Shown piece after piece: positions 1-64,000 of a stretch of DNA of 64,000 nt. Position 1 is the stretch's first letter. Each line of letters starts with the position of its first letter. The stretch covers positions 1 through 64,000 of the forward strand of contig CACYTP010000006.1 of the NCBI GenBank assembly GCA_902777385.1, in the 5' to 3' direction. Origin of the DNA: an uncultured bacterium. GTDB lineage: Bacteria; Cyanobacteriota; Vampirovibrionia; Gastranaerophilales; Gastranaerophilaceae. A program made the position numbers and the translations under genes. Below the pieces are notes generated by a model that saw only the letters and a program-made list of their open reading frames with translations, searched no databases and had not been told where the DNA came from.

Positions 1-109
1 ACATAGTGCAGGTAGCGAAACTCTCGGAGCGTGGAAGAAATCCAAGGCAGTAATCCAGCCATTAGACTACAGAAATATAAAGGAAAGAGCAAGGCAAAAA
101 TTCGCAGTT

Positions 110-937
110 ATGACAAAAAAGCTGGATTGCTTCGTCGCAAAGCTGTTTGCTCCTCGCAATGACATGGGAAAGAAAGCCGCATTCACCTTGGCGGAAGTCT
201 TAATCACCCTCGGGATAATCGGTGTGGTTGCGGCGTTAACACTACCGACATTGATACAAAATTACCAAAAGCGGGTATATATAAACCAATTGAAAAAATC
301 TTATTCTGTTTTAAGTAACGGGTTTAGGCTCATGATGGCACATGATGGTGTAACAGAATTGAAAGATACGCATGCATTTAGCGGTATGGGGGCTAATTTT
401 TGTGGTAGTCGTAGTAGTACTAATCTTAATAATATACTTACCAATGATTGTAGTAGTATAAGAGAGGGATTAACGAGTGTGTTTTCAGGTATTCAGTTTG
501 CTCCGTGTGATGATATTGAGACAAAATATTTGAATGGAACTATTATTCCTTCCACCGGAAACGGGTTCAGAAAGTCAACACATACCTGTATAAAGTTTCC
601 TGACGGCTCTGAATTGTTAAGTTATGAGTTTCGTAAAGATTCTACTACTACTAACGGTAGATTATATGTTGATATAAACGGACCTAAAAACCCTAATACT
701 TTAGGTAGAGATATTTTTGAGTTCTGGTATTTTAATAATGGAATATTAGTTCCCTATGGTTCTCAGCAAGTTAGTGATGTAATGATGTCTTTAAGTAGTA
801 ATGCTGAATATTATGCACAGCAAGGCATAACATCATTTTATTGGCGAAATTCAACAGCTTCAAAGAAATGTGATATTTCAGGTCAAGGTCAAATGTGTGC
901 CGGCAGAGTACTGGAAGAAGATGCAATGAATTACTAG
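110..937 (+). CDS. Prepilin-like protein (type IV pilin/pseudopilin N-terminus), 275 aa
   Basis: The N-terminal methylation motif AAFTLAEVLITLGIIGVVAA (about residues 23-42) has the cleavage site, Glu+5 and hydrophobic helix of type IV pilins and type II secretion pseudopilins, so the product is probably processed by a prepilin peptidase and assembled at the inner membrane. The C-terminal part carries DINGPKNPNTLGRDIF, a loop shared in spirit with the other two prepilins here. Residues 5-18 (LDCFVAKLFAPRND) are the translation of an interspersed repeat, so the biological start may be ATG 164 (MGKKAAFTL). Neither start has a clear Shine-Dalgarno site, and the frame is open back to base 2, so the true start could lie outside the window. 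The gene is bracketed by inverted copies of that repeat. The family call is firm; the start and substrate are not. Confidence 0.8.
   Translation: MTKKLDCFVAKLFAPRNDMGKKAAFTLAEVLITLGIIGVVAALTLPTLIQNYQKRVYINQLKKSYSVLSNGFRLMMAHDGVTELKDTHAFSGMGANFCGSRSSTNLNNILTNDCSSIREGLTSVFSGIQFAPCDDIETKYLNGTIIPSTGNGFRKSTHTCIKFPDGSELLSYEFRKDSTTTNGRLYVDINGPKNPNTLGRDIFEFWYFNNGILVPYGSQQVSDVMMSLSSNAEYYAQQGITSFYWRNSTASKKCDISGQGQMCAGRVLEEDAMNY
119..167 (+). repeat. Left 49-bp inverted repeat around prepilin gene
   Basis: This 49-base block matches the reverse complement of 941-989 at 47 of 49 positions, counted by eye. It lies inside the prepilin coding frame and is read as an N-terminal extension. It looks like a dispersed short repeat of the kind found in many copies in some bacterial genomes. 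Confidence 0.85.
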
Positions 938-940
938 GAT

Positions 941-989
941 CCATGTCATTGCGAGGAGCAAATGGCTTTGCGACGAAGCAATCCAGCTT
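941..989 (-). repeat. Right 49-bp inverted repeat around prepilin gene
   Basis: This is the inverted partner of 119-167 and begins three bases after the prepilin stop codon. The two copies enclose the whole pilin body. No transposase, recombinase or target-site duplication was seen. Confidence 0.85.
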
Positions 990-1050
990 ATTAGGTAACG
1001 TTGAAAATTCTAATGATAAGATAGTTAATTAAATAATGTAAATTTAAAAA

Positions 1051-1098
1051 CAGCCGAAAAAACGGCTGGATTGCTTCGCTGTCGCTCGCAATGACATG
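1051..1098 (+). repeat. Third, shortened copy of the pilin-flanking repeat, with hairpin
   Basis: Bases 1065-1098 keep both ends of the 49-bp repeat (GCTGGATTGCTTCG and TCGCAATGACATG) but have a different, shorter centre. A perfect 6-bp hairpin (CAGCCG, six A, CGGCTG; 1051-1068) overlaps its left end. With the right inverted repeat, this fills most of the non-coding stretch 938-1135. Confidence 0.7.
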
Positions 1099-1135
1099 AA
1101 ATATAAAATTTACATAAAAACACAAACCCAATCTC

Positions 1136-1164
1136 TTGACAAATTGCTACATTTGTAGTATAAT
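1136..1164 (+). promoter_or_regulatory. Sigma-70 promoter with a BlaI/CopY-type operator dyad
   Basis: A consensus -35 TTGACA (1136-1141) and -10 TATAAT (1159-1164) are 17 bases apart. The spacer contains the perfect dyad CTACATTTGTAG (1147-1158). TACAnnTGTA is the core recognised by the BlaI/MecI/CopY winged-helix repressor family. A dimer bound here would block RNA polymerase. No such regulator is encoded in the window, so the operator role is inference. Confidence 0.6.
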
Positions 1165-1208
1165 AACTCTGTCAAATATTTTGGCATGTAAGTCAGGAGT
1201 GTGTAGAG

Positions 1209-1604
1209 ATGAATGTTACATTGGCGAACAGCAGTATTATTGCCGGTATTATGAATCAGCAAAAACAGGCTTTAATTGAAAAAAATTATAATGAAATTTA
1301 TAATCATGAACTTGCTCATAAACGTGCAGGGGGTGCTTTTGCAGGTGACATTGTTATTGAGAGAAACTCGGAGGGTATTCCTGTAGGCGGTCACGTTCCG
1401 ATACAAATGCCTACATTGAATGAGAGAAATCCTCAGCAAACTATTGACCATGCAAATGTTGTAATTGCATCTGCTATGGCTCCTTCTGATCCGTCAGAAC
1501 AGGATTATAAAGTCGCAAATCAGGCAAGGGCTATCAAGCAAAAAGCAATTGAAATTAAGAATAATAATCCTAATCTAGGTAAAAAATTGGATATTCAAGC
1601 TTAA
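1209..1604 (+). CDS. SprA-related putative metallopeptidase (HExxH protein), 131 aa
   Basis: The motif HELAH (residues 33-37) is a zinc-metallopeptidase HExxH signature. The text after it (AGDIVIERNSEGIPVGGHV, then PIQMPTL, ASAMAPSDPSEQDYKVANQA) resembles the SprA-related family of putative metalloproteases. There is no signal peptide, so it is probably cytoplasmic. It starts at ATG 1209 after CAGGAGTG, and the strong promoter just upstream belongs to it. The fold and HExxH are clear. Peptidase activity and substrate are unknown, and the protein is shorter than full-length family members, keeping mainly the conserved core. Confidence 0.7.
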   Translation: MNVTLANSSIIAGIMNQQKQALIEKNYNEIYNHELAHKRAGGAFAGDIVIERNSEGIPVGGHVPIQMPTLNERNPQQTIDHANVVIASAMAPSDPSEQDYKVANQARAIKQKAIEIKNNNPNLGKKLDIQA

Positions 1605-1673
1605 TTGGATGCTATTTATGTTGCCGTCGAAATTTTGTATCCAAGTTTATTTGTGCTAGTATAAAAACGGGAT

Positions 1674-3659
1674 ATGAAAATTCAGTTGTTAAATCCGGCA
1701 GATGTTGCCGTTCATAATTATAAATATATCACTAACCCGTTAAGACCTGTCTTTTATTTTACCGGTACGGATAAACCGGATACTTTTGAAAAGTTAAATC
1801 AGGAGAGCGACTCTATTGAGCCGCCTATAAATTTGGCTGCCGCAAGAAAAATCTCAGGAATACATTGTCCCGTATGCGGGATAAAAATGCTTTCCCGTAA
1901 TGAACACCGAAAATTTATAGAAAATGCCGTAAATATTAAAGATACAAAGCAGCTTGTAGAAATTTTGAATAAAAATGAAGATTTTATCCCGATAAAGTTA
2001 AAAAGGATACTGTATGATACAAAACGTATACCTGATTACAAGAGTTTGTCCGTTCCAGAATATGTCATTGCCCTCAGGGATATTGCGTATAAAGATAAAG
2101 TAAAAGCAGCTAATAATGTACGGGAATATTTAATAGCATATCCGCAAGAAAATAATGTGAGTGACGAACACAGACAAGTAATTTTAAAGTTAGCGGATTC
2201 ACTAAATGGGGATACACATTACCGCAGGTATAAAAAACATTTGTTAATGCTTGGTGATGAAAATTTACTTAGTATGAGAGATTTGAATGCCATTAAAAAA
2301 GATACAATGAGAGATTTTCTCTTTGCGGATATGTATTATGACAATCTAAACATCAAAAATTTGGATGATATGTCGCAGGACGAAGTTTTGAGAGCTTTTA
2401 TAGATAATATCTTTGTACGTTCAAGAAATCATCTGCATAAGATTGAAAAGTATGATAATCACTTGAATAATCCAAATAATGTGATTCTTTTGTGCGGTGA
2501 TTGTGAACTTAGGAGAGGTAAAAATACTTTTTACAATGACAGATTTCAGCCGGATTTAAAGCAAAACATTAAGGCATATTTAAGAGATATAGCCTTTCTG
2601 AATGGATCAAAAGTTATAAGTATTCCGACTGATTATCTGACTTATGTTTGCTATAGGTCCAATACTTTGAGCAAAGGGATACTTGTGTTTGAGCCAAGTG
2701 AAATAAAATATGTAACAAGTCCTCAAAATATTCGGTTAAGACATGAAAAGTTTTCCCCGATAATACAAACAAAAGTTGATATTCCTTGTGCGGAATGCGG
2801 TTCTACAATGTTACCACATCAGATAAAAACAAAGATTTCTTCTGAACTTGATAAATGCAGAAATCCTTATGATTATGCGGAAATTCTTAAAAAATACGAT
2901 AAATATATAGGATATTATGCTCAGGATATTGCAATGATGTTTGTTGATACTGCTGAGTCAAAGTCGTTTATTTCAGAGGATGAATTTCTGGATACTTTTT
3001 ACAGACGTGTAAAAGGGTACCTGAGGGTAGGACGGAATAACTCGCTTCAAAATTATAAGCAGGCAAGGGAATATTATCACAAGAATGCTCCGGAAAAAGT
3101 AAGAACTTATGAAAAGGTTTACAAGGAAGTAAAAAAATATATTGCACAGGGTAAATTTGATGATTATGATATCGGAAAATTGGTTAATGACTGTCTAAAA
3201 CCTACAAATTATAATGAATATAATATCAAATCAATATCAACTTTACTGAGAGATTTTGCGATTTTGAACTATAAATACCAAATGGTATATCCTATAGGTA
3301 GAGATATTAAAACTAAGAATGATTATATTAGAAATATTGCTTATAATTTATTTGCGTCTGATACAGCAACAGCAGATCATCTTATTGCATATAATCAGGG
3401 CGGAGAAGGTTCAAGATATAATCTTATAGGTTTGTGCAAGGCTTGTAACAAACTTAAATCGGATAAAAGTGTAATTGCGTGGTACGATCAGCATACAATG
3501 GTAAAAAGAAATTTGCCGAAACAATTAGAAGTTATTGACGAGATGGCAAGGTATGGCGAACTTGACGGATATGATGATTGGGCAAGCGGTATTGCTAAAA
3601 CTATGTACGATGAAACCAAAGGGAAATGCGATATAAGAGATATGTTTCGGGAAGAATAA
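1674..3659 (+). CDS. Large protein with two HNH-type zinc-knuckle modules, 661 aa
   Basis: The protein looks like an internal duplication. Module 1 has CPVC (C65, C68), about 190 residues of mostly helical sequence, then NNPNNVILLCGDCELRRGK (C274, C277). Module 2 has CAEC (C372, C375), a similar insert, then ADHLIAYNQGGEGSRYNL and LCKACNKLKSDK (H569, C588, C591). Module 2 has the H..N..CxxCNxxK layout of HNH nucleases with the catalytic DH. Module 1 lacks a matching DH and may be structural. An HNH with a long insert between its two zinc half-sites is unusual. The start ATG 1674 has only a weak CGGGA upstream. The gene stands alone, and its function is unknown beyond likely nucleic-acid binding or cleavage. 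Confidence 0.7.
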   Translation: MKIQLLNPADVAVHNYKYITNPLRPVFYFTGTDKPDTFEKLNQESDSIEPPINLAAARKISGIHCPVCGIKMLSRNEHRKFIENAVNIKDTKQLVEILNKNEDFIPIKLKRILYDTKRIPDYKSLSVPEYVIALRDIAYKDKVKAANNVREYLIAYPQENNVSDEHRQVILKLADSLNGDTHYRRYKKHLLMLGDENLLSMRDLNAIKKDTMRDFLFADMYYDNLNIKNLDDMSQDEVLRAFIDNIFVRSRNHLHKIEKYDNHLNNPNNVILLCGDCELRRGKNTFYNDRFQPDLKQNIKAYLRDIAFLNGSKVISIPTDYLTYVCYRSNTLSKGILVFEPSEIKYVTSPQNIRLRHEKFSPIIQTKVDIPCAECGSTMLPHQIKTKISSELDKCRNPYDYAEILKKYDKYIGYYAQDIAMMFVDTAESKSFISEDEFLDTFYRRVKGYLRVGRNNSLQNYKQAREYYHKNAPEKVRTYEKVYKEVKKYIAQGKFDDYDIGKLVNDCLKPTNYNEYNIKSISTLLRDFAILNYKYQMVYPIGRDIKTKNDYIRNIAYNLFASDTATADHLIAYNQGGEGSRYNLIGLCKACNKLKSDKSVIAWYDQHTMVKRNLPKQLEVIDEMARYGELDGYDDWASGIAKTMYDETKGKCDIRDMFREE

Positions 3660-3668
3660 TCCGTAATT

Positions 3669-4274
3669 TTATTTAATTTTTCTTATAATAATGAGGTTTC
3701 TTATGTAGTTTTCTTCAAGCGGCAATTTGTATTCTATTATATCCGTAACTTCAGCTTTGTATTTTTTTAGTACTGATTGTGCCTGAGATATTTCTTCCGG
3801 TGCTTTTATTGATTTATATACAATAAAGCAGCCGTCATCTTTTAATAACGGTATTGCGTAAGGTATAAGTGTTTTTAATGCTGCAACGGCTCTTGATGTT
3901 ATAAAATCATATTTTATATTTTTCAAATTTTCTGCTCTGTCGCAAATTGTTGTAAGGTTATTTAAATTTAAATCCGTTTTAATTTCTTCAATGGCACAAA
4001 TTTTTTTTCTGATACTGTCAAGTGCATTGACTTGTAAATCAGTATAATTTATCGCAACAGGAACTGCCGGAAATCCTCCGCCTGTTCCTATATCCAAAAG
4101 AGTTTTGTTTTTTAGGTCATGGATTTTATATTTATCAAAAAATTTTTCTATTGAGAGGCTGTCAAAAATATGCTTTTCCCATAAAAACGTTTCATCATTC
4201 TTAGATATAAGATTAATTTTCGAATTTTGGCTGAGGAAACTCGTCATGTATGCTTCAAATTTCTGTTTATCCAT
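3669..4274 (-). CDS. rsmG: 16S rRNA (guanine527-N7)-methyltransferase RsmG
   Basis: RsmG (GidB) uses S-adenosylmethionine to methylate G527 of 16S rRNA. The SAM-binding signature LLDIGTGGGFPAVPVA and the later motif FITSRAVA are typical, and the length of about 201 aa fits the family. I take the start at 4274 because GAGG lies eight bases upstream and because this ATG overlaps the TAA of the preceding ATPase gene by eight bases, which suggests translational coupling. An in-frame ATG at 4289 would add five residues. The usual partner mnmG is not nearby. Confidence 0.93.
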   Translation of the reverse strand: MDKQKFEAYMTSFLSQNSKINLISKNDETFLWEKHIFDSLSIEKFFDKYKIHDLKNKTLLDIGTGGGFPAVPVAINYTDLQVNALDSIRKKICAIEEIKTDLNLNNLTTICDRAENLKNIKYDFITSRAVAALKTLIPYAIPLLKDDGCFIVYKSIKAPEEISQAQSVLKKYKAEVTDIIEYKLPLEENYIRNLIIIRKIK

Positions 4275-6726
4275 TTTTTGTAACCTCAAGTTCTAATTTT
4301 TTGAAAGCTTCATCCCCGAGCCTAAGTTTTAAATCTCTCAGACGTTGTTCTATCTTGGTTTTATCTTCAGATAAAGCATTGTTTTTTGCTCTTGAGTAAG
4401 CTTTTATATATGCCTTCAGTGCTTTGGCAAATTCTCTTCTGTCAGCACAAAAATCACCATATTCAACATTTATGTTCATTAAGTAGTATGGTTCGCTAAG
4501 CTCCTTTGCTGCGGTCATTGCTTTTTTGTAGTAATCAATAGCTGTTTCAGGAGATTTTCTTCCGTTGTATTTTGCAAGACGGACAGCAGATTCATATACT
4601 CCGCTTAAATTTTTGTTTTCTTCATCTATAGACAAACTTTCCTGATAATATTTCATTGCCAAATCCGTTGAACCGGTGTCGTCATATATCATTGCAAGAT
4701 TTATCATCGCAGAAGACAGATATTGATTATCTTTTGACGAAATATCAATGCAGCGTTGGTACAATTTTATTGCAGTTTCTGTTTCATCCAATTCATCACA
4801 TACTGCCGCAAATTTGAAATATAATTCTGCAAGAACCTTTCTGCCTATAGTGTTATCAACGAGTGCATAAGCAGATTTGTAATTTTTATAAACATCTCTT
4901 ATGTCTTTATTAGCTATTGATGCCAGCAGAAGTCTTGCTTTAATTTTTAATTCATTAGAAATATCTTCTTCAGGATTAAGAATGTCGTTGAGCAGTTTTT
5001 CTGCTTTGTCATGCTTATAGGTGTTATAAAAAATATTTGCCACCGCAAGCCGCATTTCATTGAATTTCTCTTTATCTCCTGCCTTAACAAAATATTCAAG
5101 TGCCATTTCGTAGTATTTAAGTGCATTAAACCAGTCAGATAATTTTTCATAGCACTTTGCAGTTTTTATGTATATTCTCGAAACCATTAGTGCAAAATTA
5201 TCATCTTCTTTCATTGTCAGTGCAAGTTGGTAGTATGCCAAGGCTTTTTGATAGTTAAAATTCTTTTCTTCTCTGTTTGCAGCATTCATCAGTTCCATAA
5301 ACGGAAGCCGCATTTCTTCGGGTGTCAGAATTTTATTTGAATAGTCGATATATTTATTTATCGAATCGGCAATCCCGTTCATGATGCTTTTTTCTTCATC
5401 TTCACTGTCAAATATAAAAGATATTTTTTTGATTTTGTCTTCCTTAGATTCTTGTTTTTCGATTTCAATATCAGGCTGAACAGGTATTTCTTCGGTCGTG
5501 GGAATAGCACTGTAATCAGTTTTTAAATCAGCGGCATATTCGATTGCCTCTATTGCGGCTGCCTCCATTTGGCGGAAAAGCATAGGCTTCTTCGGTAAAA
5601 ACATTGTGTGATACTCAATTTCTGTTCTCATGGTTTGTCTTGAAATAAGTAAATCCCTCTCAAACGGTTTTAACGGAAGTTGAGTAGTGTATAATTCAAC
5701 ACAGGCTTTATGTAATTTTGCGGCTACATTTTCAGGAATTGAATTCAAAGATATTTCTTTGTAGTAATCCTGAAGATATATCATATTTTTTTCTCTGCTA
5801 AGCAGCAGGTTATCTGCAAAATACTGTATTTTTTCCTCATTGTATAAATTTATTGTTTCAAGCAGTTTTGTGCTGATAGGGTGCCTTAGTATTGTTAACA
5901 GGCGGAACAAATGCCCATTTGCAGGATCAACAAACGAAAGGGCTTCTCTGAAAATAAAATCGTTGTATGTCAGAAAACTTTTTGTATATCCGTCGATAAA
6001 ATCAATTAAAGATAGTTTATGTGCATTAATGATTTTTACGGTTAATTCTGTGTATAAAAAGTACCCTCTTGTGTGTTTGTATAATTCGTCCGATACAGGT
6101 CCAATCATTTTTATGCCTTTTGAGCGAAGATATTTTTCAAATATACTTTTTTCTAACGCAAGAACGGTTACCTTTTCAAACGGGATTTTATCCGTAAAAT
6201 CGTCGTAATCAAATTTTCTTGATATAAGTATTGTTTTTATATTATAAAATTCCGATATGTGGAGTAAAAAATCCAGAATTTCCTGTTTATTGTTTTTTAA
6301 TACACTTTCAAGAGAATTTATAATTATTAGTATCGGTCTGTCTATAGAGTTAAAATATGCAGTAATTTTTTGAATAAAATTTTCAGATTTTATTTTTGGA
6401 TGAGTAATTTCATCCCTAACCGCAAGTTCTTTAAAATCTTCAAAAAATGATAAAAGAATATCATCCAAAATTGTTGTTTCAAAACAATTGTATTCAAGTA
6501 TTATTGTATTTTTACTCAAAAATTTAAGAGAGTGATTAACTATATGAGTTTTTCCGCTTCCAAGAAAGCCGTTAACCAATAACATTGGGGTTTTTGAGTT
6601 ATAAAAACTCATTATATTTTCAAGTTGACGTTTATTATTTTCGAGTAAAAATTGATTTACCCCGCTAAGTTCTTCTTTTGTCAAATTTTTAGTATCAAAA
6701 TTTTCGTCGGTAAATCTTATATCCAT
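4267..6726 (-). CDS. STAND-like P-loop ATPase with C-terminal TPR repeats, 819 aa
   Basis: Walker A is GFLGSGKTH (residues 53-61), a Walker B-like strand PILIIINSLES follows at 131-141, and TILISRKFD near 165 looks like a sensor strand. A helical region follows, and from about residue 470 to 805 there are tandem TPR-like helical pairs (for example EKNFNYQKALAYYQLAL and LSDWFNALKYYEMAL). An N-terminal NTPase followed by TPRs is the layout of STAND signal-transduction ATPases. No effector domain (nuclease, TIR, protease) was seen, so a defence role is not supported. It is translationally coupled to rsmG. Function unknown. Confidence 0.7.
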   Translation of the reverse strand: MDIRFTDENFDTKNLTKEELSGVNQFLLENNKRQLENIMSFYNSKTPMLLVNGFLGSGKTHIVNHSLKFLSKNTIILEYNCFETTILDDILLSFFEDFKELAVRDEITHPKIKSENFIQKITAYFNSIDRPILIIINSLESVLKNNKQEILDFLLHISEFYNIKTILISRKFDYDDFTDKIPFEKVTVLALEKSIFEKYLRSKGIKMIGPVSDELYKHTRGYFLYTELTVKIINAHKLSLIDFIDGYTKSFLTYNDFIFREALSFVDPANGHLFRLLTILRHPISTKLLETINLYNEEKIQYFADNLLLSREKNMIYLQDYYKEISLNSIPENVAAKLHKACVELYTTQLPLKPFERDLLISRQTMRTEIEYHTMFLPKKPMLFRQMEAAAIEAIEYAADLKTDYSAIPTTEEIPVQPDIEIEKQESKEDKIKKISFIFDSEDEEKSIMNGIADSINKYIDYSNKILTPEEMRLPFMELMNAANREEKNFNYQKALAYYQLALTMKEDDNFALMVSRIYIKTAKCYEKLSDWFNALKYYEMALEYFVKAGDKEKFNEMRLAVANIFYNTYKHDKAEKLLNDILNPEEDISNELKIKARLLLASIANKDIRDVYKNYKSAYALVDNTIGRKVLAELYFKFAAVCDELDETETAIKLYQRCIDISSKDNQYLSSAMINLAMIYDDTGSTDLAMKYYQESLSIDEENKNLSGVYESAVRLAKYNGRKSPETAIDYYKKAMTAAKELSEPYYLMNINVEYGDFCADRREFAKALKAYIKAYSRAKNNALSEDKTKIEQRLRDLKLRLGDEAFKKLELEVTKNG

Positions 6727-6776
6727 ATCGCTATATTACATTATATTTTAATATTTTGCAAACATATTGTAAATAT

Positions 6777-6806
6777 TTGGACTTTAGAATATGTTTATAG
6801 TAATAT
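6777..6806 (+). promoter_or_regulatory. Probable promoter of the envelope operon
   Basis: TTGGAC (6777-6782) and TAATAT (6801-6806) are 18 bases apart. They lie in the divergent gap between the ATPase gene and the small membrane peptide, and no other good promoter was seen before the operon. Confidence 0.5.
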
Positions 6807-6833
6807 TTTAGTGTATAGACACAAGGGAAAACT

Positions 6834-6938
6834 ATGGATTTTTTTAGAAAACATTCAAGATTAATAATTGGTATAATAGCAGTTACATTCATTGCCTGGA
6901 CTGTCGGGCTAATGATGTTACCGTTGTATATGAAATAG
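6834..6938 (+). CDS. Small single-pass membrane peptide, 34 aa
   Basis: The ATG at 6834 follows AAGGGA at good spacing and encodes a peptide with a short basic start (MDFFRKHSR), a hydrophobic segment of about 20 residues (LIIGIIAVTFIAWTVGLMML) and the end PLYMK. It stops ten bases before the M23 peptidase gene and is the first gene after the probable operon promoter. It resembles the N-terminal anchor of SurA/PpiD-type proteins, but nothing follows it in frame. Candidate inner-membrane peptide acting with the envelope genes; function unknown. Confidence 0.55.
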   Translation: MDFFRKHSRLIIGIIAVTFIAWTVGLMMLPLYMK

Positions 6939-6947
6939 GGATTTGAA

Positions 6948-8099
6948 GTGAGAATTAAAAATATCGTAAGATATATATGTATATTTTTTGCTTTTGCGAC
7001 AGTAATGTGCGTATTTCTGCCGCAGGAAGGGTATGCTGCTCCAAATAACTCTGCTATCAGACAAAAGATAAAAAATAATCAGGCAAAAATGCAAAATACC
7101 CGTGAAAAAATAAAAACCCTAAAAGTCAAAGAGCAGCAAGAAAAAAGCAAGCTTATAAGAAACCAGCAGAGATTGGAGACTGCACAGTCAAATCTTGTTG
7201 TGTCAGAAAATAAGTATTCTTCTATGAGTGCAAAACTTGTAGATATGCAGAAAAAATTTGCAGATGCAGCCGCTGATTTAAGCAGCACCGAAATTGCAAT
7301 GAAAAATCGTATCAGGCATGTGTATAAAGCTCAGCGTGTTGGTATGTTCGATTTAATATTTAAGGCAAAAGATTTGAATTCTATGCTGGATATATTATAT
7401 TTTGAGCGTGTTATAATACGAAATGATTATAAGAATATGCTTGCACTGAAAACCAGAGCGGCAAAACTTGCTAAAATAAGAAATGATATAGAGGCACAAA
7501 AGCATTCTATTGCTATTTCAATGAATGAAATTAAGTTCCAGAAAAAGTCAATTCAGCAGGAAATTGCACATAATCAGAGTATGATAAATCGTCTAAAGAA
7601 CGATAGAGCAGTTTATGAACGTTCGGAAAGAGAATTGGCAAGACAATCAGCAAGTTTACAGGCTATGCTCAGTTCGTATAGTAATTCAACTGTAAAAGCC
7701 GCTGTAGGTGGCTTTATGAAACCTATTGGCGGTTCTATTACTTCCCCTTTCGGATGGAGGACACACCCGATATTTAAGAGCAGATCTTTTCATTCCGGGG
7801 TAGATATAGCAGGTCCTAATTATGGAAGTATTAAGGCCGCAAATTCAGGGAAAGTTATATATACAGGTTGGTATGGAGGATATGGAAAAGTTGTTATTAT
7901 TGACCATGGGGTAATTCATGGTAATCCTACAACAACACTTTATGCTCACATGTCATCTATAAAAGTAGGTAACGGACAGAACGTTACGAAAGGGCAGGTT
8001 ATAGGTTTAGAAGGTACTACGGGATATAGTACAGGTCCGCATTGTCATTTTGAAGTGAGAATTAACGGAAGACCAAATAATCCAATGAACTATATTTAA
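6948..8099 (+). CDS. EnvC-like M23 (LytM) peptidase with coiled coil, 383 aa
   Basis: A signal peptide (to about residue 30, ending GYAAP) is followed by a long coiled coil (about 33-245) and a LytM domain with all metal-site motifs: HSGVD (H282, D286), the YAH motif (H334) and HCHFE (H365, H367). With an intact site it could cut peptide cross-links itself, unlike E. coli EnvC, which lacks them and activates amidases. The coiled-coil plus LytM layout is that of EnvC-type division and murein-remodelling proteins. The start is GTG 6948 after AGGG. It leads into lptD after 13 bases. Confidence 0.88.
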   Translation: MRIKNIVRYICIFFAFATVMCVFLPQEGYAAPNNSAIRQKIKNNQAKMQNTREKIKTLKVKEQQEKSKLIRNQQRLETAQSNLVVSENKYSSMSAKLVDMQKKFADAAADLSSTEIAMKNRIRHVYKAQRVGMFDLIFKAKDLNSMLDILYFERVIIRNDYKNMLALKTRAAKLAKIRNDIEAQKHSIAISMNEIKFQKKSIQQEIAHNQSMINRLKNDRAVYERSERELARQSASLQAMLSSYSNSTVKAAVGGFMKPIGGSITSPFGWRTHPIFKSRSFHSGVDIAGPNYGSIKAANSGKVIYTGWYGGYGKVVIIDHGVIHGNPTTTLYAHMSSIKVGNGQNVTKGQVIGLEGTTGYSTGPHCHFEVRINGRPNNPMNYI

Positions 8100-8112
8100 C
8101 GAAGGAAATTTT

Positions 8113-10443
8113 GTGAAGAAGTTAGCTTTAATATCATTTATAATCTTAATATTAGTGGGTTCTCAGGTATCGGCTGAGGTAATTCGTGACAGCAAATTTT
8201 ATAGTCAGGATAATCTGGAAGAAATGGAACATGAATTTTTCGACAATGGTATTATTACAAGTACGCCGGATGATGATGAATCAGATGCTGAGTATGATAA
8301 ATACTATCAATCATATACCGGTGGTAATGGCGATGCCGGAACTTCCAGAGCTATGCCTTTATTTAAAAAGTTTCGTATAAAACTTCAAAACAGATATAGA
8401 ATAAAAGAACATGAAGAGCAGCTAAAACTTCAAGAGCAACAAGAAAAAGAATTAAAGGCTTTAAATAAACAAGTGGAAGACGCTGTTATGAGTGATGAAG
8501 ATGTTGATGAACTCATTAACAGGTCGCTCAGAACTACTTACTACGATGAAAATGGTAATGAAATAAAAATTTCGACCTTGCAAAGATTTAAAAATTTCTT
8601 CAAACGTAATAAAGCTAAAATTTCTGAAAAGAAAAGTGCTGAGAAAGAAAAAACAGAAACTATAAAGTCAGATGATGATAGTGATAAAGATAAACTGCTT
8701 GCGGGTGGCGTAAGAGAAGTTGTTGCCGAAAAAGATATGGTTTTGGATTGCGACAGGCTGAATTATGATGATGAGTCTTCTGAACTTGAAGCTATTGGCA
8801 ATCCGGTTATGTCTTTCCCTCCACAGGGCGTTACAATCAAAGCAAAACGTATTACTTATAACACTGAAAGTAATATTATTAAGGCCTATGATGATGTAGA
8901 GATTATGAAAAACGGTGATGTAATTACCGGAGATTATATAATGATTAATCTTAACGACGAGTCATCTATAGTCAATAATATGTCTACTGTAAAAACTAAT
9001 CTTCTGGTAAATGCAAAAGATGTTGTTGCTTCTGAAGATGCTATAGAACTAAAAGAAGGTTTTATGGAGGGGGAACAGCACTATATAATCGAATTAAAAT
9101 CATTGATGGCCGGTACTATGCTGGAAAATCATGAAATTCCGGATGAAGATCGTTCAAGTTTTTCTAAAGACGGATTGGAAATAAAAGTTAAGGCAAAAGA
9201 TGTATTTGTAACAGCAAAGAAAAAGCATAATGTATATACGGTTAAAAATGCAGATATTTATTATAAAGATAATTATTTAACTCATTTAGGTTCTTTGTCT
9301 ATTCATACAAATAAAGATAATCAGTATTTCGAAGCAAATTATCCTGAATTTGGTAATCAACCGAGAATTGGTATGTATATAGGTCCCGGTTTTGTCTTTG
9401 ATGTACCAAATGGTGCAATAATAAAAGCTATTCCATTTTTAAATTATAAAGATAAATGGGGTATAGGTGGTGCTTTGAAATACAGAAGCGGTACAAATTA
9501 TACTGAAGTATTCTATGGGACATCTTTGGGTAATTTTGTCGCAAGAGGTCGTCAGTCATTAGATGACAGATTATATATTCAATACGGTGTAAATTCTTAT
9601 TTGGATGAATGGTTTTTAGGCAGCTCTCTTGCAAAATACAAAGTTGAAGCTGTGTATAACGATTCAACTACAGTAACGAATACTTTGGGTGCCGGTAGGA
9701 ATGCAACTTTTAGACAGCGTGTTGCCGCAGGTTATTTGCAGGATACGAATTTCAGCCGTTCAGGAGAAAATGTTGGCGGAGGTTCGTTAGGAACAACACG
9801 TTTAAAATATATGGCAGAGTTGTCTCAACTTTTATACAGTTATAGAAATAAACAGAAGAATGCTAATTTTAGTTTATCTTGGATAATGCAGGGTAGTGCT
9901 GCAGTATATGGTACAGGTGATACTCAATTCATCGGCAGAATGGGACCTTTTGTTCATTCTCAATATAAGAGATGGTCTCAGGATATAGGATATTTGTTAA
10001 GCTCTTATGATGATCATACGCCTGTTCCGAAAGCTGATATTTATCGTTTAGGCAGATCCAGTGTATTTTTTAGAGAATCTTTAAGACTAAACAAATACTT
10101 CACTCTTAGCTGGCTTGGTTCCGCTGCGTTGTCAAATGATGCACCAAATGACAAATTATTTCAGGAAAACGGATTTTATTTGTCTGTAGGTCCTGATGAC
10201 TTAAAAGTTATATTAGGTTATGACTTTATAAGAGAACGTACATATTTGATGTTTTCAACAGCTCTTGATATGAAGGGGTCAAGAGTTGACTACAAGAGAA
10301 TGGTTATAAAAAATCCTGAAAGACTTTCAAAGAGTGACGAAGAAAAGGTAGTTCCTGTTTCTTTCGAAAAGGCTCCTGCTAAAGTGGTAAGGACTAATGC
10401 ACAGGTTATAGAGATAGAAGATCCGGATAGAGAGCAGTTGTAA
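8113..10443 (+). CDS. lptD: LPS-assembly outer-membrane protein LptD (OstA-like), 776 aa
   Basis: LptD inserts lipopolysaccharide into the outer leaflet of the outer membrane. A signal peptide (first 21 residues, ending VSA) is followed by a charged region, an OstA-like beta-jellyroll near residues 210-310 (DCDRLNYDDESSELEAIGNP, later ITGDYIMINL), and a C-terminal region of beta strands consistent with the barrel. The acidic/lysine-rich insert at about 45-200 is unusual. The GTG start at 8113 follows GAAGGA. Its place next to lpxI and lpxB supports the role. Homology to LptD is by domain order, and sequence divergence from proteobacterial LptD appears large. Confidence 0.8.
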   Translation: MKKLALISFIILILVGSQVSAEVIRDSKFYSQDNLEEMEHEFFDNGIITSTPDDDESDAEYDKYYQSYTGGNGDAGTSRAMPLFKKFRIKLQNRYRIKEHEEQLKLQEQQEKELKALNKQVEDAVMSDEDVDELINRSLRTTYYDENGNEIKISTLQRFKNFFKRNKAKISEKKSAEKEKTETIKSDDDSDKDKLLAGGVREVVAEKDMVLDCDRLNYDDESSELEAIGNPVMSFPPQGVTIKAKRITYNTESNIIKAYDDVEIMKNGDVITGDYIMINLNDESSIVNNMSTVKTNLLVNAKDVVASEDAIELKEGFMEGEQHYIIELKSLMAGTMLENHEIPDEDRSSFSKDGLEIKVKAKDVFVTAKKKHNVYTVKNADIYYKDNYLTHLGSLSIHTNKDNQYFEANYPEFGNQPRIGMYIGPGFVFDVPNGAIIKAIPFLNYKDKWGIGGALKYRSGTNYTEVFYGTSLGNFVARGRQSLDDRLYIQYGVNSYLDEWFLGSSLAKYKVEAVYNDSTTVTNTLGAGRNATFRQRVAAGYLQDTNFSRSGENVGGGSLGTTRLKYMAELSQLLYSYRNKQKNANFSLSWIMQGSAAVYGTGDTQFIGRMGPFVHSQYKRWSQDIGYLLSSYDDHTPVPKADIYRLGRSSVFFRESLRLNKYFTLSWLGSAALSNDAPNDKLFQENGFYLSVGPDDLKVILGYDFIRERTYLMFSTALDMKGSRVDYKRMVIKNPERLSKSDEEKVVPVSFEKAPAKVVRTNAQVIEIEDPDREQL

Positions 10444-11075
10444 TGAATGATATTAAAATATTAAAAAATGAAATAATAAAATACGGGCAGTTGGCTGAGG
10501 CAAAAAATTTGACTCCGGGGGTGTCCGGTAACATTTCTGCACGTTGTGGGGAAAACATTTTGATTACTTCTTCAGGTTCTGCGAACGGATATTTATCAGA
10601 AGAAGATTTTGCACTTATAGATATAAATGGAAATATAGTTGAAGGTGATAAAAAACCATCAAGCGAAAAGCTTTTGCATTGTGAATTCTATAAAATAAGA
10701 AAAGATGTAAATTATATTATTCACATGCATAGTCCTTATCTGAGTGCATTTGCATCTGCCGGAATAGCTTTGGATGAACCGGTTATGGCGGAAAATGTTT
10801 TCTATTTTGGAAAAATTCCGCTGGCTGAATATGGGTTACCTTCATCAATTGATTTGGTTGAAAAAACTTCAAAATATTTCAGTGAGTATAATGCTGTATT
10901 AATGGCAAATCACGGATTTATTGTCGGTGACAAAACAATTCATGATGCATTTCTGAAGCTTACATTGGCTGAGTCTTATGCTCAAGTTGTTTTGAATGCT
11001 AAATTATTGGGTGGAGCAAAACTATTGAGCGATGCTCAGGTGGATGAAATATTGAAATTAAGAAAAAAGTTATAG
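10443..11075 (+). CDS. Class II aldolase/adducin family protein, 210 aa
   Basis: The protein has the zinc aldolase pattern: TPGVSGNISAR near residue 24, SSEKLLHCEFYK with the catalytic-type Glu, HMHSPYLSAFA with two metal His, and ANHGFIVG with the third. The family includes fuculose-1-phosphate and ribulose-phosphate aldolases and methylthioribulose-1-phosphate dehydratase; which reaction applies here cannot be told. Its ATG overlaps the lptD stop by one base. An aldolase inside an LPS operon might supply or divert a sugar phosphate, but that is inference. Confidence 0.82.
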   Translation: MNDIKILKNEIIKYGQLAEAKNLTPGVSGNISARCGENILITSSGSANGYLSEEDFALIDINGNIVEGDKKPSSEKLLHCEFYKIRKDVNYIIHMHSPYLSAFASAGIALDEPVMAENVFYFGKIPLAEYGLPSSIDLVEKTSKYFSEYNAVLMANHGFIVGDKTIHDAFLKLTLAESYAQVVLNAKLLGGAKLLSDAQVDEILKLRKKL

Positions 11076-11095
11076 AAGAAAAGAGGAAGATAAAA

Positions 11096-11911
11096 GTGTC
11101 AATAGAGCTTGAACATAAACAAGGATTAATTGCCGGAGACGGAATTTTGCCAGTAAAAATGGCACAGCATGCAAAAGAAAACGGATTTGAAGTAGTTTGT
11201 ATATCATTGGCGAAGGACAATGTTTCCCGGTTAAAAAAATATTGTTCAAAAGTGTATTCTTGTCATCCGGGTGAGGTCAATAAAATTGAGAAAATAATAA
11301 AAGATGAAGAAATTAAACAAATTACGTTTCTTGGCAAGGTTCATAAGCGAGTCCTTTTACAAATTCATAAATTTGATTCAAGGGCAATTGAAATACTTAA
11401 AACTGTTGCAAGACTAAATGATGATCAGGTTATGCTGCTGATTGTTGATGAATTTAATAAAGCAGGTATAAGCGTGTTAGATCAGACTATATTTATAAAG
11501 AATCTTATGATACCTGCAGGTGTTATAGGTAAGCATAAGCCTACTAAAGAGCAAATGGATGATGTTAACTATGGCTTTTGGCTTGCAAAAGAAATGGGCA
11601 AAGTGGATGTAGGTCAGTCAGTTGTAATTAAAGATAAAATGGCTATGGCTGTTGAAGCTATTGAGGGAACTGATGTATGTATCAAACGTGGTGCAAAGCT
11701 TGCAAAACGTGGTGCCGTTGTTGTTAAAGTTGCAAAGCCAAAGCAGGATAAGAGATTTGATATTCCTGCTGTTGGATTAAGAACATTAAAAACAATGAAA
11801 CGATATAAGGCTGAGTTGTTGGCTGTAGAAGCTAATGAAACAATAATAGTAGATCAGGATGCTGTTGTTGAATATGCTGATAAGCATAATATAGTTATAA
11901 TGGCGGTATAA
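11096..11911 (+). CDS. lpxI: UDP-2,3-diacylglucosamine pyrophosphatase LpxI
   Basis: LpxI (DUF1009 family) hydrolyses UDP-2,3-diacylglucosamine to lipid X in lipid A synthesis and replaces LpxH in many lineages. Typical text includes GLIAGDGILPVKMAQHAKENG at the start, FLGKVHKR, and the C-terminal DVCIKRGAKLAKRGAVVVKV and DIPAVGLRTLKTMK. The length of 271 aa is normal. The GTG start at 11096 follows GAGGA. It lies directly before lpxB, the next enzyme in the pathway. Confidence 0.93.
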   Translation: MSIELEHKQGLIAGDGILPVKMAQHAKENGFEVVCISLAKDNVSRLKKYCSKVYSCHPGEVNKIEKIIKDEEIKQITFLGKVHKRVLLQIHKFDSRAIEILKTVARLNDDQVMLLIVDEFNKAGISVLDQTIFIKNLMIPAGVIGKHKPTKEQMDDVNYGFWLAKEMGKVDVGQSVVIKDKMAMAVEAIEGTDVCIKRGAKLAKRGAVVVKVAKPKQDKRFDIPAVGLRTLKTMKRYKAELLAVEANETIIVDQDAVVEYADKHNIVIMAV

Positions 11912-11921
11912 ACGGGAAAAT

Positions 11922-13046
11922 ATGAAAAAATTATTTATTGTTACAGGTGAATATTCCGGTGATATACACGCAGGTTGTGTAGTGAGAGCATTACGAAATA
12001 AATATCCGGATATTGAAATTGAAGGTATTGGCGGAGAGAATTTACGGAATGAGGGTGTAAAATTATTCTCAGATCAGAAAAATATGGGGGTAATGGGTGT
12101 TTCATTATCCATAATATATAATCATATAATGCTTGGGAAACGTGTTGTTGACTATATTGTTAATGATTATAAGCCGGATTTGGTTTTGTTAATTGATTAT
12201 GGTGCTTTTAATTTAAACATATCAAAATTTCTGCATAAGGCAGGTATAAAGGTATATTACTATATTCCTCCTCAGGTTTGGGCAAGTCGAAAGTGGCGTA
12301 TAAATGTTATAAAGAAAAACATAGATAAAGTACTATGTATATTCCCATTTGAGAAGGAGTTGTATGAAAGTTACGGTATAAAAACGCATTATTGCGGTCA
12401 TCCGTTAGTTTCTCAACTGCCTGAAAAAGCCAATAGAGAAGAATTCTTTGCAAAACATGGATTTGATACTTCAAGAAAACTCGTATCTGTTTTTCCGGGT
12501 TCAAGAAAATTTGAACTCAAGAATTTAGCGGGTGTTTTTATAAAGTCTGCAAAAGATTTACAAAAAAAACATCCTGAATTGCAATTTTGTATATCGCACG
12601 CTCCGAATTTACCTGACGACGTATATGATAAATACATTAAGGATACGGATTTTAAAGTAATTAAGGGTGAAAATCAGGCTTTGCTGAGTGTTTCAGATGC
12701 CCTGATTTTGGCATCGGGTACGGTTGCTCTTGAGGCTGCATTATACAAAACCCCTATGATTATTGCTTATCGTGGTCCTCTTGTTTTTTACTGGATATAT
12801 TTGTTGGTAAGGTGCATAAATATGGTTTGTTTGCCGAATATTATAAGTAAAAAATTTATAGTACCTGAAATTCTTGAACATAATGTCAGCGTCCATAATA
12901 TTTCATATAATATTGAAAAACTTTTGTATGATAAAGACGCAAGGAATGCTCAAATAGAAGGGCTTTCGGGGGTAAAGGCGTTATTATCCGATAAGATTTC
13001 TTCTGAAGAAGCTGCATCGGTAATTGCAGAAGAATTTATGCAATAA
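11922..13046 (+). CDS. lpxB: Lipid-A-disaccharide synthase LpxB
   Basis: LpxB joins lipid X and UDP-2,3-diacylglucosamine into the lipid A disaccharide at the inner membrane. Family signatures include TGEYSGDIHAG at the N-terminus, IEGIGGENLRNEG, YYIPPQVWASRKWR, PGSRKFELKN and ASGTVALEAAL with the following Met-rich strand. The length of 374 aa is normal. It starts 10 bases after lpxI, so the two are almost certainly cotranscribed. Confidence 0.95.
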   Translation: MKKLFIVTGEYSGDIHAGCVVRALRNKYPDIEIEGIGGENLRNEGVKLFSDQKNMGVMGVSLSIIYNHIMLGKRVVDYIVNDYKPDLVLLIDYGAFNLNISKFLHKAGIKVYYYIPPQVWASRKWRINVIKKNIDKVLCIFPFEKELYESYGIKTHYCGHPLVSQLPEKANREEFFAKHGFDTSRKLVSVFPGSRKFELKNLAGVFIKSAKDLQKKHPELQFCISHAPNLPDDVYDKYIKDTDFKVIKGENQALLSVSDALILASGTVALEAALYKTPMIIAYRGPLVFYWIYLLVRCINMVCLPNIISKKFIVPEILEHNVSVHNISYNIEKLLYDKDARNAQIEGLSGVKALLSDKISSEEAASVIAEEFMQ

Positions 13047-13084
13047 TTATTTTTATTTTGTTGTATAATGATAGGGAAAGTTTA

Positions 13085-14434
13085 ATGAGGTTTAGTCGAA
13101 TGGAAAAAACTACAGTTAATTATCCCTTTCTGACGGATGAAGTTGAAATATATGAACGTGTAAACGGTCATAAAATTGTTTTAGCTCATAAAGAAGGTGA
13201 GATGGCAAATGTTAGTACTTGGGTTAAAACCGGTTCTATTAATGAAGATGACAGAATAAACGGCATTTCTCATTTTCTTGAACATTTGATGTTCAAAGGT
13301 ACTCATAAACATAAAGCAGGTGAATTCGACAGAACTTTAGAGGCTAAAGGTGCTATTGTTAATGCTGCAACGTGGAAGGATTATACATTTTATTATGTTA
13401 CTCTTCCAAAAGGTGAAAACTGTAAAGATTTGAATTTGGCTATAGAATTGCATGCAGATATGATGCTTGATCCTATTTTACCTGAAGAAGAAATTGGTGC
13501 CCCTTTTGATTTAAACGATTCAACTGTAACAGACAAAAGAGAACGTCACGTTGTAATTGAAGAAATCAGAATGAGAAAAGATCAAAACTGGACTAAAATT
13601 TATAATGCGTGTAACTATAATATGTACACAAAACATCCTTATAAACGTGATGTAATCGGTACTCCGGAAATAATTTCAAAAGTTACCCGTGATGATATAA
13701 TGAATTATTATCAGACTTTTTATTCTCCTGAAAATATGACAACTATTGTTGTAGGAGATTTTGATAAGGAAGCTGTTTTAAAGAAAATAGAAACAGAATT
13801 TGACTTTAAAGGCAGGAAAAATGCTCCGAAGCTCGTCCATGAAACAGATAGCCCTGTCTGCCAAAAGAAAGTTGTTGAGAATTCAGCCCATGTAAATACG
13901 ACATATTTTATGTACGGTTGGCTCGGACCTCTTGCAAGAGATATAAAAGGTACGATATGTCTTGATATAATCAGTATAATTTTCGGAGATGGTACAAGTT
14001 CAAGATTGTACCAGAATTTGATTGAAAAACAACCTGAACCGATTTTTAATATGATAAGTTCTGAACATTACCAGTTCAAAGACGGAAATAACTTCTTTAT
14101 TCAGGCAAATTGTAAATCTGATAAGAAAGATATGGCTATTGGTCTTGTAGAAAAAGAATTGGAAAATCTGATAAATGTTCCTATAACAAACGAAGAAATG
14201 CAGAAGGCAAAAAAGAAAATTAAGTCAAGATTTGCATATTCGGCAGAAACGGTGTCCGAAATCGGAGAAACAATAGGGTATTATATGACTGTTTGTGAGG
14301 ATTTAAAACTCATAGAAGAATACCTTATGGATTTAGAAAATATCACGATTGAGGATTTGAATAATATAATCAAACAATATTTAAATTTAAATAATTCGGT
14401 ATTATCAATACTTGTACCGGAGGAACGGAAGTAG
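13085..14434 (+). CDS. M16 family zinc peptidase (pitrilysin/MPP-like)
   Basis: The inverted zinc motif HFLEH (about residues 63-67 from this start) and the downstream VIEEIRMRKD Glu are those of M16 peptidases related to mitochondrial processing peptidase and PqqL/YmxG. The length of about 449 aa fits a single-chain two-lobe enzyme. No signal peptide is seen. I prefer ATG 13085 (AGGGA eight bases upstream); ATG 13100 is also possible after GAGG, and a frame open from a TTG at 13058 is unlikely. It ends five bases before ilvB. Its role in the envelope operon is unknown. Confidence 0.9.
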   Translation: MRFSRMEKTTVNYPFLTDEVEIYERVNGHKIVLAHKEGEMANVSTWVKTGSINEDDRINGISHFLEHLMFKGTHKHKAGEFDRTLEAKGAIVNAATWKDYTFYYVTLPKGENCKDLNLAIELHADMMLDPILPEEEIGAPFDLNDSTVTDKRERHVVIEEIRMRKDQNWTKIYNACNYNMYTKHPYKRDVIGTPEIISKVTRDDIMNYYQTFYSPENMTTIVVGDFDKEAVLKKIETEFDFKGRKNAPKLVHETDSPVCQKKVVENSAHVNTTYFMYGWLGPLARDIKGTICLDIISIIFGDGTSSRLYQNLIEKQPEPIFNMISSEHYQFKDGNNFFIQANCKSDKKDMAIGLVEKELENLINVPITNEEMQKAKKKIKSRFAYSAETVSEIGETIGYYMTVCEDLKLIEEYLMDLENITIEDLNNIIKQYLNLNNSVLSILVPEERK

Positions 14435-14439
14435 AAGAT

Positions 14440-16071
14440 ATGTTAGTATCTGAAAAAATAGAATATAAAACATTTACCGGTGCCCAAATAATAGTTGAAA
14501 CTTTAAAGAATTTGGGTGTAGATACTATATTTGGTTATCCGGGTGGTGTTGTTTTAGATATTTATGATGAATTATTTAAACAGAATGATATAAAGCACTA
14601 TCTTGTAAGACACGAACAGGCTGCAGTTCATGCTGCGGAGGGGTATGCACGAGTATCAGGGAAATGCGGAGTTGTCCTTGTTACATCAGGTCCCGGGGCA
14701 ACCAATACTGTATCAGGAATTGCGAATGCCTATTTAGACGGATATCCTGTTGTTGTTTTAACAGGTCAAGTATTTAGCAAACTTATAGGCACAGATGCTT
14801 TTCAGGAAATAAATATTGTGGATATTACTCGTTCTTGTACAAAAGCGGCTTATCAGGTAACAAGTGTTGATACATTGGAAAGTACATTAAAGGATGCCTT
14901 TAATTGTGCTGTATCAGGCAAAAAAGGACCGGTAGTCGTTGATTTGGCAAAAGATATTTTTAGTCAGAGTATCAATAAGGTCCCGTCCGTAAAGTATGAT
15001 GATGAGATTAAAACTGCAAGCGTTAACGATTTAAGAATATTAGAGAAGGAAATTCTATCATCAAAACATCCTGTTATAGTTGCAGGTGGTGGGGTAATCC
15101 ATTCTAAAGCTTCAGATGAGTTAATAAAATTTGCCGAAACTCATAGTATCCCTGTTGTCAATACAATGATGGGTATTGGTGCATATCCGCAGGAAGGCAA
15201 ATGTTATTCGGGAATGATAGGTGTTTTTGGTCAAAAAAGTGCAAATGAGATACTGAGAGTTTCTGATTTGATAATTTCATTAGGTGCAAGATTTAACGAC
15301 AGAATAACATGTTGCTTTAAAGAAGGTGAATTATCGGATAAAATAGTACAAATTGATATTAATGAAGTTGAGATTGCTCGTGCAGTTTCAGTTAAGTACG
15401 GGATTGTATCTGATATAAATTATGTATTAAGTGAGTTAAATAAGAGAAAGTTTGGCGAATATTCCGATTGGATGAAAGGAGTCAAAAATCTTAAATTTTT
15501 GGATGCCAAAAGATTACCTGTGTCAGATAAATTGCAGTCCTATGAAGTAATCAGAGAAATATATCAATATACCAAGTCATTTGAACCTATTGTTACAACT
15601 GAAGTCGGACAACATCAAATGTGGACTGTTCAGAATTATAAATTTAATTCCCCGAACAAATTTTTGACATCAGGTGGTTCCGGTACTATGGGATTTGGAT
15701 TACCTGCTGCAATTGGTGCAAGTATTGCTTCCGGTAAACAACCTGTTATATGTATAGCAGGCGATGGTTCTTTTCAGATGAATGAGCAGGAGCTTGCAAC
15801 TTGCGTTGATTATAAATTACCTGTAAAAATATTTATTATGGATAACGGATATCTCGGAATGGTCAGACAGTTGCAGCAAAAAGCTTACGGTTGCAGATTT
15901 TCCGAAACAAAAATCTCAAATCCCGATTTTATAAAATTAGCGGATGCTTATGGAATTAAGTCCTCGAGAGTTGAGCGTTATGCTGATATAAAGAAAGCTC
16001 TGGATGATGCTTTCAAAACTGATGAACCGTACATCATTGATTTTGCAATTGAACCTATGGAGATGGTATAA
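14440..16071 (+). CDS. ilvB: Acetolactate synthase large subunit (ThDP enzyme)
   Basis: This enzyme condenses two pyruvates, or pyruvate and 2-oxobutyrate, in branched-chain amino acid synthesis. The N-terminal pyrimidine-binding domain has GYPGGVVLDIYDEL, the catalytic Glu in RHEQAAVHAAEGYARVSGK, and TSGPGATNTVSGIANAYLDG. The C-terminal ThDP motif GDGSFQMNEQELATCVDYKL is intact. The length of 543 aa is normal. The regulatory small subunit ilvN/ilvH is not adjacent. It closes the envelope operon, an odd place for it. Confidence 0.93.
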   Translation: MLVSEKIEYKTFTGAQIIVETLKNLGVDTIFGYPGGVVLDIYDELFKQNDIKHYLVRHEQAAVHAAEGYARVSGKCGVVLVTSGPGATNTVSGIANAYLDGYPVVVLTGQVFSKLIGTDAFQEINIVDITRSCTKAAYQVTSVDTLESTLKDAFNCAVSGKKGPVVVDLAKDIFSQSINKVPSVKYDDEIKTASVNDLRILEKEILSSKHPVIVAGGGVIHSKASDELIKFAETHSIPVVNTMMGIGAYPQEGKCYSGMIGVFGQKSANEILRVSDLIISLGARFNDRITCCFKEGELSDKIVQIDINEVEIARAVSVKYGIVSDINYVLSELNKRKFGEYSDWMKGVKNLKFLDAKRLPVSDKLQSYEVIREIYQYTKSFEPIVTTEVGQHQMWTVQNYKFNSPNKFLTSGGSGTMGFGLPAAIGASIASGKQPVICIAGDGSFQMNEQELATCVDYKLPVKIFIMDNGYLGMVRQLQQKAYGCRFSETKISNPDFIKLADAYGIKSSRVERYADIKKALDDAFKTDEPYIIDFAIEPMEMV

Positions 16072-16099
16072 AAATAATGAGCCCGACAAGGGACTCATT
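16070..16099 (-). terminator. Intrinsic terminator of the 16116 gene
   Basis: AATGAG-CCC and GGG-A-CTCATT pair around a five-base loop. The T-run lies on the minus-strand side, so it ends the small gene at 16116. It also overlaps the 3' end of ilvB and may slow transcription in the other direction. Confidence 0.65.
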
Positions 16100-16115
16100 A
16101 CTCTTGGATGTTAGT

Positions 16116-16385
16116 TTAAGCTATTACCTGTAAACTTTTACCTGCCTGATTTCCATATTTTGCAATTAATTCATCTTCCGAAAGAATTGAAACCTTTGGT
16201 TCATAATTTTTCCCGGGAGGATTAGGATAAGTTATTGTTTCCTGATATTTTCCGTCTTTAGTGGGCTTGATATCAATTGTAGAGCCTGCCATAGTCGGGA
16301 TTTCTACTTTTTCTCCTGATGATGTTGTAACTATCTGATGTACAAAAGCGTTATTTTTTGCTGTTTCAACACTGCCTACTGCCAT
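16116..16385 (-). CDS. Small hypothetical protein, 89 aa
   Basis: I do not recognise the family. The ATG follows a strong AAAGGAGT, so it is very likely expressed. There is no signal peptide or membrane segment. The middle (GEKVEIPTMAGSTIDIKPTK, then GKYQETITYPNPPGKNYEPK) suggests a small beta-rich fold. It has its own terminator and stands convergent to ilvB. Confidence 0.7.
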   Translation of the reverse strand: MAVGSVETAKNNAFVHQIVTTSSGEKVEIPTMAGSTIDIKPTKDGKYQETITYPNPPGKNYEPKVSILSEDELIAKYGNQAGKSLQVIA

Positions 16386-16485
16386 AGAAATACTCCTTTG
16401 CTTTTTAACACACTAACAATTATATAAAAAATACAAATTGAAAATTTTTACACTAAATTTAAAAAAATTTACATTTTTCAACATA

Positions 16486-16516
16486 AAAAAGAGCCGACGG
16501 ATGTCGACTCTTTTTG
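16486..16516 (-). terminator. Intrinsic terminator after the Ala/Lys-rich secreted protein gene
   Basis: A near-perfect 13-bp stem (AAAAAGAGCCGAC with GTCGACTCTTTTT, one mismatch) with a GGAT loop and a U-run on the minus-strand side ends the 16535 transcript. Confidence 0.85.
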
Positions 16517-16534
16517 TTTCTGAAATACTTATTA

Positions 16535-16807
16535 TTACCAATCCCAAGTAAATAATTTCTTCCAGAAAGTTTTTTCTGCATTAACTTGATTTTTAATAGC
16601 TTCTTTTTTAGCTTTTGCAGCAGCTTTTCTTTCTGCAGCAGCTTTTTCTGTTGCCGCTTTATCAGCAGCTATTTGCTTTTCAGTTTTAGTAATTTTTGAT
16701 GTTTTGCTGTTAATCCAATCAGTAATTGGTGTTGAGCTTGTTGCTGCCTGAGCTGCACCAACTGAAACAAATACTGCAGTCAATAATACAACTAATGTTT
16801 TTTTCAT
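16535..16807 (-). CDS. Small secreted Ala/Lys-rich protein, 90 aa
   Basis: A clear signal peptide (MKKTLVVLLTAVFVSVGAAQA) is followed by a short linker, a helical Ala/Lys/Glu-rich stretch (about residues 43-75) and the aromatic end FWKKLFTWDW. The mature protein would be about 70 residues, basic and helical. Function unknown; an envelope or periplasmic role is likely from the signal peptide. Confidence 0.7.
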   Translation of the reverse strand: MKKTLVVLLTAVFVSVGAAQAATSSTPITDWINSKTSKITKTEKQIAADKAATEKAAAERKAAAKAKKEAIKNQVNAEKTFWKKLFTWDW

Positions 16808-16844
16808 GTCTTTTCTCCTTATTTATTATAGTTGTCGCACTACA

Positions 16845-17105
16845 CTAGTGCTGAATTTTTTTACTCTTTTGATATGCGTCAACATATCTGTCCCAGAATC
16901 TTGTGTATGAATCATTATTGTTTACTTGATATGCACGAATAGTTTGCTCCCAAGCCTGTTGATTCTCACTTGCTCTGGTTGATAAATCTTGTGTATATCT
17001 ATTGCTATTCTGTGTTTCTCTAATATTATTATATGCCTGTTCTGCATATACTGATGTCGTTAACATTAAAGAAAAAATTACAGAAATCGTAAATAACTTT
17101 TTCAT
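16845..17105 (-). CDS. Small secreted protein, 86 aa
   Basis: A signal peptide (first 21 residues, ending VYA) precedes a mature part rich in Gln, Asn, Arg and Tyr, with no cysteines (for example QAWEQTIRAYQ and RFWDRYVDAYQ). The ATG follows AAAGGAG. It starts 27 bases after the rph stop on the same strand, so it may be read through from that operon. A short hairpin (GCACTA, CAC, TAGTGC) lies between it and the next gene. Family not recognised. Confidence 0.65.
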   Translation of the reverse strand: MKKLFTISVIFSLMLTTSVYAEQAYNNIRETQNSNRYTQDLSTRASENQQAWEQTIRAYQVNNNDSYTRFWDRYVDAYQKSKKIQH

Positions 17106-17131
17106 ATATTCTCCTTTCGACTGTTATTATA

Positions 17132-17833
17132 CTAAACTATATCATAGATATCAATAATTTTCTTAATTCCGTCCCTTGCAACTTCAAAAATCTTTAACAT
17201 TTTTTCATATTCATAAGGTTCATCTTCTGCTGTGGTTTGAAATTCTATAATTTTACCGCTTTTTGTAAGTACAATATTGCTGTCAACCTGAGCGTGAGAA
17301 TCTTCTTCATAATTTAAATCCAAGCGAACTTCTCCGTCGATTATGCCTGCTGAAATTGCGGCTATAGGTTCAATAATAGGATTTTCTTTTAACTTACCTT
17401 CTTTTAGCAATTTTTCTACAGCAATTCTTAATGCTAAAAATCCTCCGCAGATGCTGGCAGTTCTTGTACCGCCGTCAGCCTGAATTACGTCTGCATCAAT
17501 GGTTATTGTTAAATCAGACATTTTGGTAAGGTCAACACATGCTCTTAAACTTCTTCCGATTAATCGTTGTATTTCCTGAGTTCTGCCTGAAACTTTACTT
17601 CTTTCTCTCTGGCATCTTGTATTGGTGGAAGACGGTAGAAGTGAATATTCTGCGGTTAACCAGCCTCTTGTGTCATCTTTATCCATCCATTTTGGTTTGC
17701 CTTCTTCTACGGATGCTGTTGTAATTACTCTGGTATCTCCAAATTCTACAAGTACAGAACCTAAGGCATTTTTGGTAAAGTCTTTAGTAAATTTAATTTG
17801 TCTGAGTTCGTTATTTTGTCTTCCTGTTCTCAT
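17132..17833 (-). CDS. rph: Ribonuclease PH
   Basis: RNase PH trims tRNA 3' ends by phosphorolysis. The N-terminal RTGRQNNELRQIKF, the tRNA/phosphate-binding LPSSTNTRCQRERSKVSGRT and QEIQRLIGRSLRA, and the C-terminal EVRLDLNYEEDSHAQVDSN are diagnostic. The length of 233 aa is normal; the C-terminal extension of some family members is absent. It starts four bases after the Zn-ribbon gene on the same strand. Confidence 0.95.
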   Translation of the reverse strand: MRTGRQNNELRQIKFTKDFTKNALGSVLVEFGDTRVITTASVEEGKPKWMDKDDTRGWLTAEYSLLPSSTNTRCQRERSKVSGRTQEIQRLIGRSLRACVDLTKMSDLTITIDADVIQADGGTRTASICGGFLALRIAVEKLLKEGKLKENPIIEPIAAISAGIIDGEVRLDLNYEEDSHAQVDSNIVLTKSGKIIEFQTTAEDEPYEYEKMLKIFEVARDGIKKIIDIYDIV

Positions 17834-17836
17834 TTT

Positions 17837-18061
17837 TTATTCCTTATAATTATAGTCCCACATATAAATTTGTCCGCAATATCTGCATACAGCATGTTCA
17901 TTCATAAACTGTAAATCCGGAATGAACGTGTAACCGTCTACTGATATTTGTAATTCATTTTTACTGTTATATGTCTGTTCAAAGACTTTTTGACCTTGAT
18001 ATTCAGGTGAGAACATCAGTTCAAATTTATCTATTGATTTGCAGTTTTTACATATAAACAT
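17837..18061 (-). CDS. Small zinc-ribbon protein, 74 aa
   Basis: Two CxxC knuckles (CKNC at residues 4-7, CRYCG near 62) frame a beta-type middle (VDGYTFIPDLQF). A single zinc ribbon is likely. It is sandwiched between a membrane protein gene and rph with gaps of 27 and 3 bases, so it is cotranscribed with rph. Function unknown; an RNA-binding or rRNA-related role is a guess from the neighbour. Confidence 0.7.
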   Translation of the reverse strand: MFICKNCKSIDKFELMFSPEYQGQKVFEQTYNSKNELQISVDGYTFIPDLQFMNEHAVCRYCGQIYMWDYNYKE

Positions 18062-18088
18062 ATATAAACCCTTATATAAAATTTTTTG

Positions 18089-19069
18089 TTATTGTTGTTT
18101 TCTTGCTCTGTTAATAACTTCTGCTGAAACTCTTTTTACGATTCGTTTGCTGCTGCTTTCTTCTTGCATTCCGCTGTTACCGGTTAATGCAATATACCAC
18201 AATGCCCAGGTAATACCTCTCAGCGGCAGACTAAATCCTACCACAAGAAATGCTACAATCTGATAAACAAAGAATGACGCAACTTTTGTAGGTGTAATCA
18301 TATCAAATGACGGATTAATATTTAACATAAAATTGTTAATCGCATCAATTGGAATATATGTAGTTAAAGTACCTTCAAAAAGTGATGCCAGCAAAGGTGT
18401 GATTTTTGTGAAATCAAATATTACGGCAAATCCCTGTACGAATATAACGTGAGTAAATAATCCTATGATTAACATTATCAGTAATGTCCTAAAAGCGTTT
18501 CCTCTGACGATTTGAAAACTTCTTGTAAAACATTCCGAGACAGATTTGTCCGGTTCAAATGAAAATACCTGAAAAATCAGAATGAAGTATATGAAAAATA
18601 TGGCTCCGATAATCCAGAAGAAAGGATTAATTGCAATAAGCCAAAATATTGAATACAAACACCATAATCCGATATATTTAAATACTCTTGAAGTGATTGT
18701 TGCATTATGTGCCGGAAAATCATATATTTTTCTGGTGTTCAGGAAGCTTTCTGTTACGGAATTTATCGCTCCGTATGTTACAAGATAATCCCAGAATGCT
18801 TTTGTAAATATCAATAATCCTGGAACCGTAATCAATATAACAGATAATATAATAGTTGTGTAATCATTGAATATCGGATATTTATCTGCCAGTTCAGGTA
18901 AATATGTTATATACAGTGCTGCCAGACAAAAAATCAACAATAATCCTAAAACTTGTCCTAATACAGGGAACAGCATATATCCGCAGAACTTCAAAAAGTT
19001 TGTGCTGTAAATTCTTATTGCTGCCAGAATTATCCATATAAAATTGTTTTCAACTTTAATCTTTGTCAT
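18089..19069 (-). CDS. Multi-pass membrane protein, 326 aa
   Basis: About six hydrophobic segments are visible. A segment near residues 180-200 (EPDKSVSECFTRSFQIVRG) resembles the conserved S-x-x-xVRG stretch of the membrane domain seen in glycerophosphodiester phosphodiesterases and DUF975-like proteins. No catalytic motif is seen. First gene of the membrane-Zn ribbon-rph unit. The transport or structural role is unknown. Confidence 0.65.
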   Translation of the reverse strand: MTKIKVENNFIWIILAAIRIYSTNFLKFCGYMLFPVLGQVLGLLLIFCLAALYITYLPELADKYPIFNDYTTIILSVILITVPGLLIFTKAFWDYLVTYGAINSVTESFLNTRKIYDFPAHNATITSRVFKYIGLWCLYSIFWLIAINPFFWIIGAIFFIYFILIFQVFSFEPDKSVSECFTRSFQIVRGNAFRTLLIMLIIGLFTHVIFVQGFAVIFDFTKITPLLASLFEGTLTTYIPIDAINNFMLNINPSFDMITPTKVASFFVYQIVAFLVVGFSLPLRGITWALWYIALTGNSGMQEESSSKRIVKRVSAEVINRARKQQ

Positions 19070-19158
19070 AAATTCTCCGAAATCTGTTTGGAATTTTGTG
19101 CTATTATATATAGTATAATTTATATTATTATTTTATTACAAATAAAGTTAAAAAAACA

Positions 19159-19797
19159 ATGACTGATTATAAAGAACTTATAAAGTCTTTTACTAAAGAA
19201 GATTACGAAAATAAAAAAGTAAATTTGCATATTCATACAACATTTTCAGATGGATTATCAACCCCCGAAGATGTTGTAAGACAAGCAAAAAAAGCAGGAT
19301 ACGGTACTATTGCTATATCTGATCATAATACTGTGAATGCTTATATTGAAACAAATTTAAAAAATGAAAAAATGGTTATCCCTGCTGTAGAATTTGATGT
19401 TTGGTGTGGGTATGTATTTCTGCATCTGCTTGCATACGGAATTGATGTAAATAATGAAGATTTAAAACCATTTCTTGCAAAAAATAAAAAAGAAACCGAA
19501 TGGGATATAGTCAGGATTTTTTCAACCAGAAATATAGAAGATTTAATAAAAGCAATACATTCTGCGGGAGGAATTGCAGTATTGGCACATCCGGCATGTT
19601 GTTGGGCTGTAAGTCTGGAAAACTTGGTTGTCCGATTGATTTCTTACGGATTGGACGGAATTGAAGTCTATTATCCTTACAGAAGGCACAGGAGTATAAT
19701 AAAATTTCACTCTGTAAAAAAGGTTGAATGTATTGCAGATAAGTATGGGTTGATAAAAACCGGCGGGACTGATTTCCACGGTGATTTTCTGGATTAA
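19159..19797 (+). CDS. PHP-domain phosphoesterase, 212 aa
   Basis: The polymerase and histidinol phosphatase (PHP) metal-site motifs are present in order: LHIHTTFSDG (residues 24-33), ISDHNTV, an acidic EFDVWCG, AHPACC and GGTDFHG at the C-terminus. Related proteins hydrolyse 3',5'-bisphosphates or short oligoribonucleotides (RNase AM/TrpH type). It is shorter than TrpH (about 280-290 aa) and the middle domain is reduced. Substrate not determined. It has no close SD; the transcript begins in an AT-rich gap. Confidence 0.8.
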   Translation: MTDYKELIKSFTKEDYENKKVNLHIHTTFSDGLSTPEDVVRQAKKAGYGTIAISDHNTVNAYIETNLKNEKMVIPAVEFDVWCGYVFLHLLAYGIDVNNEDLKPFLAKNKKETEWDIVRIFSTRNIEDLIKAIHSAGGIAVLAHPACCWAVSLENLVVRLISYGLDGIEVYYPYRRHRSIIKFHSVKKVECIADKYGLIKTGGTDFHGDFLD

Positions 19798-19865
19798 CAA
19801 TAATTGCCCATAAAATGTCGTATTTATAGAATTGTCATTACTACACTAATTAGAACAAAAACATA

Positions 19866-20004
19866 AAAAAAACCACTCATTACTGAGTGGGTCGTTTTCT
19901 GCATCCTAATGGTCTCTTTTAGTGTTTATTATTTAGGAGTTTATATGTTTTTGGGGTTAATGAATCTATTTATATTTAGTGTTTCGACTACACTTAAATC
20001 TTAC
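19866..20004 (-). ncRNA. Candidate minus-strand small RNA with its own promoter and terminator
   Basis: On the minus strand TTGACA (20039-20034) and AATAAT (20016-20011) are 17 bases apart. About 140 bases on lies the perfect stem CCACTCA/TGAGTGG with a TTAC-type loop, followed by eight U, a strong terminator in this direction only. No good minus-strand frame lies between. The RNA would carry an AC-rich single-stranded part with ACTCCT, complementary to Shine-Dalgarno sites, including that of the plus-strand small frame opposite it. Transcription is not shown. Confidence 0.4.
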
Positions 20005-20052
20005 TCAATTATTATTGCACATAAAAATTTAAATGTCAACAATTTCTTTTAA
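19945..20052 (+). CDS. Possible 35-aa hydrophobic small protein opposite the antisense RNA
   Basis: An ATG at 19945 follows TTAGGAGT with ideal spacing and opens a 35-codon frame with a hydrophobic N-terminal half (MFLGLMNLFIFSVS). The candidate RNA on the other strand covers its ribosome-binding site and start, and that RNA's promoter lies inside this frame, a layout like type I toxin-antitoxin genes. No strong plus-strand promoter was found, so this is a low-confidence call. Confidence 0.25.
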   Translation: MFLGLMNLFIFSVSTTLKSYSIIIAHKNLNVNNFF

Positions 20053-20218
20053 TAAATTTACAAATAAATCCAGAATCCAGATATAGTGTACGATTTACAC
20101 TTTACAAAACTTAACATATAGGTTTCGCCTGCTTAATAAGCATGTAAAATAGGATTAATTTTTTAAATTTTGATTTGTTGTGATAAAGAATTGGGGTTGT
20201 AATAATCAAAATTAATGC
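20053..20218. other. AT-rich intergenic stretch
   Basis: Together with the small RNA/ORF region this makes the gap between the PHP gene and the second prepilin. I see no gene, repeat or convincing hairpin in this part other than the -35 of the next promoter. Confidence 0.5.
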
Positions 20219-20224
20219 TATAAT
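20197..20224 (+). promoter_or_regulatory. Promoter of the second prepilin gene
   Basis: TTGTAA (20197-20202) and a perfect TATAAT (20219-20224) are 16 bases apart. Transcription would begin near 20231. The best start downstream is ATG 20255 with GGAG (20242-20245) nine bases before it. Confidence 0.55.
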
Positions 20225-20258
20225 AATAATATGGAAACTGCGGAGAATATTATTATGA

Positions 20259-21266
20259 TTGGATTTAAACATAGGGGGGGGGGTAAAATCCTCTCTTAGT
20301 AAGGGTTTACGGAGTTTAGTTATATGTCATGCCGAACTCGTTTCAGCATCTAGCCAATGTGATTCTTTAGGTAGTGCATATAGTGAAAGTCGTAATTATG
20401 TAAAGGTGGTTAGATCCCGAAACAGCTCTGCATACAGGCTCGCTCATCCTCACTTCGTTGCGGTGGTTCGCTTTGTAAAGTTCGGGATGACATCAAAGAA
20501 AGCCGCATTTACTCTTGCGGAGGGTGCTACGCACGTAGCTCAGTCTGCAAAGCCTCGTCGTGCCGCCTTTACTCTCGCTGAAGTTCTAATCACCCTCGGA
20601 ATAATCGGGGTAGTGGCGGCTATGACATTACCTGCATTGATGCAAAATTATCAAAAGGCTCAGACTGTATCTCAGCTTAAAAAAAGTTATGCAGTCATTC
20701 AAAATGCAGTTGAATTTATAAGAGCAGATTACGGCGGTTCTGATATGTTAGGTATGCCGTTTGTTCATCAGCAGTTCAATCATCCTCAATATTTTGATCA
20801 AGGTATGTTTGCCGATGAATTGAGTAAACATTTAAATTATGTGGAAAGAGGCAATCATCCTACATATTCTACCGAAATAAAAATGTGCCTGCCGGATGAT
20901 ACTACAAAATATTATAAATATGCTAGTGGTGGCAAGCTAAACTCGTGGAATGTAGTAAATATTTGGTGGATTCTTAATGATGGCAGTTGCCTTGCAATAA
21001 ATAGTCGTGGTGGCTGGACGTGGGATGCAAACACTCATATATTAATATATATAGATATTAACGGTAGTGATAAAAATCCTAATCAGTTAGGAAAAGACAC
21101 ATTTATGTTCGAACTGACTCATAGTGGAAGTGTAATTCCTTACGCCGGGGATCATGGAAATGATTGCTTAAGCAGTGCATCAGGATGGATGGCTTCAGGA
21201 TATGCCTGTGCCAAGAAAATTATTGATGACGGATGGCAAATAAAACACGATTATAAGTGGCAATAA
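20259..21266 (+). CDS. Prepilin-like protein with repeat-derived N-terminus, 335 aa from the TTG
   Basis: The pilin body begins at AAFTLAEVLITLGIIGVVAA (about residues 102-121). It has the C-terminal loop DINGSDKNPNQLGKDTFMF and the end ICAKK-like CAKKIIDDGWQIKHDYKW, as in the 24375 prepilin. The first 100 residues are encoded by interspersed repeats (CHAELVSAS, then RSRNSSAYRLAHPHF and FVKFGMTS) and by an extra copy of the cleavage motif, AAFTLAEGATHVA. The frame opens only with TTG 20259. The better start, ATG 20255 with good SD and promoter, is out of frame because of a run of ten G; nine or twelve G would put it in frame. Alternatively ATG 20488 (MTSKKAAFTL) is the true start. Possibly phase variable. 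Confidence 0.65.
   Translation: MDLNIGGGVKSSLSKGLRSLVICHAELVSASSQCDSLGSAYSESRNYVKVVRSRNSSAYRLAHPHFVAVVRFVKFGMTSKKAAFTLAEGATHVAQSAKPRRAAFTLAEVLITLGIIGVVAAMTLPALMQNYQKAQTVSQLKKSYAVIQNAVEFIRADYGGSDMLGMPFVHQQFNHPQYFDQGMFADELSKHLNYVERGNHPTYSTEIKMCLPDDTTKYYKYASGGKLNSWNVVNIWWILNDGSCLAINSRGGWTWDANTHILIYIDINGSDKNPNQLGKDTFMFELTHSGSVIPYAGDHGNDCLSSASGWMASGYACAKKIIDDGWQIKHDYKWQ
20274..20283. repeat. G10 homopolymer tract at the prepilin start
   Basis: Ten consecutive G in an AT-rich intergenic setting lie six codons after ATG 20255. With ten G the ATG frame stops at TAG 20297-20299. Loss of one G, or gain of two, joins it to the prepilin frame. Such tracts are typical slipped-strand phase-variation sites, but also sites of sequencing error. 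Confidence 0.8.
20326..20492. repeat. MITE/REP-like element inside the prepilin 5' coding region
   Basis: The ends are inverted: GTCATGCCGAAC on the left and GTTCGGGATGAC on the right (12 of 13 matches including the next base). Inner GTTTCAGCATCT and AGATCCCGAAAC form a second imperfect pair. It has no stop codon in the pilin frame and is translated. Confidence 0.65.
20502..20582 (+). repeat. Duplicated prepilin-cleavage coding segment with hairpin between
   Basis: Bases 20502-20522 and 20562-20582 both encode AAFTLAE and differ at only four of 21 positions. Between them lies GCTACGCACGTAGC (20526-20539), a perfect 6-2-6 dyad. The intervening frame reads GATHVAQSAKPRR. Confidence 0.75.
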
Positions 21267-21300
21267 AAAAATAACCTGAGATATTTCTCAGGTTATTTTT
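21267..21300. terminator. Bidirectional intrinsic terminator
   Basis: A 15-bp perfect stem (AAAAATAACCTGAGA with its complement, loop TATT) with T-runs on both strands separates the prepilin gene from the convergent 21300 gene. Confidence 0.9.
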
Positions 21301-21539
21301 TATTTAATTCCGTGAAACATTTTCATGTAATTGCCTTGTGCTGTTTCGTATTTTGAAATATTTTCCGCAATTTTTTCAGGGTTTGTATTTTGTGTAACTT
21401 TTGTTTGATCATAATGTTGAGCGGAAGGATTGGAAACCTGAACCATAGTATTTGCATTTATAGCAGAATCAACAGCACCATATTGTGCTTGAAAATCTGA
21501 GCCTATTTTTGGTTGTATGTTAATTCCGTTTAGTTGCAT
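21300..21539 (-). CDS. Small hypothetical protein, 79 aa
   Basis: Not recognised. The sequence is polar, Gln/Asn/Ala-rich, with no signal peptide, membrane segment or cysteines. It follows the 97-aa gene on the same strand by 27 bases and the pair probably form one transcript ending at the shared terminator. The ATG follows AAGGAAAC. Confidence 0.55.
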   Translation of the reverse strand: MQLNGINIQPKIGSDFQAQYGAVDSAINANTMVQVSNPSAQHYDQTKVTQNTNPEKIAENISKYETAQGNYMKMFHGIK

Positions 21540-21566
21540 TTCTTGTTGTTTCCTTAATTTTTATTT

Positions 21567-21860
21567 CTATCCAAACAGTTCTATTGTTGAACCTTCGCCT
21601 CTTGCGTTATGTGCCATCGTTCCCATCATTGGGTTTGATGTGTAATCCGCATCCGGCGGTGTTAGTCCGTTTAGCCCCGTTACCCTTGTCGGCAGCGTTT
21701 TACAGTTTACATAAGTCGCTATCCTCATTGTACTCTGGGTTTGTACATCTGCATCTATATCCAAACTTCGGGACGAATACATGTTGACTACATCTGTTGG
21801 AAATACCATTCGCATATTTGATACGCCGGAAACTCCGGATATCGGACTATTGCTCGCCAT
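21567..21860 (-). CDS. Small hypothetical protein, 97 aa
   Basis: Not recognised. It is Ser/Thr/Met-rich (MASNSPISGVSGVSNMRM) with a single Cys and no membrane segment. The ATG follows AAGAGAGG. It heads the two-gene unit with the 79-aa protein. The base composition is less AT-rich than its surroundings (for example the stretch encoding RVTGLNGLTPPDADY), hinting at a different origin. Confidence 0.5.
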   Translation of the reverse strand: MASNSPISGVSGVSNMRMVFPTDVVNMYSSRSLDIDADVQTQSTMRIATYVNCKTLPTRVTGLNGLTPPDADYTSNPMMGTMAHNARGEGSTIELFG

Positions 21861-22042
21861 AGTCTTATACCTCTCTTAATTATTTAATATATATATATAA
21901 AGTATATAGCTATAAAAAAATTGCTATTTCTATTTATTGGCTGTTTACAAAAGTTAACATGTCGTAAACCTTTGATTCTATTGATTATAAGTAATATCTT
22001 TACTCAAAAAATTATTCGTGATATAACGTTGTAGTTAATAGT

Positions 22043-22060
22043 TTAGGGGGTCCACCCTTA
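22043..22060 (+). promoter_or_regulatory. Short GC-rich hairpin in the thrS leader
   Basis: AGGG and CCCT pair around GGTCCA about 90 bases upstream of thrS, in an otherwise AT-rich leader. It is too short to be a T-box and no terminator follows. A leader regulatory role is only possible. The rest of the gap 21861-22147 shows nothing else. Confidence 0.25.
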
Positions 22061-22147
22061 GAAGTGTCAGCCGTGTGTTTAGCGGAATTTGTAATAAATG
22101 TTGTATTCAAATATTCTGATGCTTCATAAAGGACAGAAAGAGAAAAT

Positions 22148-23944
22148 ATGGAAAAGAACAATGAAACATTGCGTACGTTGAGACACTCAACTTCACACAT
22201 TATGGCGCAAGCGGTACAAAGCCTGTTTCCGGCAGCAAAGTTAGCTATCGGACCGGCAACTGATGAAGGTTTTTACTACGACTTTGATTTGACGGATGGT
22301 CACGCTTTTACGCAGGAAGACCTTACTAAAATCGAAGAAAAGATGAAGGAAATTATTAAGCAAAATCTTACCTTTGAAAAATATGTTATTCCTGATGTAG
22401 ATGCACAGATTAAAGAATTCAAGGATCAGGGTGAAATTTACAAGGCAGAATTGCTTGAAGAACACAGAAATGATAACCCTACATTGTACTTGACAAAAGA
22501 TAAAGACGGAAATGTTTTATTCAATGACCTGTGTGCAGGCCCTCACATTCCGAATACTTCTTATATAAAAGGTAATGCAATCAAATTGTTGAAAGTTGCA
22601 GGTGCATACTGGAGAGGTAATGAAAAAAATAAGATGCTCCAGAGAATTTATGCGACAGCATATTGGACTAAAGAAGATTTGGCTGCATATTTAACATTCA
22701 TAGAAGAAGCTGAAAAACGTGACCACAGAAAATTGGGTGCAAAACTTGATTTGTTCTCTACTCGTGAAGAGTTAGGTGGCGGATTGGTATTGTGGCATCC
22801 AAATCTTGCGGTAGTCAGAGAAGAAATCGAAAACTACTGGAGAAGTGAACACAGAAAACGTGGTTATGTAACAGTTTATTCACCGCAAATCGCAAAATCA
22901 AAATTGTGGGAAATTTCCGGTCACATGGATCACTACAAAGAAAACATGTTCTTTGTACAAAAAGATGAAGATTCAGATGATCAGTATGTAATAAAACCCA
23001 TGAACTGTCCGTTCCATATTTTGATTTATCAGGCTAACAGACATTCATACCGTTCATTACCGTTAAGAATGGCTGAATTAGGTACTGTATACAGAAAAGA
23101 AAAATCAGGTGCGTTATCAGGTTTGACTCGTGTTCAAGGCTTTACTCAGGACGATGCTCATATCTTCTGTACACCTGAACAATTGGTTGACGAAATTAAT
23201 GCAATTATTGATTTTGTTGCTGATACAATGGCTATTTTCAAGATGGATTTTGAAGTTGAACTTTCTACCCGTCCTGAAAGCTATGTAGGTGAAATCGAAA
23301 ACTGGAACAAAGCAGAAGCCGGTCTTAAAGAAGCAATGGAACGCCGTGGTATGAAATACGATATCAACGAGGGTGACGGTGCATTTTACGGTCCTAAAAT
23401 TGACTTTAAGGTTAAAGATGCAATCGGCAGAACTTGGCAGTGTGCAACAATTCAGTTAGACTTCAATTTGCCTGCAAGATTTGATATCAAATATCAGGAT
23501 AAAGATGGTCAGCTGAAAACTCCTTTGATGCTTCACCGTGTAATTTTCGGTTCAATGGAGAGATTTCACGGAATTCTTATTGAGCATTATGCAGGTGCAT
23601 TCCCTACATGGCTTGCTCCAACTCAGGTGAATATTGTTCCAATCAGTAATGATAAACATACTGATTACGCAGAAACCGTTTACAAAAAAATGCGTGATGC
23701 AGGTATCAGAGCTTCATTGGATGACAGATCCGAAAGTATGAACTATAAAATCAGAGAAAGCTTACAGGATAAGAAAATTCCTTATGTTTGCGTAATCGGT
23801 GATAAGGAAATTGAGTCCGGTTCTGTTGCTGTTCGTGCCAGAGGTATCGGTCAAGTCGGCACTTTCAAGGTTGATGAATTTATTGATATCCTTGAAAAAG
23901 AAATTAAGAGCCGTGCTAACGAATCTTTTGCTAAAAAAGATTAA
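22148..23944 (+). CDS. thrS: Threonyl-tRNA synthetase, TGS-less form, 598 aa
   Basis: ThrRS charges tRNA-Thr. The editing domain begins at once with HSTSH (H13, H17) and carries CAGPHIPNT. The class II catalytic core has the zinc ligands in NCPFHILIYQ, DDAHIFC and LHRVIFGSMERF, and the anticodon domain ends the protein. The N-terminal TGS domain of about 60 residues found in many bacterial ThrRS is absent, with no sign of it upstream. The ATG has AAGGACAGAAAGAG before it. It is monocistronic with its own terminator. Confidence 0.96.
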   Translation: MEKNNETLRTLRHSTSHIMAQAVQSLFPAAKLAIGPATDEGFYYDFDLTDGHAFTQEDLTKIEEKMKEIIKQNLTFEKYVIPDVDAQIKEFKDQGEIYKAELLEEHRNDNPTLYLTKDKDGNVLFNDLCAGPHIPNTSYIKGNAIKLLKVAGAYWRGNEKNKMLQRIYATAYWTKEDLAAYLTFIEEAEKRDHRKLGAKLDLFSTREELGGGLVLWHPNLAVVREEIENYWRSEHRKRGYVTVYSPQIAKSKLWEISGHMDHYKENMFFVQKDEDSDDQYVIKPMNCPFHILIYQANRHSYRSLPLRMAELGTVYRKEKSGALSGLTRVQGFTQDDAHIFCTPEQLVDEINAIIDFVADTMAIFKMDFEVELSTRPESYVGEIENWNKAEAGLKEAMERRGMKYDINEGDGAFYGPKIDFKVKDAIGRTWQCATIQLDFNLPARFDIKYQDKDGQLKTPLMLHRVIFGSMERFHGILIEHYAGAFPTWLAPTQVNIVPISNDKHTDYAETVYKKMRDAGIRASLDDRSESMNYKIRESLQDKKIPYVCVIGDKEIESGSVAVRARGIGQVGTFKVDEFIDILEKEIKSRANESFAKKD

Positions 23945-23972
23945 TAACAGAGAATGCAAAAGTTAAAATTAT

Positions 23973-24004
23973 AAGAGGACAGTTTGTTGCTGTCCTCTTT
24001 TTAT
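23973..24004 (+). terminator. thrS terminator
   Basis: AAGAGGACAG pairs with CTGTCCTCTT around a seven-base loop and is followed by a T-run. Confidence 0.9.
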
Positions 24005-24097
24005 GCCTCAAAGTATATTATTAAGATATGTAAAATATATATTGCGTATATGTTATAAAATTTTTTGTATTGGGCATACATGAAGTATAACCATTTT

Positions 24098-24164
24098 CTT
24101 TATTTTCTCCTACACACTAACCTTTTACACATTGAGATAAGTCACCGAGAGGTGGCTTTTTTTT
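24098..24164 (+). ncRNA. Candidate short RNA with CTCCT motif and terminator
   Basis: A TATAAC (24086-24091) with a weak upstream -35 could start an RNA of about 65 bases. It has a single-stranded CTCCTACACACTAACC part, then the stem GTCACC/GGTGGC and eight T. No protein frame is present. It is only a structural candidate. Confidence 0.3.
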
Positions 24165-24310
24165 AGCGTGAGCAGAGGTATGAGTCCGAAGGACGAAAGT
24201 CGAACAACAATCAACGAAAACGTTGAGTTTTTGTTGTTGTTGCGAGCGGTACCGTTTAATGCGAACGCATGCAGGCCAGCCTGCTCTTACAGATACTTCG
24301 CTCGTATCTA
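24165..24310. repeat. Array of short perfect hairpins, less AT-rich than surroundings
   Basis: Within 146 bases lie GTCC-GAA-GGAC, TCAACG-AAAA-CGTTGA nested in an AACAACA/TGTTGTT pairing, the palindrome CGGTACCG (24247-24254), ATGCG-AA-CGCAT (24259-24270), GCAGG-CCAG-CCTGC (24271-24284) and AGATAC-TTCGCTC-GTATCT (24291-24309). GAGCAG (24170-24175) can pair with CTGCTC (24281-24286) to close most of it. It has no open frame of note. Confidence 0.6.
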
Positions 24311-24330
24311 GTGAAGATTATCGTAAAAAT

Positions 24331-24362
24331 AAAAAGCTCTCTGACATTTGATGCAGAGAGCT
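24331..24362 (-). terminator. Terminator of the third prepilin gene
   Basis: AGCTCTCTG and CAGAGAGCT pair around a ten-base loop, with the T-run on the minus-strand side directly after the 24375 prepilin gene. Confidence 0.85.
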
Positions 24363-24374
24363 ATTGAAAAATAT

Positions 24375-25148
24375 TTACCACGGATAATCATTTTTTATTT
24401 GCCAGTTATCACTTATGATTAGAGCAGCACATTGTGTTCCTGCACCCCAAATCCCATCAGCCTTTTTACAGCCGTTTTTGAGTTGGTTTCTATTACCTCC
24501 CTGACCGTTTGCAATAACAGTTCTGCCGTCATTGCCCAAACCTCTTCCGCTATTAGCTTCACAATAACTAAATAAAAATGTGTCCCTGCCCAATCGATTT
24601 GGTCCTGAATATGGTCCGTCAACATCTATTACTAAACGTCCTCTCGCATCACCTGTATGTGCGTAAGCTGTCCAGACAACGCAAGCTCCGTTAGGCATCT
24701 TTGCAGACCAGGAATAAGGGTGAACAAATTTGCCTGGTATCGCAAAATCTCCTACAATTCCGTTCATCTGTGTATATTCTCTATATGGTTTATCTTCATA
24801 GCAAAATATTTTATCTTGAGATGGAGCCTGAGGGTATAATTTCGCCCCTATTTTTTCGAATACCTTGTAGAAACAACTTTCCTGCATGTATGCACCGTCA
24901 GCCCAACTTTCATCACATTGCCACTGGTGAATAGGTGTATTATCCTGATCTGCAGCAGCAGCTTCAGCTCCAACAGCTATTTGTGCATAAGTTTGTTTTA
25001 AACGATTTAATACTACGCCCTTCTGGTAGTTTTGGATTAATGCAGGTAATGTCATTGCTGCAACAACACCGATTATGCCGAGGGTAATTAGAACTTCTGC
25101 TAACGTAAAACCGTTATGTTTTTCATGTACTTCAGAGTATGCAATCAT
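24375..25148 (-). CDS. Prepilin-like protein, 257 aa
   Basis: The N-terminus has GFTLAEVLITLGIIGVVAAM at residues 13-32, with the canonical Gly before the cleavage site, and a short leader free of repeats. The body has several cysteines and the loop DVDGPYSGPNRLGRDTFLFSY, and it ends CAALIISDNWQIKNDYPW, matching the end of the 20259 prepilin. This is the cleanest of the three and gives the reference layout. GGAGG lies seven bases before the ATG and a TTGAAA-N17-TATAAT promoter precedes it. It is divergent from an XRE regulator. The filament type (pilus or secretion pseudopilus) is not determined. Confidence 0.85.
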   Translation of the reverse strand: MIAYSEVHEKHNGFTLAEVLITLGIIGVVAAMTLPALIQNYQKGVVLNRLKQTYAQIAVGAEAAAADQDNTPIHQWQCDESWADGAYMQESCFYKVFEKIGAKLYPQAPSQDKIFCYEDKPYREYTQMNGIVGDFAIPGKFVHPYSWSAKMPNGACVVWTAYAHTGDARGRLVIDVDGPYSGPNRLGRDTFLFSYCEANSGRGLGNDGRTVIANGQGGNRNQLKNGCKKADGIWGAGTQCAALIISDNWQIKNDYPW

Positions 25149-25171
25149 ATTAAATCCTCCAATTTATTACT

Positions 25172-25200
25172 ATTATAGCACATTTATGTCCGATTTTCAA
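25172..25200 (-). promoter_or_regulatory. Promoter of the third prepilin gene
   Basis: On the minus strand TTGAAA (25200-25195) and TATAAT (25177-25172) are exactly 17 bases apart. It lies in the divergent gap shared with the XRE regulator. Confidence 0.65.
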
Positions 25201-25269
25201 TATAATAAGACAAAAATATACTTAATAATAGGTCAAAATTGTTATATTATTACATTGTTAGGATTAAGT

Positions 25270-25596
25270 ATGTTAACAAAGTTGGACAGGAAATCAATTG
25301 GTACTGAAATCAGATTGGCAAGAAAAGCTAAGAAGTTATCTCAATTTGAGTTGGCTGAATTAACAGGTCTGGATGAAAAACAAATATACAGAATAGAGAC
25401 AGGCTTAACAAGTCCCAAATTAGAAAATTTCATCAAAATTGCAGAAGTACTTGATATCAGCATAAAGCATTGTGAATTAATTAATTCGGATGTGCATCCG
25501 TACTGCAAAGAAATATTAAATATGATTTTAAATATATCCGAAGAAAAATTGGAAATATATTATCGGGTTATCAGAAGTTTATATGGCAACATATAA
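25270..25596 (+). CDS. XRE-family helix-turn-helix regulator, 108 aa
   Basis: Residues 9-65 (GTEIRLARKAKKLSQFELAE, then LTGLDEKQIYRIETGLTSP and LENFIKIAEVLDI) form a lambda Cro/CI-type HTH. A short C-terminal helix follows. I take ATG 25270 (AGGA seven bases upstream); the frame is open further upstream but would overlap the prepilin gene. It is divergent from the prepilin gene with 121 bases between, so it may control that gene. Confidence 0.85.
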   Translation: MLTKLDRKSIGTEIRLARKAKKLSQFELAELTGLDEKQIYRIETGLTSPKLENFIKIAEVLDISIKHCELINSDVHPYCKEILNMILNISEEKLEIYYRVIRSLYGNI

Positions 25597-25629
25597 CTGT
25601 AAAATAAGTAATCTTGTTTATGACAAGTA

Positions 25630-27846
25630 TTATTTAGTTTTTTTAGTTGTGGATTTGTTATTTGTTTTTTTGTTGTTTCTCTGGTTATTTTGGTGAGGGG
25701 AAGCCGAGTAGGATGTTTGGATACGTTTTACGCTGTATACATCCGGAATTGCCTGAATACAGTTGATAACTTTTTTCAGCGTGTCTATATTATCAAGCTC
25801 CATTCCAATTTCAATTACACCGAGCTTTTTATTAGTTTTAGCCTTTACATTTGCATAAGTTATATTTGTATTGTTGTCGGAAATAGCTGCAATAATATCT
25901 TTAAGCAGTCCCATTTTCTCGCCTGTTTCAACACGAATTGTTGTTGTGTAAGTTTTATTCGTATTGTCGCCTGACCAGCGAATGTCAAGCAAACGTTCAG
26001 GCGGAATGTTCTCGAGTGTCTTGCAGTCAATTCTGTGTACTGAAACACCTTTAGAACGGGTAACAACACCTACGATAGGTTCTCCCGGAATTGGCGAACA
26101 GCATTTTGCAAACGAGTAAAGCAACCCTTCCAGACCGATAATATCTTTTTCTGATTTTTTTCGGTTATATGTATGAAATGAAGTTTCGTGCTTTTGTTCC
26201 GGCTTTTTAAGTTTGCTCAATACCTTGTTAACCGTTGTTTCACCATAACCCAGTGCTGCAAGCAAATCATCCACAGACAGGTAATTCATTTGTTTTGCAA
26301 CTTTTTCCAGTTCACCTGATTTTAAATGTTCATCAAATACAGCTTTTGTTAATTCGTGTTCAAGGTTCGTTTTGCCGACTTCTATATGGCTTTCACGGTT
26401 ATTCTTTTTGAACCACTGTTTTATTTTTGACGATGCCTGCTTAGTAACAACAAAATTCAACCAGTCAAGCCTTGGTGCAGGAGTTTTTGATGTTAAAATT
26501 TCAACTATATCTCCATTATTAAGCTTTGTGTCAAGCTGTGCTATTCTGCCATTAATCAACGCACCTACAGTTTTATTACCTACATCAGAGTGGATACGAT
26601 ATGCAAAATCGACAGGTGTGGCATCTTTTGGCAAATCGAATACATCTCCGTTTGGAGTAAATGCAAATACCTGATCGGAAAATAAATCCATTTTTACGGA
26701 GTTAACGTAATCTTCTGCAGAGGTCATATCTTTGTCAAACTCTACCATTTTACGCATCCAGGAGAATTTTAAGTCAGCAGGATTACTTGCTTTTTGTGAA
26801 CCTTTTTCTTTATATCTCCAGTGTGCGGCAACACCATATTCTGCTACTTCGTGCATTTCCCATGTTCTTATTTGAACTTCAAGAGGTTTTGAGCGAGGAC
26901 CTATTACGGAGGTGTGCAAAGATTGGTACATGTTGCCTTTTGGCATTGCGATATAATCTTTAAACCTTCCGGGAATTGGCTTGAATTGTGAATGAATCAG
27001 CCCTAAAACTTCATAACATTCTTTTTCCGTGTCAACAATTACACGAACTGCAGTTATATCGTACAACTCATGGAAGGCAATGTTCAGACGTTTCATTTTT
27101 GCATAAATGCTGTAATAGTGTTTTGCTCTTCCCGTAATCTGTGCATTTATGCCGTTTTTCTTTACGTCTTTTGAAATTTGGTCAATAAGCATATTGACGG
27201 TCATTTCTCTTTCAGCTTTTGTTTGTGAAACAAGTTGTGCAATTTCAAAATATTTGTCAGGTTCTAAATATCTGAGAGATAAATCCTCCAGTTCAGCTTT
27301 AATTTTACCGATACCTAAACGATTTGCAAGCGGAGCAAAAATATCAAGAGTTTCCTGTGCAATTTTTTGCTGTTTATTCGCTGCCATAAAATTAAGAGTA
27401 CGCATATTATGCAGTCTGTCAGCCAGTTTCAAAAATATAACTCTTATATCGTTTGCCATTGCTATGAATAGTCTGCGGAAGTTCTCAGCCTGCCGTTCTT
27501 CTTTTGATTTAAACTGAAGTTTGCCGAGTTTAGTTACTCCCTGCACAAGTGTCAGAACATCTTTGCCAAATTTCTCTTCTATTTCTTCAGGTTTTGTGTC
27601 AGTATCCTCTAAAATGTCATGAAGAAATGCTGCCATAATTGTATGACTGTCTGCCTTCAAATCCACAAGAATTTTTGCAACTTCTACAGGGTGGATAATG
27701 TACGGTTCCTCTGAAACACGGTACTGCCCCTCATGAAGTTTTTTTGCAAATTCAAAAGCTTCTTCTATCTTTTTTATATCTGCCTCGTCACGCTTTTGCG
27801 AAATCAAGGTGTTTTTTATTTCATCAAATAGTGGTTTTTCAGGCAT
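25630..27846 (-). CDS. RelA/SpoT-type (p)ppGpp synthetase/hydrolase, 738 aa
   Basis: The long-RSH layout is complete: an HD hydrolase domain with H52 and HDILEDT (H76, D77), a synthetase domain (YYSIYAKMKRLN, ELYDITAVRVIV, GRFKDYIAMPKGNMYQSLHT), a TGS domain (about 393-453) and a C-terminal ACT domain. Intact HD residues suggest it both makes and degrades the alarmone. No other RSH is in the window. The ATG has no Shine-Dalgarno site and follows TATTATAAT by only a few bases, so the mRNA may be leaderless. The lysine/asparagine-rich tail is poorly conserved. Confidence 0.95.
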   Translation of the reverse strand: MPEKPLFDEIKNTLISQKRDEADIKKIEEAFEFAKKLHEGQYRVSEEPYIIHPVEVAKILVDLKADSHTIMAAFLHDILEDTDTKPEEIEEKFGKDVLTLVQGVTKLGKLQFKSKEERQAENFRRLFIAMANDIRVIFLKLADRLHNMRTLNFMAANKQQKIAQETLDIFAPLANRLGIGKIKAELEDLSLRYLEPDKYFEIAQLVSQTKAEREMTVNMLIDQISKDVKKNGINAQITGRAKHYYSIYAKMKRLNIAFHELYDITAVRVIVDTEKECYEVLGLIHSQFKPIPGRFKDYIAMPKGNMYQSLHTSVIGPRSKPLEVQIRTWEMHEVAEYGVAAHWRYKEKGSQKASNPADLKFSWMRKMVEFDKDMTSAEDYVNSVKMDLFSDQVFAFTPNGDVFDLPKDATPVDFAYRIHSDVGNKTVGALINGRIAQLDTKLNNGDIVEILTSKTPAPRLDWLNFVVTKQASSKIKQWFKKNNRESHIEVGKTNLEHELTKAVFDEHLKSGELEKVAKQMNYLSVDDLLAALGYGETTVNKVLSKLKKPEQKHETSFHTYNRKKSEKDIIGLEGLLYSFAKCCSPIPGEPIVGVVTRSKGVSVHRIDCKTLENIPPERLLDIRWSGDNTNKTYTTTIRVETGEKMGLLKDIIAAISDNNTNITYANVKAKTNKKLGVIEIGMELDNIDTLKKVINCIQAIPDVYSVKRIQTSYSASPHQNNQRNNKKTNNKSTTKKTK

Positions 27847-27849
27847 GGT

Positions 27850-27882
27850 ATAATTATAATACGAGTTTTGATATTCATTTTC
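27850..27882 (-). promoter_or_regulatory. Promoter touching the RSH start codon
   Basis: On the minus strand TTGAAA is followed after 17 bases by TATTATAAT, which ends about eight bases before the ATG. Transcription would start at or within a few bases of the start codon. Confidence 0.45.
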
Positions 27883-27921
27883 AAGAGAATTTAAAAAATT
27901 TCATACATAAGGATTATAAAC

Positions 27922-28206
27922 ATGATTAAAGAAACTACAGACGGATTTATCGTACAAATAAAAATTTCACCGAATGCATCTAAAAATGAAATTATTAAAG
28001 ATGATACGGGAATAAAAATTAAGCTTACTGCTCAGCCTATTGAGGGGAAAGCCAACAAAGCCCTGATAGAATTTTTATCAAAACAGTTCAAAATTCCTAA
28101 AACATCTATATCTATCATAAAAGGGGAAACTTCAAAAGATAAAACCTTATTGATAAAAGTTTCCGACAGTGATAAAATAGCCTTATTAAAAGAAGTATTT
28201 AGTTAG
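27922..28206 (+). CDS. YggU/DUF167 family protein, 94 aa
   Basis: The small alpha/beta fold of UPF0235 is recognisable from VQIKISPNASKNEI, IKIKLTAQPIEGKANKALI and LLIKVSD. The biochemical function of this widespread family is not established. It starts a unit with the 362-aa secreted protein gene and radA. Confidence 0.88.
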   Translation: MIKETTDGFIVQIKISPNASKNEIIKDDTGIKIKLTAQPIEGKANKALIEFLSKQFKIPKTSISIIKGETSKDKTLLIKVSDSDKIALLKEVFS

Positions 28207-28219
28207 GAGTATTTAGATT

Positions 28220-29308
28220 ATGAAAAAAAGAATATGTTTAGCTCTTGCTATTGGTGTTATATTAGCAACAAGCTTATCGGCGAGTGCATTTTCTTGGAAA
28301 TTTTGGCAGAAAAGAAAAGTACCTGTAACTGTTGAAAATACTGTCAATAAAGCTGATTTTGAACTTATACCGACAATGAATACCGAATCCAATGCCAAAA
28401 ATGTTGTCTGGGTCGGAACATTTCAGCTTGTATGGAATGATTTAATTGATGAACTCATAAAACAACCTGTTGAATTTGTCGGAACAAAATCCGTTATGGC
28501 TGATAATTTGAACAGAAAAGAATTCACAACTTCTGATTTATCTGAAAATTCATATTATAAAAAATGGGGATTAGCATCACCTGAGATAAAAAAAGAAATA
28601 GAAAAAGGTATAAAAGAAAAATTTAACGAAACGAGCGACATTTTAGACGGATTTGACTGGACACCTGCAGATGGCAAATATATTCTTTATGCAATGTTAA
28701 AGAAAGATTTTCAATATATTAAACCTTTTGATAAACTTCCGGATGACAGTTTTATCGGAAGTGAGGGTAACGTTAAATATTTCGGTGCTGATGAAGATTC
28801 TGCAAGAGCACTAAAACGCTCGGTTAATGTTCTGTTTTATAACAACGACAATGATTATGCGGTTTCCCTGAAATCAAAACAAAATGATACTATTTATTTT
28901 TACAGGACTGATGACATGAAAACGCTCGATATTCTCTATAAAGATATGATGAATAAAGCCAATAAATATAACGGTACAAAATGGCTTACTCCTGTAGATG
29001 AGTTTAAAGCACCTAATCTTGATTTTAAGAACGAACGTGAATTTAGTGAATTATGCAATAAACCTATTAAAAATTCAGATTTAATGATAGGAAAAGCAAT
29101 AGAAACAATACAATTTAAAATGGATGAAAAAGGAGTCGAACTGAAATCAGAAGCGGGCATGATGACTCTGAAAGCCGCTATGGCACCTTCACATGATCCT
29201 GAACCAAGATATTTTTATTTTAATAACAGATATATAATATTCCTGCAGGAAAAGGATAAACCTTATTTTGCGATGAAAATCGAAGATGCAAAGGCTCTAC
29301 AAAAGTAA
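28220..29308 (+). CDS. Secreted protein, possible distant serpin relative, 362 aa
   Basis: A signal peptide (first 23 residues, ending SASA) precedes a mature domain of about 340 residues. The C-terminal part (KMDEKGVELKSEAGM, then RYFYFNNRYIIFLQEKDKPY) recalls the serpin hinge and the strand after the reactive loop, and the length is that of a serpin. The N-terminal half does not show clear serpin motifs, so this is tentative. The ATG follows TTAGGAG. It is the middle gene of a three-gene unit with yggU and radA. Confidence 0.6.
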   Translation: MKKRICLALAIGVILATSLSASAFSWKFWQKRKVPVTVENTVNKADFELIPTMNTESNAKNVVWVGTFQLVWNDLIDELIKQPVEFVGTKSVMADNLNRKEFTTSDLSENSYYKKWGLASPEIKKEIEKGIKEKFNETSDILDGFDWTPADGKYILYAMLKKDFQYIKPFDKLPDDSFIGSEGNVKYFGADEDSARALKRSVNVLFYNNDNDYAVSLKSKQNDTIYFYRTDDMKTLDILYKDMMNKANKYNGTKWLTPVDEFKAPNLDFKNEREFSELCNKPIKNSDLMIGKAIETIQFKMDEKGVELKSEAGMMTLKAAMAPSHDPEPRYFYFNNRYIIFLQEKDKPYFAMKIEDAKALQK

Positions 29309-29324
29309 ATTCAGAGGATTATAA

Positions 29325-30698
29325 ATGGCAAAAGTAAAATCAAAATGGATATGTCAGGAATGCGGTTACGAAACGGCAGGATATTTGGGTAAATGTCCGG
29401 AGTGCGGCAGTTGGGGTTCTCTTGTTGAAGAAGTCCAATTTGATGAAAAAGCTCCAAATGCAGCTGCAAATGAATTTGTTAATACGGAAAAACCTGAACT
29501 GCTTAAAGATATTCATATCGGTGAAGAAGTCAGGGTTAGTACAAATATTTCTGAATTCGACAGAATTCTCGGAGGAGGATTGGTGCAAGGTTCTTTGATT
29601 TTGCTTGCAGGAGATCCCGGAATAGGTAAGTCTACCATTACTCTTCAAACCTGCGGACAATTGTCTGATTCAGGCAAAAAGGTTTTGTATATATCTGCGG
29701 AAGAAAGTTCTTCTCAATTAAAATTGAGAGCGGAAAGGCTTAGCATAAATTCCGATAACCTGTATATATATCCGCAAACTAATATGGAAAATATAAAGGC
29801 TCAAATTGAAGAAATACAACCTGATTTCGTAATAATAGACAGTATTCAGGCAATTTACTCAAATAATGTGGCAAGTTCTGCCGGCAGTGTTTCTCAAATT
29901 AGGGAATGTACAAATATTTTAATGCATATCGCAAAAAGTAAAAATATAACAACTATTGTAATCGGGCATGTTACAAAAGACGGTAATATCGCCGGACCAA
30001 AAGTCCTTGAACACATGGTAGATACCGTTATATATTTTGAGGGTGACAAGTATAAATCATACAGAATGCTTCGCTCTATGAAAAATCGTTTTGGAAATAC
30101 ATCCGAAGTCGGTATTTTTGAAATGTGTGCCGACGGGCTGCGTGAAATAAAAAATCCTAATGAATTGTTCCTTAATGAGCGTTCAAGAGTTGCTGCTCCC
30201 GGGAGTGCAATAATTGTTACTAATGAAGGAACAAGACCGTTAATGGTTGAAATACAGGCACTTGTTGGTACTACTTCTTATGCAGCTCCAAGAAGGGTTA
30301 CAAACGGCGTAGATTTAAGCAGACTACATCAAATACTTGCCGTTCTGGAAAAACGTGTAGGACTGAATTTTTCTAAACAGGACGTTTATGTCAACGTTAT
30401 GGGCGGTATAGAGGTTGATGAACCAAGTGCGGATTTAGGAATTGCTCTTGCTGTTGCTACTTGTGCAAGAGATGTTGTGGTTGATCCTCAGACGGTAATT
30501 ATAGGTGAGATAGGATTATCCGGCGAAATTCATCCCGTTAATAATATTGAGAAACGTCTTAATGAGGCTGCGGCTGCAGGTTTTAAGAAAGCAATTATCC
30601 CATACGCTAACAATGTACCAAAAGATTTTGATAAATTGAACATAATCAAGGTCAAACGGCTTGTTGATGCAATAGTATCGTGCGTTTCCGCAAACTAA
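29325..30698 (+). CDS. radA: DNA repair protein RadA
   Basis: RadA promotes branch migration in recombination. The N-terminal zinc finger CQECGYETAGYLGKCPECG, Walker A GDPGIGKST, the RadA-specific KNRFG motif, and the C-terminal Lon-like domain (PSADLGIALAVA, IGEIGLSGEI) are all present. The length of 457 aa is normal. Its stop codon is immediately followed by the stop codon of the convergent 1060-aa gene. Confidence 0.96.
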   Translation: MAKVKSKWICQECGYETAGYLGKCPECGSWGSLVEEVQFDEKAPNAAANEFVNTEKPELLKDIHIGEEVRVSTNISEFDRILGGGLVQGSLILLAGDPGIGKSTITLQTCGQLSDSGKKVLYISAEESSSQLKLRAERLSINSDNLYIYPQTNMENIKAQIEEIQPDFVIIDSIQAIYSNNVASSAGSVSQIRECTNILMHIAKSKNITTIVIGHVTKDGNIAGPKVLEHMVDTVIYFEGDKYKSYRMLRSMKNRFGNTSEVGIFEMCADGLREIKNPNELFLNERSRVAAPGSAIIVTNEGTRPLMVEIQALVGTTSYAAPRRVTNGVDLSRLHQILAVLEKRVGLNFSKQDVYVNVMGGIEVDEPSADLGIALAVATCARDVVVDPQTVIIGEIGLSGEIHPVNNIEKRLNEAAAAGFKKAIIPYANNVPKDFDKLNIIKVKRLVDAIVSCVSAN

Positions 30699-33600
30699 TT
30701 ATCTTACATCACGGGCTTTACTTACTTTTTGAACAGTTTTTCTTAATTGAGAACGTTTTTTGTTTTCAAATTCAGTAAATAATTTATGTTTTTTATCATT
30801 ATCAGTATCTTTTTTCTGGGCACGTTTGCTAACATCACTTAAAGTTGATTTCATGGTTTCTGCAACTTCTGATTTTACACTGTTTCTTGTGCTTTCTTCC
30901 ATTGCACCTTGTTCTGCAATATCGGTAATTTCAAGGTCGGCGGTTTCTGCCATCCTGTCTTCAGTGTCAATCCTTGTATCATGGATAAGCGGATTAAGAT
31001 ATACATTTTCACGTTCATCAGTGATGTTTTCTTCAACTGCTTTTTGAGCGACAATTTCAAGTTCTTTTGTATTATTATCCGGATTGTTGTCGCTTTCAAG
31101 GTCTATGTCATGGTCGCTTACGGACATATCTCGGTCTGCATATTCCTGTACATCTCTTGATTCATCTGCTACAGTTGGTATTGCTTTGTAGTCAGGTTCT
31201 TCAACAACGTAATCGCTTCCGTCATCTTCTTTTGTAATCTGATTAACAAAATCCAATTCATCTTCAGCTTTATCTGATTTGATTTTTCCTGTCTGAACAT
31301 TATTTTGAGTCGTTTTTACGGATGCTTCACTATCTGCCTGCGTATTTTTCAGTTCCGTAACCAGTTTTCTTGTACTGTCTGCTGCTGTTGCAAAATTATT
31401 GCGACTTGCTTTCACTGATTCGTTTATGTCACTAAATGAACCGTTTGACGTATTCGCATCATATTCAAGTTCTGTTATTCTGTCAGATAGTTTGTCATTA
31501 TTTTCAGTCTGATTTTTTGAATTATTTTCTGTAGCTTGTTCGGTTATGATAGTTTCTTCAGATGCTAATACTTCCTGAGAACTGTCTTGTGTATTTGAGT
31601 CATCATATTTTTTGATTGTATTTTTATTTTCATCAACTTTTTCTGACAAAGCTTTTGCTCTGTTGCTGATTTCTTCCATTCTTGATTTTGTATCTGTTCT
31701 GCTGCTTTCAACTGTATCTTTGTTAAATTTAACATGTTCGGCTGACTGATTGAGCATGTTAAATTTAGATTTTGAAACATCATTATCAGTGTTGAAATCT
31801 CGGATATCCTTATCTTTAGCAGACATATCAGATGTAATTGCAACAGACTTATTAGAATTTTTGGTTATCTCATTTTCCGCATCAATGTTTGTATTTGAAG
31901 CATTATCTTTTGATGTTGAAATGTCCTTTACTTCATTTGCTTCATCGGCAGGTAATTCTTCCGATATAACTTCTGTTGCTGCAATTTCAGTTTCTTCAGG
32001 AGATGTTTGTATGGTTTCCTCGTTTTGAGTATCTGATTCAGATGATTGTTCTGCCTGTTCTGTAGAATTATTATTGGAGGAAACGGTGTTTGCACTGTTT
32101 TGAGTGTCTTTATTATTTTCAATTTCGGTTTCTTCGTCTATTTCAGTTTTTGGAGTTTCTTCGTCAATTTCAGGGATTTCAAGTTCCGCCTTTGTATCAG
32201 CAGTAACTGTAGCTTCATTTTCTGATGATATATTTGACTTTTCAACTTTTGTTGTATCAGGTACATCGTTTTGTATTGTTGCATTATTTGCAGTTTTGTC
32301 TGTGGCGAATACATTGTTACCGATATCTTTAGCACTTGAAAATGCGTTATTAAATCTTAAATAATCTTGCAGATCAAAGAAAGAATCATCATTTAATGCT
32401 CTAAAGTCAGTGTACACAGGTAAAGAGTTCTGAGTCTTGTTATCTTGTGCGAATTCGTTTGCTGTGATACCAACATTGCGGTTAGCAGTGAGCGAAATGT
32501 CATCCGTATCACTATTATCTGTAGTACTATTCTCTTGTATATTTACAGTTTCTTCTGCGTTATTTGTTATAGGTTGCTCTGAGGTCTGAGGAATTTCATT
32601 CTCAGGAGGAATTTCAGATAAATCCTCAGTCTGAGTTTGTGTATTATTTGTATTTTGTTCGCCTGATACTGATACCTCAGTATCATTGGTATTGTTCGTT
32701 TCGGTAGCATTATCTTCAGAGTCTGTGTTTATTGCATTGATTTCTTTGTTATCATTTGATATTTTTTCTACAGGTTTTTCGTGTATTAGTTGAGTATTAT
32801 TGTTGTCTATGTCTTTCAGATAATCACCCATAACTTTCGCTGTGTTAGCATTACTGTTTATGATATTTGAATTAATATCCAAATCTGACATTAATGACAT
32901 GTTTTTGACGGTAAGTTCAGTATTTAGTTTGAACAAATCCATTCCGACCATAAGATTTATTTTATTGCTCTCTACACTGGCGTGTTCAAATGATTTTGCA
33001 ACTGTATTTCTTGCCAAATTGCTATAATTATCCAAGTTTTGGCTTAATGATTCTTCAAGTCCGATATCTCCGCTAAAATTATCAATACTGTTCAATAATT
33101 TTTCAACATCATCATTTAAATCTTTATTGAATAATTTTAATGATTTATCTTCTGTCCGGATTTGTTCTCCTAATTTTTTATATCTTGATAATTCTGTATC
33201 AGAAAGCTCTTGTCCATTTTCTACACGGTTTTCGATATCTTTCATTTCGCCGGACATTTTTTCAATATCGTTCTTAGTATTTTCTTGTTCTGTTTTTGCC
33301 TGTTCTGTTTTCTTTGAAACTTCTTCATTATTTTTTTGTATGGTATCAGCGTTTTCTTTAAGTTGTTTACCTTGTTTTTCGGCACTTGTAGTTAAATTAT
33401 TTAATGTTTTTATATTATTTACATCTTCAGAGTCGCTGCCATTTTCACTTAAAGCAGTAATGTCGGTTTCTGAATTTATATCAAAATCATCGTCAGAAGT
33501 GTTTTGATATGTAACTTCATCAACTTTTGCCATTGCCTGAGCCCATTCATATATATCATTTGGAACAAGTATTCCGTTATCGTGCATGGCTAAAATTTCT

Positions 33601-33881
33601 TCAGGATCATAATTAGCCCATTCTCCGGTTCTCGGATCATCAGGGTTGTAAGCCCGTAATTCGTGCATGGATGCAATTATAGATGTATGTGAAGATTTTA
33701 TTTTCAATAGTATAAAATCTAATATTTCACCATCAGTAAATCTGCTATATTCTTCTGATTCCCTGTATTTCGGAAGTAAATCCTCAATATGCATGCAGAT
33801 ACGATTATCGTAAGACTGCATGAAAAAACGTTCTTGTAGTGTCGGTTCTTTTTTACATATAGGATATTTATTGTTAAGCAT
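30699..33881 (-). CDS. Large acidic, low-complexity coiled-coil protein, 1060 aa
   Basis: I do not recognise the family. An N-terminal globular part of about 125 residues (LQERFFMQSYDNRICMHIED, then EWANYDPEEILAMHDNGILV) is followed by a coiled-coil stretch (about 160-260), then a long Asn/Thr/Glu/Ser-rich disordered region, further helical segments and a basic tail (KKRSQLRKTVQKVSKARD). There is no signal peptide or membrane segment, so it is probably cytoplasmic or exported by an unusual route. It may be structural or a scaffold. Many shadow frames exist on the opposite strand because of its skewed composition. Confidence 0.7.
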   Translation of the reverse strand: MLNNKYPICKKEPTLQERFFMQSYDNRICMHIEDLLPKYRESEEYSRFTDGEILDFILLKIKSSHTSIIASMHELRAYNPDDPRTGEWANYDPEEILAMHDNGILVPNDIYEWAQAMAKVDEVTYQNTSDDDFDINSETDITALSENGSDSEDVNNIKTLNNLTTSAEKQGKQLKENADTIQKNNEEVSKKTEQAKTEQENTKNDIEKMSGEMKDIENRVENGQELSDTELSRYKKLGEQIRTEDKSLKLFNKDLNDDVEKLLNSIDNFSGDIGLEESLSQNLDNYSNLARNTVAKSFEHASVESNKINLMVGMDLFKLNTELTVKNMSLMSDLDINSNIINSNANTAKVMGDYLKDIDNNNTQLIHEKPVEKISNDNKEINAINTDSEDNATETNNTNDTEVSVSGEQNTNNTQTQTEDLSEIPPENEIPQTSEQPITNNAEETVNIQENSTTDNSDTDDISLTANRNVGITANEFAQDNKTQNSLPVYTDFRALNDDSFFDLQDYLRFNNAFSSAKDIGNNVFATDKTANNATIQNDVPDTTKVEKSNISSENEATVTADTKAELEIPEIDEETPKTEIDEETEIENNKDTQNSANTVSSNNNSTEQAEQSSESDTQNEETIQTSPEETEIAATEVISEELPADEANEVKDISTSKDNASNTNIDAENEITKNSNKSVAITSDMSAKDKDIRDFNTDNDVSKSKFNMLNQSAEHVKFNKDTVESSRTDTKSRMEEISNRAKALSEKVDENKNTIKKYDDSNTQDSSQEVLASEETIITEQATENNSKNQTENNDKLSDRITELEYDANTSNGSFSDINESVKASRNNFATAADSTRKLVTELKNTQADSEASVKTTQNNVQTGKIKSDKAEDELDFVNQITKEDDGSDYVVEEPDYKAIPTVADESRDVQEYADRDMSVSDHDIDLESDNNPDNNTKELEIVAQKAVEENITDERENVYLNPLIHDTRIDTEDRMAETADLEITDIAEQGAMEESTRNSVKSEVAETMKSTLSDVSKRAQKKDTDNDKKHKLFTEFENKKRSQLRKTVQKVSKARDVR

Positions 33882-33981
33882 TATATTGTCCTTTAGCTAA
33901 AGTAATTATTAATCATAATTATATTCGGCATATTTTATAAAGAACTTTAGTTATTTCTTAATTTAGGTTATAAATTGTTAC

Positions 33982-34018
33982 AAAAAAGCACATGTCTAAT
34001 AATTTAAACATGTGCTTT
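33982..34018 (-). terminator. trxA terminator
   Basis: AAAGCACATGT and ACATGTGCTTT form an 11-bp perfect stem with a T-run on the minus-strand side. Confidence 0.9.
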
Positions 34019-34037
34019 CTATTGTATAAATTTCAAA

Positions 34038-34361
34038 TTATATGTGTTTTGTAATGTTAGAAATAATAGCTGATTTTGGCATTAAACCAACCAATCTTTC
34101 AACAGCTTTACCGTCTTTAAATACCAATAAGCTAGGTAATCCGCTTATTGAATAATCTTTTGCAGTTTTAAGATTTTCATCAGTATTAACTTTGACAAAT
34201 TTTACCTGACTGCCAAGTTCTGTCGCAATTTCATCTAATACAGGACTCAATTTTCTGCATGGTCCGCACCATGTAGCCCAAAAATCAACAACAACCGGTT
34301 TGTCAGAATTTAATACTTCTGCTTCAAATGTTGAATCATTAATATCTATAGCATTAGACAT
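34038..34361 (-). CDS. trxA: Thioredoxin
   Basis: The redox site WATWCGPCRKL and the cis-Pro loop SISGLPSLLVFKDGK are canonical, as is the length of 107 aa. It acts as a cytoplasmic dithiol reductant. The ATG follows AAAGGAG. It is monocistronic with its own terminator. Confidence 0.96.
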   Translation of the reverse strand: MSNAIDINDSTFEAEVLNSDKPVVVDFWATWCGPCRKLSPVLDEIATELGSQVKFVKVNTDENLKTAKDYSISGLPSLLVFKDGKAVERLVGLMPKSAIISNITKHI

Positions 34362-34453
34362 GATTTTACTCCTTTGTTAACTTTCCTCAACCAATTATAT
34401 CATAGAATTTTTTTTTGTGCTATTATCTTGTTAGCACACGATAGGATAGAGAT

Positions 34454-35371
34454 ATGGTTAGGAAAAAAGTAATAGAAATTGTACTTGATACGGAGACTAC
34501 AGGGCTTGATTATACTAAGGAGAGAATGGTTGAATTTGCTGCTGTCAGAATGGAAAACGGTAAAATAAAAGATGAATTTCAAACTCTTATTAATCCGGAA
34601 CAACACATCAGAAAATCAAGTATTGCAATTCATGGAATTACTCCCGAAATGGTAAAAGATGCTCCGACTGAAGCCGAAGCTATGCCAAAGATTATGGATT
34701 TTATAAAAGATTATCCGATTGTAGCTCATAATGCTATATTTGATTATTCATTTTTAAATGAAGCAAGCAAGAGGGTTTTTGGTAAAGAACTGGAAAATCC
34801 GAGAGTTGACTCACAACAAATGTTTAAGGAAATATATCCTGATTTGGAATCTCATGGGCTTGAAGCTTTAACAACAAAATTTAATGTTGATTTGACAAAT
34901 CATCACAGGGCAATGGCTGATACTATGGGACTTGCTCTGGCATATCCAAAATTAAAAAAATTGTATAACCAAAAATACAGTTGGGAAACCAAGCAGCTTG
35001 ATAATATTGAATACTTATTTGAAAGATATTTGAGAATTCAACAGACTGTTACTACGTTGCAGTCAGAACTTCAGGATTTAAAATCAGTATTTAAGTTGTA
35101 TTTTGAACAGGGCGGCAAACCTATAATTTCACAAAGTGGTGAAACCCTTGTCTATAATACTAAACAAACTTTTGGATACGATTTCAATCAAATAAAAGAT
35201 GTTTTGGAGGAGGTTGGAGCTTTTGAAAAAGCTGTTAAGATAAACACTGGTTTTGTAGATAGGCTTGTTGGCGGCGGCAGACTGGATGAAGACAAAAAAG
35301 AAATCATAAAGGATGCCCGTCAGGAAATTACTGAGACAAGAAATGTACAGATTATAAAAGCCGGAAAATAG
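34454..35371 (+). CDS. DEDDh 3'-5' exonuclease (DnaQ-like) with extra C-terminal domain, 305 aa
   Basis: Exonuclease motifs are complete: LDTETTGLD (ExoI, D and E), HNAIFDYSFL (ExoII) and HHRAMADTMG (ExoIII with H and D). This domain takes the first 175 residues. The C-terminal 130 residues (with a helical LEDLKSVFK-type part and VDRLVGGGRLDEDKK) are not recognised. It may be a stand-alone proofreading or repair exonuclease rather than the polymerase III subunit. It is followed after 17 bases by the transporter gene. Confidence 0.88.
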   Translation: MVRKKVIEIVLDTETTGLDYTKERMVEFAAVRMENGKIKDEFQTLINPEQHIRKSSIAIHGITPEMVKDAPTEAEAMPKIMDFIKDYPIVAHNAIFDYSFLNEASKRVFGKELENPRVDSQQMFKEIYPDLESHGLEALTTKFNVDLTNHHRAMADTMGLALAYPKLKKLYNQKYSWETKQLDNIEYLFERYLRIQQTVTTLQSELQDLKSVFKLYFEQGGKPIISQSGETLVYNTKQTFGYDFNQIKDVLEEVGAFEKAVKINTGFVDRLVGGGRLDEDKKEIIKDARQEITETRNVQIIKAGK

Positions 35372-35388
35372 TTGAGAAGGAATATATC

Positions 35389-36807
35389 ATGTCAAATAAA
35401 TTTATAGAATTTTTTAAAGAACCTTCTTTTGCTGAGCCTATAAAGGATGAGGCAGTTGTAAAGAAGACTTATGCACATTTTCGATGGAGAATATTTTATG
35501 CAAGTTTTATTGCTTATGTAGTGTTCCATTTGTGCCGTAAAAATATTGCAGTTGCACTTCCTGCTATGGGAGAGGCTTTACACATGTCAAATACCGAACT
35601 GGGTTTGCTTGGTTCAACTTTGTATGTAACGTACGGTATCGGTAAATTTATAAACGGTGTAATAGCTGATAAAGCCAATGTAAGGACATTTTTGCCTACA
35701 GCACTCATATTATCCGCAATATGTAATATTTGTTTCGTCCTTAGTGCCGTATTTATAACTCCGGGGCATGCAAGCTTCTTTGGTCTGCCTTCTGCAACAG
35801 TGCTTTTATGGATAATGGCATTTTTCTGGGGTGCTAACGGATGGTTTCAGTCATGCGGATTCCCGCCAGTTGCAAAAAGTTTATCATACTGGTTCTCAAA
35901 TTCAGAAAGAGGTACCAAGTGGTCTATTTGGTCAACATCACATCAGATTGGTGTCTTTGGTGCCGTTGCGTTGTCAGGTTTTGTAATTGATAAATTTGGC
36001 TGGATGGCTGCTTTTTATGTGCCGGCTATAATTTGTGCAATTACGGGTTTATGGTTATTTGACAGATTGAGAGATAAGCCGCAGACATTAGGTTTGCCTG
36101 ATATTGAAAAATATAACAATGAGCCTGAAGCTAAAAAAGAAAACGAAGGCGATGAAGATAATCGTACATATTTTCAGGTATTCAAAGAAAATATATTGTG
36201 TAACCCAATTATATGGATGTTGGCAATAGCTTATATATTTGTGTATATAATCAGGTTTGGGACCGAGGATTGGCTGGTAAAATACCTTGTTGAGGTAAAG
36301 GGTAATGCTCTTGTTACTGCAAGTGCAAAACTCAGTACATTAGCGTTGGTTGGTTCTGCCGGTGCAATTATGGCAGGTGTAATTTCAGACAGATTATTTA
36401 AGGGAAACAGAACTCCGGTTAATATTATTTTCCTTATCATGCTTATTGTAAGTTTGTATTTGTTCGCTACAAATCCTTCAGGCGGAAAATTATTTGAAAT
36501 ATTGGATTATGTATACGCTGCAATGATAGGTGTGTTTACTGCCGGACCTCAGATGTTAATTGGCGGACTTTGTGCTGTAGAAAGTAGTTCGAAGAAAGTA
36601 GCATCAGCATCAATTGGATTTACGGGTATTTTCGGATATGTCGGGGCTGCATTGTCTGCTGCGGGTACAGGTGTTGTAGTTGACCATTTCGGTTGGAACG
36701 GTGCAATCGCATTCTGGATGATTTCAACCATGATTTGTGTTGTTATATGTACGGTTCTTCTTATTTATGAAAAACAAAAGAAGAAAAAGACTGCGGCAAA
36801 AAATTAG
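35389..36807 (+). CDS. OPA-family (GlpT/UhpT-like) organophosphate transporter, 472 aa
   Basis: Twelve hydrophobic segments of the major facilitator fold are visible. The N-terminal RWRIFYASFIAYVVFHLCRK with YGIGKFINGVIADKANVR, and WGANGWFQSCGFPPVAKSL with WFSNSERGTKWSIW, are typical of the glycerol-3-phosphate/hexose-phosphate:phosphate antiporters. The exact substrate cannot be read. A charged loop (EPEAKKENEGDED) links the two halves. It ends at a strong terminator. Confidence 0.88.
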   Translation: MSNKFIEFFKEPSFAEPIKDEAVVKKTYAHFRWRIFYASFIAYVVFHLCRKNIAVALPAMGEALHMSNTELGLLGSTLYVTYGIGKFINGVIADKANVRTFLPTALILSAICNICFVLSAVFITPGHASFFGLPSATVLLWIMAFFWGANGWFQSCGFPPVAKSLSYWFSNSERGTKWSIWSTSHQIGVFGAVALSGFVIDKFGWMAAFYVPAIICAITGLWLFDRLRDKPQTLGLPDIEKYNNEPEAKKENEGDEDNRTYFQVFKENILCNPIIWMLAIAYIFVYIIRFGTEDWLVKYLVEVKGNALVTASAKLSTLALVGSAGAIMAGVISDRLFKGNRTPVNIIFLIMLIVSLYLFATNPSGGKLFEILDYVYAAMIGVFTAGPQMLIGGLCAVESSSKKVASASIGFTGIFGYVGAALSAAGTGVVVDHFGWNGAIAFWMISTMICVVICTVLLIYEKQKKKKTAAKN

Positions 36808-36832
36808 ATTTAAATACATCAATAAAACGATT

Positions 36833-36862
36833 ACGGATAACCTTCAAGGTTATCCGTTTTTG
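36833..36862 (+). terminator. Terminator after the OPA transporter gene
   Basis: ACGGATAACC and GGTTATCCGT form a 10-bp perfect stem around TTCAA, followed by five T. Confidence 0.92.
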
Positions 36863-36965
36863 TTATAATCCGAATTTGTATTAGGTTTCAGGGTTATTTA
36901 CTGATTATGATAAACATCATAAAAATGGATGATTTAATTTTTGAAAACGTCTGATAATATAGCAC

Positions 36966-37048
36966 TATACTCCTTAGAGACTAAGATACACATATCCCTA
37001 ATCAACAGCTATGCACCTCAAAAGTACATAGCTTTTTCTTTACTTATT
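36966..37048 (+). ncRNA. Candidate small RNA upstream of rlmN
   Basis: TTGAAA (36941-36946) and TATACT (36966-36971), 19 bases apart, could start an RNA near 36978. It ends in the stem AGCTATG/CATAGCT (about 37008-37034) followed by TTTTTCTTT. It has no frame. ACTCCT overlaps the -10 and would be transcribed only from another start. Apart from this I see nothing in the gap 36863-37089. Confidence 0.4.
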
Positions 37049-37089
37049 TTTTGTTTGCCAAACAAGTTTATCCATGAGATAATCCGATT

Positions 37090-38130
37090 ATGAAAACATT
37101 ATCAGGATTAACACAGGCTGAAATAGAACAAATAACTGATGAATTGAATGCCTCCAAGTTTAGGGCAAGACAAATTCATAACTGGATTTATCTTAAATCT
37201 GTTTCTTCAATTGATGAAATGACGGATTTGTCCGTAAAATTCAGAGAAGAATTAAAACAGGTCGCAAAAGTTTCTGACGTAAAAATCAAAGTTAAACAGG
37301 TTAGTTCAGACGGAACTTTAAAATACCTGTTGGAATATCCTGACGGAGAATGTGTAGAAACAGTACTTATGAGATTTGATAATCGTGCAAATCTTACCGC
37401 CTGTGTCAGTTCACAGGTTGGCTGTGCCGTTAACTGTTCTTTCTGTGCAACAGGTAAGCGTGGATTTATTAGAAATCTCACATATAAAGAAATTATTGAG
37501 CAGGTATTAACTATTCAAAGAGATACCGGACTGAAAGTTACGAATGTTGTTTTTATGGGACAGGGTGAACCACTATTAAATACGGATAATGTTCTAAATG
37601 CAATGAAAATTTTTAATGAAGATTTCCAGATAGGTGCAAGGAGGTTGACGGTTTCTACAAGTGGAATTGTCCCGCAAATAAACAGGCTTGCTGATTTGGA
37701 TATGCAGTCAACACTGGCTATATCTCTGCACGCACCTAATCACGAAATCAGAAGAAAATTGATGCAAATTGAAAATAAATATCCTATGGATGAACTTAAA
37801 AAAGCAATGCTTAATTACGTTAATAAAACAGGTAGAAGAATTACCATAGAATATTTATTGATAAGTGGCTTGAATGATACTGTAGAAAGTGCTAAAGAAC
37901 TTGCATATTATCTTAACGATATAAAGTGCAACATAAATTTAATACCGTATAATTCAACTGAAAAAAATGATTATAAAAAACCGTCAAACAATGCTATTAT
38001 GAAGTTCAAATACCTTCTTGAACATTCAGGCAAAAAAGTTACCGTAAGATTGGAAAGAGGTGCAGATATTGATGCGGCTTGCGGTCAATTAAGAGGAAAA
38101 GTTACTCAAACATCCTCTGAGCAGTCCTGA
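37090..38130 (+). CDS. rlmN: 23S rRNA (adenine2503-C2)-methyltransferase RlmN
   Basis: RlmN is a radical-SAM enzyme that methylates A2503 of 23S rRNA and A37 of some tRNAs. The cluster motif CAVNCSFCATGKRGF (CxxxCxxC), the SAM-binding MGQGEPLLN and the C-terminal GADIDAACGQL with the catalytic Cys are present. The length of 346 aa is normal. Its 3' end overlaps the convergent 38102 gene by 29 bases. Confidence 0.96.
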   Translation: MKTLSGLTQAEIEQITDELNASKFRARQIHNWIYLKSVSSIDEMTDLSVKFREELKQVAKVSDVKIKVKQVSSDGTLKYLLEYPDGECVETVLMRFDNRANLTACVSSQVGCAVNCSFCATGKRGFIRNLTYKEIIEQVLTIQRDTGLKVTNVVFMGQGEPLLNTDNVLNAMKIFNEDFQIGARRLTVSTSGIVPQINRLADLDMQSTLAISLHAPNHEIRRKLMQIENKYPMDELKKAMLNYVNKTGRRITIEYLLISGLNDTVESAKELAYYLNDIKCNINLIPYNSTEKNDYKKPSNNAIMKFKYLLEHSGKKVTVRLERGADIDAACGQLRGKVTQTSSEQS

Positions 38131-38692
38131 TAGAATGAGTATTTACTGATGCAACAACTTTTCTTAAACTTCCGCTTTCACGTTTTAAATATACGTCAAA
38201 ATTGCCGTGTGGAGCGTTCGAAATAGAAAACCTTACTCTTCTTAAATCAATATATCCAATCTTATTAATATCAAAATCAAGGCTGCTGTCGTTTACTGCA
38301 AGTCTGCCGTTGGTTTTAAGTTTAACAAATCTGACATGTGCACGTCTTAGTTCTGCAGGTGTAAGCTTTTCTCCGTCCCCATCACTTTCAAGTGATTCCA
38401 ACGGCCCTAATAATGACCTTTTGTGTTCACTGCAGCCTAATAAAGATTTGTATGTGTATGGTCTTCTGCTGTCTATAAGCATATAATACTTATAGCCGCT
38501 GATATTCAATATGAAAGGATCGCAGCTTGAATAAGCTCCGTAACTCGGTGTCTGAATGTAACCATACATAGTGCGGACACCGTGTCTGATTGTGTATGTG
38601 CGAGTTTCTGCAAGAGTATAATTTGCGGTTAAAATTATCACACAAACCGCAATAACTATCTTGTTAAAAATATGGTACCATTTTCTACACAT
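38102..38692 (-). CDS. Secreted hypothetical protein, 196 aa
   Basis: A signal peptide (hydrophobic residues about 10-28, ending TLA) precedes a mature beta-rich domain (TYTIRHGVRTMYGYIQTPSY, then VRFVKLKTNGRLAVND). Two cysteines could form a disulfide. Family not recognised. Its C-terminal codons overlap those of rlmN on the other strand. Confidence 0.65.
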   Translation of the reverse strand: MCRKWYHIFNKIVIAVCVIILTANYTLAETRTYTIRHGVRTMYGYIQTPSYGAYSSCDPFILNISGYKYYMLIDSRRPYTYKSLLGCSEHKRSLLGPLESLESDGDGEKLTPAELRRAHVRFVKLKTNGRLAVNDSSLDFDINKIGYIDLRRVRFSISNAPHGNFDVYLKRESGSLRKVVASVNTHSIRTAQRMFE

Positions 38693-38735
38693 ATTATTAT
38701 TAAAACAAAAACAAACTAAAATTTGCCAATTTTGA

Positions 38736-38770
38736 CAATAAAAAAGGACTGAGTAAAACCCAATCCTGTT
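38736..38770 (-). terminator. Terminator downstream of the 51-aa small frame
   Basis: On the minus strand AGGATTGGG pairs with CTCAGTCCT (two G-U pairs) around TTTTA, followed by five T. It implies a minus-strand transcript from the 38.8-39.0 kb region. Confidence 0.6.
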
Positions 38771-38843
38771 TATTAAAAGCTCTCTTCTTATTTTATTTAA
38801 TAAGCCTCTTTGAAAGAGGTTTTGAAATCCTTTTGCAGAACAA

Positions 38844-38999
38844 CTATCTTACGACTGCAAAAGATGTTTTAATACCTGACTCAGAACTGACACTCCGAGC
38901 AGACATAATCGCCATAGAACGGCGTTTTCTCGCTCCTCTTAATATAAATTCCACACTGTCACATTTATTTGACGATGGGGATGAAATCTTTTTCAACAT
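38844..38999 (-). CDS. Possible small basic protein, 51 aa
   Basis: An ATG at 38999 with AAGGAG nine bases upstream opens a 51-codon frame (MLKKISSPSSNKCDSVEFIL, then RGARKRRSMAIMSARS). The product is basic and has no membrane segment. A good terminator lies downstream on the same strand. The frame on the opposite strand (38833-39054) has no Shine-Dalgarno site and I reject it. Function unknown. Confidence 0.4.
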   Translation of the reverse strand: MLKKISSPSSNKCDSVEFILRGARKRRSMAIMSARSVSSESGIKTSFAVVR

Positions 39000-39141
39000 T
39001 TATAACAACTCCTTAGTTTTCTGCTTACAAGAAACTTATCGGCAAGAAAAATAAAAAACTTTAGAATATATTAAGCAGTTGTTACAAAAAATATGAAAAT
39101 CCATAAATATGATACAAAGCAATATTTGTATTTCCGATAGG

Positions 39142-39561
39142 TTATGCTTTTGGAATGTCTTTTATTTGCTCGTTTATATTTAGGTCAATAAACTTAAACA
39201 CATTCAGTACAATTCCGGGTGCAAAATAGTATTGCCCGTTTGCAGGGGTGATTTTTAAAATACTTTTGTTTGGTCCGTAATAAGCGACTGTTGCAAGAAA
39301 TTCTTTGTTTGCAGCTTTAAATAATATGTAACCCATTTTTGATTGAAGTTCTTTTATTTCAAACTTGTTTGCCGTAATACTGTCTAATGCAAGGTAATAA
39401 AGATTTTCTGCAGGCATATTATATGACTTTGTACAAGCTGAAAAATCCATGTTTGTGGGTGTTGTAAGTTGCTGTACTGTTAATTCTTCAGAAAATACAG
39501 CCCCCGATATTCCAAAAAATATGATTATTAATGCAAAAATATATCTTATTGTTCTTTCCAT
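39142..39561 (-). CDS. Secreted hypothetical protein, 139 aa
   Basis: A signal peptide (first 24 residues, ending VFS) precedes a domain of about 110 residues with alternating hydrophobic strands (FEIKELQSKMGYILFKAANK, then FLATVAYYGPNKSILKITPA). It has one Cys in the mature part and no known motif. The start overlaps the polA stop by 16 bases, so it is cotranscribed with polA. Confidence 0.65.
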   Translation of the reverse strand: MERTIRYIFALIIIFFGISGAVFSEELTVQQLTTPTNMDFSACTKSYNMPAENLYYLALDSITANKFEIKELQSKMGYILFKAANKEFLATVAYYGPNKSILKITPANGQYYFAPGIVLNVFKFIDLNINEQIKDIPKA

Positions 39562-42407
39562 GTTTCACCTGTATTTATATCTATTTTTAAAGGTACGGTC
39601 AACGGTTGATTTAGTTCCATTGCCTCTTTTACCAAAGATTTTACTTCTTCAAGTTCGGATTTGAGTGTTTCTATAACTATTTCATCGTGTACCTGCAATA
39701 TTATTTTTGATTTTATATTGTTTTCTTTGAATTTTTTGGCACATTCTATCATTGCGAGTTTCATAATATCAGCAGCTGTACCCTGTATTGGTTGGTTTAT
39801 GGCTGCACGTTTTGCAAATTCATGTATCATTGTATTTGAACTGTTAATTTCAGGTAAATATCTTTTTCTTCCAAATACTGTTTCAACATATCCGTTTTTT
39901 GCTGCAAAATTTACCGTGGAATCCATGTATAATCTAATATTTGGGTAGGTTTCAAAATATTTGTTTATGAAATCTTCAGCTTCATTATTTGAAATTCCTA
40001 TAGCTTTTGCAAGTCCGTATTTGCTCTGTCCGTATATTATCCCGAAATTTACCGCTTTTGATTTGTAACGCATTTCTTTTGTAACGTCTTCAATCTTCAC
40101 ACCGAAAACCTTGGATGCAGTAAGAGTGTGAATATCAATATCATTTACAAAAGCTTCTGTTAAATGTGTGTCTTTGGATATATGTGCCAGAAGCCTCAAT
40201 TCAATTTGTGAATAATCGGCAGAAACAATTACCGCTTCTTCCCTGTTTGCAGGAATAAATGCCGAACGGATTTTGTTTCCCTCTTCCGTTCTTGCAGGAA
40301 TATTTTGCAGATTAGGATTGGATGAAGATAATCTTCCTGTTGCCGTAACTGTTTGATTGAATGTTGTATGAATTCGATTATCTACATTTGACACAAGTTC
40401 CGGTAACGCATCCGTATATGTTGATTTTAGCTTCGAATATTTACGATAATCCAGTATTAAACTTGCGATTTCATTTTCCTGAGCCAATTCTTCAAGCACC
40501 TCGGCATTGGTAGATTTTTTCCTTTTGTTTGTTTTTAATCCAAGCTTATCATATAGAATTTCTCTAACTTGTTTCGGGGAATTTATATTGAAACTTGTGC
40601 CGGCAATTTCATATATTTTAGTTTCCAGTTCTGTTAATTTCTCGTTCATTGTGTCCGAAAGGTTTTTCAGATAGTTTGTATCCACTGAAACCCCGTTATA
40701 TTCCATATCTGCAAGAACTTTTGCCAAAGGTATCTCAATATCCGATAAAATTTTTAATTCTGACTCGTTAAGTTTTTCTGACCAGTATGTACTTAATTCA
40801 AGAATTGTTGATGTTTCATCGCAGACAGGAGTCAGTAAAACATCAGCTCCGACATTTTCGTAAGAAAGCTTGTTCTTTTTTATGTCTTCCGGTTCTGCAT
40901 ATACCGATATTGAATGATCAATATTTTCTATTGCCTGAATATCTAAATCGTGTCTGTCTGACGGGTTTGCAACGTAGCTTGCAAGTTCAACATCAAAGAC
41001 AATTCCCTTAATATTAATTTGCTGTGTTCTTAAAAGATTATAAATCTCTTTTGCCCCAAATACCGTTTTTAGAATTTCAGGATTTTCCAGTACGGGTTTT
41101 AGTCTGTTAAATACAAAATCCGCTTCCAACTTATTTCCCAACAGGGAGGATTTTAGCGGGATATAGCAGGCTTCTGTTTTGGCATTTGATGCTGTAATTT
41201 TTCTGTCTGAATATGTTATATCTGATTTGTATGCAACTGAAATTCCTATAATATTATTTTCTGCTGCATTTTTAAAATTAGATTTTAAATTTAATGCAAT
41301 AACTTTTTGATTATTTAAAGTTTTGCATAAGTCTTCAAAATCTGTGGTGTCGGTTATGAGTTTTGAAGAAAATACGAATTCGTTATTCTTATTTATTTCT
41401 TCTTGTACAGCCTGTGCAAATAAACCTAATTGCATTTGCGGTTGTTTTTTATTCTCAGGCTTATTATCTTCCGTTATTATTTCATTTGTTATGTCAGTAT
41501 CAAAATTCGGGTCAAATGCCGATAAAATTGAATTTATGTTTTTAAGAAATTTATAAAACTGCATTGATTTCAGAAATTCTGTCACTTTAGAAATATCAGG
41601 AAGCTCTACTTTTGTTTTTTCAAAATCAAAATTTACGTCCAAATCTCTTACAATAGTTGCAAGATAGTAACTTAAACGAGCATCTTCAACTCCGTTTTTG
41701 ATTTTTTCTCTTATTGAATTTCCTCTAATATTATCTGTATTAGCAATAACTTCATCAAGATGTCCGTATTCAGCCAATAGTGCCTGAGCTGTTTTTTCAC
41801 CGATACCTCTGACACCGGGAATACAATCTGAAGTATCCCCTCTTAAAGATTTATAATCAATAATCTGATTCGGATAAACTCCAAGTTTATCATATACTGC
41901 TTGCCAGTCGTATTCTTTTAGTTCCCCTTTTGTGGGTATAATAACCTTTACGCAGCCGTTTTTATCTATAAGCTGAAAAGCATCCTGATCCCCTGTTAAA
42001 ATCAAAACCTTATGTCCCAATTCGCATGCTTGTTTTGATATTGTGCCGATAACGTCATCGGCTTCAAATCCCTCTTTTGTATATATGGGAATATTAAAGG
42101 CTTGTAGCCCATCATAAATTAAATCCATTTGAGAACGCATCATATCAGGCATCTGTTCACGATTGCTTTTGTAGTTTTCGTATTTTTCAACACGGAAAGT
42201 TTTGTGGCTGACATCAAATGCAACAGCAATTGCATCCGTTTTAATTTTTTGATTTTTTAATAAATCAAAAATCGCATGAAAAAATCCGTAAACTGCCCAA
42301 GTAGGCTGACCGGATGAAGTTTGCATTCCGGTTCTTTCAAGTGCATAATATTCTCTAAATGCCAGAGCATGTCCGTCTATTAAAATTAAAGTTTTCTCGT
42401 TCCCCAT
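39546..42407 (-). CDS. polA: DNA polymerase I, proofreading site degenerate, 953 aa
   Basis: The N-terminal 5'-3' exonuclease (DGHALAFREYYAL, GFEADDVIGT, LTGDQDAFQL) and the C-terminal polymerase (motif A DYSQIELRLLAHIS, motif B KAVNFGIIYGQSKYGL, motif C VHDEIV) are intact. In the 3'-5' exonuclease-like domain the DxE motif is replaced: ALNLKS (residues 371-376) puts N and K where E. coli has D355 and E357, so proofreading is probably lost. Such loss is common in PolA of several phyla. It serves Okazaki-fragment processing and repair. Confidence 0.96.
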   Translation of the reverse strand: MGNEKTLILIDGHALAFREYYALERTGMQTSSGQPTWAVYGFFHAIFDLLKNQKIKTDAIAVAFDVSHKTFRVEKYENYKSNREQMPDMMRSQMDLIYDGLQAFNIPIYTKEGFEADDVIGTISKQACELGHKVLILTGDQDAFQLIDKNGCVKVIIPTKGELKEYDWQAVYDKLGVYPNQIIDYKSLRGDTSDCIPGVRGIGEKTAQALLAEYGHLDEVIANTDNIRGNSIREKIKNGVEDARLSYYLATIVRDLDVNFDFEKTKVELPDISKVTEFLKSMQFYKFLKNINSILSAFDPNFDTDITNEIITEDNKPENKKQPQMQLGLFAQAVQEEINKNNEFVFSSKLITDTTDFEDLCKTLNNQKVIALNLKSNFKNAAENNIIGISVAYKSDITYSDRKITASNAKTEACYIPLKSSLLGNKLEADFVFNRLKPVLENPEILKTVFGAKEIYNLLRTQQINIKGIVFDVELASYVANPSDRHDLDIQAIENIDHSISVYAEPEDIKKNKLSYENVGADVLLTPVCDETSTILELSTYWSEKLNESELKILSDIEIPLAKVLADMEYNGVSVDTNYLKNLSDTMNEKLTELETKIYEIAGTSFNINSPKQVREILYDKLGLKTNKRKKSTNAEVLEELAQENEIASLILDYRKYSKLKSTYTDALPELVSNVDNRIHTTFNQTVTATGRLSSSNPNLQNIPARTEEGNKIRSAFIPANREEAVIVSADYSQIELRLLAHISKDTHLTEAFVNDIDIHTLTASKVFGVKIEDVTKEMRYKSKAVNFGIIYGQSKYGLAKAIGISNNEAEDFINKYFETYPNIRLYMDSTVNFAAKNGYVETVFGRKRYLPEINSSNTMIHEFAKRAAINQPIQGTAADIMKLAMIECAKKFKENNIKSKIILQVHDEIVIETLKSELEEVKSLVKEAMELNQPLTVPLKIDINTGETWKEQ

Positions 42408-42531
42408 ATCCGTATTTTCACATAAAAAATCCTTTTAGGCAATTTTTTAAATACGCAAAAAATTTTAACAGTCGCTATCAAAAATTTTTGTACTATAATA
42501 TAGGTATAAAAACAAGAAAGGATGTAAAAGC

Positions 42532-44712
42532 ATGAGTAATTTAGACAAAATTATGAAACCAAAGTCAATTGCCGTAGTTGGTGCTTCTACAAAAGAACAC
42601 ACTATTGGTTCTGACATTATGAAAAGATTACAAGAATACAAATTCAAGGGTAATATTTATCCTATTAACCCTAAAGGCGGAATTATTGAAGGTTTACAGG
42701 CATACACTTCAGTTCTTGAAGTTCCGGGTGAAATTGATCTTGCTATTATCGTTGTAAATGCCAAATTCGTTTTATCTACAATTGATCAATGCCACGAAAA
42801 GGGTATCAAAGGTTTATGTGTAATTACAGCAGGCTTCAAAGAAACAGGCAAGGAAGGTGCTGAATTAGAAAAACAATTATTAGAAAAAGTTCAGGAATAC
42901 GGTATGAGATGTGTTGGTCCTAACTGCTTAGGTGTTGTAAACACATTACCTGAAGTTTCTATGGACGGATGCTTTGCTGAAAGCTTGCCTGAAAGAGGAC
43001 ACATCGGATTTGTTTCTCAGTCAGGTGCATTAGGCGGCGGTATTTTAAATATCTTGAAAGACCTTAACTTAGGTTTTGCACAGTTTATTTCAATTGGTAA
43101 TCAGGCTGATGTTAACGCTGAAACAGCTATGGAATACTGGGAAAACGAAGATGATGTTGAACAGATTTTGTTGTATATGGAGTCTATTCAAAATCCTTCA
43201 AACTTCCGTAAATTAGCATCAAGAATTTCTAAGAAGAAACCAATCTTGGCATTAAAGGCAGGTCGTTCTGCTGCAGGTGCAAGTGCGGCATCTTCACACA
43301 CAGGTTCTTTAGCAGGTGCAGATAAAGCTGCTAACGCTTTATTGAACCAGTCAGGTGTTATCAGAGAATATTCTTTGAAAAATTTATTTGCAACAGCAAA
43401 AGTTTTTGCTAACTGCCCAATTCCAAAGGGTGACAGAGTAGCAATTATTACAAACTCAGGCGGCCCTGGTATTATGGCTACCGATGCAGTTTGTGAATAC
43501 GGTATGCAAATGGCTAAAATTTCAGATGCTACAAAAGAAAAATTAAGAAGTTTCTTACCATCTGCTGCTTCCGTAAAGAACCCTATCGATATGATTGCGT
43601 CAGCTCCTATTGAACACTATAAACAAACTCTGGAAACAGTAATCGCAGATGAAAATGTTGATATGATTATGGTTATTTACTTACCGTTCTTAGGTTTGAA
43701 AGATATTGATGTAGCTAAGGCCGTTATGGAAATTAAAGCTCAATATCCGCAAAAACCTGTTATCGGTGTATTTATGACTAAGAGTGAATTCTTCACAGCG
43801 TTGTCTGATATGAATGTTAATATGCCGTTCTTTATGTACGCTGAAGAAGCAGCAGACGGATTTAACAGATTAAATCAACAGAGAAAATGGATTGAAAGAC
43901 CTGTTGGTGAATATCCTACATTTGATGTTGATAAGAAGAAAGCTGCTGAAATTATTGCTCAGTCATTGAGAGAAGGCAGAGAACAACTTACAACCCGTGA
44001 ATCAATTGATGTTTTGGATGCTTATGGTATCAGAGTTTGTAAGTCAGGTTTTGCAACAACTGAAGATGAAGCAGTTTCAATTGCTGATTCTATCGGATAC
44101 CCTGTTGTAATGAAGATGACTTCAAAAACTACTTCACACAAAACTGATGTTGGCGGTGTAAGAGTTAATATCCAATCTGCAGAACAGTTAAGAGCAGAAT
44201 ACCAAGACTTGATTTCAAAACTTGAAGCAAAAGGTTTGCTTGACGGTTTGGAAGGCGTAATCATTCAGGAAATGGTTAAAGGCAGCCGTGAGATGGTTTG
44301 CGGTGTTGCAACAGATCCTCAATACGGACACATGATGATGTTCGGTTTGGGTGGTGTATTTATTGAAGTTATGAAGGACGTAACTTTCAGAATGGCACCT
44401 TTGAGTGATGTCGATGCTTCTGAAATGATTAAGTCAGTTAAGGCTTATAAATTGTTAGAAGGTGCAAGAGGTACAACTCCTGCACAAATGGATCAAATTC
44501 AGGAAACTTTATTGAGATTATCTCAATTGGTTGCTGATTTCAGCTTCATTACAGAATTGGATATCAACCCGTTGTTGATTTCTGAAAAAACAGGTGAAGG
44601 TATTGCCGTTGACGGACGTATCAAAGTTAAGATGGAAGATGCTAAAAAATTCTTTGAATGTCATTGCGGTGAAGGTTGCGAATGCGGTGAAATTTGCACT
44701 TGCAGCAAGTAG
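42532..44712 (+). CDS. ADP-forming acetyl-CoA synthetase (acyl-CoA ligase), fused subunits, with Cys-rich tail
   Basis: The enzyme interconverts acetyl-CoA, ADP and phosphate with acetate, CoA and ATP, giving ATP in fermentation. The CoA-binding domain (PKSIAVVGASTKEHTIG), ligase domain (SHTGSLAGAD with the phospho-His) and an ATP-grasp domain (from about 490: YGIRVCKSGF, VIIQEMVKGSREMVCGV) are fused in the alpha-beta order. The last 17 residues (710-726) are three CxC pairs separated by three residues, an unusual addition that could bind metal. GAAAGGATG before the ATG gives the start, and the codon use is that of a highly expressed gene. Confidence 0.92.
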   Translation: MSNLDKIMKPKSIAVVGASTKEHTIGSDIMKRLQEYKFKGNIYPINPKGGIIEGLQAYTSVLEVPGEIDLAIIVVNAKFVLSTIDQCHEKGIKGLCVITAGFKETGKEGAELEKQLLEKVQEYGMRCVGPNCLGVVNTLPEVSMDGCFAESLPERGHIGFVSQSGALGGGILNILKDLNLGFAQFISIGNQADVNAETAMEYWENEDDVEQILLYMESIQNPSNFRKLASRISKKKPILALKAGRSAAGASAASSHTGSLAGADKAANALLNQSGVIREYSLKNLFATAKVFANCPIPKGDRVAIITNSGGPGIMATDAVCEYGMQMAKISDATKEKLRSFLPSAASVKNPIDMIASAPIEHYKQTLETVIADENVDMIMVIYLPFLGLKDIDVAKAVMEIKAQYPQKPVIGVFMTKSEFFTALSDMNVNMPFFMYAEEAADGFNRLNQQRKWIERPVGEYPTFDVDKKKAAEIIAQSLREGREQLTTRESIDVLDAYGIRVCKSGFATTEDEAVSIADSIGYPVVMKMTSKTTSHKTDVGGVRVNIQSAEQLRAEYQDLISKLEAKGLLDGLEGVIIQEMVKGSREMVCGVATDPQYGHMMMFGLGGVFIEVMKDVTFRMAPLSDVDASEMIKSVKAYKLLEGARGTTPAQMDQIQETLLRLSQLVADFSFITELDINPLLISEKTGEGIAVDGRIKVKMEDAKKFFECHCGEGCECGEICTCSK

Positions 44713-44737
44713 TTTGTTACCTGAAATATGATATAAA

Positions 44738-44775
44738 ATAAAAGAGGTTATTCTTTTGAATAACCTCTTTTTTAT
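44738..44775 (+). terminator. Terminator after the acetyl-CoA synthetase gene
   Basis: AAAGAGGTTATTC and GAATAACCTCTTT pair around TTTT, followed by more T. Confidence 0.92.
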
Positions 44776-44834
44776 ACTTTTTCCTAATGAAATATTAATT
44801 TATCACAGTTAAAATTTTATAAAAGGAGAAAAGT

Positions 44835-45125
44835 ATGAAAAATTTAATTTATTTTGTTTTATTAATACAAATGTTTGGATTACCTATATATGCGGCTTGT
44901 CCTCTAGGGGGTGCTTGTGCTCCAACTGATTCCGGACAGAATACTCTTTTTGAAAATCGTTTCGTCCCAGATAATCAGGGAAATTTGCAGCAGCCAAACA
45001 ATTTGCAGAATACAATTATCAATCCGTACAATAATCAGGATTTTAATTCAAATAATATACAGGACAAGAATTTTAGCCAACGTCAATTTGAACGGGATTG
45101 CCAGTTCGGTGTATGTTTACCATAG
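44835..45125 (+). CDS. Small secreted Asn/Gln-rich protein, 96 aa
   Basis: A signal peptide (first 21 residues, ending YAA) is followed by CPLGGAC, an Asn/Gln-rich low-complexity middle (about residues 50-78) and CQFGVCLP at the very end. Four cysteines lie at the two ends, so they could form disulfides or a metal site. AAAAGGAG precedes the ATG. Convergent with the LptF/G gene, five bases apart. Family not recognised. Confidence 0.6.
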   Translation: MKNLIYFVLLIQMFGLPIYAACPLGGACAPTDSGQNTLFENRFVPDNQGNLQQPNNLQNTIINPYNNQDFNSNNIQDKNFSQRQFERDCQFGVCLP

Positions 45126-45130
45126 ATTGA

Positions 45131-46270
45131 TTATATAGTATAAACCTTTTTATAATACATTATAGCCCCAAGTATTGTTAATACAATGTTAGGCATCCAT
45201 GCTGCCAATATTGGAGAAATTGCCCCTGCCTCCCCAAACGATATAGATAATGCTCTGATTAAATAGTAAGTAAAAATGATAAAAATAGAGAACAGAAATC
45301 CTCTGTTATATCTTACTCTAGGCGGAGTAATAGCAAGAGGAACACCGACCAGTACAAGCACAATTGTCGTAATTGGTAGTGCGAGCTTATCGTAAAGCTC
45401 AATAATAATTCTGTTTCGGTCTTCCTGATCAAAATTATGCAAACCCTTTGCAATATATTTAAGTAATTTTGAAAAATTCATTTCTTTTGCCAGATTTTTA
45501 TTTAATTGTCTGGATAAATCAAGTCCGAATTTTACGTTAGAAGTTTCAAACAAAGTTGTATTTAACACGTTTCCTTTATCGCCGATAGTGTACACAGCTC
45601 CTTTATAAAAATCCCAACCTGCAGGGGTAGTCTTACCGGTATTAGCTTGCAAAACCTGTATAGTATCTTCTTTTGAAGTATCTAAGACGGTTATATTATA
45701 TAGTATTTTATCTTTGCAATTACCAACATAAAATAATCTTCTCAAAACACCGTTTTCACCTGTTTCTTTAAATACAAAATTTTCTTTCCCGTCAGGTACG
45801 TTCTTCTGACTCAATGACCATAGTGCCAAATCTTTTGAATATTTTGTTGCAACAGGAACAATTGTTTCATTTATCACAAAACTGCATATACACATTACCG
45901 TTGCAAAAATGAATATGGGTTTTGCAATACGGTTTATGCCGATTCCGCATGCTCTTAAAACCGTTATCTCAGAATCAAGGCTAAGTTTATTCAAAGTCAT
46001 GACAGTAGATAATAATACCCCCATTGGTATTGTCATTACAACGACAGACGGAAGGTTTAGAATTATCATAAGAAATGCTACATGGAACGGAATTCCAAAC
46101 ATTGAAATTTGTTTAATTAACGTAATAAAAGTGTCAGACGCAAATATAATGGATGTAAAAACAAATACCCCCATTAAAAAAACTTCAATAACCTGCTTCA
46201 GTATATATCTGTCAAGGACAGTTATCTTTCTGAGCTTTCTTCTTAATTTATAGGAATAATCAACTGTCAT
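45131..46270 (-). CDS. LPS export permease LptF/LptG family, 379 aa
   Basis: LptF and LptG form the membrane part of the LptB2FG exporter that extracts LPS from the inner membrane. The N-terminal RYILKQVIEVFLMGVFVFTS, the conserved NLPSVVVMTIPMGVLLSTVM and LSLDSEITVLRACGIG, a periplasmic jellyroll domain, and three C-terminal helices match the YjgP/YjgQ family. Which of the two it is cannot be settled; a second copy and lptB are not in the window. Confidence 0.9.
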   Translation of the reverse strand: MTVDYSYKLRRKLRKITVLDRYILKQVIEVFLMGVFVFTSIIFASDTFITLIKQISMFGIPFHVAFLMIILNLPSVVVMTIPMGVLLSTVMTLNKLSLDSEITVLRACGIGINRIAKPIFIFATVMCICSFVINETIVPVATKYSKDLALWSLSQKNVPDGKENFVFKETGENGVLRRLFYVGNCKDKILYNITVLDTSKEDTIQVLQANTGKTTPAGWDFYKGAVYTIGDKGNVLNTTLFETSNVKFGLDLSRQLNKNLAKEMNFSKLLKYIAKGLHNFDQEDRNRIIIELYDKLALPITTIVLVLVGVPLAITPPRVRYNRGFLFSIFIIFTYYLIRALSISFGEAGAISPILAAWMPNIVLTILGAIMYYKKVYTI

Positions 46271-46402
46271 AGTGCAATTATATTAAAAACAAAATATTTA
46301 ATCAATTATGTTTAGTAATATTATCATTAGCAAAATTCTTTATCCGGCAGGGTAATATACAGCTAAATTTATGATGATATTATGTAATGGGGGATATATT
46401 AA

Positions 46403-47224
46403 GTGGAGTTCTTATTGATAGTGTTATTACTATTGTCTGCTGCAGGACTAATTATAATTATTACTTCAATCAGAGGTAATAAGATACGTTTAGATAATCA
46501 AAGCAGTAACCTTAATAAAGATAATGACAGAGAAACGTACTTTGCAACATTGGTGCATGACCTAAAAACTCCGGCTTTTGCACAAATAAGGACTATGGAT
46601 TTATTATTAAAAGGTTATTTCGGTAAACTAAATGATACACAAACACAGGTAATTAAAGAAACTCTTGCTTCTGAGAAATACATGGCGGACATTGTAACAA
46701 ATATTTTGACTACATACAAATGCGAAGAGAATAAACTAAAATTGGAAATATCCTGTTTTGATGCTGCAGATGTACTTAATGGTATATATAATTCTATAAA
46801 ATCACTTGCGGAAGAAAATAATCAAATTTTGAACATTAATTATCATTGTTCTAATTTGTTTTGTTTTGGTGATAAATTGCAGATTTCCAGAGTAATGAAT
46901 AATTTAATTTCAAATGCAATCAAATACGGTTTCAAAGACAGTATAATAAATGTTAATTTAAATATTAATGATTATCAATTGGAGTTTAATGTTGAAAATC
47001 AGGGATATCCTATTCCGAAATCAAAATTAGATAAGATATTTGAAAAATACACAGGGGGAATGGCTCATTACAATTCAGCGAGTACCGGTTTAGGGTTGTA
47101 TTTATCAAAACGAATTATTGAATTGCACAAGGGTAAAATTTATGCTAAAAGTTCAAATAACGGTAAATGTGTGTTTGGTTTTGTACTGCCTTCAAAGTCT
47201 AAAAACCTTTTACCTTCAAAATAA
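46403..47224 (+). CDS. Orphan sensor histidine kinase, 273 aa
   Basis: One N-terminal membrane helix (residues 2-23) is followed directly by a HisKA domain with HDLKTP (H52) and a HATPase domain (N box NNLISNAIKYG, G1-type ENQGYPIPKSKLDKIFEKY, G2 STGLGLYLSKRI). There is no sensor domain, so the signal may come from the membrane or a partner. No response regulator is adjacent. The GTG start follows GGGGGA. Its stop abuts the stop of the convergent priA. Confidence 0.88.
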   Translation: MEFLLIVLLLLSAAGLIIIITSIRGNKIRLDNQSSNLNKDNDRETYFATLVHDLKTPAFAQIRTMDLLLKGYFGKLNDTQTQVIKETLASEKYMADIVTNILTTYKCEENKLKLEISCFDAADVLNGIYNSIKSLAEENNQILNINYHCSNLFCFGDKLQISRVMNNLISNAIKYGFKDSIINVNLNINDYQLEFNVENQGYPIPKSKLDKIFEKYTGGMAHYNSASTGLGLYLSKRIIELHKGKIYAKSSNNGKCVFGFVLPSKSKNLLPSK

Positions 47225-49543
47225 TTACAATATATCAAGAGGATCAACATCAACAGCAAGTTTAACGTCTTTTGGCATAGTTATTTTTCCGAGAAAGCCG
47301 GATATGAATTGGTGTCCTTTATTGTCTAATTTGTTTTTGATAATTATTTGAAATCTGTACTGACCGTTTATTCTTTCAATTACGCATGGTGTAGGACCTA
47401 AGACTTCAAGCCTTTCGGATACTCCGTACTTTTCTATTATGGTGCATAAACTCAAAGCAATTTCTGCGGCAGCCTTTTCTGCTCTAAAATTATTTTGGGA
47501 GCTGATTATTAGTCTGACAATTCTGCTGTAAGGCGGGTAATCAAATTCTTCTCTTGATATAATTTCTTTATCATAGAATTCTCTATAATTTTGTGATTTT
47601 GCACTTTCTAAGGCATAAAATTCAGGATTATATGTCTGGAAAAATACTCTTCCTGTAAATTCGCCTCTGCCGGCTCTTCCGGCAACCTGAGTTAATAGCT
47701 GAAATCCTCTTTCGGATGAGCGGAAATCTGGTAAATTAAAGCTTGCATCAGCTGAAATTACACCAACTAAAGTTACGTTAGGATTATCAAGTCCTTTTGC
47801 AATCATTTGCGTACCAACAAGGATATCTATATCCCCTTTTTGGAAACGTTCTAATAATCTTATATGTTCACCTTTTCTAACCAGAACGTCACTGTCAATT
47901 CTTTCTACTTTATAATCCTGAAAAAGCTCCTGTACATACTGTTCAATTTTCTGTGTTCCTGTACCGCTGTTTCTTAAAGCATCAGAACCGCATTCCGGAC
48001 AGAAATCAGGGAAATATTCAGTATGATTACAGTAATGACATTTAAGCATTTGATCTTTTGAGTGCCATATCATAGGAATTGCACAATTCGGACATTCTAT
48101 AACATGACCGCAGGCTTTGCACTGAGTATAGGTTGAAAAGCCTCGCCTGTTAATTAAAAGTATTACCTGCTGTTTTTTATCAAGAGTTTCCTGAATAGCA
48201 GATTGCAGAGGTTTTGAAATAATACTTTTATATGCGGCTCTGCCGTATTCCTGCATATTAATTACTGTTACTGGTGCTATAGGTGCATTTTTATACCTAT
48301 GTTTCATCTCAAAAAGGCTGCCGGCATTGAGAGCTTTATAGTACATTGAAATATCGGGAGTTGCTGAACCGGAAATCAGAGGGCAGTTGTGAAATTCGGA
48401 TAATTTCTGGGCAACAATTCTTGCATCGTATCTTGGGGCAGGATTTGTTTGCTTATATGCACCTTCATGTTCTTCGTCTATTATTATCAATCCAATATTC
48501 TGTAATGGAGCAAATACGGCAGATCTTGCTCCGGCAAGGATTTTAATATCATTATTGTATAATCTTTGCCATACATCGTATCTCTCGCCTTCAGAAATAC
48601 TGCTGTGCCAAATCGCAACATCATGCGTCCCAAATTTTTTGGCAAGTCTTTTAGTCAACTGAGAAGCTAATGCAATTTCCGGAACCAAAAACAGAACGTT
48701 TTTGCCGGATTTTATGCAATCATCAATCAGTTTAAAATAAACTTCAGTTTTTCCGGAAGCTGTAACCCCGTGGAGTAATATTGATAACGGTGGTAACACT
48801 TCATCTTCTTTTAGCGTATCTTTTCTTTTGTAATAATTTTCTATAGAGCTTTTTATGCCTTCATAAGCAGATTTTTGTTCGGCTTCTAATTCGTATAGCG
48901 GTTCAGTATTATCAATTCTCAGTATATCCAGTGGATTTCGGTATATTTCTTCATCCGTAAGTTTTATACATCCGAGTTCTTCAAGTTTTTTAATTGTAGC
49001 TCTTGTTGTTTTTACTATTTTTTCAAAAGTTATAAGTGGAGGTTTCCCCATTTTTTCAAGTTGTTCAAGAATTTCTCTCTGCCTTTTGGTAGCTCCGGTA
49101 TAACTTATAAATTCAATGATTTGTTCTGTCTTAGAATTTTTTTCAATAAGCTTCATTGGAATTGCGGCATTTAAAACCGTAACTAAATCGCAGCAGTAAT
49201 AATTTGCAACCCATTCAAGTAATTTTAAATAATCAATCGTGAACAGAGGTTTTTCGTCAAGAATGCGGTTTATTTTTTTTGCTTTAATATTATCAGGTAA
49301 ATAATCGGAAAACCCTACACAAAAAGCGTTAATTAATCCCTGACGACCGAAAGGTACCAAAATCGCTTGTCCGATTTTAATTTTATCCTTTATTTCATCA
49401 GGGATTAAATAACTGAATGTTTTTACGCCCAAACCCGTAATATTCACCAAAGCTAAAGCATATTTGGGTGAAGTCTGCTGATTATATTCATCTGTATCAA
49501 AAAGCCGGTTTGTCTGCATAAACTGAGAGGTTTCAGCCTCCAT
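47225..49543 (-). CDS. priA: Primosomal protein N' (PriA helicase)
   Basis: PriA restarts stalled replication forks. The 3' DNA-binding domain (ALVNITGLGVKTFSYLIPDE), Walker A HGVTASGKTEVY, Walker B IIDEEHEG, and the eight-Cys zinc region (CKACGHVIECPNC, then CHYC, CPECG) are intact, with the helicase C-terminal motif TQMIAKGLD. The length of 772 aa is normal. Confidence 0.96.
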   Translation of the reverse strand: MEAETSQFMQTNRLFDTDEYNQQTSPKYALALVNITGLGVKTFSYLIPDEIKDKIKIGQAILVPFGRQGLINAFCVGFSDYLPDNIKAKKINRILDEKPLFTIDYLKLLEWVANYYCCDLVTVLNAAIPMKLIEKNSKTEQIIEFISYTGATKRQREILEQLEKMGKPPLITFEKIVKTTRATIKKLEELGCIKLTDEEIYRNPLDILRIDNTEPLYELEAEQKSAYEGIKSSIENYYKRKDTLKEDEVLPPLSILLHGVTASGKTEVYFKLIDDCIKSGKNVLFLVPEIALASQLTKRLAKKFGTHDVAIWHSSISEGERYDVWQRLYNNDIKILAGARSAVFAPLQNIGLIIIDEEHEGAYKQTNPAPRYDARIVAQKLSEFHNCPLISGSATPDISMYYKALNAGSLFEMKHRYKNAPIAPVTVINMQEYGRAAYKSIISKPLQSAIQETLDKKQQVILLINRRGFSTYTQCKACGHVIECPNCAIPMIWHSKDQMLKCHYCNHTEYFPDFCPECGSDALRNSGTGTQKIEQYVQELFQDYKVERIDSDVLVRKGEHIRLLERFQKGDIDILVGTQMIAKGLDNPNVTLVGVISADASFNLPDFRSSERGFQLLTQVAGRAGRGEFTGRVFFQTYNPEFYALESAKSQNYREFYDKEIISREEFDYPPYSRIVRLIISSQNNFRAEKAAAEIALSLCTIIEKYGVSERLEVLGPTPCVIERINGQYRFQIIIKNKLDNKGHQFISGFLGKITMPKDVKLAVDVDPLDIL

Positions 49544-49560
49544 TATATTATCTGTTAATC

Positions 49561-49791
49561 TTATACTGCCATAAACTCTTGTTTAGCTTGTTCAATTGCT
49601 TCTGTCAAAGTGTCTAATTGATCAGCAGTGAAAGTTACACCCTTCTTTGTAGGAATCCATGTTGAACCGCCGTCATTCGTAAAAAATATTCTCATATTAA
49701 GATAGCTTGTTCCTTTATATTCGCTTAAAGAAATCTGTAATTGTTCTGTTTCGCTTCTTTCTATAGTAGCTAAAATTTTTGCATCTGCCAT
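49561..49791 (-). CDS. PC4/YdbC-like ssDNA-binding protein, 76 aa
   Basis: LSEYKGTSYLNMRIFF, then STWIPTKKGVTFTADQL and TEAIEQA match the PC4 (transcriptional coactivator p15) fold, a small dimeric single-strand DNA-binding domain found in some bacteria (YdbC). GAGAAAAA-type SD precedes the ATG. It lies 17 bases upstream of priA on the same strand, so the two are likely cotranscribed, which fits a DNA-metabolism role. Confidence 0.85.
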   Translation of the reverse strand: MADAKILATIERSETEQLQISLSEYKGTSYLNMRIFFTNDGGSTWIPTKKGVTFTADQLDTLTEAIEQAKQEFMAV

Positions 49792-49981
49792 GTTTTTTCT
49801 CCTTAACTAAACCATCATAACAAACATATCATATCATGAAAAAATAAAATGGCTTGTGCATGTCTATATTTTTGATTAGATTTTGTTTTGAACAATAATT
49901 GTATGTATTTCGTTATATTTACATATATATCTGTTTGTTGTATATTTTTAGTATGAATTAAGACAGTAGAGGGGAATATAA

Positions 49982-52462
49982 ATGCAGGTATCAGTAAATT
50001 GGTTAAACGAATTTGTAGATTTATCGAATATAGAAGATTCTCAATTGGCTCATGAGTTGACTATGAGTGGCTTAGAAGTTGAGAGTATTGAGGAAGTTAA
50101 GCCTCAGTTTACAAATATAATTACGGTAAAAATAGAAAAAATAGATAATCATCCGAATTCGGATCATTTACATCTTGTAACTGTTAATACCGGTTCTGCA
50201 ATAAAAACTGTTGTGTGCGGTGCTCAAAACATACAGGTCGGTCAAATAGTACCTTATGCAAGTGTAGGCAGTAAAGTTTTAGACAGAAAAACCGGGGAGC
50301 AATTTGAACTTACTCCTGCTGTTATTCGTGGTGTAGAATCACAAGGAATGCTGTGTTCAGCCGATGAACTCGGAGTTTCCGAAAGAAACTATCAGCAAGA
50401 AGACGGGATTTTAGTCCTAAACAGAATTTTCCCTGATGTTAAATTGGGCGAAAAAGTGGAGGATGTTCTTGGTTTTGAAAAAGATACGGTAATAGATGTT
50501 GCACCTACCGCAAATCGTGGTGACCAGATGTCTGTTATTGGTGTTGCCAGAGAATTAAGTTCTTTGTTTAATACTCCGCTGAAATTTAATCCGATTGAAT
50601 CTACAAGGGATTTGTCTACTGATAAATTTAAGGTTGAGATTATTGATAAAGATGTTTGTAAATATTATTCACTCGGTATTTTGAAGAATATAAAAATCAA
50701 GCCGTCTCCTGACTGGATGCAGAAAAGACTGCTTGCTTCAGGGGTTCGTGCAATAAATAATGTTGTTGATATCACGAATTATGTTATGTTGGAATATGGT
50801 TGCCCGATGCACGCATTTGACTATGATAAACTGGACGGATACCTTTGCGTTAGACGTGCTAAAGAAGGCGAAAAACTGGTTACTTTGGATGAAGTTGAAC
50901 GAACTTTAACAAATGATACCGTTGTTATTGCAACAAAAGATAAACCTGTATGCTTAGGCGGTGTGTTTGGCGGTTTGAATTCTGAAATTGATGAAAATAC
51001 TAAAGCTCTTGCTCTGGAGGCTGCATATTTTACCCCTGCTACAAACAGAAAAAGTGCAAGAAGTGTCGGTTACAGAAGTGAGGCCAGTGCAAGATATGAA
51101 AGAGGGATTGATATTGAAGCTGTTAAGCCTGCACTAATGCGTGCTATTCAGTTATTAATCGAGTTAGCGGATGCAGAAGTTGTTGGTGTTGTTGAAGATG
51201 GGGAAAATAAGCTTGAACCTATTGAGATTACACTAAGATATAACCAAGTTGCAAATCTTTTGGGATGTGAAATTGCTCCTGAAAGATGTGATTCAATATT
51301 AGAAAATTTGGGATTCAAAAAGCTCGGCGGAAATGTTGCGGCTGCAAAATTTTTGGTTCCTTCTTTCAGGGCTTATGATGTTACAAGAGAAGTTGATTTG
51401 ATTGAAGAAATCGCAAGAATCAACGGTTATGATAAAATTACACCGACTCTTCCGCAAAAAATGATGACTCCTGTTATTTCTCAGGAAGAAAAAGTAATCG
51501 GAAAAATTCACAATTTAATGCAGGCTGCAGGTCTTAATGAGATTATTACAACTTCATTTGTTGGGAAACCGCTTTTAGATAAATACATGCTCTCTTATGA
51601 TGATGAAAATGCTGTAAAGGTTAAAAATCCGATTAGTGAAGAATGCACAATGCTCCGTCAAAATCTTGCGGTATCTGTATTGAATTGCATGAAATATAAT
51701 TACGATAACGGTCAAAAGAATTTCTGGGCTTATGAAATAGGTAAAACTTATATTAAAGAAAAAGAAGCCGATGAAAAATTTTCAGGCGTAAAAGAAACTC
51801 AGATATTGCAGGGTATCTTGACAGGTGAAGTTGAAAATTCAAAATGGCAGGTTAAATCTATGCCGGACTTCTATACTGTAAAAGGTATTGTAGAGAATCT
51901 TTTTGACGAATTCGGTATTCAAAAACGTATAAAAATTGTTCCGTTGGAATCTTCTTCTATGAAGGACTCCAACACTGTTTTACATCCGTACAGAAGTGCT
52001 GTAATAGGGCTTCTTGGCAAGCAATTAACTGAAATTGGTTATATTGGACAAATTCATCCGCTATTAAAAGATAAATTGAAGTTAAATCAGGATGCTTTTA
52101 TGTTTAGTGTTGATGTTGACGTTTTAATATCAGTTATAAAAGAGACCGTACCAAGATTTAAGCATTTGCCGCAATTCCCTGAAGTCAAGCGTGATTTGGC
52201 TTTTGTGATAAATGAGAATGTTTCTTATGACGATATTCAGAGAGTAATTAAGAGTGGTGTACAACAAAATATTTATCAAGGCAGTGAAGTTTTTGACGTT
52301 TATCAAGGTGAAAACATCGAAAAAGGATATAAGAGTTTGGCATTCAGAATAAAAATGCTGGATGAAAATGCGACTTTGACTGATGATGTTATTGAAAGAA
52401 ATATGCAATCTGTAAGAGAAAAACTTCAAAAAGCTTATGCAGATATTTCTTTTAGGGAGTAA
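49982..52462 (+). CDS. pheT: Phenylalanyl-tRNA synthetase beta subunit
   Basis: The beta subunit pairs with PheS to charge tRNA-Phe. The EMAP-like OB fold (ITVKIEKIDNHPNSDHLHLV, VCGAQNI), B5 and B3/B4 domains (GVRAINNVVDITNYVM, HAFDYDKL) and C-terminal anticodon-binding FDX domain (FKHLPQFPEVKRDLAFVI) are in normal order; 826 aa. The gene for the alpha subunit is not adjacent, unlike the common pheST operon. GAGGGGA lies before the ATG. Confidence 0.96.
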   Translation: MQVSVNWLNEFVDLSNIEDSQLAHELTMSGLEVESIEEVKPQFTNIITVKIEKIDNHPNSDHLHLVTVNTGSAIKTVVCGAQNIQVGQIVPYASVGSKVLDRKTGEQFELTPAVIRGVESQGMLCSADELGVSERNYQQEDGILVLNRIFPDVKLGEKVEDVLGFEKDTVIDVAPTANRGDQMSVIGVARELSSLFNTPLKFNPIESTRDLSTDKFKVEIIDKDVCKYYSLGILKNIKIKPSPDWMQKRLLASGVRAINNVVDITNYVMLEYGCPMHAFDYDKLDGYLCVRRAKEGEKLVTLDEVERTLTNDTVVIATKDKPVCLGGVFGGLNSEIDENTKALALEAAYFTPATNRKSARSVGYRSEASARYERGIDIEAVKPALMRAIQLLIELADAEVVGVVEDGENKLEPIEITLRYNQVANLLGCEIAPERCDSILENLGFKKLGGNVAAAKFLVPSFRAYDVTREVDLIEEIARINGYDKITPTLPQKMMTPVISQEEKVIGKIHNLMQAAGLNEIITTSFVGKPLLDKYMLSYDDENAVKVKNPISEECTMLRQNLAVSVLNCMKYNYDNGQKNFWAYEIGKTYIKEKEADEKFSGVKETQILQGILTGEVENSKWQVKSMPDFYTVKGIVENLFDEFGIQKRIKIVPLESSSMKDSNTVLHPYRSAVIGLLGKQLTEIGYIGQIHPLLKDKLKLNQDAFMFSVDVDVLISVIKETVPRFKHLPQFPEVKRDLAFVINENVSYDDIQRVIKSGVQQNIYQGSEVFDVYQGENIEKGYKSLAFRIKMLDENATLTDDVIERNMQSVREKLQKAYADISFRE

Positions 52463-52468
52463 TATGAT

Positions 52469-53113
52469 ATGAAAAAGATTATTTTAACTTTATTTGTATT
52501 TTTTATTAGTATGCTTTCTTCTATAGCAGCGAATGTTATTCCTGAAAATATAAGTATCAGCAATACTAATACGTTTGGAGTTTATCAGGTAGGAAATTCT
52601 ATTGTTGTATATGAAGAACCTGATGAAAATTCTGCTATAAAACAGAAAATTGTGTGGAGTAAAGATAATGTTATTCCGCAAAATTTGAAAAAATCGGACT
52701 TGTTTGTTCTGTATTTGGAGAAAAATGATTTTGCTCTGATGGCTGTTACCGATGAGATTGAAGATTGGGTTGAGGTTATATATAACAATTCTACAGGCGA
52801 TAAAGGATGGATAAAAAAAGATGATCCGTATAAATTTAATACCTGGGTAAATTTTTATAATATGTATGGCAGAAAGTACGGACTGAAGATGCTAAAAGGT
52901 GCCCCTGAAAGCGTCACATATATGTACGGTTCTCCGGATGAAAGTGCAAAGAAAATAAGTACAATAAACAATCCTGAATTGATAAATTTAAATTTTGTAA
53001 GAGGGAATTGGATGCTTGTAACTGTTGTTGATATTGACAGAACTCCAAAGACAGGTTATATCCGTTGGAGAAGTGATGATGGCATAAAATATCTTTTCCC
53101 TGATATAAAATAG
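52469..53113 (+). CDS. Secreted SH3-like domain protein, 214 aa
   Basis: A signal peptide (first 21 residues, ending IAA) precedes two beta-rich regions that look like bacterial SH3 folds (VGNSIVVYEEPDENSAI, then DWVEVIYNNSTGDKGWIKKD; and NWMLVTVVDI with TGYIRWRSDDG). Such domains often bind peptidoglycan or peptides. It begins six bases after pheT and is probably cotranscribed with it. Confidence 0.75.
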   Translation: MKKIILTLFVFFISMLSSIAANVIPENISISNTNTFGVYQVGNSIVVYEEPDENSAIKQKIVWSKDNVIPQNLKKSDLFVLYLEKNDFALMAVTDEIEDWVEVIYNNSTGDKGWIKKDDPYKFNTWVNFYNMYGRKYGLKMLKGAPESVTYMYGSPDESAKKISTINNPELINLNFVRGNWMLVTVVDIDRTPKTGYIRWRSDDGIKYLFPDIK

Positions 53114-53120
53114 TTTTGGA

Positions 53121-53489
53121 TTATTTTCTGATAGATTCTGTTTCCATAAACATAATCATATTAAAGTCCGATATTGTGATATTTGGGTTACGTTTCATAA
53201 ATTTTTTCACATCAAACTTCGAAAGCCATTTGTCAGCTTTTTGTGCAACTTTTTCATCATCAGGGTACTCATTCTTGAGTCTGTTGATATAATCCTTTGT
53301 CATGTAAATTATATCATCTTCACTCATAATCGGTCGTCCGCCAATCCTTACCTCATCGGATTCTTCTTCGTCAAGCAGGTTTCTTTCCTGTTGTTTCTGC
53401 TCTTGTTGACGTTGCTGCTGCCCGTTGGTATCAGAAGACGTTGATGATTCTATACGTCTGTTGAATGGATTATTAACCGAATTAAACAT
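53121..53489 (-). CDS. Hypothetical protein with Gln-rich N-terminus, 122 aa
   Basis: The first 45 residues are Gln/Ser/Arg-rich and disordered (about residues 24-35 are QQQRQQEQKQQE). The rest forms an alpha-helical domain (MSEDDIIYMTKDYINRLKNE, then KFMKRNPNITISDFNMIMFM). No signal peptide or known motif. Convergent with the SH3-like gene. Not recognised. Confidence 0.55.
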   Translation of the reverse strand: MFNSVNNPFNRRIESSTSSDTNGQQQRQQEQKQQERNLLDEEESDEVRIGGRPIMSEDDIIYMTKDYINRLKNEYPDDEKVAQKADKWLSKFDVKKFMKRNPNITISDFNMIMFMETESIRK

Positions 53490-53574
53490 ATAAGATGCCT
53501 CTTATTTTTAAACATGCCATAATACGGTATATTTTAAATAAAACTTTAAAAAGATACATCAGATGTATGAGATA

Positions 53575-54423
53575 TTAGCTGAGGTTCATGTAATATTGTT
53601 TTAGTAATAATGCGTCATCTTCTATATTGGGACTTTCGCACACAAGAGAACCCTTAACGCCAAATGATTTCATTGCTCTGAGTAAATCCTTATAATTCAT
53701 ATCAGAGTTTTCAAGATTAAGGTGTTTCTTTTCCCCTTTTGCACCATAATCTATTCCTGCCAGATGCCCGTGAAAATTCTCAATTGCATAATTACCTATA
53801 GTTCCCAATTTTTCAAGTATTTCACAGAATTCATCATAGGTGTTGTATTCTCCTGTAGTTCTTGCATGTATGTGAGAAAAATCTATACAAGGTAATACGT
53901 TGTCAAATTCTTTTGATAATCTGACAATTTCATCAATATCACCCCATTGCGTAGATTTTCCTGTTGTTTCAGGTCTGATCCAGATGTCAATATTATCTCT
54001 GTGCAGTGTATCGTTAATTTTTTCTATTTGAGATTTAACTTGATTATATACTATTTCTTTATCTTTCCCCATATAAAATGCGGCATGAAAGGTTATACTG
54101 TATCCTCCGACTGAAAATGCCGTTGCGGCTGTTTCTATAATTCTTTGAACGCTTGCTTCAATTTTTTCTTCTTCTTTTGAATTAAGGTTTATATAAAAAG
54201 GGGCGTGTGCAGTAATAATCATTCCATGTTCATTTGCATTATTTTCTGCTACCGCTTTGTTTTCAGGACTCATTCTTACACCGTGGACAAATTCCAACTC
54301 CATTCCGTCCAAATTCATTTCTCTAATAATGTTAAATGCTTCTTTATAGCTTCCTTTTCCTGTGCGTAAAGGCATTCCGGCTGTAACGAAATTCAGTCTT
54401 TCAAATTTAAAATCTTTTCTCAC
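53575..54423 (-). CDS. Endonuclease IV-like (AP endonuclease family 2) TIM-barrel protein, 282 aa
   Basis: The xylose-isomerase-like barrel carries metal-site motifs close to those of Nfo: TAHAPFYINL, TFHAAFYMG, RPETTGK, CIDFSHIHA and FHGHLAGIDYGAKGEKKHLN. The family cuts at abasic sites in DNA. The replacements (for example ETTGK for ENTAGQ) are like archaeal-type members, so a sugar isomerase function is a less likely alternative. It is monocistronic. Confidence 0.82.
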   Translation of the reverse strand: MRKDFKFERLNFVTAGMPLRTGKGSYKEAFNIIREMNLDGMELEFVHGVRMSPENKAVAENNANEHGMIITAHAPFYINLNSKEEEKIEASVQRIIETAATAFSVGGYSITFHAAFYMGKDKEIVYNQVKSQIEKINDTLHRDNIDIWIRPETTGKSTQWGDIDEIVRLSKEFDNVLPCIDFSHIHARTTGEYNTYDEFCEILEKLGTIGNYAIENFHGHLAGIDYGAKGEKKHLNLENSDMNYKDLLRAMKSFGVKGSLVCESPNIEDDALLLKQYYMNLS

Positions 54424-54506
54424 AATATACCCCTTTTCAGGAGTTATTATAGCATAAAATCATTTGTGGTATAATCCTTATTAAAGAGTGAAGGAGAAAA
54501 TTTATT

Positions 54507-54773
54507 ATGAGTAAAGTTATTGAATATCAGCCTCAGGGTGTATGTTGTCAGGTTATGCAAATTCAGGTGAGTGATGACGGTATTGTTGAAGATGCAAAGT
54601 TCTTTGGTGGATGTAATGGTAACCTTCAGGGAATAAGCTCTTTAATTAAGGGTATGAAAATAGATGATGTAATTGATAAATTACAAGGTACTAAGTGTGG
54701 CGGTAAAATGACAAGTTGTCCGGATCAGCTTGCACAGTGTCTGATTTCTTACAAAACCTCAGCTGCTGTGTAA
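54507..54773 (+). CDS. TSCPD-domain protein, 88 aa
   Basis: The TSCPD signature (SCPDQLAQCLI) and GGCNGNLQGISSLIKGM match a family of small proteins of the C-terminal domain of vitamin B12-dependent ribonucleotide reductases, here stand-alone. Cys residues (VCCQV, GGCNGN, KCGG, SCPDQLAQC) suggest metal binding. GAAGGAGA precedes the ATG. Function of the stand-alone form is not known. Confidence 0.85.
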   Translation: MSKVIEYQPQGVCCQVMQIQVSDDGIVEDAKFFGGCNGNLQGISSLIKGMKIDDVIDKLQGTKCGGKMTSCPDQLAQCLISYKTSAAV

Positions 54774-54791
54774 CTGTTTAGAGATATTATA

Positions 54792-54822
54792 AAAAAACAG
54801 GACCTAAGTCCTGTTTTTTTTT
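54792..54822. terminator. Bidirectional terminator
   Basis: AAAAAACAGGAC and GTCCTGTTTTTT form a 12-bp stem around CTAA, with T-runs both ways, between two convergent genes. Confidence 0.92.
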
Positions 54823-55597
54823 ATTTTTTTACAATTACTACTGCTGTTTTTCCGTCACCGTCATAATAGGTCTTTCGTTCAGGGGTAACTTTATTTCCTT
54901 CTATTTGATATTTAACAACAGAACAATTCTTTTTTTCTAAATTGCAAATACTGCCGTCTTTATTGAAGGTGTATAATTCTGTAATTTGATATTGTCCTGT
55001 TTGTTTATTTGCTGTTTTAACTGCAATAGTGTTGCTGTTGTATATTTCATATTTTTGAACTTTTGAATTCAGCGATTTCAGGGAATTCATCAAATTATTT
55101 GTTAATGTTTTGCTGTCTTTTGCGTATTGTAAATCTGAATTGCGATTAATTGTTGTAATGTATGATTCTGTCTGATAGTCTTCCGGCACATAACTATTTA
55201 GAGCTTTCATACTATTAATAAAAGCGAACAGACATACTACAGTTAATATTATATTTAGTACAAGCATTATACCTGCTGCACATGCCCATTTCTTCTGAAC
55301 ATCGTTAAAATGTACAGGATTTTTCCAGCCTTTTCCTGCCCAAGCCCATTCATTTCCTTTCAAACCAAAATAAACCATAACTCCAATTGCTGCAAATGGT
55401 ACAAAAAAGTTTACTACAGGAATGAGTGAGGCCACTAATATAATTACCCATGGTATAAGTGTTTTTATAAACGCTCCGTTAAAAATCCCCCAAATCCAGC
55501 CGAAATATAATGCACCCCAGTTAAATTTGTTGATTTCGTCTATACTCTGAAAATCTCTGTTTTGTACAGTATTATTGATTTCTAAATTTTGATTCAT
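54821..55597 (-). CDS. Membrane protein with C-terminal soluble domain, 258 aa
   Basis: The N-terminal half (FNWGALYFGWIWGIFNG, then FGLKGNEWAWAGKGW) resembles a family of small conserved membrane proteins with three or four helices (DUF2628-like). The C-terminal half (about 140-258) is a soluble domain with beta strands, GSICNLEKKNCSVVKYQIEG and a metal-free Cys pair. Function unknown. Confidence 0.65.
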   Translation of the reverse strand: MNQNLEINNTVQNRDFQSIDEINKFNWGALYFGWIWGIFNGAFIKTLIPWVIILVASLIPVVNFFVPFAAIGVMVYFGLKGNEWAWAGKGWKNPVHFNDVQKKWACAAGIMLVLNIILTVVCLFAFINSMKALNSYVPEDYQTESYITTINRNSDLQYAKDSKTLTNNLMNSLKSLNSKVQKYEIYNSNTIAVKTANKQTGQYQITELYTFNKDGSICNLEKKNCSVVKYQIEGNKVTPERKTYYDGDGKTAVVIVKK

Positions 55598-55669
55598 AGT
55601 AAATTCTCCTGTTATTTCTTCGTAATATTACCATATTATAGAATATATAGAGTCATTTATGTAGTTGAT

Positions 55670-56059
55670 TTATTTTATAAACCTGCAATATCTTGTGTTG
55701 TACAAAACTTCATTATCAAGATATTTTATATCTGCGGTTGTTGAAGTAATCATTCCATAATCACTGTAATCATTGTAAACTCTTAATCCGACTTCTGAAA
55801 ACTTTTTTGCTACATCCATAGGTACATGGCAATCTATGTTATTTCTGTACAAAAAGTGACAGGTGTTGTTTTCCGTTCCATATATTTTTCTTGCCGAATG
55901 GGAATTTTCTTCAGATGATTCTATAGGTGTGCAGGAACTAACGTTTTTATAAAATGCTAATTCATTATTAACATGCTCTTCCAATACCTTATCTCTGGCA
56001 GCATAGCAAGTTAATCCGAATGTAACACATATTATTGATATCAGTATTTTTCTAATCAT
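55670..56059 (-). CDS. Secreted hypothetical protein, 129 aa
   Basis: From ATG 56059 a signal peptide (MIRKILISIICVTFGLTCYA) leads a mature domain with four cysteines (SSCTPIESSEE, TCHFLYRNNIDCHV, TRYCRFIK) that could form disulfides. The ATG overlaps the trmD stop by eight bases and AAGAGATAAC lies before it. An open frame extends to 56146, but that part lies inside trmD. Last gene of the rimM-trmD operon. Confidence 0.7.
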   Translation of the reverse strand: MIRKILISIICVTFGLTCYAARDKVLEEHVNNELAFYKNVSSCTPIESSEENSHSARKIYGTENNTCHFLYRNNIDCHVPMDVAKKFSEVGLRVYNDYSDYGMITSTTADIKYLDNEVLYNTRYCRFIK

Positions 56060-56753
56060 TGTTATCTCTTTTTTTAATATATTTATCATATAAGTCCGGA
56101 CGGCGTTTTTGGGTTCTTTCGATAGATTGTCGTAGTCTGAACTCATTAATTTCTTTGTGATTTCCGTTGAGTAATACTTCCGGAACTTTTAACCCCCGAT
56201 ATTCTCTCGGTCGTGTGTAATGCGGATATTCTATTAATCCGTTTGAGAAGCTGTCTTCATCAGCCGATTCAATATGTCCCAATGTCCCCTCAAGTTTTCT
56301 GCTAACAGCATCTATAAGACACAGAGCAGGAAGTTCTCCGCCTGTTAATACAAAGTCTCCGATTGAAATTTCTTTGGGGTTTATTATTTCCCGTATTCTT
56401 TCATCGTAACCTTCATAGTGTCCGCACATAAGAATAATTTGATTATAACCGGTTAGTTTGTTAACCAGTTCGTCGGTGAGAGGTTCTCCTTGGGGAGAAA
56501 GCATAATTGTTATGGAATTATCTTGCCTTAAAATACTTTCGTAAGCATCAACATAAGGTTGTGCCATTAGTACCATTCCGGCACCACCGCCGTAAGGAAT
56601 ATCATCAACTTTTTTATGTTTGTTTTCCGTGTAATCCCGTGGATTTATTGTATTAATTTTTACTATTCCGCTGTCAACTGCACGCTTTAAAATGCTGTAC
56701 TGGAAATAGTTTTCTATCATTTCCGGAAATAGTGTCATTACGTCAAATATCAT
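56052..56753 (-). CDS. trmD: tRNA (guanine37-N1)-methyltransferase TrmD
   Basis: TrmD methylates G37 next to the anticodon to prevent frameshifting. FDVMTLFPEMIENYFQYSIL, DIPYGGGAGMVLM, LMCGHYEGYDERI and IGDFVLTGGELPAL (the SAM knot) are canonical. The length of 233 aa is normal. It overlaps rimM by four bases. Confidence 0.97.
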   Translation of the reverse strand: MIFDVMTLFPEMIENYFQYSILKRAVDSGIVKINTINPRDYTENKHKKVDDIPYGGGAGMVLMAQPYVDAYESILRQDNSITIMLSPQGEPLTDELVNKLTGYNQIILMCGHYEGYDERIREIINPKEISIGDFVLTGGELPALCLIDAVSRKLEGTLGHIESADEDSFSNGLIEYPHYTRPREYRGLKVPEVLLNGNHKEINEFRLRQSIERTQKRRPDLYDKYIKKRDNND

Positions 56754-57262
56754 TCCAATAACCCCGCAATGTTATTAATCGTAATGCTTTTCCCTTTCAC
56801 ATCTACTTTTTTGATAAATGCTTCTACAAAAGGTACGAGTGAAACATGCTTGGTATTTGTTTTTACTGATAGCAAATCATTAGCACCGTTGTTTGATACT
56901 CCTATCACAAAGCCAAGTTTGTTCCCGTCAGTATCATATATATTCATTCCTACGAGTTCATCTATTAAAAACTCATTTTCATCCAAATTCTCTCGGACAA
57001 AACTTTCTTCAACAAAAATTAAGCAACCTTTATAATCCATAAGCTCATTTATTGAATTTATTCCTGAAAATTTAAAGAGTGCAAAATTTTTGTTCAAACG
57101 TACATTTTGAACATCAAAAGGCAAATAGTTATTATCTTTTCTGATAAAAACTTTTTCAAGTCCAAGTATAAAATCCTCTTGTCCACGGCTAAACCCTACT
57201 TTTGCTTCACCCTTTATGCCATGAAAATTCAAGATTTTACCAACGGAAATATATTTATCCAT
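56750..57262 (-). CDS. rimM: 16S rRNA processing protein RimM
   Basis: RimM helps mature the 30S head. The N-terminal RimM domain (VGKILNFHGIKGEAKVGF) and the PRC-barrel (DELVGMNIYDTDGNKLGFV, then LVPFVEAFIKKVD) are recognisable; 170 aa. It is next to trmD in the usual order. The upstream gene, which ends two bases earlier, is not the usual rpsP or khpA. Confidence 0.93.
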   Translation of the reverse strand: MDKYISVGKILNFHGIKGEAKVGFSRGQEDFILGLEKVFIRKDNNYLPFDVQNVRLNKNFALFKFSGINSINELMDYKGCLIFVEESFVRENLDENEFLIDELVGMNIYDTDGNKLGFVIGVSNNGANDLLSVKTNTKHVSLVPFVEAFIKKVDVKGKSITINNIAGLLE

Positions 57263-57264
57263 AA

Positions 57265-58290
57265 CTATTCTTCAGCCGGTTCTTCTTCCGATTTTTTCGG
57301 TTTTCTTCCTCGTTTTGGCTTATCTTCCGTAGCTTCGGCAGCCTGATTTTTGAATTCTTCAGGAGCATCTGCTCTGTCTTGATTCCAACGCTGAAGCCCC
57401 ATCTGGGAACGAATTAACCCAATGCCGACATGTACACGCCACTCATCCATCTTTAATTGTGCCGCAATAATTTTGTGACAGCCGATAGGAGGTAACGGTA
57501 ACAGTGGTTCATATAAATTCTTAATCGCAAACAACTGATCAGGTGTGATAGCTAATTTACGTTTAGGGAAAGGTAATTTTGGCAACATCATCTTTTGTCT
57601 TACAAGATTTATACCAAAGAATACCTTTCTTGGTTCTAAACCGATTTTTTCACCAATAACTTCGTGTGCATCCGGATTTGGAAGCGGAAGCATTGTCTTA
57701 TATAGTAATTCAATTTGTTCTAATTGCTCCTTACTTACTAAAAGCTGTTTTGGTGCTTTATTCCTGTTCATCGGACGTCTGTTACCAAATCCTCCACGGT
57801 TAAACCCGCCTTGCTGAGGTCTTCTGTTGTTATTAAATCCTCCGCGGTTGTAACCGCCCTGACGGTTGTTGTTATATCCGCCACGGTTATTATATCCGCC
57901 GCCTTGGTTATCACGTCTTTGGTAACCGCCTTGACGGTTGTTGTATCCGCCACGGTTATTATATCCGCCGCCCTGATTATCACGTCTTTGATAACCGCCT
58001 TGACGATTATTGTTATATCCGCCTTGTTGATTATATTGTCTTTGAGGACGAGGACGTTCTTCCCCTGCACTATAACTGCTGTAGAATTGCGGTTGATTTT
58101 CCGTGCTGTATCCGTTCATTGGTTCTTGAGGTGTCGGATTTGTTTCTGTATTTGCAGAAACTTCACCGCCTTCTGATGGGGCATTAATCATCATCTTTTT
58201 ATCAGGATACAAACAATCCGGACATATAACTCTTTTGGGGTTCTTTGTCTCAAATTCCCGACCGCACTTGACGCATTTGTTTACATACAT
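57265..58290 (-). CDS. Zn-ribbon / RGG-rich / duplicated-module protein, 341 aa
   Basis: Four parts are seen. A zinc ribbon has CVKC and CPDC (C6, C9, C23, C26). A low-complexity Gly/Asn/Arg/Tyr region (about 85-175) has RGG and GGYNN repeats like eukaryotic RNA-binding proteins. Two copies of a 55-residue module follow, about 185-241 (VSKEQLEQIELLYKTMLPLP, then GINLVRQKMMLPK) and 248-302 (ITPDQLFAIKNLYEPLLPLP, then GIGLIRSQMGLQR). The end is a basic RGRKPKK AT-hook-like tail. RNA binding and condensate formation are plausible but inferred. It heads the rimM-trmD operon where khpA/rpsP are usual. No family recognised. Confidence 0.78.
   Translation of the reverse strand: MYVNKCVKCGREFETKNPKRVICPDCLYPDKKMMINAPSEGGEVSANTETNPTPQEPMNGYSTENQPQFYSSYSAGEERPRPQRQYNQQGGYNNNRQGGYQRRDNQGGGYNNRGGYNNRQGGYQRRDNQGGGYNNRGGYNNNRQGGYNRGGFNNNRRPQQGGFNRGGFGNRRPMNRNKAPKQLLVSKEQLEQIELLYKTMLPLPNPDAHEVIGEKIGLEPRKVFFGINLVRQKMMLPKLPFPKRKLAITPDQLFAIKNLYEPLLPLPPIGCHKIIAAQLKMDEWRVHVGIGLIRSQMGLQRWNQDRADAPEEFKNQAAEATEDKPKRGRKPKKSEEEPAEE
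57780..58040 (-). repeat. Tandem repeats encoding RGG/GGYNN
   Basis: The unit encoding RQGGYQRRDNQGGGYNNRGG is repeated twice with few base changes, followed by shorter related units. The composition is much richer in G and C than the surroundings because of Gly codons. Length changes by slippage would stay in frame. Confidence 0.8.
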
Positions 58291-58408
58291 AATTAAAAGC
58301 CTCTTAATTGAAAAATTAAATCATAAACTAAAATAAAATGGTTCTTAAATCTTAAAAAATACTATTAATCCTCTGTGAAAATTCTTAATGATATATCTTA
58401 ATGTAATT

Positions 58409-58437
58409 ATTATAACATAAATGTCAAATATAATCAA
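58409..58437 (-). promoter_or_regulatory. Probable promoter of the RGG protein-rimM-trmD operon
   Basis: On the minus strand TTGATT (58437-58432) and TATAAT (58414-58409) are 17 bases apart, giving a leader of about 110 bases. The rest of the gap 58291-58408 has no gene or clear structure. Confidence 0.5.
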
Positions 58438-58447
58438 GATGTTAAAT

Positions 58448-58885
58448 TTATTTTTCTACCATAAATGTTACAGGTCCGTCATTTACCAGTTCTACATCCA
58501 TCATTGCTCTAAATTTTCCTGTTTGAACCGGAATATTTAATTGTTTTACATAATCCGTGAATTTTTCGTACAGGACTTCTGCTATTTCAGGCGGAGCTGA
58601 TTTATCGAAACTTGGGCGTGTCCCTTTTTTGCAATCGCCGCATAGGGTGAATTGCGATACGATAAGCATTTCTCCTTGAACATCCGATAGCGAGAGGTTC
58701 ATTTTCTCATTATCATCTTCAAATATCCTCAATGTCGTGAGTTTTTGGGCTAATTTCATTGCATTTTCTTCCGAATCTCCTTTTTCTACACCAAGAAAAA
58801 CAAGTAACCCAAAACCAATAGAGGAATATAGTTTTCCGTCAATTGTGACTGATGCTCTTTTTACTCTTTGTATCAAAGCCTTCAT
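58448..58885 (-). CDS. dtd: D-aminoacyl-tRNA deacylase Dtd
   Basis: Dtd removes wrong D-amino acids (and Gly from tRNA-Ala) from tRNAs. ALIQRVKRASVTIDGKL, SQFTLCGDCKKGTRPSF with the catalytic loop, and the C-terminal GPVTFMVEK are typical; 145 aa. It lies between ffh and the RGG protein operon, facing the latter in strand. Confidence 0.95.
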   Translation of the reverse strand: MKALIQRVKRASVTIDGKLYSSIGFGLLVFLGVEKGDSEENAMKLAQKLTTLRIFEDDNEKMNLSLSDVQGEMLIVSQFTLCGDCKKGTRPSFDKSAPPEIAEVLYEKFTDYVKQLNIPVQTGKFRAMMDVELVNDGPVTFMVEK

Positions 58886-58962
58886 AATTCAATTTTAATA
58901 CAGATATTATATTTTGTAAATCTTAATAATGTCCTGCTTTTTGTTTATGTTATAATTTCCTT

Positions 58963-60366
58963 ATGTTTGAAAGTTTAAGTGAAAAATTACAAGGGATTAT
59001 AAGAAATACGGGTGCAAAAGAGTTAACCCGTGATAATATGCAGGATGCTCTCAGAGAAATCAGACGTGCATTATTGGAAGCTGATGTTAATTTAAGAGTT
59101 GTAAAGTCGTTTATTTCAGCAATAAAGGACAAAGCTGAAGGTGAAAATATTGTTGAAGGTGTAAATCCTTCGCAACAGCTGATAAAGATTGTTAACGATG
59201 AACTTGTTGAATTATTGGGAAAAGAATTAAAACCCTTGGATTTATCCGGTAATCCTTCTCTTATTATGATGTTAGGATTGCAGGGTGCAGGTAAGACTAC
59301 TTCTTCAGCAAAACTGGCAGTAAAACTAAAAAAAGAAGGTAAAAACCCATTGCTTGTTGCATGTGACGTTTACAGACCTGCTGCTATTGCTCAGTTGCAG
59401 ACTTTAGGCAAAGAAATTGACGTAGAAGTTTATACGGTTCCGGACTTAAAGGATGTTCAGGGAATTGTAAGAGGGGCAATTGAGTATTCAAGGGCAAATA
59501 ACTATAATGTATTGATATTGGATACAGCCGGAAGATTGCAGATTGATGTAGATATGATGGCTGAATTGCTCTTGATTGACAGAATATTTAATCCTCAGGA
59601 AAAACTGCTTGTTATAGATGCTATGACAGGTCAGGAGGCTGTCAATGTTGCAGAAAACTTTGATGCTCAACTTGGTTTAACAGGCTTGGTCCTTACAAAA
59701 TTAGATGGTGATTCCCGCGGCGGATCTGCTTTGAGCGTGGTTCACTGTACGGGAAAACCTATCAAATTAACAGGTACAGGCGAAAAACTTAACGCTTTAG
59801 AAGATTTTTATCCTGAGAGAATGGCTACAAGAATTCTGGGCATGGGCGATATTGTTTCTCTTGTTGAAAGAGCTCAGGAAGTTTTTGATGAGAAGCAGGC
59901 TCAGGAACTTGAAGAAAAAATGAGTAAAGATAAATTCTCGTTTAATGACTTCTTGAAAATGCAAAAACAAATGAAAATGTTTGGTTCGATGGGTAATATT
60001 TTGGGTATGCTTCCGGGGTTAAATATCGGAAAGGATATGAAAGATAAACTTTCTTATGAAAGCGAAAAACAATTCAAGAAAATGGAAGTTTTTATCCAGA
60101 GTATGACTCCCGAAGAACGTGAAAATCCTGACATAATTGATAACAGCCGCAGAAAGAGAATTGCAAAGGGTTGTGGTGTAGAATTATCGGAAATTACACA
60201 ATTTATAAAACAATTTAATCAAATGAGAGCTATGATGTCAGGTATGGCAGGATTAAAAGGAATGTTTGCACATGCGGGCAAATCAGGAGAAGGTTTTAAT
60301 CCGCACAGCAAGCAGGGTAAACATGCTATGAATAAAGCTATGAAAATGATGAGAAGATTTAAGTAA
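58963..60366 (+). CDS. ffh: Signal recognition particle protein Ffh
   Basis: Ffh is the GTPase and signal-sequence binder of the bacterial SRP. The N domain, G1 GLQGAGKTTSSAKLA, DTAGRLQID, TKLDGDSRGG and a methionine-rich M domain (from about 325, with MKMFGSMGNILGMLPG and the C-terminal RMRR-like MKMMRRF) are present; 467 aa. In many bacteria ffh precedes rpsP; here it is followed by an efflux operon. Confidence 0.97.
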   Translation: MFESLSEKLQGIIRNTGAKELTRDNMQDALREIRRALLEADVNLRVVKSFISAIKDKAEGENIVEGVNPSQQLIKIVNDELVELLGKELKPLDLSGNPSLIMMLGLQGAGKTTSSAKLAVKLKKEGKNPLLVACDVYRPAAIAQLQTLGKEIDVEVYTVPDLKDVQGIVRGAIEYSRANNYNVLILDTAGRLQIDVDMMAELLLIDRIFNPQEKLLVIDAMTGQEAVNVAENFDAQLGLTGLVLTKLDGDSRGGSALSVVHCTGKPIKLTGTGEKLNALEDFYPERMATRILGMGDIVSLVERAQEVFDEKQAQELEEKMSKDKFSFNDFLKMQKQMKMFGSMGNILGMLPGLNIGKDMKDKLSYESEKQFKKMEVFIQSMTPEERENPDIIDNSRRKRIAKGCGVELSEITQFIKQFNQMRAMMSGMAGLKGMFAHAGKSGEGFNPHSKQGKHAMNKAMKMMRRFK

Positions 60367-60406
60367 TGAAGCTCGTATATAAAGATGATATTACCCTCTT
60401 GATTTC

Positions 60407-60436
60407 TTGACATCTGACAAATTAATATAATATAAT
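60407..60436 (+). promoter_or_regulatory. Promoter of the RND efflux operon
   Basis: TTGACA (60407-60412) and TATAAT (60431-60436) are 18 bases apart, leading to the adaptor gene at 60502. Confidence 0.7.
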
Positions 60437-60501
60437 TTTTAAGGATAATTCTGATTAAAACAGATATTATAATTACATTTACAACAACCAGCGAGGATAT
60501 A

Positions 60502-61638
60502 ATGAAAAAAAATATAATAATAGTGATACTCCTTATATTGGCAGCGTTACTTGTAAGATTTTCTATTTCTGCCTATAACGGGTATAAAGCTTCAAAAGCA
60601 AAAAAAGCACAGCAAGCTCCTGAGGTAGTGGTTGACACTATTAAAGATGTTGAAATCATTAGAAGCTATTCTGCACCCGGCAGGGTAATGGCAAAATACA
60701 GGGTAGATATTTTAGCCCGTATTTCCGGATACTTACAAAAGAGCTATTTTAAGGAAGGTGATTTTGTAAAAGCCGGACAAACATTATTTTTAATTGAGCC
60801 TACTGAATATTCAAATGCTGCAAATGTTGCAAGTGCAGATATTTCAAATTTAAGGGCACAGCTTGTATATGCAGAAAAACAATTGGCAAGAGCAAAAGAC
60901 CTTGTTCAAAAAGATTACATTGCTAAATCACAGTATGATAATATTTTATCTCAGAGGGATTCTTTGAAGGCTCAATTAGCATCCGCTCGGTCAAGATATA
61001 ATGATGCTAACAGAAATTTAGGGTACACAAATGTGAAAGCTCCAGTTGACGGAAAAATTGGTCTGATAAATGTTACGCTTGGTAACTATGTATCTCCGTC
61101 TTCCGGTCCTTTAACAACAATAAACAGTACTGATCCGATATATGTTACTTTCCCGTTAGAGTCAATTGATTATGATACTTTGTCTAAATCTGACGGAGTC
61201 GATAATAAAAACAGAAAAGTTGAATTATATTTTTCTGACGGTACAAAATATGAATATGACGGCACACAGGATTTTATTGATAACAAGGTTGATATATCAA
61301 CAGGTACTGTTACAATGCGTGCAACATTTAAAAATCCGAGTGACCAGTTGTTGCATGGTGCATTCGTAAACGTAAAACTTTTCGCAAATAAACCTGTTAA
61401 AACCCCGATTGTACCATTAGTGGCTGTTCAGGAAAATCAGGCAGGAAAATATGTTTATGTAGTTGATGAAAATAATTTACCTCAGCTTGTGTATATAAAA
61501 GTTGACGGTCAATATGGAGATAATTGGATAATAAAAGATGGCTTGAAGATCGGAGACAAAATTATTGTAGACGGCATTCAAAAGGTTGTGCCTAATGCTG
61601 CCATAAGAATTAAAGAAAAAAGTGAAAGTCAGAAATAA
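60502..61638 (+). CDS. RND efflux periplasmic adaptor (AcrA/MFP family), 378 aa
   Basis: An N-terminal hydrophobic anchor precedes the layered adaptor fold: lipoyl halves (VDILARISGYLQKSYFKEGD and VKAPVDGKIGLINVTLGNYV), a coiled-coil hairpin (about 105-165), and beta-barrel and membrane-proximal domains. It would link the inner-membrane pump, encoded next, to an outer-membrane channel. GAGGATATA lies before the ATG. Substrate unknown. Confidence 0.93.
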   Translation: MKKNIIIVILLILAALLVRFSISAYNGYKASKAKKAQQAPEVVVDTIKDVEIIRSYSAPGRVMAKYRVDILARISGYLQKSYFKEGDFVKAGQTLFLIEPTEYSNAANVASADISNLRAQLVYAEKQLARAKDLVQKDYIAKSQYDNILSQRDSLKAQLASARSRYNDANRNLGYTNVKAPVDGKIGLINVTLGNYVSPSSGPLTTINSTDPIYVTFPLESIDYDTLSKSDGVDNKNRKVELYFSDGTKYEYDGTQDFIDNKVDISTGTVTMRATFKNPSDQLLHGAFVNVKLFANKPVKTPIVPLVAVQENQAGKYVYVVDENNLPQLVYIKVDGQYGDNWIIKDGLKIGDKIIVDGIQKVVPNAAIRIKEKSESQK

Positions 61639-61685
61639 TAGACCATTTTCGGTTTATAAATTTAAAAAGTAAGGGATACATAATA

Positions 61686-64000
61686 ATGAATGAACAAAAG
61701 CAGGGTAACTTATTCATACGCCGACCGAAAATGGCGATAGTTATATCATTGGTAATAATGCTTGCCGGTATGTTAATGATGACACAGCTGCCTCTTGAGG
61801 AATATCCTTCAATTACGCCTCCACAGGTTGTTGTAACCGCAAACTATGCCGGTGCAAGTTCAGATGTTGTTGAATCAACGGTTGCCGCTCCTATTGAAGC
61901 TCAATTAAACGGTACTGATAACATGATATACATGTCTTCAACTTCAAGGAACGGGCAATATCAATTAACATTATATTTCAAAATAGGTACAGATCCTGAT
62001 ATGGCGGTTGTAAATGTTCAAAACTCATTACAGCTGGTTACCCCTCGTTTGCCGGAAGATGTCCGCCGATACGGTTTATCTGTAAGAAAATCCACTGGTG
62101 GCCCCGGTATAATGATGATTTCTGTAAATTCCCCGACTGGTACTTATGATTCCTTATATATAGCAAACTATGCTTCAGTTTATATAAAAGATGAACTTGC
62201 TCGTATTCATGGTGTTGGTACGGCTGCAGTTTTTGGTTCATCTGATTATTCTATGAGAATATGGTTGGATGCATCAAAGATGGCAAATCTTGGTATATCC
62301 GTATCGGAAGTTAGTGCGGCAATTCAGTCTCAAAATCTTCAGGCTCCTGCAGGTGATTTGGGTGTTGAACCTATGAAGAATAAGCAACTTATCAAATTAA
62401 CCCTGAGAACTAAAGGGCGTTTGACAACTCCGGAAGAATTTGAAGATATTATTGTTCGTTCAAAACCTGACGGTTCTCAAATAAAAATAAAAGATATTGC
62501 AAGAGTAGAACTTGGTGCGGAAAGTTATTCATATTTCTCCCGTATCGGCGGTAAAAATTCTGCCGTAATTTCAATTTCCCAGATTCCTGAAGCAAATGCT
62601 ATTGAATTGTCAAATCAATTAAGAAAGAAGATGGCTGAACTCAGTAAGAGATTCCCTCAGGGAATTGAATATAAAATTCAGCATGATGAAACAACTTATG
62701 TAAGGGAATCTATTAAAGAAGTTATCAATGCAATAGGATTGGCAATTCTTTTGGTTGCAATTGTAACGTATCTGTTTTTGGGTACTGCGAGGGCTGCATT
62801 TATCCCGATTTGTGCAATACCTGTATCATTAATCGGTGTATTTATATTCATGAATATACTCGGGTTTTCAATAAATCTTTTGATTTTATTCGGGTTGGTA
62901 CTTGCAGTAGGGCTTGTTGTTGACGATGCAATTGTAGTACTGGAAAATACTCAGCGTCATATTCAGGATGGGAAACCGACAAAAGAAGCTACGGAAATTA
63001 CCATGACAGAGGTTTTTGGTGCTGTTCTGGCAACTTCACTTGTATTGATGGCGGTATTTGTTCCTGTATCGTTTATGACAGGCGTTACAGGTCAGATGTT
63101 CAGACAATTTGCGGTTTGTATAGCATCAGCCATAGGTTTATCCACTCTTGTTGCATTAACTTTGTCGCCTGCTTTATGTACAATGATTTTGAAATCAGGT
63201 AAAGAAAAAGCCGATTTCGCATTTATTCAGAAGTTTGATGAGTGGTTTAACGGAATTCGTGATAAGTATTTAAATGGAGCAAAGAGGTTTATTAATTCAC
63301 CTAAGCTTACTTTGAGTACATTCTTTATAATTATTCTTTTTATTGTTGGCATGTTTAAAATTTTACCGACAGGATTTTTGCCAAACGAGGACAGAGGGGT
63401 AATATTTACAAGAATACAGTTACCTGACGGGTCTTCGGCATCCAGAACTGATGATGTTGCAACTCAGGTTGAGCATAAACTCCTTGAAATTCCGGGAGTA
63501 AAGAATACGATTACTCTTGTAGGGTTTGAAGGTGAAAATACATCTTTTGTTGTTGCAGAACTTGATGACTGGTCTAAACGTAAAAAGAAAGAATTAAAAT
63601 TAGACAGTATTCTTTCAAAAGTGCAGAAGGAATTTGCCTTATACCCTTCCGCAACAATCACAACATTTGTTCCTCCGGCTATTTCCGGTTTGGGTATGGT
63701 TGGCGGTTTTGAATACCAGTTACTTGATAAGGGTGACAGAACTCCTCAGGAATTATACGATGAAGCCGTTAAATTAACTACTCAGGTATATAAAGAGGAT
63801 AAAGAACGTAATGGTATATTTACAGTTTTGAACTTTACATATACGGCAAATCTTCCTCAGCTGTTAATTGATGTAGATGCGTCGAAAGCTTTGGCTCAGG
63901 ATGTTTCCATTTTAGAAGCGTATAACGCTTTGGCATCATATTTTGGAAGATATTATATAAATGACTTCAATAAAATGGGACGTGTATTCCGTGTATATAT
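61686..64000 (+). CDS. RND efflux transporter (AcrB-like), cut by the window edge
   Basis: From ATG 61686 (AAGGGATACATA before it) the frame runs without a stop to the window end, about 771 residues of an expected 1030-1050. The first helix (PKMAIVISLVIMLAGMLMM) and the periplasmic start (LPLEEYPSITPPQVVVTANY) are typical of HAE1-type pumps. So are PAGDLG-type text, the TM4 motif with GLVVDDAIVVLEN carrying the proton-relay Asp pair, and the second periplasmic half. The gene continues beyond the window. It works with the adaptor just upstream. Confidence 0.95.
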   Translation, partial: MNEQKQGNLFIRRPKMAIVISLVIMLAGMLMMTQLPLEEYPSITPPQVVVTANYAGASSDVVESTVAAPIEAQLNGTDNMIYMSSTSRNGQYQLTLYFKIGTDPDMAVVNVQNSLQLVTPRLPEDVRRYGLSVRKSTGGPGIMMISVNSPTGTYDSLYIANYASVYIKDELARIHGVGTAAVFGSSDYSMRIWLDASKMANLGISVSEVSAAIQSQNLQAPAGDLGVEPMKNKQLIKLTLRTKGRLTTPEEFEDIIVRSKPDGSQIKIKDIARVELGAESYSYFSRIGGKNSAVISISQIPEANAIELSNQLRKKMAELSKRFPQGIEYKIQHDETTYVRESIKEVINAIGLAILLVAIVTYLFLGTARAAFIPICAIPVSLIGVFIFMNILGFSINLLILFGLVLAVGLVVDDAIVVLENTQRHIQDGKPTKEATEITMTEVFGAVLATSLVLMAVFVPVSFMTGVTGQMFRQFAVCIASAIGLSTLVALTLSPALCTMILKSGKEKADFAFIQKFDEWFNGIRDKYLNGAKRFINSPKLTLSTFFIIILFIVGMFKILPTGFLPNEDRGVIFTRIQLPDGSSASRTDDVATQVEHKLLEIPGVKNTITLVGFEGENTSFVVAELDDWSKRKKKELKLDSILSKVQKEFALYPSATITTFVPPAISGLGMVGGFEYQLLDKGDRTPQELYDEAVKLTTQVYKEDKERNGIFTVLNFTYTANLPQLLIDVDASKALAQDVSILEAYNALASYFGRYYINDFNKMGRVFRVY

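Follow-up and report, generated by a model that had tools for sequence, protein, structure and literature searches.

Directly upstream of rimM and trmD in an uncultured Gastranaerophilaceae bacterium lies a gene whose product combines a four-cysteine ribbon, a Gly-rich low-complexity region and two copies of one module, and which the initial annotation regarded as holding the place of khpA and rpsP. This raises the question of what the protein does, and whether its position next to two translation-related genes is a guide to the answer. We examined it in the window, a stretch of 64,000 nucleotides (contig CACYTP010000006.1, positions 1 to 64,000), in the 2.3 Mb genome to which the window belongs, and in relatives across the class, grouped here into families f1 to f15, with the window in f1.

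Protein architecture and upstream region

The gene (57265-58290, minus strand) is an intact open reading frame that encodes 341 amino acids, the twin-module protein, and its ATG start codon is preceded by a conserved ribosome-binding site (Table 1). The N-terminal ribbon carries CxxC pairs at residues 6 and 23, the two knuckles of a putative zinc ribbon, and these pairs are kept, together with the motif FETKNPKR, in the family members that we read. Many Pfam zinc-ribbon models match this region weakly, none of them above its cutoff. The two modules, each of 57 residues, align without gaps at 19 identical positions (BLASTP E 3e-8), and their BLOSUM62 score of 92 compares with a maximum of 11 in 20,000 shuffles, so that the repeat reported by the initial annotation is real and not due to chance.

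Table 1. Features of the twin-module locus, in window coordinates
Feature	Position	Strand	Remarks
Sigma-70-type promoter	58409..58437	-	TTGATT-17-TATAAT, TG before the second hexamer; pattern kept in f1
Probable 5' leader, ~110 nt	58291..58400	-	Two conserved purine-rich elements
First leader element, GAGGA (GAGGAG-type)	58364-58373	-	
Second leader element, AATTAAGAGGCT	58298-58309	-	Ribosome-binding site region
Whole gene	57265..58290	-	Intact open reading frame; homologues in 41/43 good-quality relatives
N-terminal four-Cys ribbon, residues 1-35	58186..58290	-	Median identity 97%
Disordered-type linker, G/N/Q/R/Y-rich, residues 39-182 (about)	57745..58176	-	Net charge +12
Module 1, residues 183-239, predicted three-helix homeodomain-like fold	57574..57744	-	Repeat and structure prediction
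Module 2, residues 246-302, predicted three-helix homeodomain-like fold	57385..57555	-	Repeat and structure prediction
C-terminal tail, residues 303-341	57268..57384	-	Acidic overall, with basic AT-hook-like KPKRGRKPKK
rimM, next gene of likely operon (f1 only)	56750..57262	-	
trmD	56052..56753	-	4-base overlap with rimM

The basic, Gly-rich low-complexity architecture described initially is likewise borne out by the composition and charge of the linker, but the label "RGG-rich" fits at best the window member, which has 4 RGG, 8 GG[YF]N and 11 overlapping [FY]GG/GG[FY] motifs; across 121 family members the mean is 1.1 RGG per protein (range 0-7). Median identity of the linker sequence is only 49%, yet its composition is kept in all 121 members (Arg 7-19%, aromatic 6-14%, aliphatic at most 6%), every one of which has a net charge between +8 and +20. 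What is conserved is thus a cationic, aromatic, Gly-rich composition in which strict RGG triplets are few. The tail does contain the AT-hook-like stretch that had been noted, within an acidic whole, but the strict core RGRP occurs in 13 of the 121 members and the window protein has RGRKP instead, and we do not class it as an AT-hook.

In the upstream regions of f1 (window positions 58291-58447 and loci L060-L139), AATTAAGAGGCT is nearly invariant before the start codon; it overlaps the ribosome-binding site, and this is its only exact occurrence in the window. An Rfam scan of the window returned no match, so the conserved leader corresponds to no described RNA family. An upstream open reading frame within the leader was considered by eye and rejected, as its pattern was not consistent. 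Judged from this sequence conservation, post-transcriptional control through the leader is possible.

Genomic context and distribution

The order of genes in the window is as first described: ffh on the plus strand, followed on the minus strand by dtd, the twin-module gene, rimM and trmD, with 2 bases between the twin-module stop codon and rimM. This context is conserved within f1, where RimM and TrmD are in reach at all 80 loci and Dtd at 61. The rimM-trmD linkage is confined to that family, and in most families the gene stands alone. Its neighbours differ between families: in f4 and f7 dtd adjoins it and rimM-trmD do not, in f9 and f15 it is divergent from L-serine dehydratase genes, and in the carriers outside f1 that we checked trmD lies on another contig or far off.

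These arrangements bear on the proposal that the protein directly replaces khpA or rpsP at their own locus. It draws on the position before rimM-trmD in f1 and on khpA, which we did not detect: a search of the window genome for its domain (PF13083) gave a single sub-cutoff match, in a 528-aa open reading frame. By contrast, rpsP is intact elsewhere in the genome (G000:C1:65359) and khpA is not beside it. The twin-module protein has no match to the KH domain model PF13083. Sister families that retain khpA (f8 and f13) keep rpsP and khpA together without trmD, which lies elsewhere, with ffh also there in f8. Because rpsP is present elsewhere, the context is particular to f1 and the sister loci lack trmD, local replacement is very improbable, and the initial annotation's view that the protein holds the place of these genes is not supported.

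Two features of other genes were observed in passing. At the f10 trmD loci L221-L224 (G058, G063 and G069), TrmD is matched in two pieces within one open frame, which suggests an insertion within the enzyme. The longest form of the open reading frame at 55670-56146 (minus strand) overlaps the end of trmD; its start is more likely an internal Met before the signal-like stretch MIRKILISIICVTFGLTCYA.

In a species-level genome collection, most named relatives of the window genome bear the label Candidatus Gastranaerophilales or Melainabacteria and come from guts and rumens. The protein is present, in one copy per genome, in 161 of 240 class genomes, and is thus no peculiarity of a single strain. 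Carriers comprise f1-f7, families of the order Gastranaerophilales, in which nearly all complete genomes have it, together with three further families of the class (f9, f14 and f15). Searches of f8, f10-f13 and the sampled photosynthetic cyanobacteria did not recover it, and there even a diverse profile derived from distant members retrieved three fragments only (E 0.02-0.3). A search of a phage collection gave no match and hence no sign of phage origin. Some relatives, among them G010, G046 and G047, lack a match even though order mates carry the protein; most of these assemblies are at most 90% complete, and the missing matches are likely assembly gaps, with real gene loss possible. Close copies also occur in records labelled Brachyspira and Heliobacteriaceae (L066, L114), assemblies that are probably mislabelled or mis-binned.

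Over the 80 f1 loci, the median identity to the window is 97% for the ribbon and 96% for the modules, compared with 64% for RimM, 72% for Dtd and 76% for TrmD, a comparison somewhat biased because these loci were chosen by module match. In other families of the order, for which few genomes were available, the modules are 79-83% identical, against 58-60% for TrmD and 61-64% for S16. Such slow evolution relative to RimM, TrmD and S16 suggests, from sequence, a central job in handling DNA or RNA, and strong constraint on a single-copy gene fits a putatively essential role.

The distribution of other nucleic-acid-binding proteins introduces a different explanation, that the helix-turn-helix pair and the ribbon have rRNA, mRNA or the ribosome as their target, with the linker as a general RNA chaperone, and that the protein stands in for lost KhpA and RRM proteins as an RNA-binding or ribosome-assembly factor. 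Among 232 genomes of the class, 49 have a KhpA match above its cutoff, and those listed all lie in f8 and f13, neither of which has the twin-module protein; it is absent from all carriers tested. RRM proteins occur in 3/10 carriers vs 10/11 non-carriers, and none was found in the f1, f6 and f7 genomes tested, the window genome included. The constant presence of RimM and TrmD at the f1 loci points the same way. However, f10-f12 have neither KhpA nor the twin-module protein, and there is no rimM-trmD linkage outside f1. Moreover, the ten sampled carriers cluster together when TrmD sequences are placed in a tree, modestly supported (81/81) and next to f8 and f13, the families with KhpA; because carriers are one clade, with one gain on one branch, the anticorrelation comes close to a single event and may be one coincidence. 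The nucleoid protein HU is found in 22/22 genomes tested, which rules out the twin-module protein as a stand-in for a missing nucleoid protein.

Predicted fold of the modules

Profile searches against Pfam and NCBIfam gave nothing over cutoff, and a sequence search of the PDB gave no match. AlphaFold, run on an input of 39 closely related sequences, predicts two three-helix units (mean pLDDT 82, pTM 0.50). The top PDB matches in Foldseek, though weak, are POU structures and the double homeodomain of DUX4 (best E 0.088, prob 0.9). Compared singly with homeodomains, the modules reach Z 5.0-5.6 over 55-59 aligned residues, although values near 5 are common for small helical bundles and no fold match attains E 0.001. 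A viral fold library returned weak, generic helix-turn-helix matches and nothing else.

The Pfam homeodomain model (PF00046) scores 17.2 bits on the window protein and at best 22.3 bits in a distant member (E 1.2e-4, two stretches), both below the curated cutoff of 22.9, so that the modules match a known non-RNA family only at a sub-threshold level. The helix-3 signature WFxNR(R) is not found; module 1 reads V-F-F-G-I-N-L-V-R-Q-K in the alignment, the modules having Gly in place of Trp48 and Leu in place of Asn51 while retaining the Arg53 equivalent. Since the WFxN signature is absent, we do not file the modules as homeodomains. Taken together, the matches make a homeodomain-like helix-turn-helix fold likely for modules that had been called unrecognised, even though no single match is significant. 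Homeodomain-like three-helix folds are mostly DNA-binding.

In the predicted structure the third helix exposes conserved hydrophobics in addition to R and K, so that its partner may be a protein or RNA. Conservation is not limited to the third helices but takes in loops and the segment between the modules (LPLPN, PKRxLA, RWN), as in subunits of large complexes, and the ribbon weakly matches models of RNA polymerase subunit P and Spt4, observations expected if ribbon and modules were protein-protein surfaces of an RNA polymerase subunit, or of another machine, with the linker as a tether. We consider this improbable: none of the ribbon matches is specific or reaches its cutoff, and a linker that is cationic and aromatic in 121/121 members exceeds a tether's needs.

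Function and comparison with known systems

We favour, at a probability of roughly 0.4, the reading that the twin-module protein is a clade-specific, single-copy housekeeping nucleic-acid binder, more likely anchored to DNA than to RNA. In its favour are the predicted fold with its DUX4 and POU matches, the constraint on modules and ribbon, the basic linker, a stand-alone gene with its own promoter in f1, and restriction to one clade. Against it stand the weakness of the fold matches, the replacement of Trp48 and Asn51, the presence of HU, and the lack of KhpA and, mostly, of RRM proteins, which points to RNA. Also on the RNA side are the leader, which could serve autoregulation, and the likely operon that the gene forms in f1 with two translation-related genes. 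The fold matches also include helix-turn-helix domains of SelB in complex with SECIS RNA. Disordered segments rich in F/YGG bind nucleic acid and influence condensates (PMC9067507), and such a linker could serve a DNA-anchored or an RNA-anchored role alike. The closest folds are nevertheless DNA-binding, and we regard the RNA-binding or ribosome-assembly factor as somewhat less likely.

If the protein is anchored to DNA, the tandem homeodomain-like modules would clamp it in the manner of double homeodomains, as one extremely constrained unit. The ribbon might provide a second fixed contact, to nucleic acid or to RNA polymerase, and the cationic aromatic linker and the basic patch of the tail could add loose multivalent contact with DNA or RNA. 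The whole would then act globally, as a transcription factor or a nucleoid-associated one, and might form condensates locally. Co-transcription with rimM-trmD would have come about later, by rearrangement in a single family, and would not be the key to function. A more specific version seems to us unlikely: that a global regulator arose once, in the ancestor of Gastranaerophilales and the three further families, combining a double-homeodomain-like clamp for DNA (or RNA) with a phase-separating Gly/Arg/Tyr linker, and that its arrival coincided with the loss of KhpA.

A search of open-access papers found none on this protein. It is an unannotated, clade-wide protein, better conserved than S16 or TrmD, that reaches the cutoff of no curated family and has no sequence relative of solved structure; it is probably a central gene-expression component of a common uncultured lineage, and appears unrecognised so far. 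Its architecture is new and its folds are known, the combination being absent from the libraries searched.

Among known systems, KhpA is a small housekeeping RNA-binding protein, usually near rpsP, rimM or trmD, and is missing where the twin-module protein occurs; it differs in its KH fold, has no ribbon or disordered linker, and bears no sequence relation to it. The cyanobacterial Rbp proteins (RRM, PF00076) are small RNA-binding proteins of the same phylum, some with Gly-rich tails, but they have the RRM fold, which was not found in the window genome. Tandem double homeodomains (PF00046, DUX4) share the predicted three-helix fold, two tandem copies, a short basic linker and basic helix-3 residues like Arg53 and Lys55, whereas the modules score below the Pfam cutoff, do without Trp48 and Asn51, and are bacterial; nothing points to shared ancestry beyond the helix-turn-helix superfamily. 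The FET-type eukaryotic RNA-binding proteins (FUS, EWS, TAF15) combine a four-Cys zinc module, a Gly/Arg/Gln/Tyr low-complexity region and a folded nucleic-acid-binding domain. With these the twin-module protein shares architecture only, since it has no RRM, few RGG triplets and unrelated folds. A bacterial protein that links helix-turn-helix-like domains in tandem with a disordered region resembling that of FUS would make the role of disorder separable from eukaryotic complexity.
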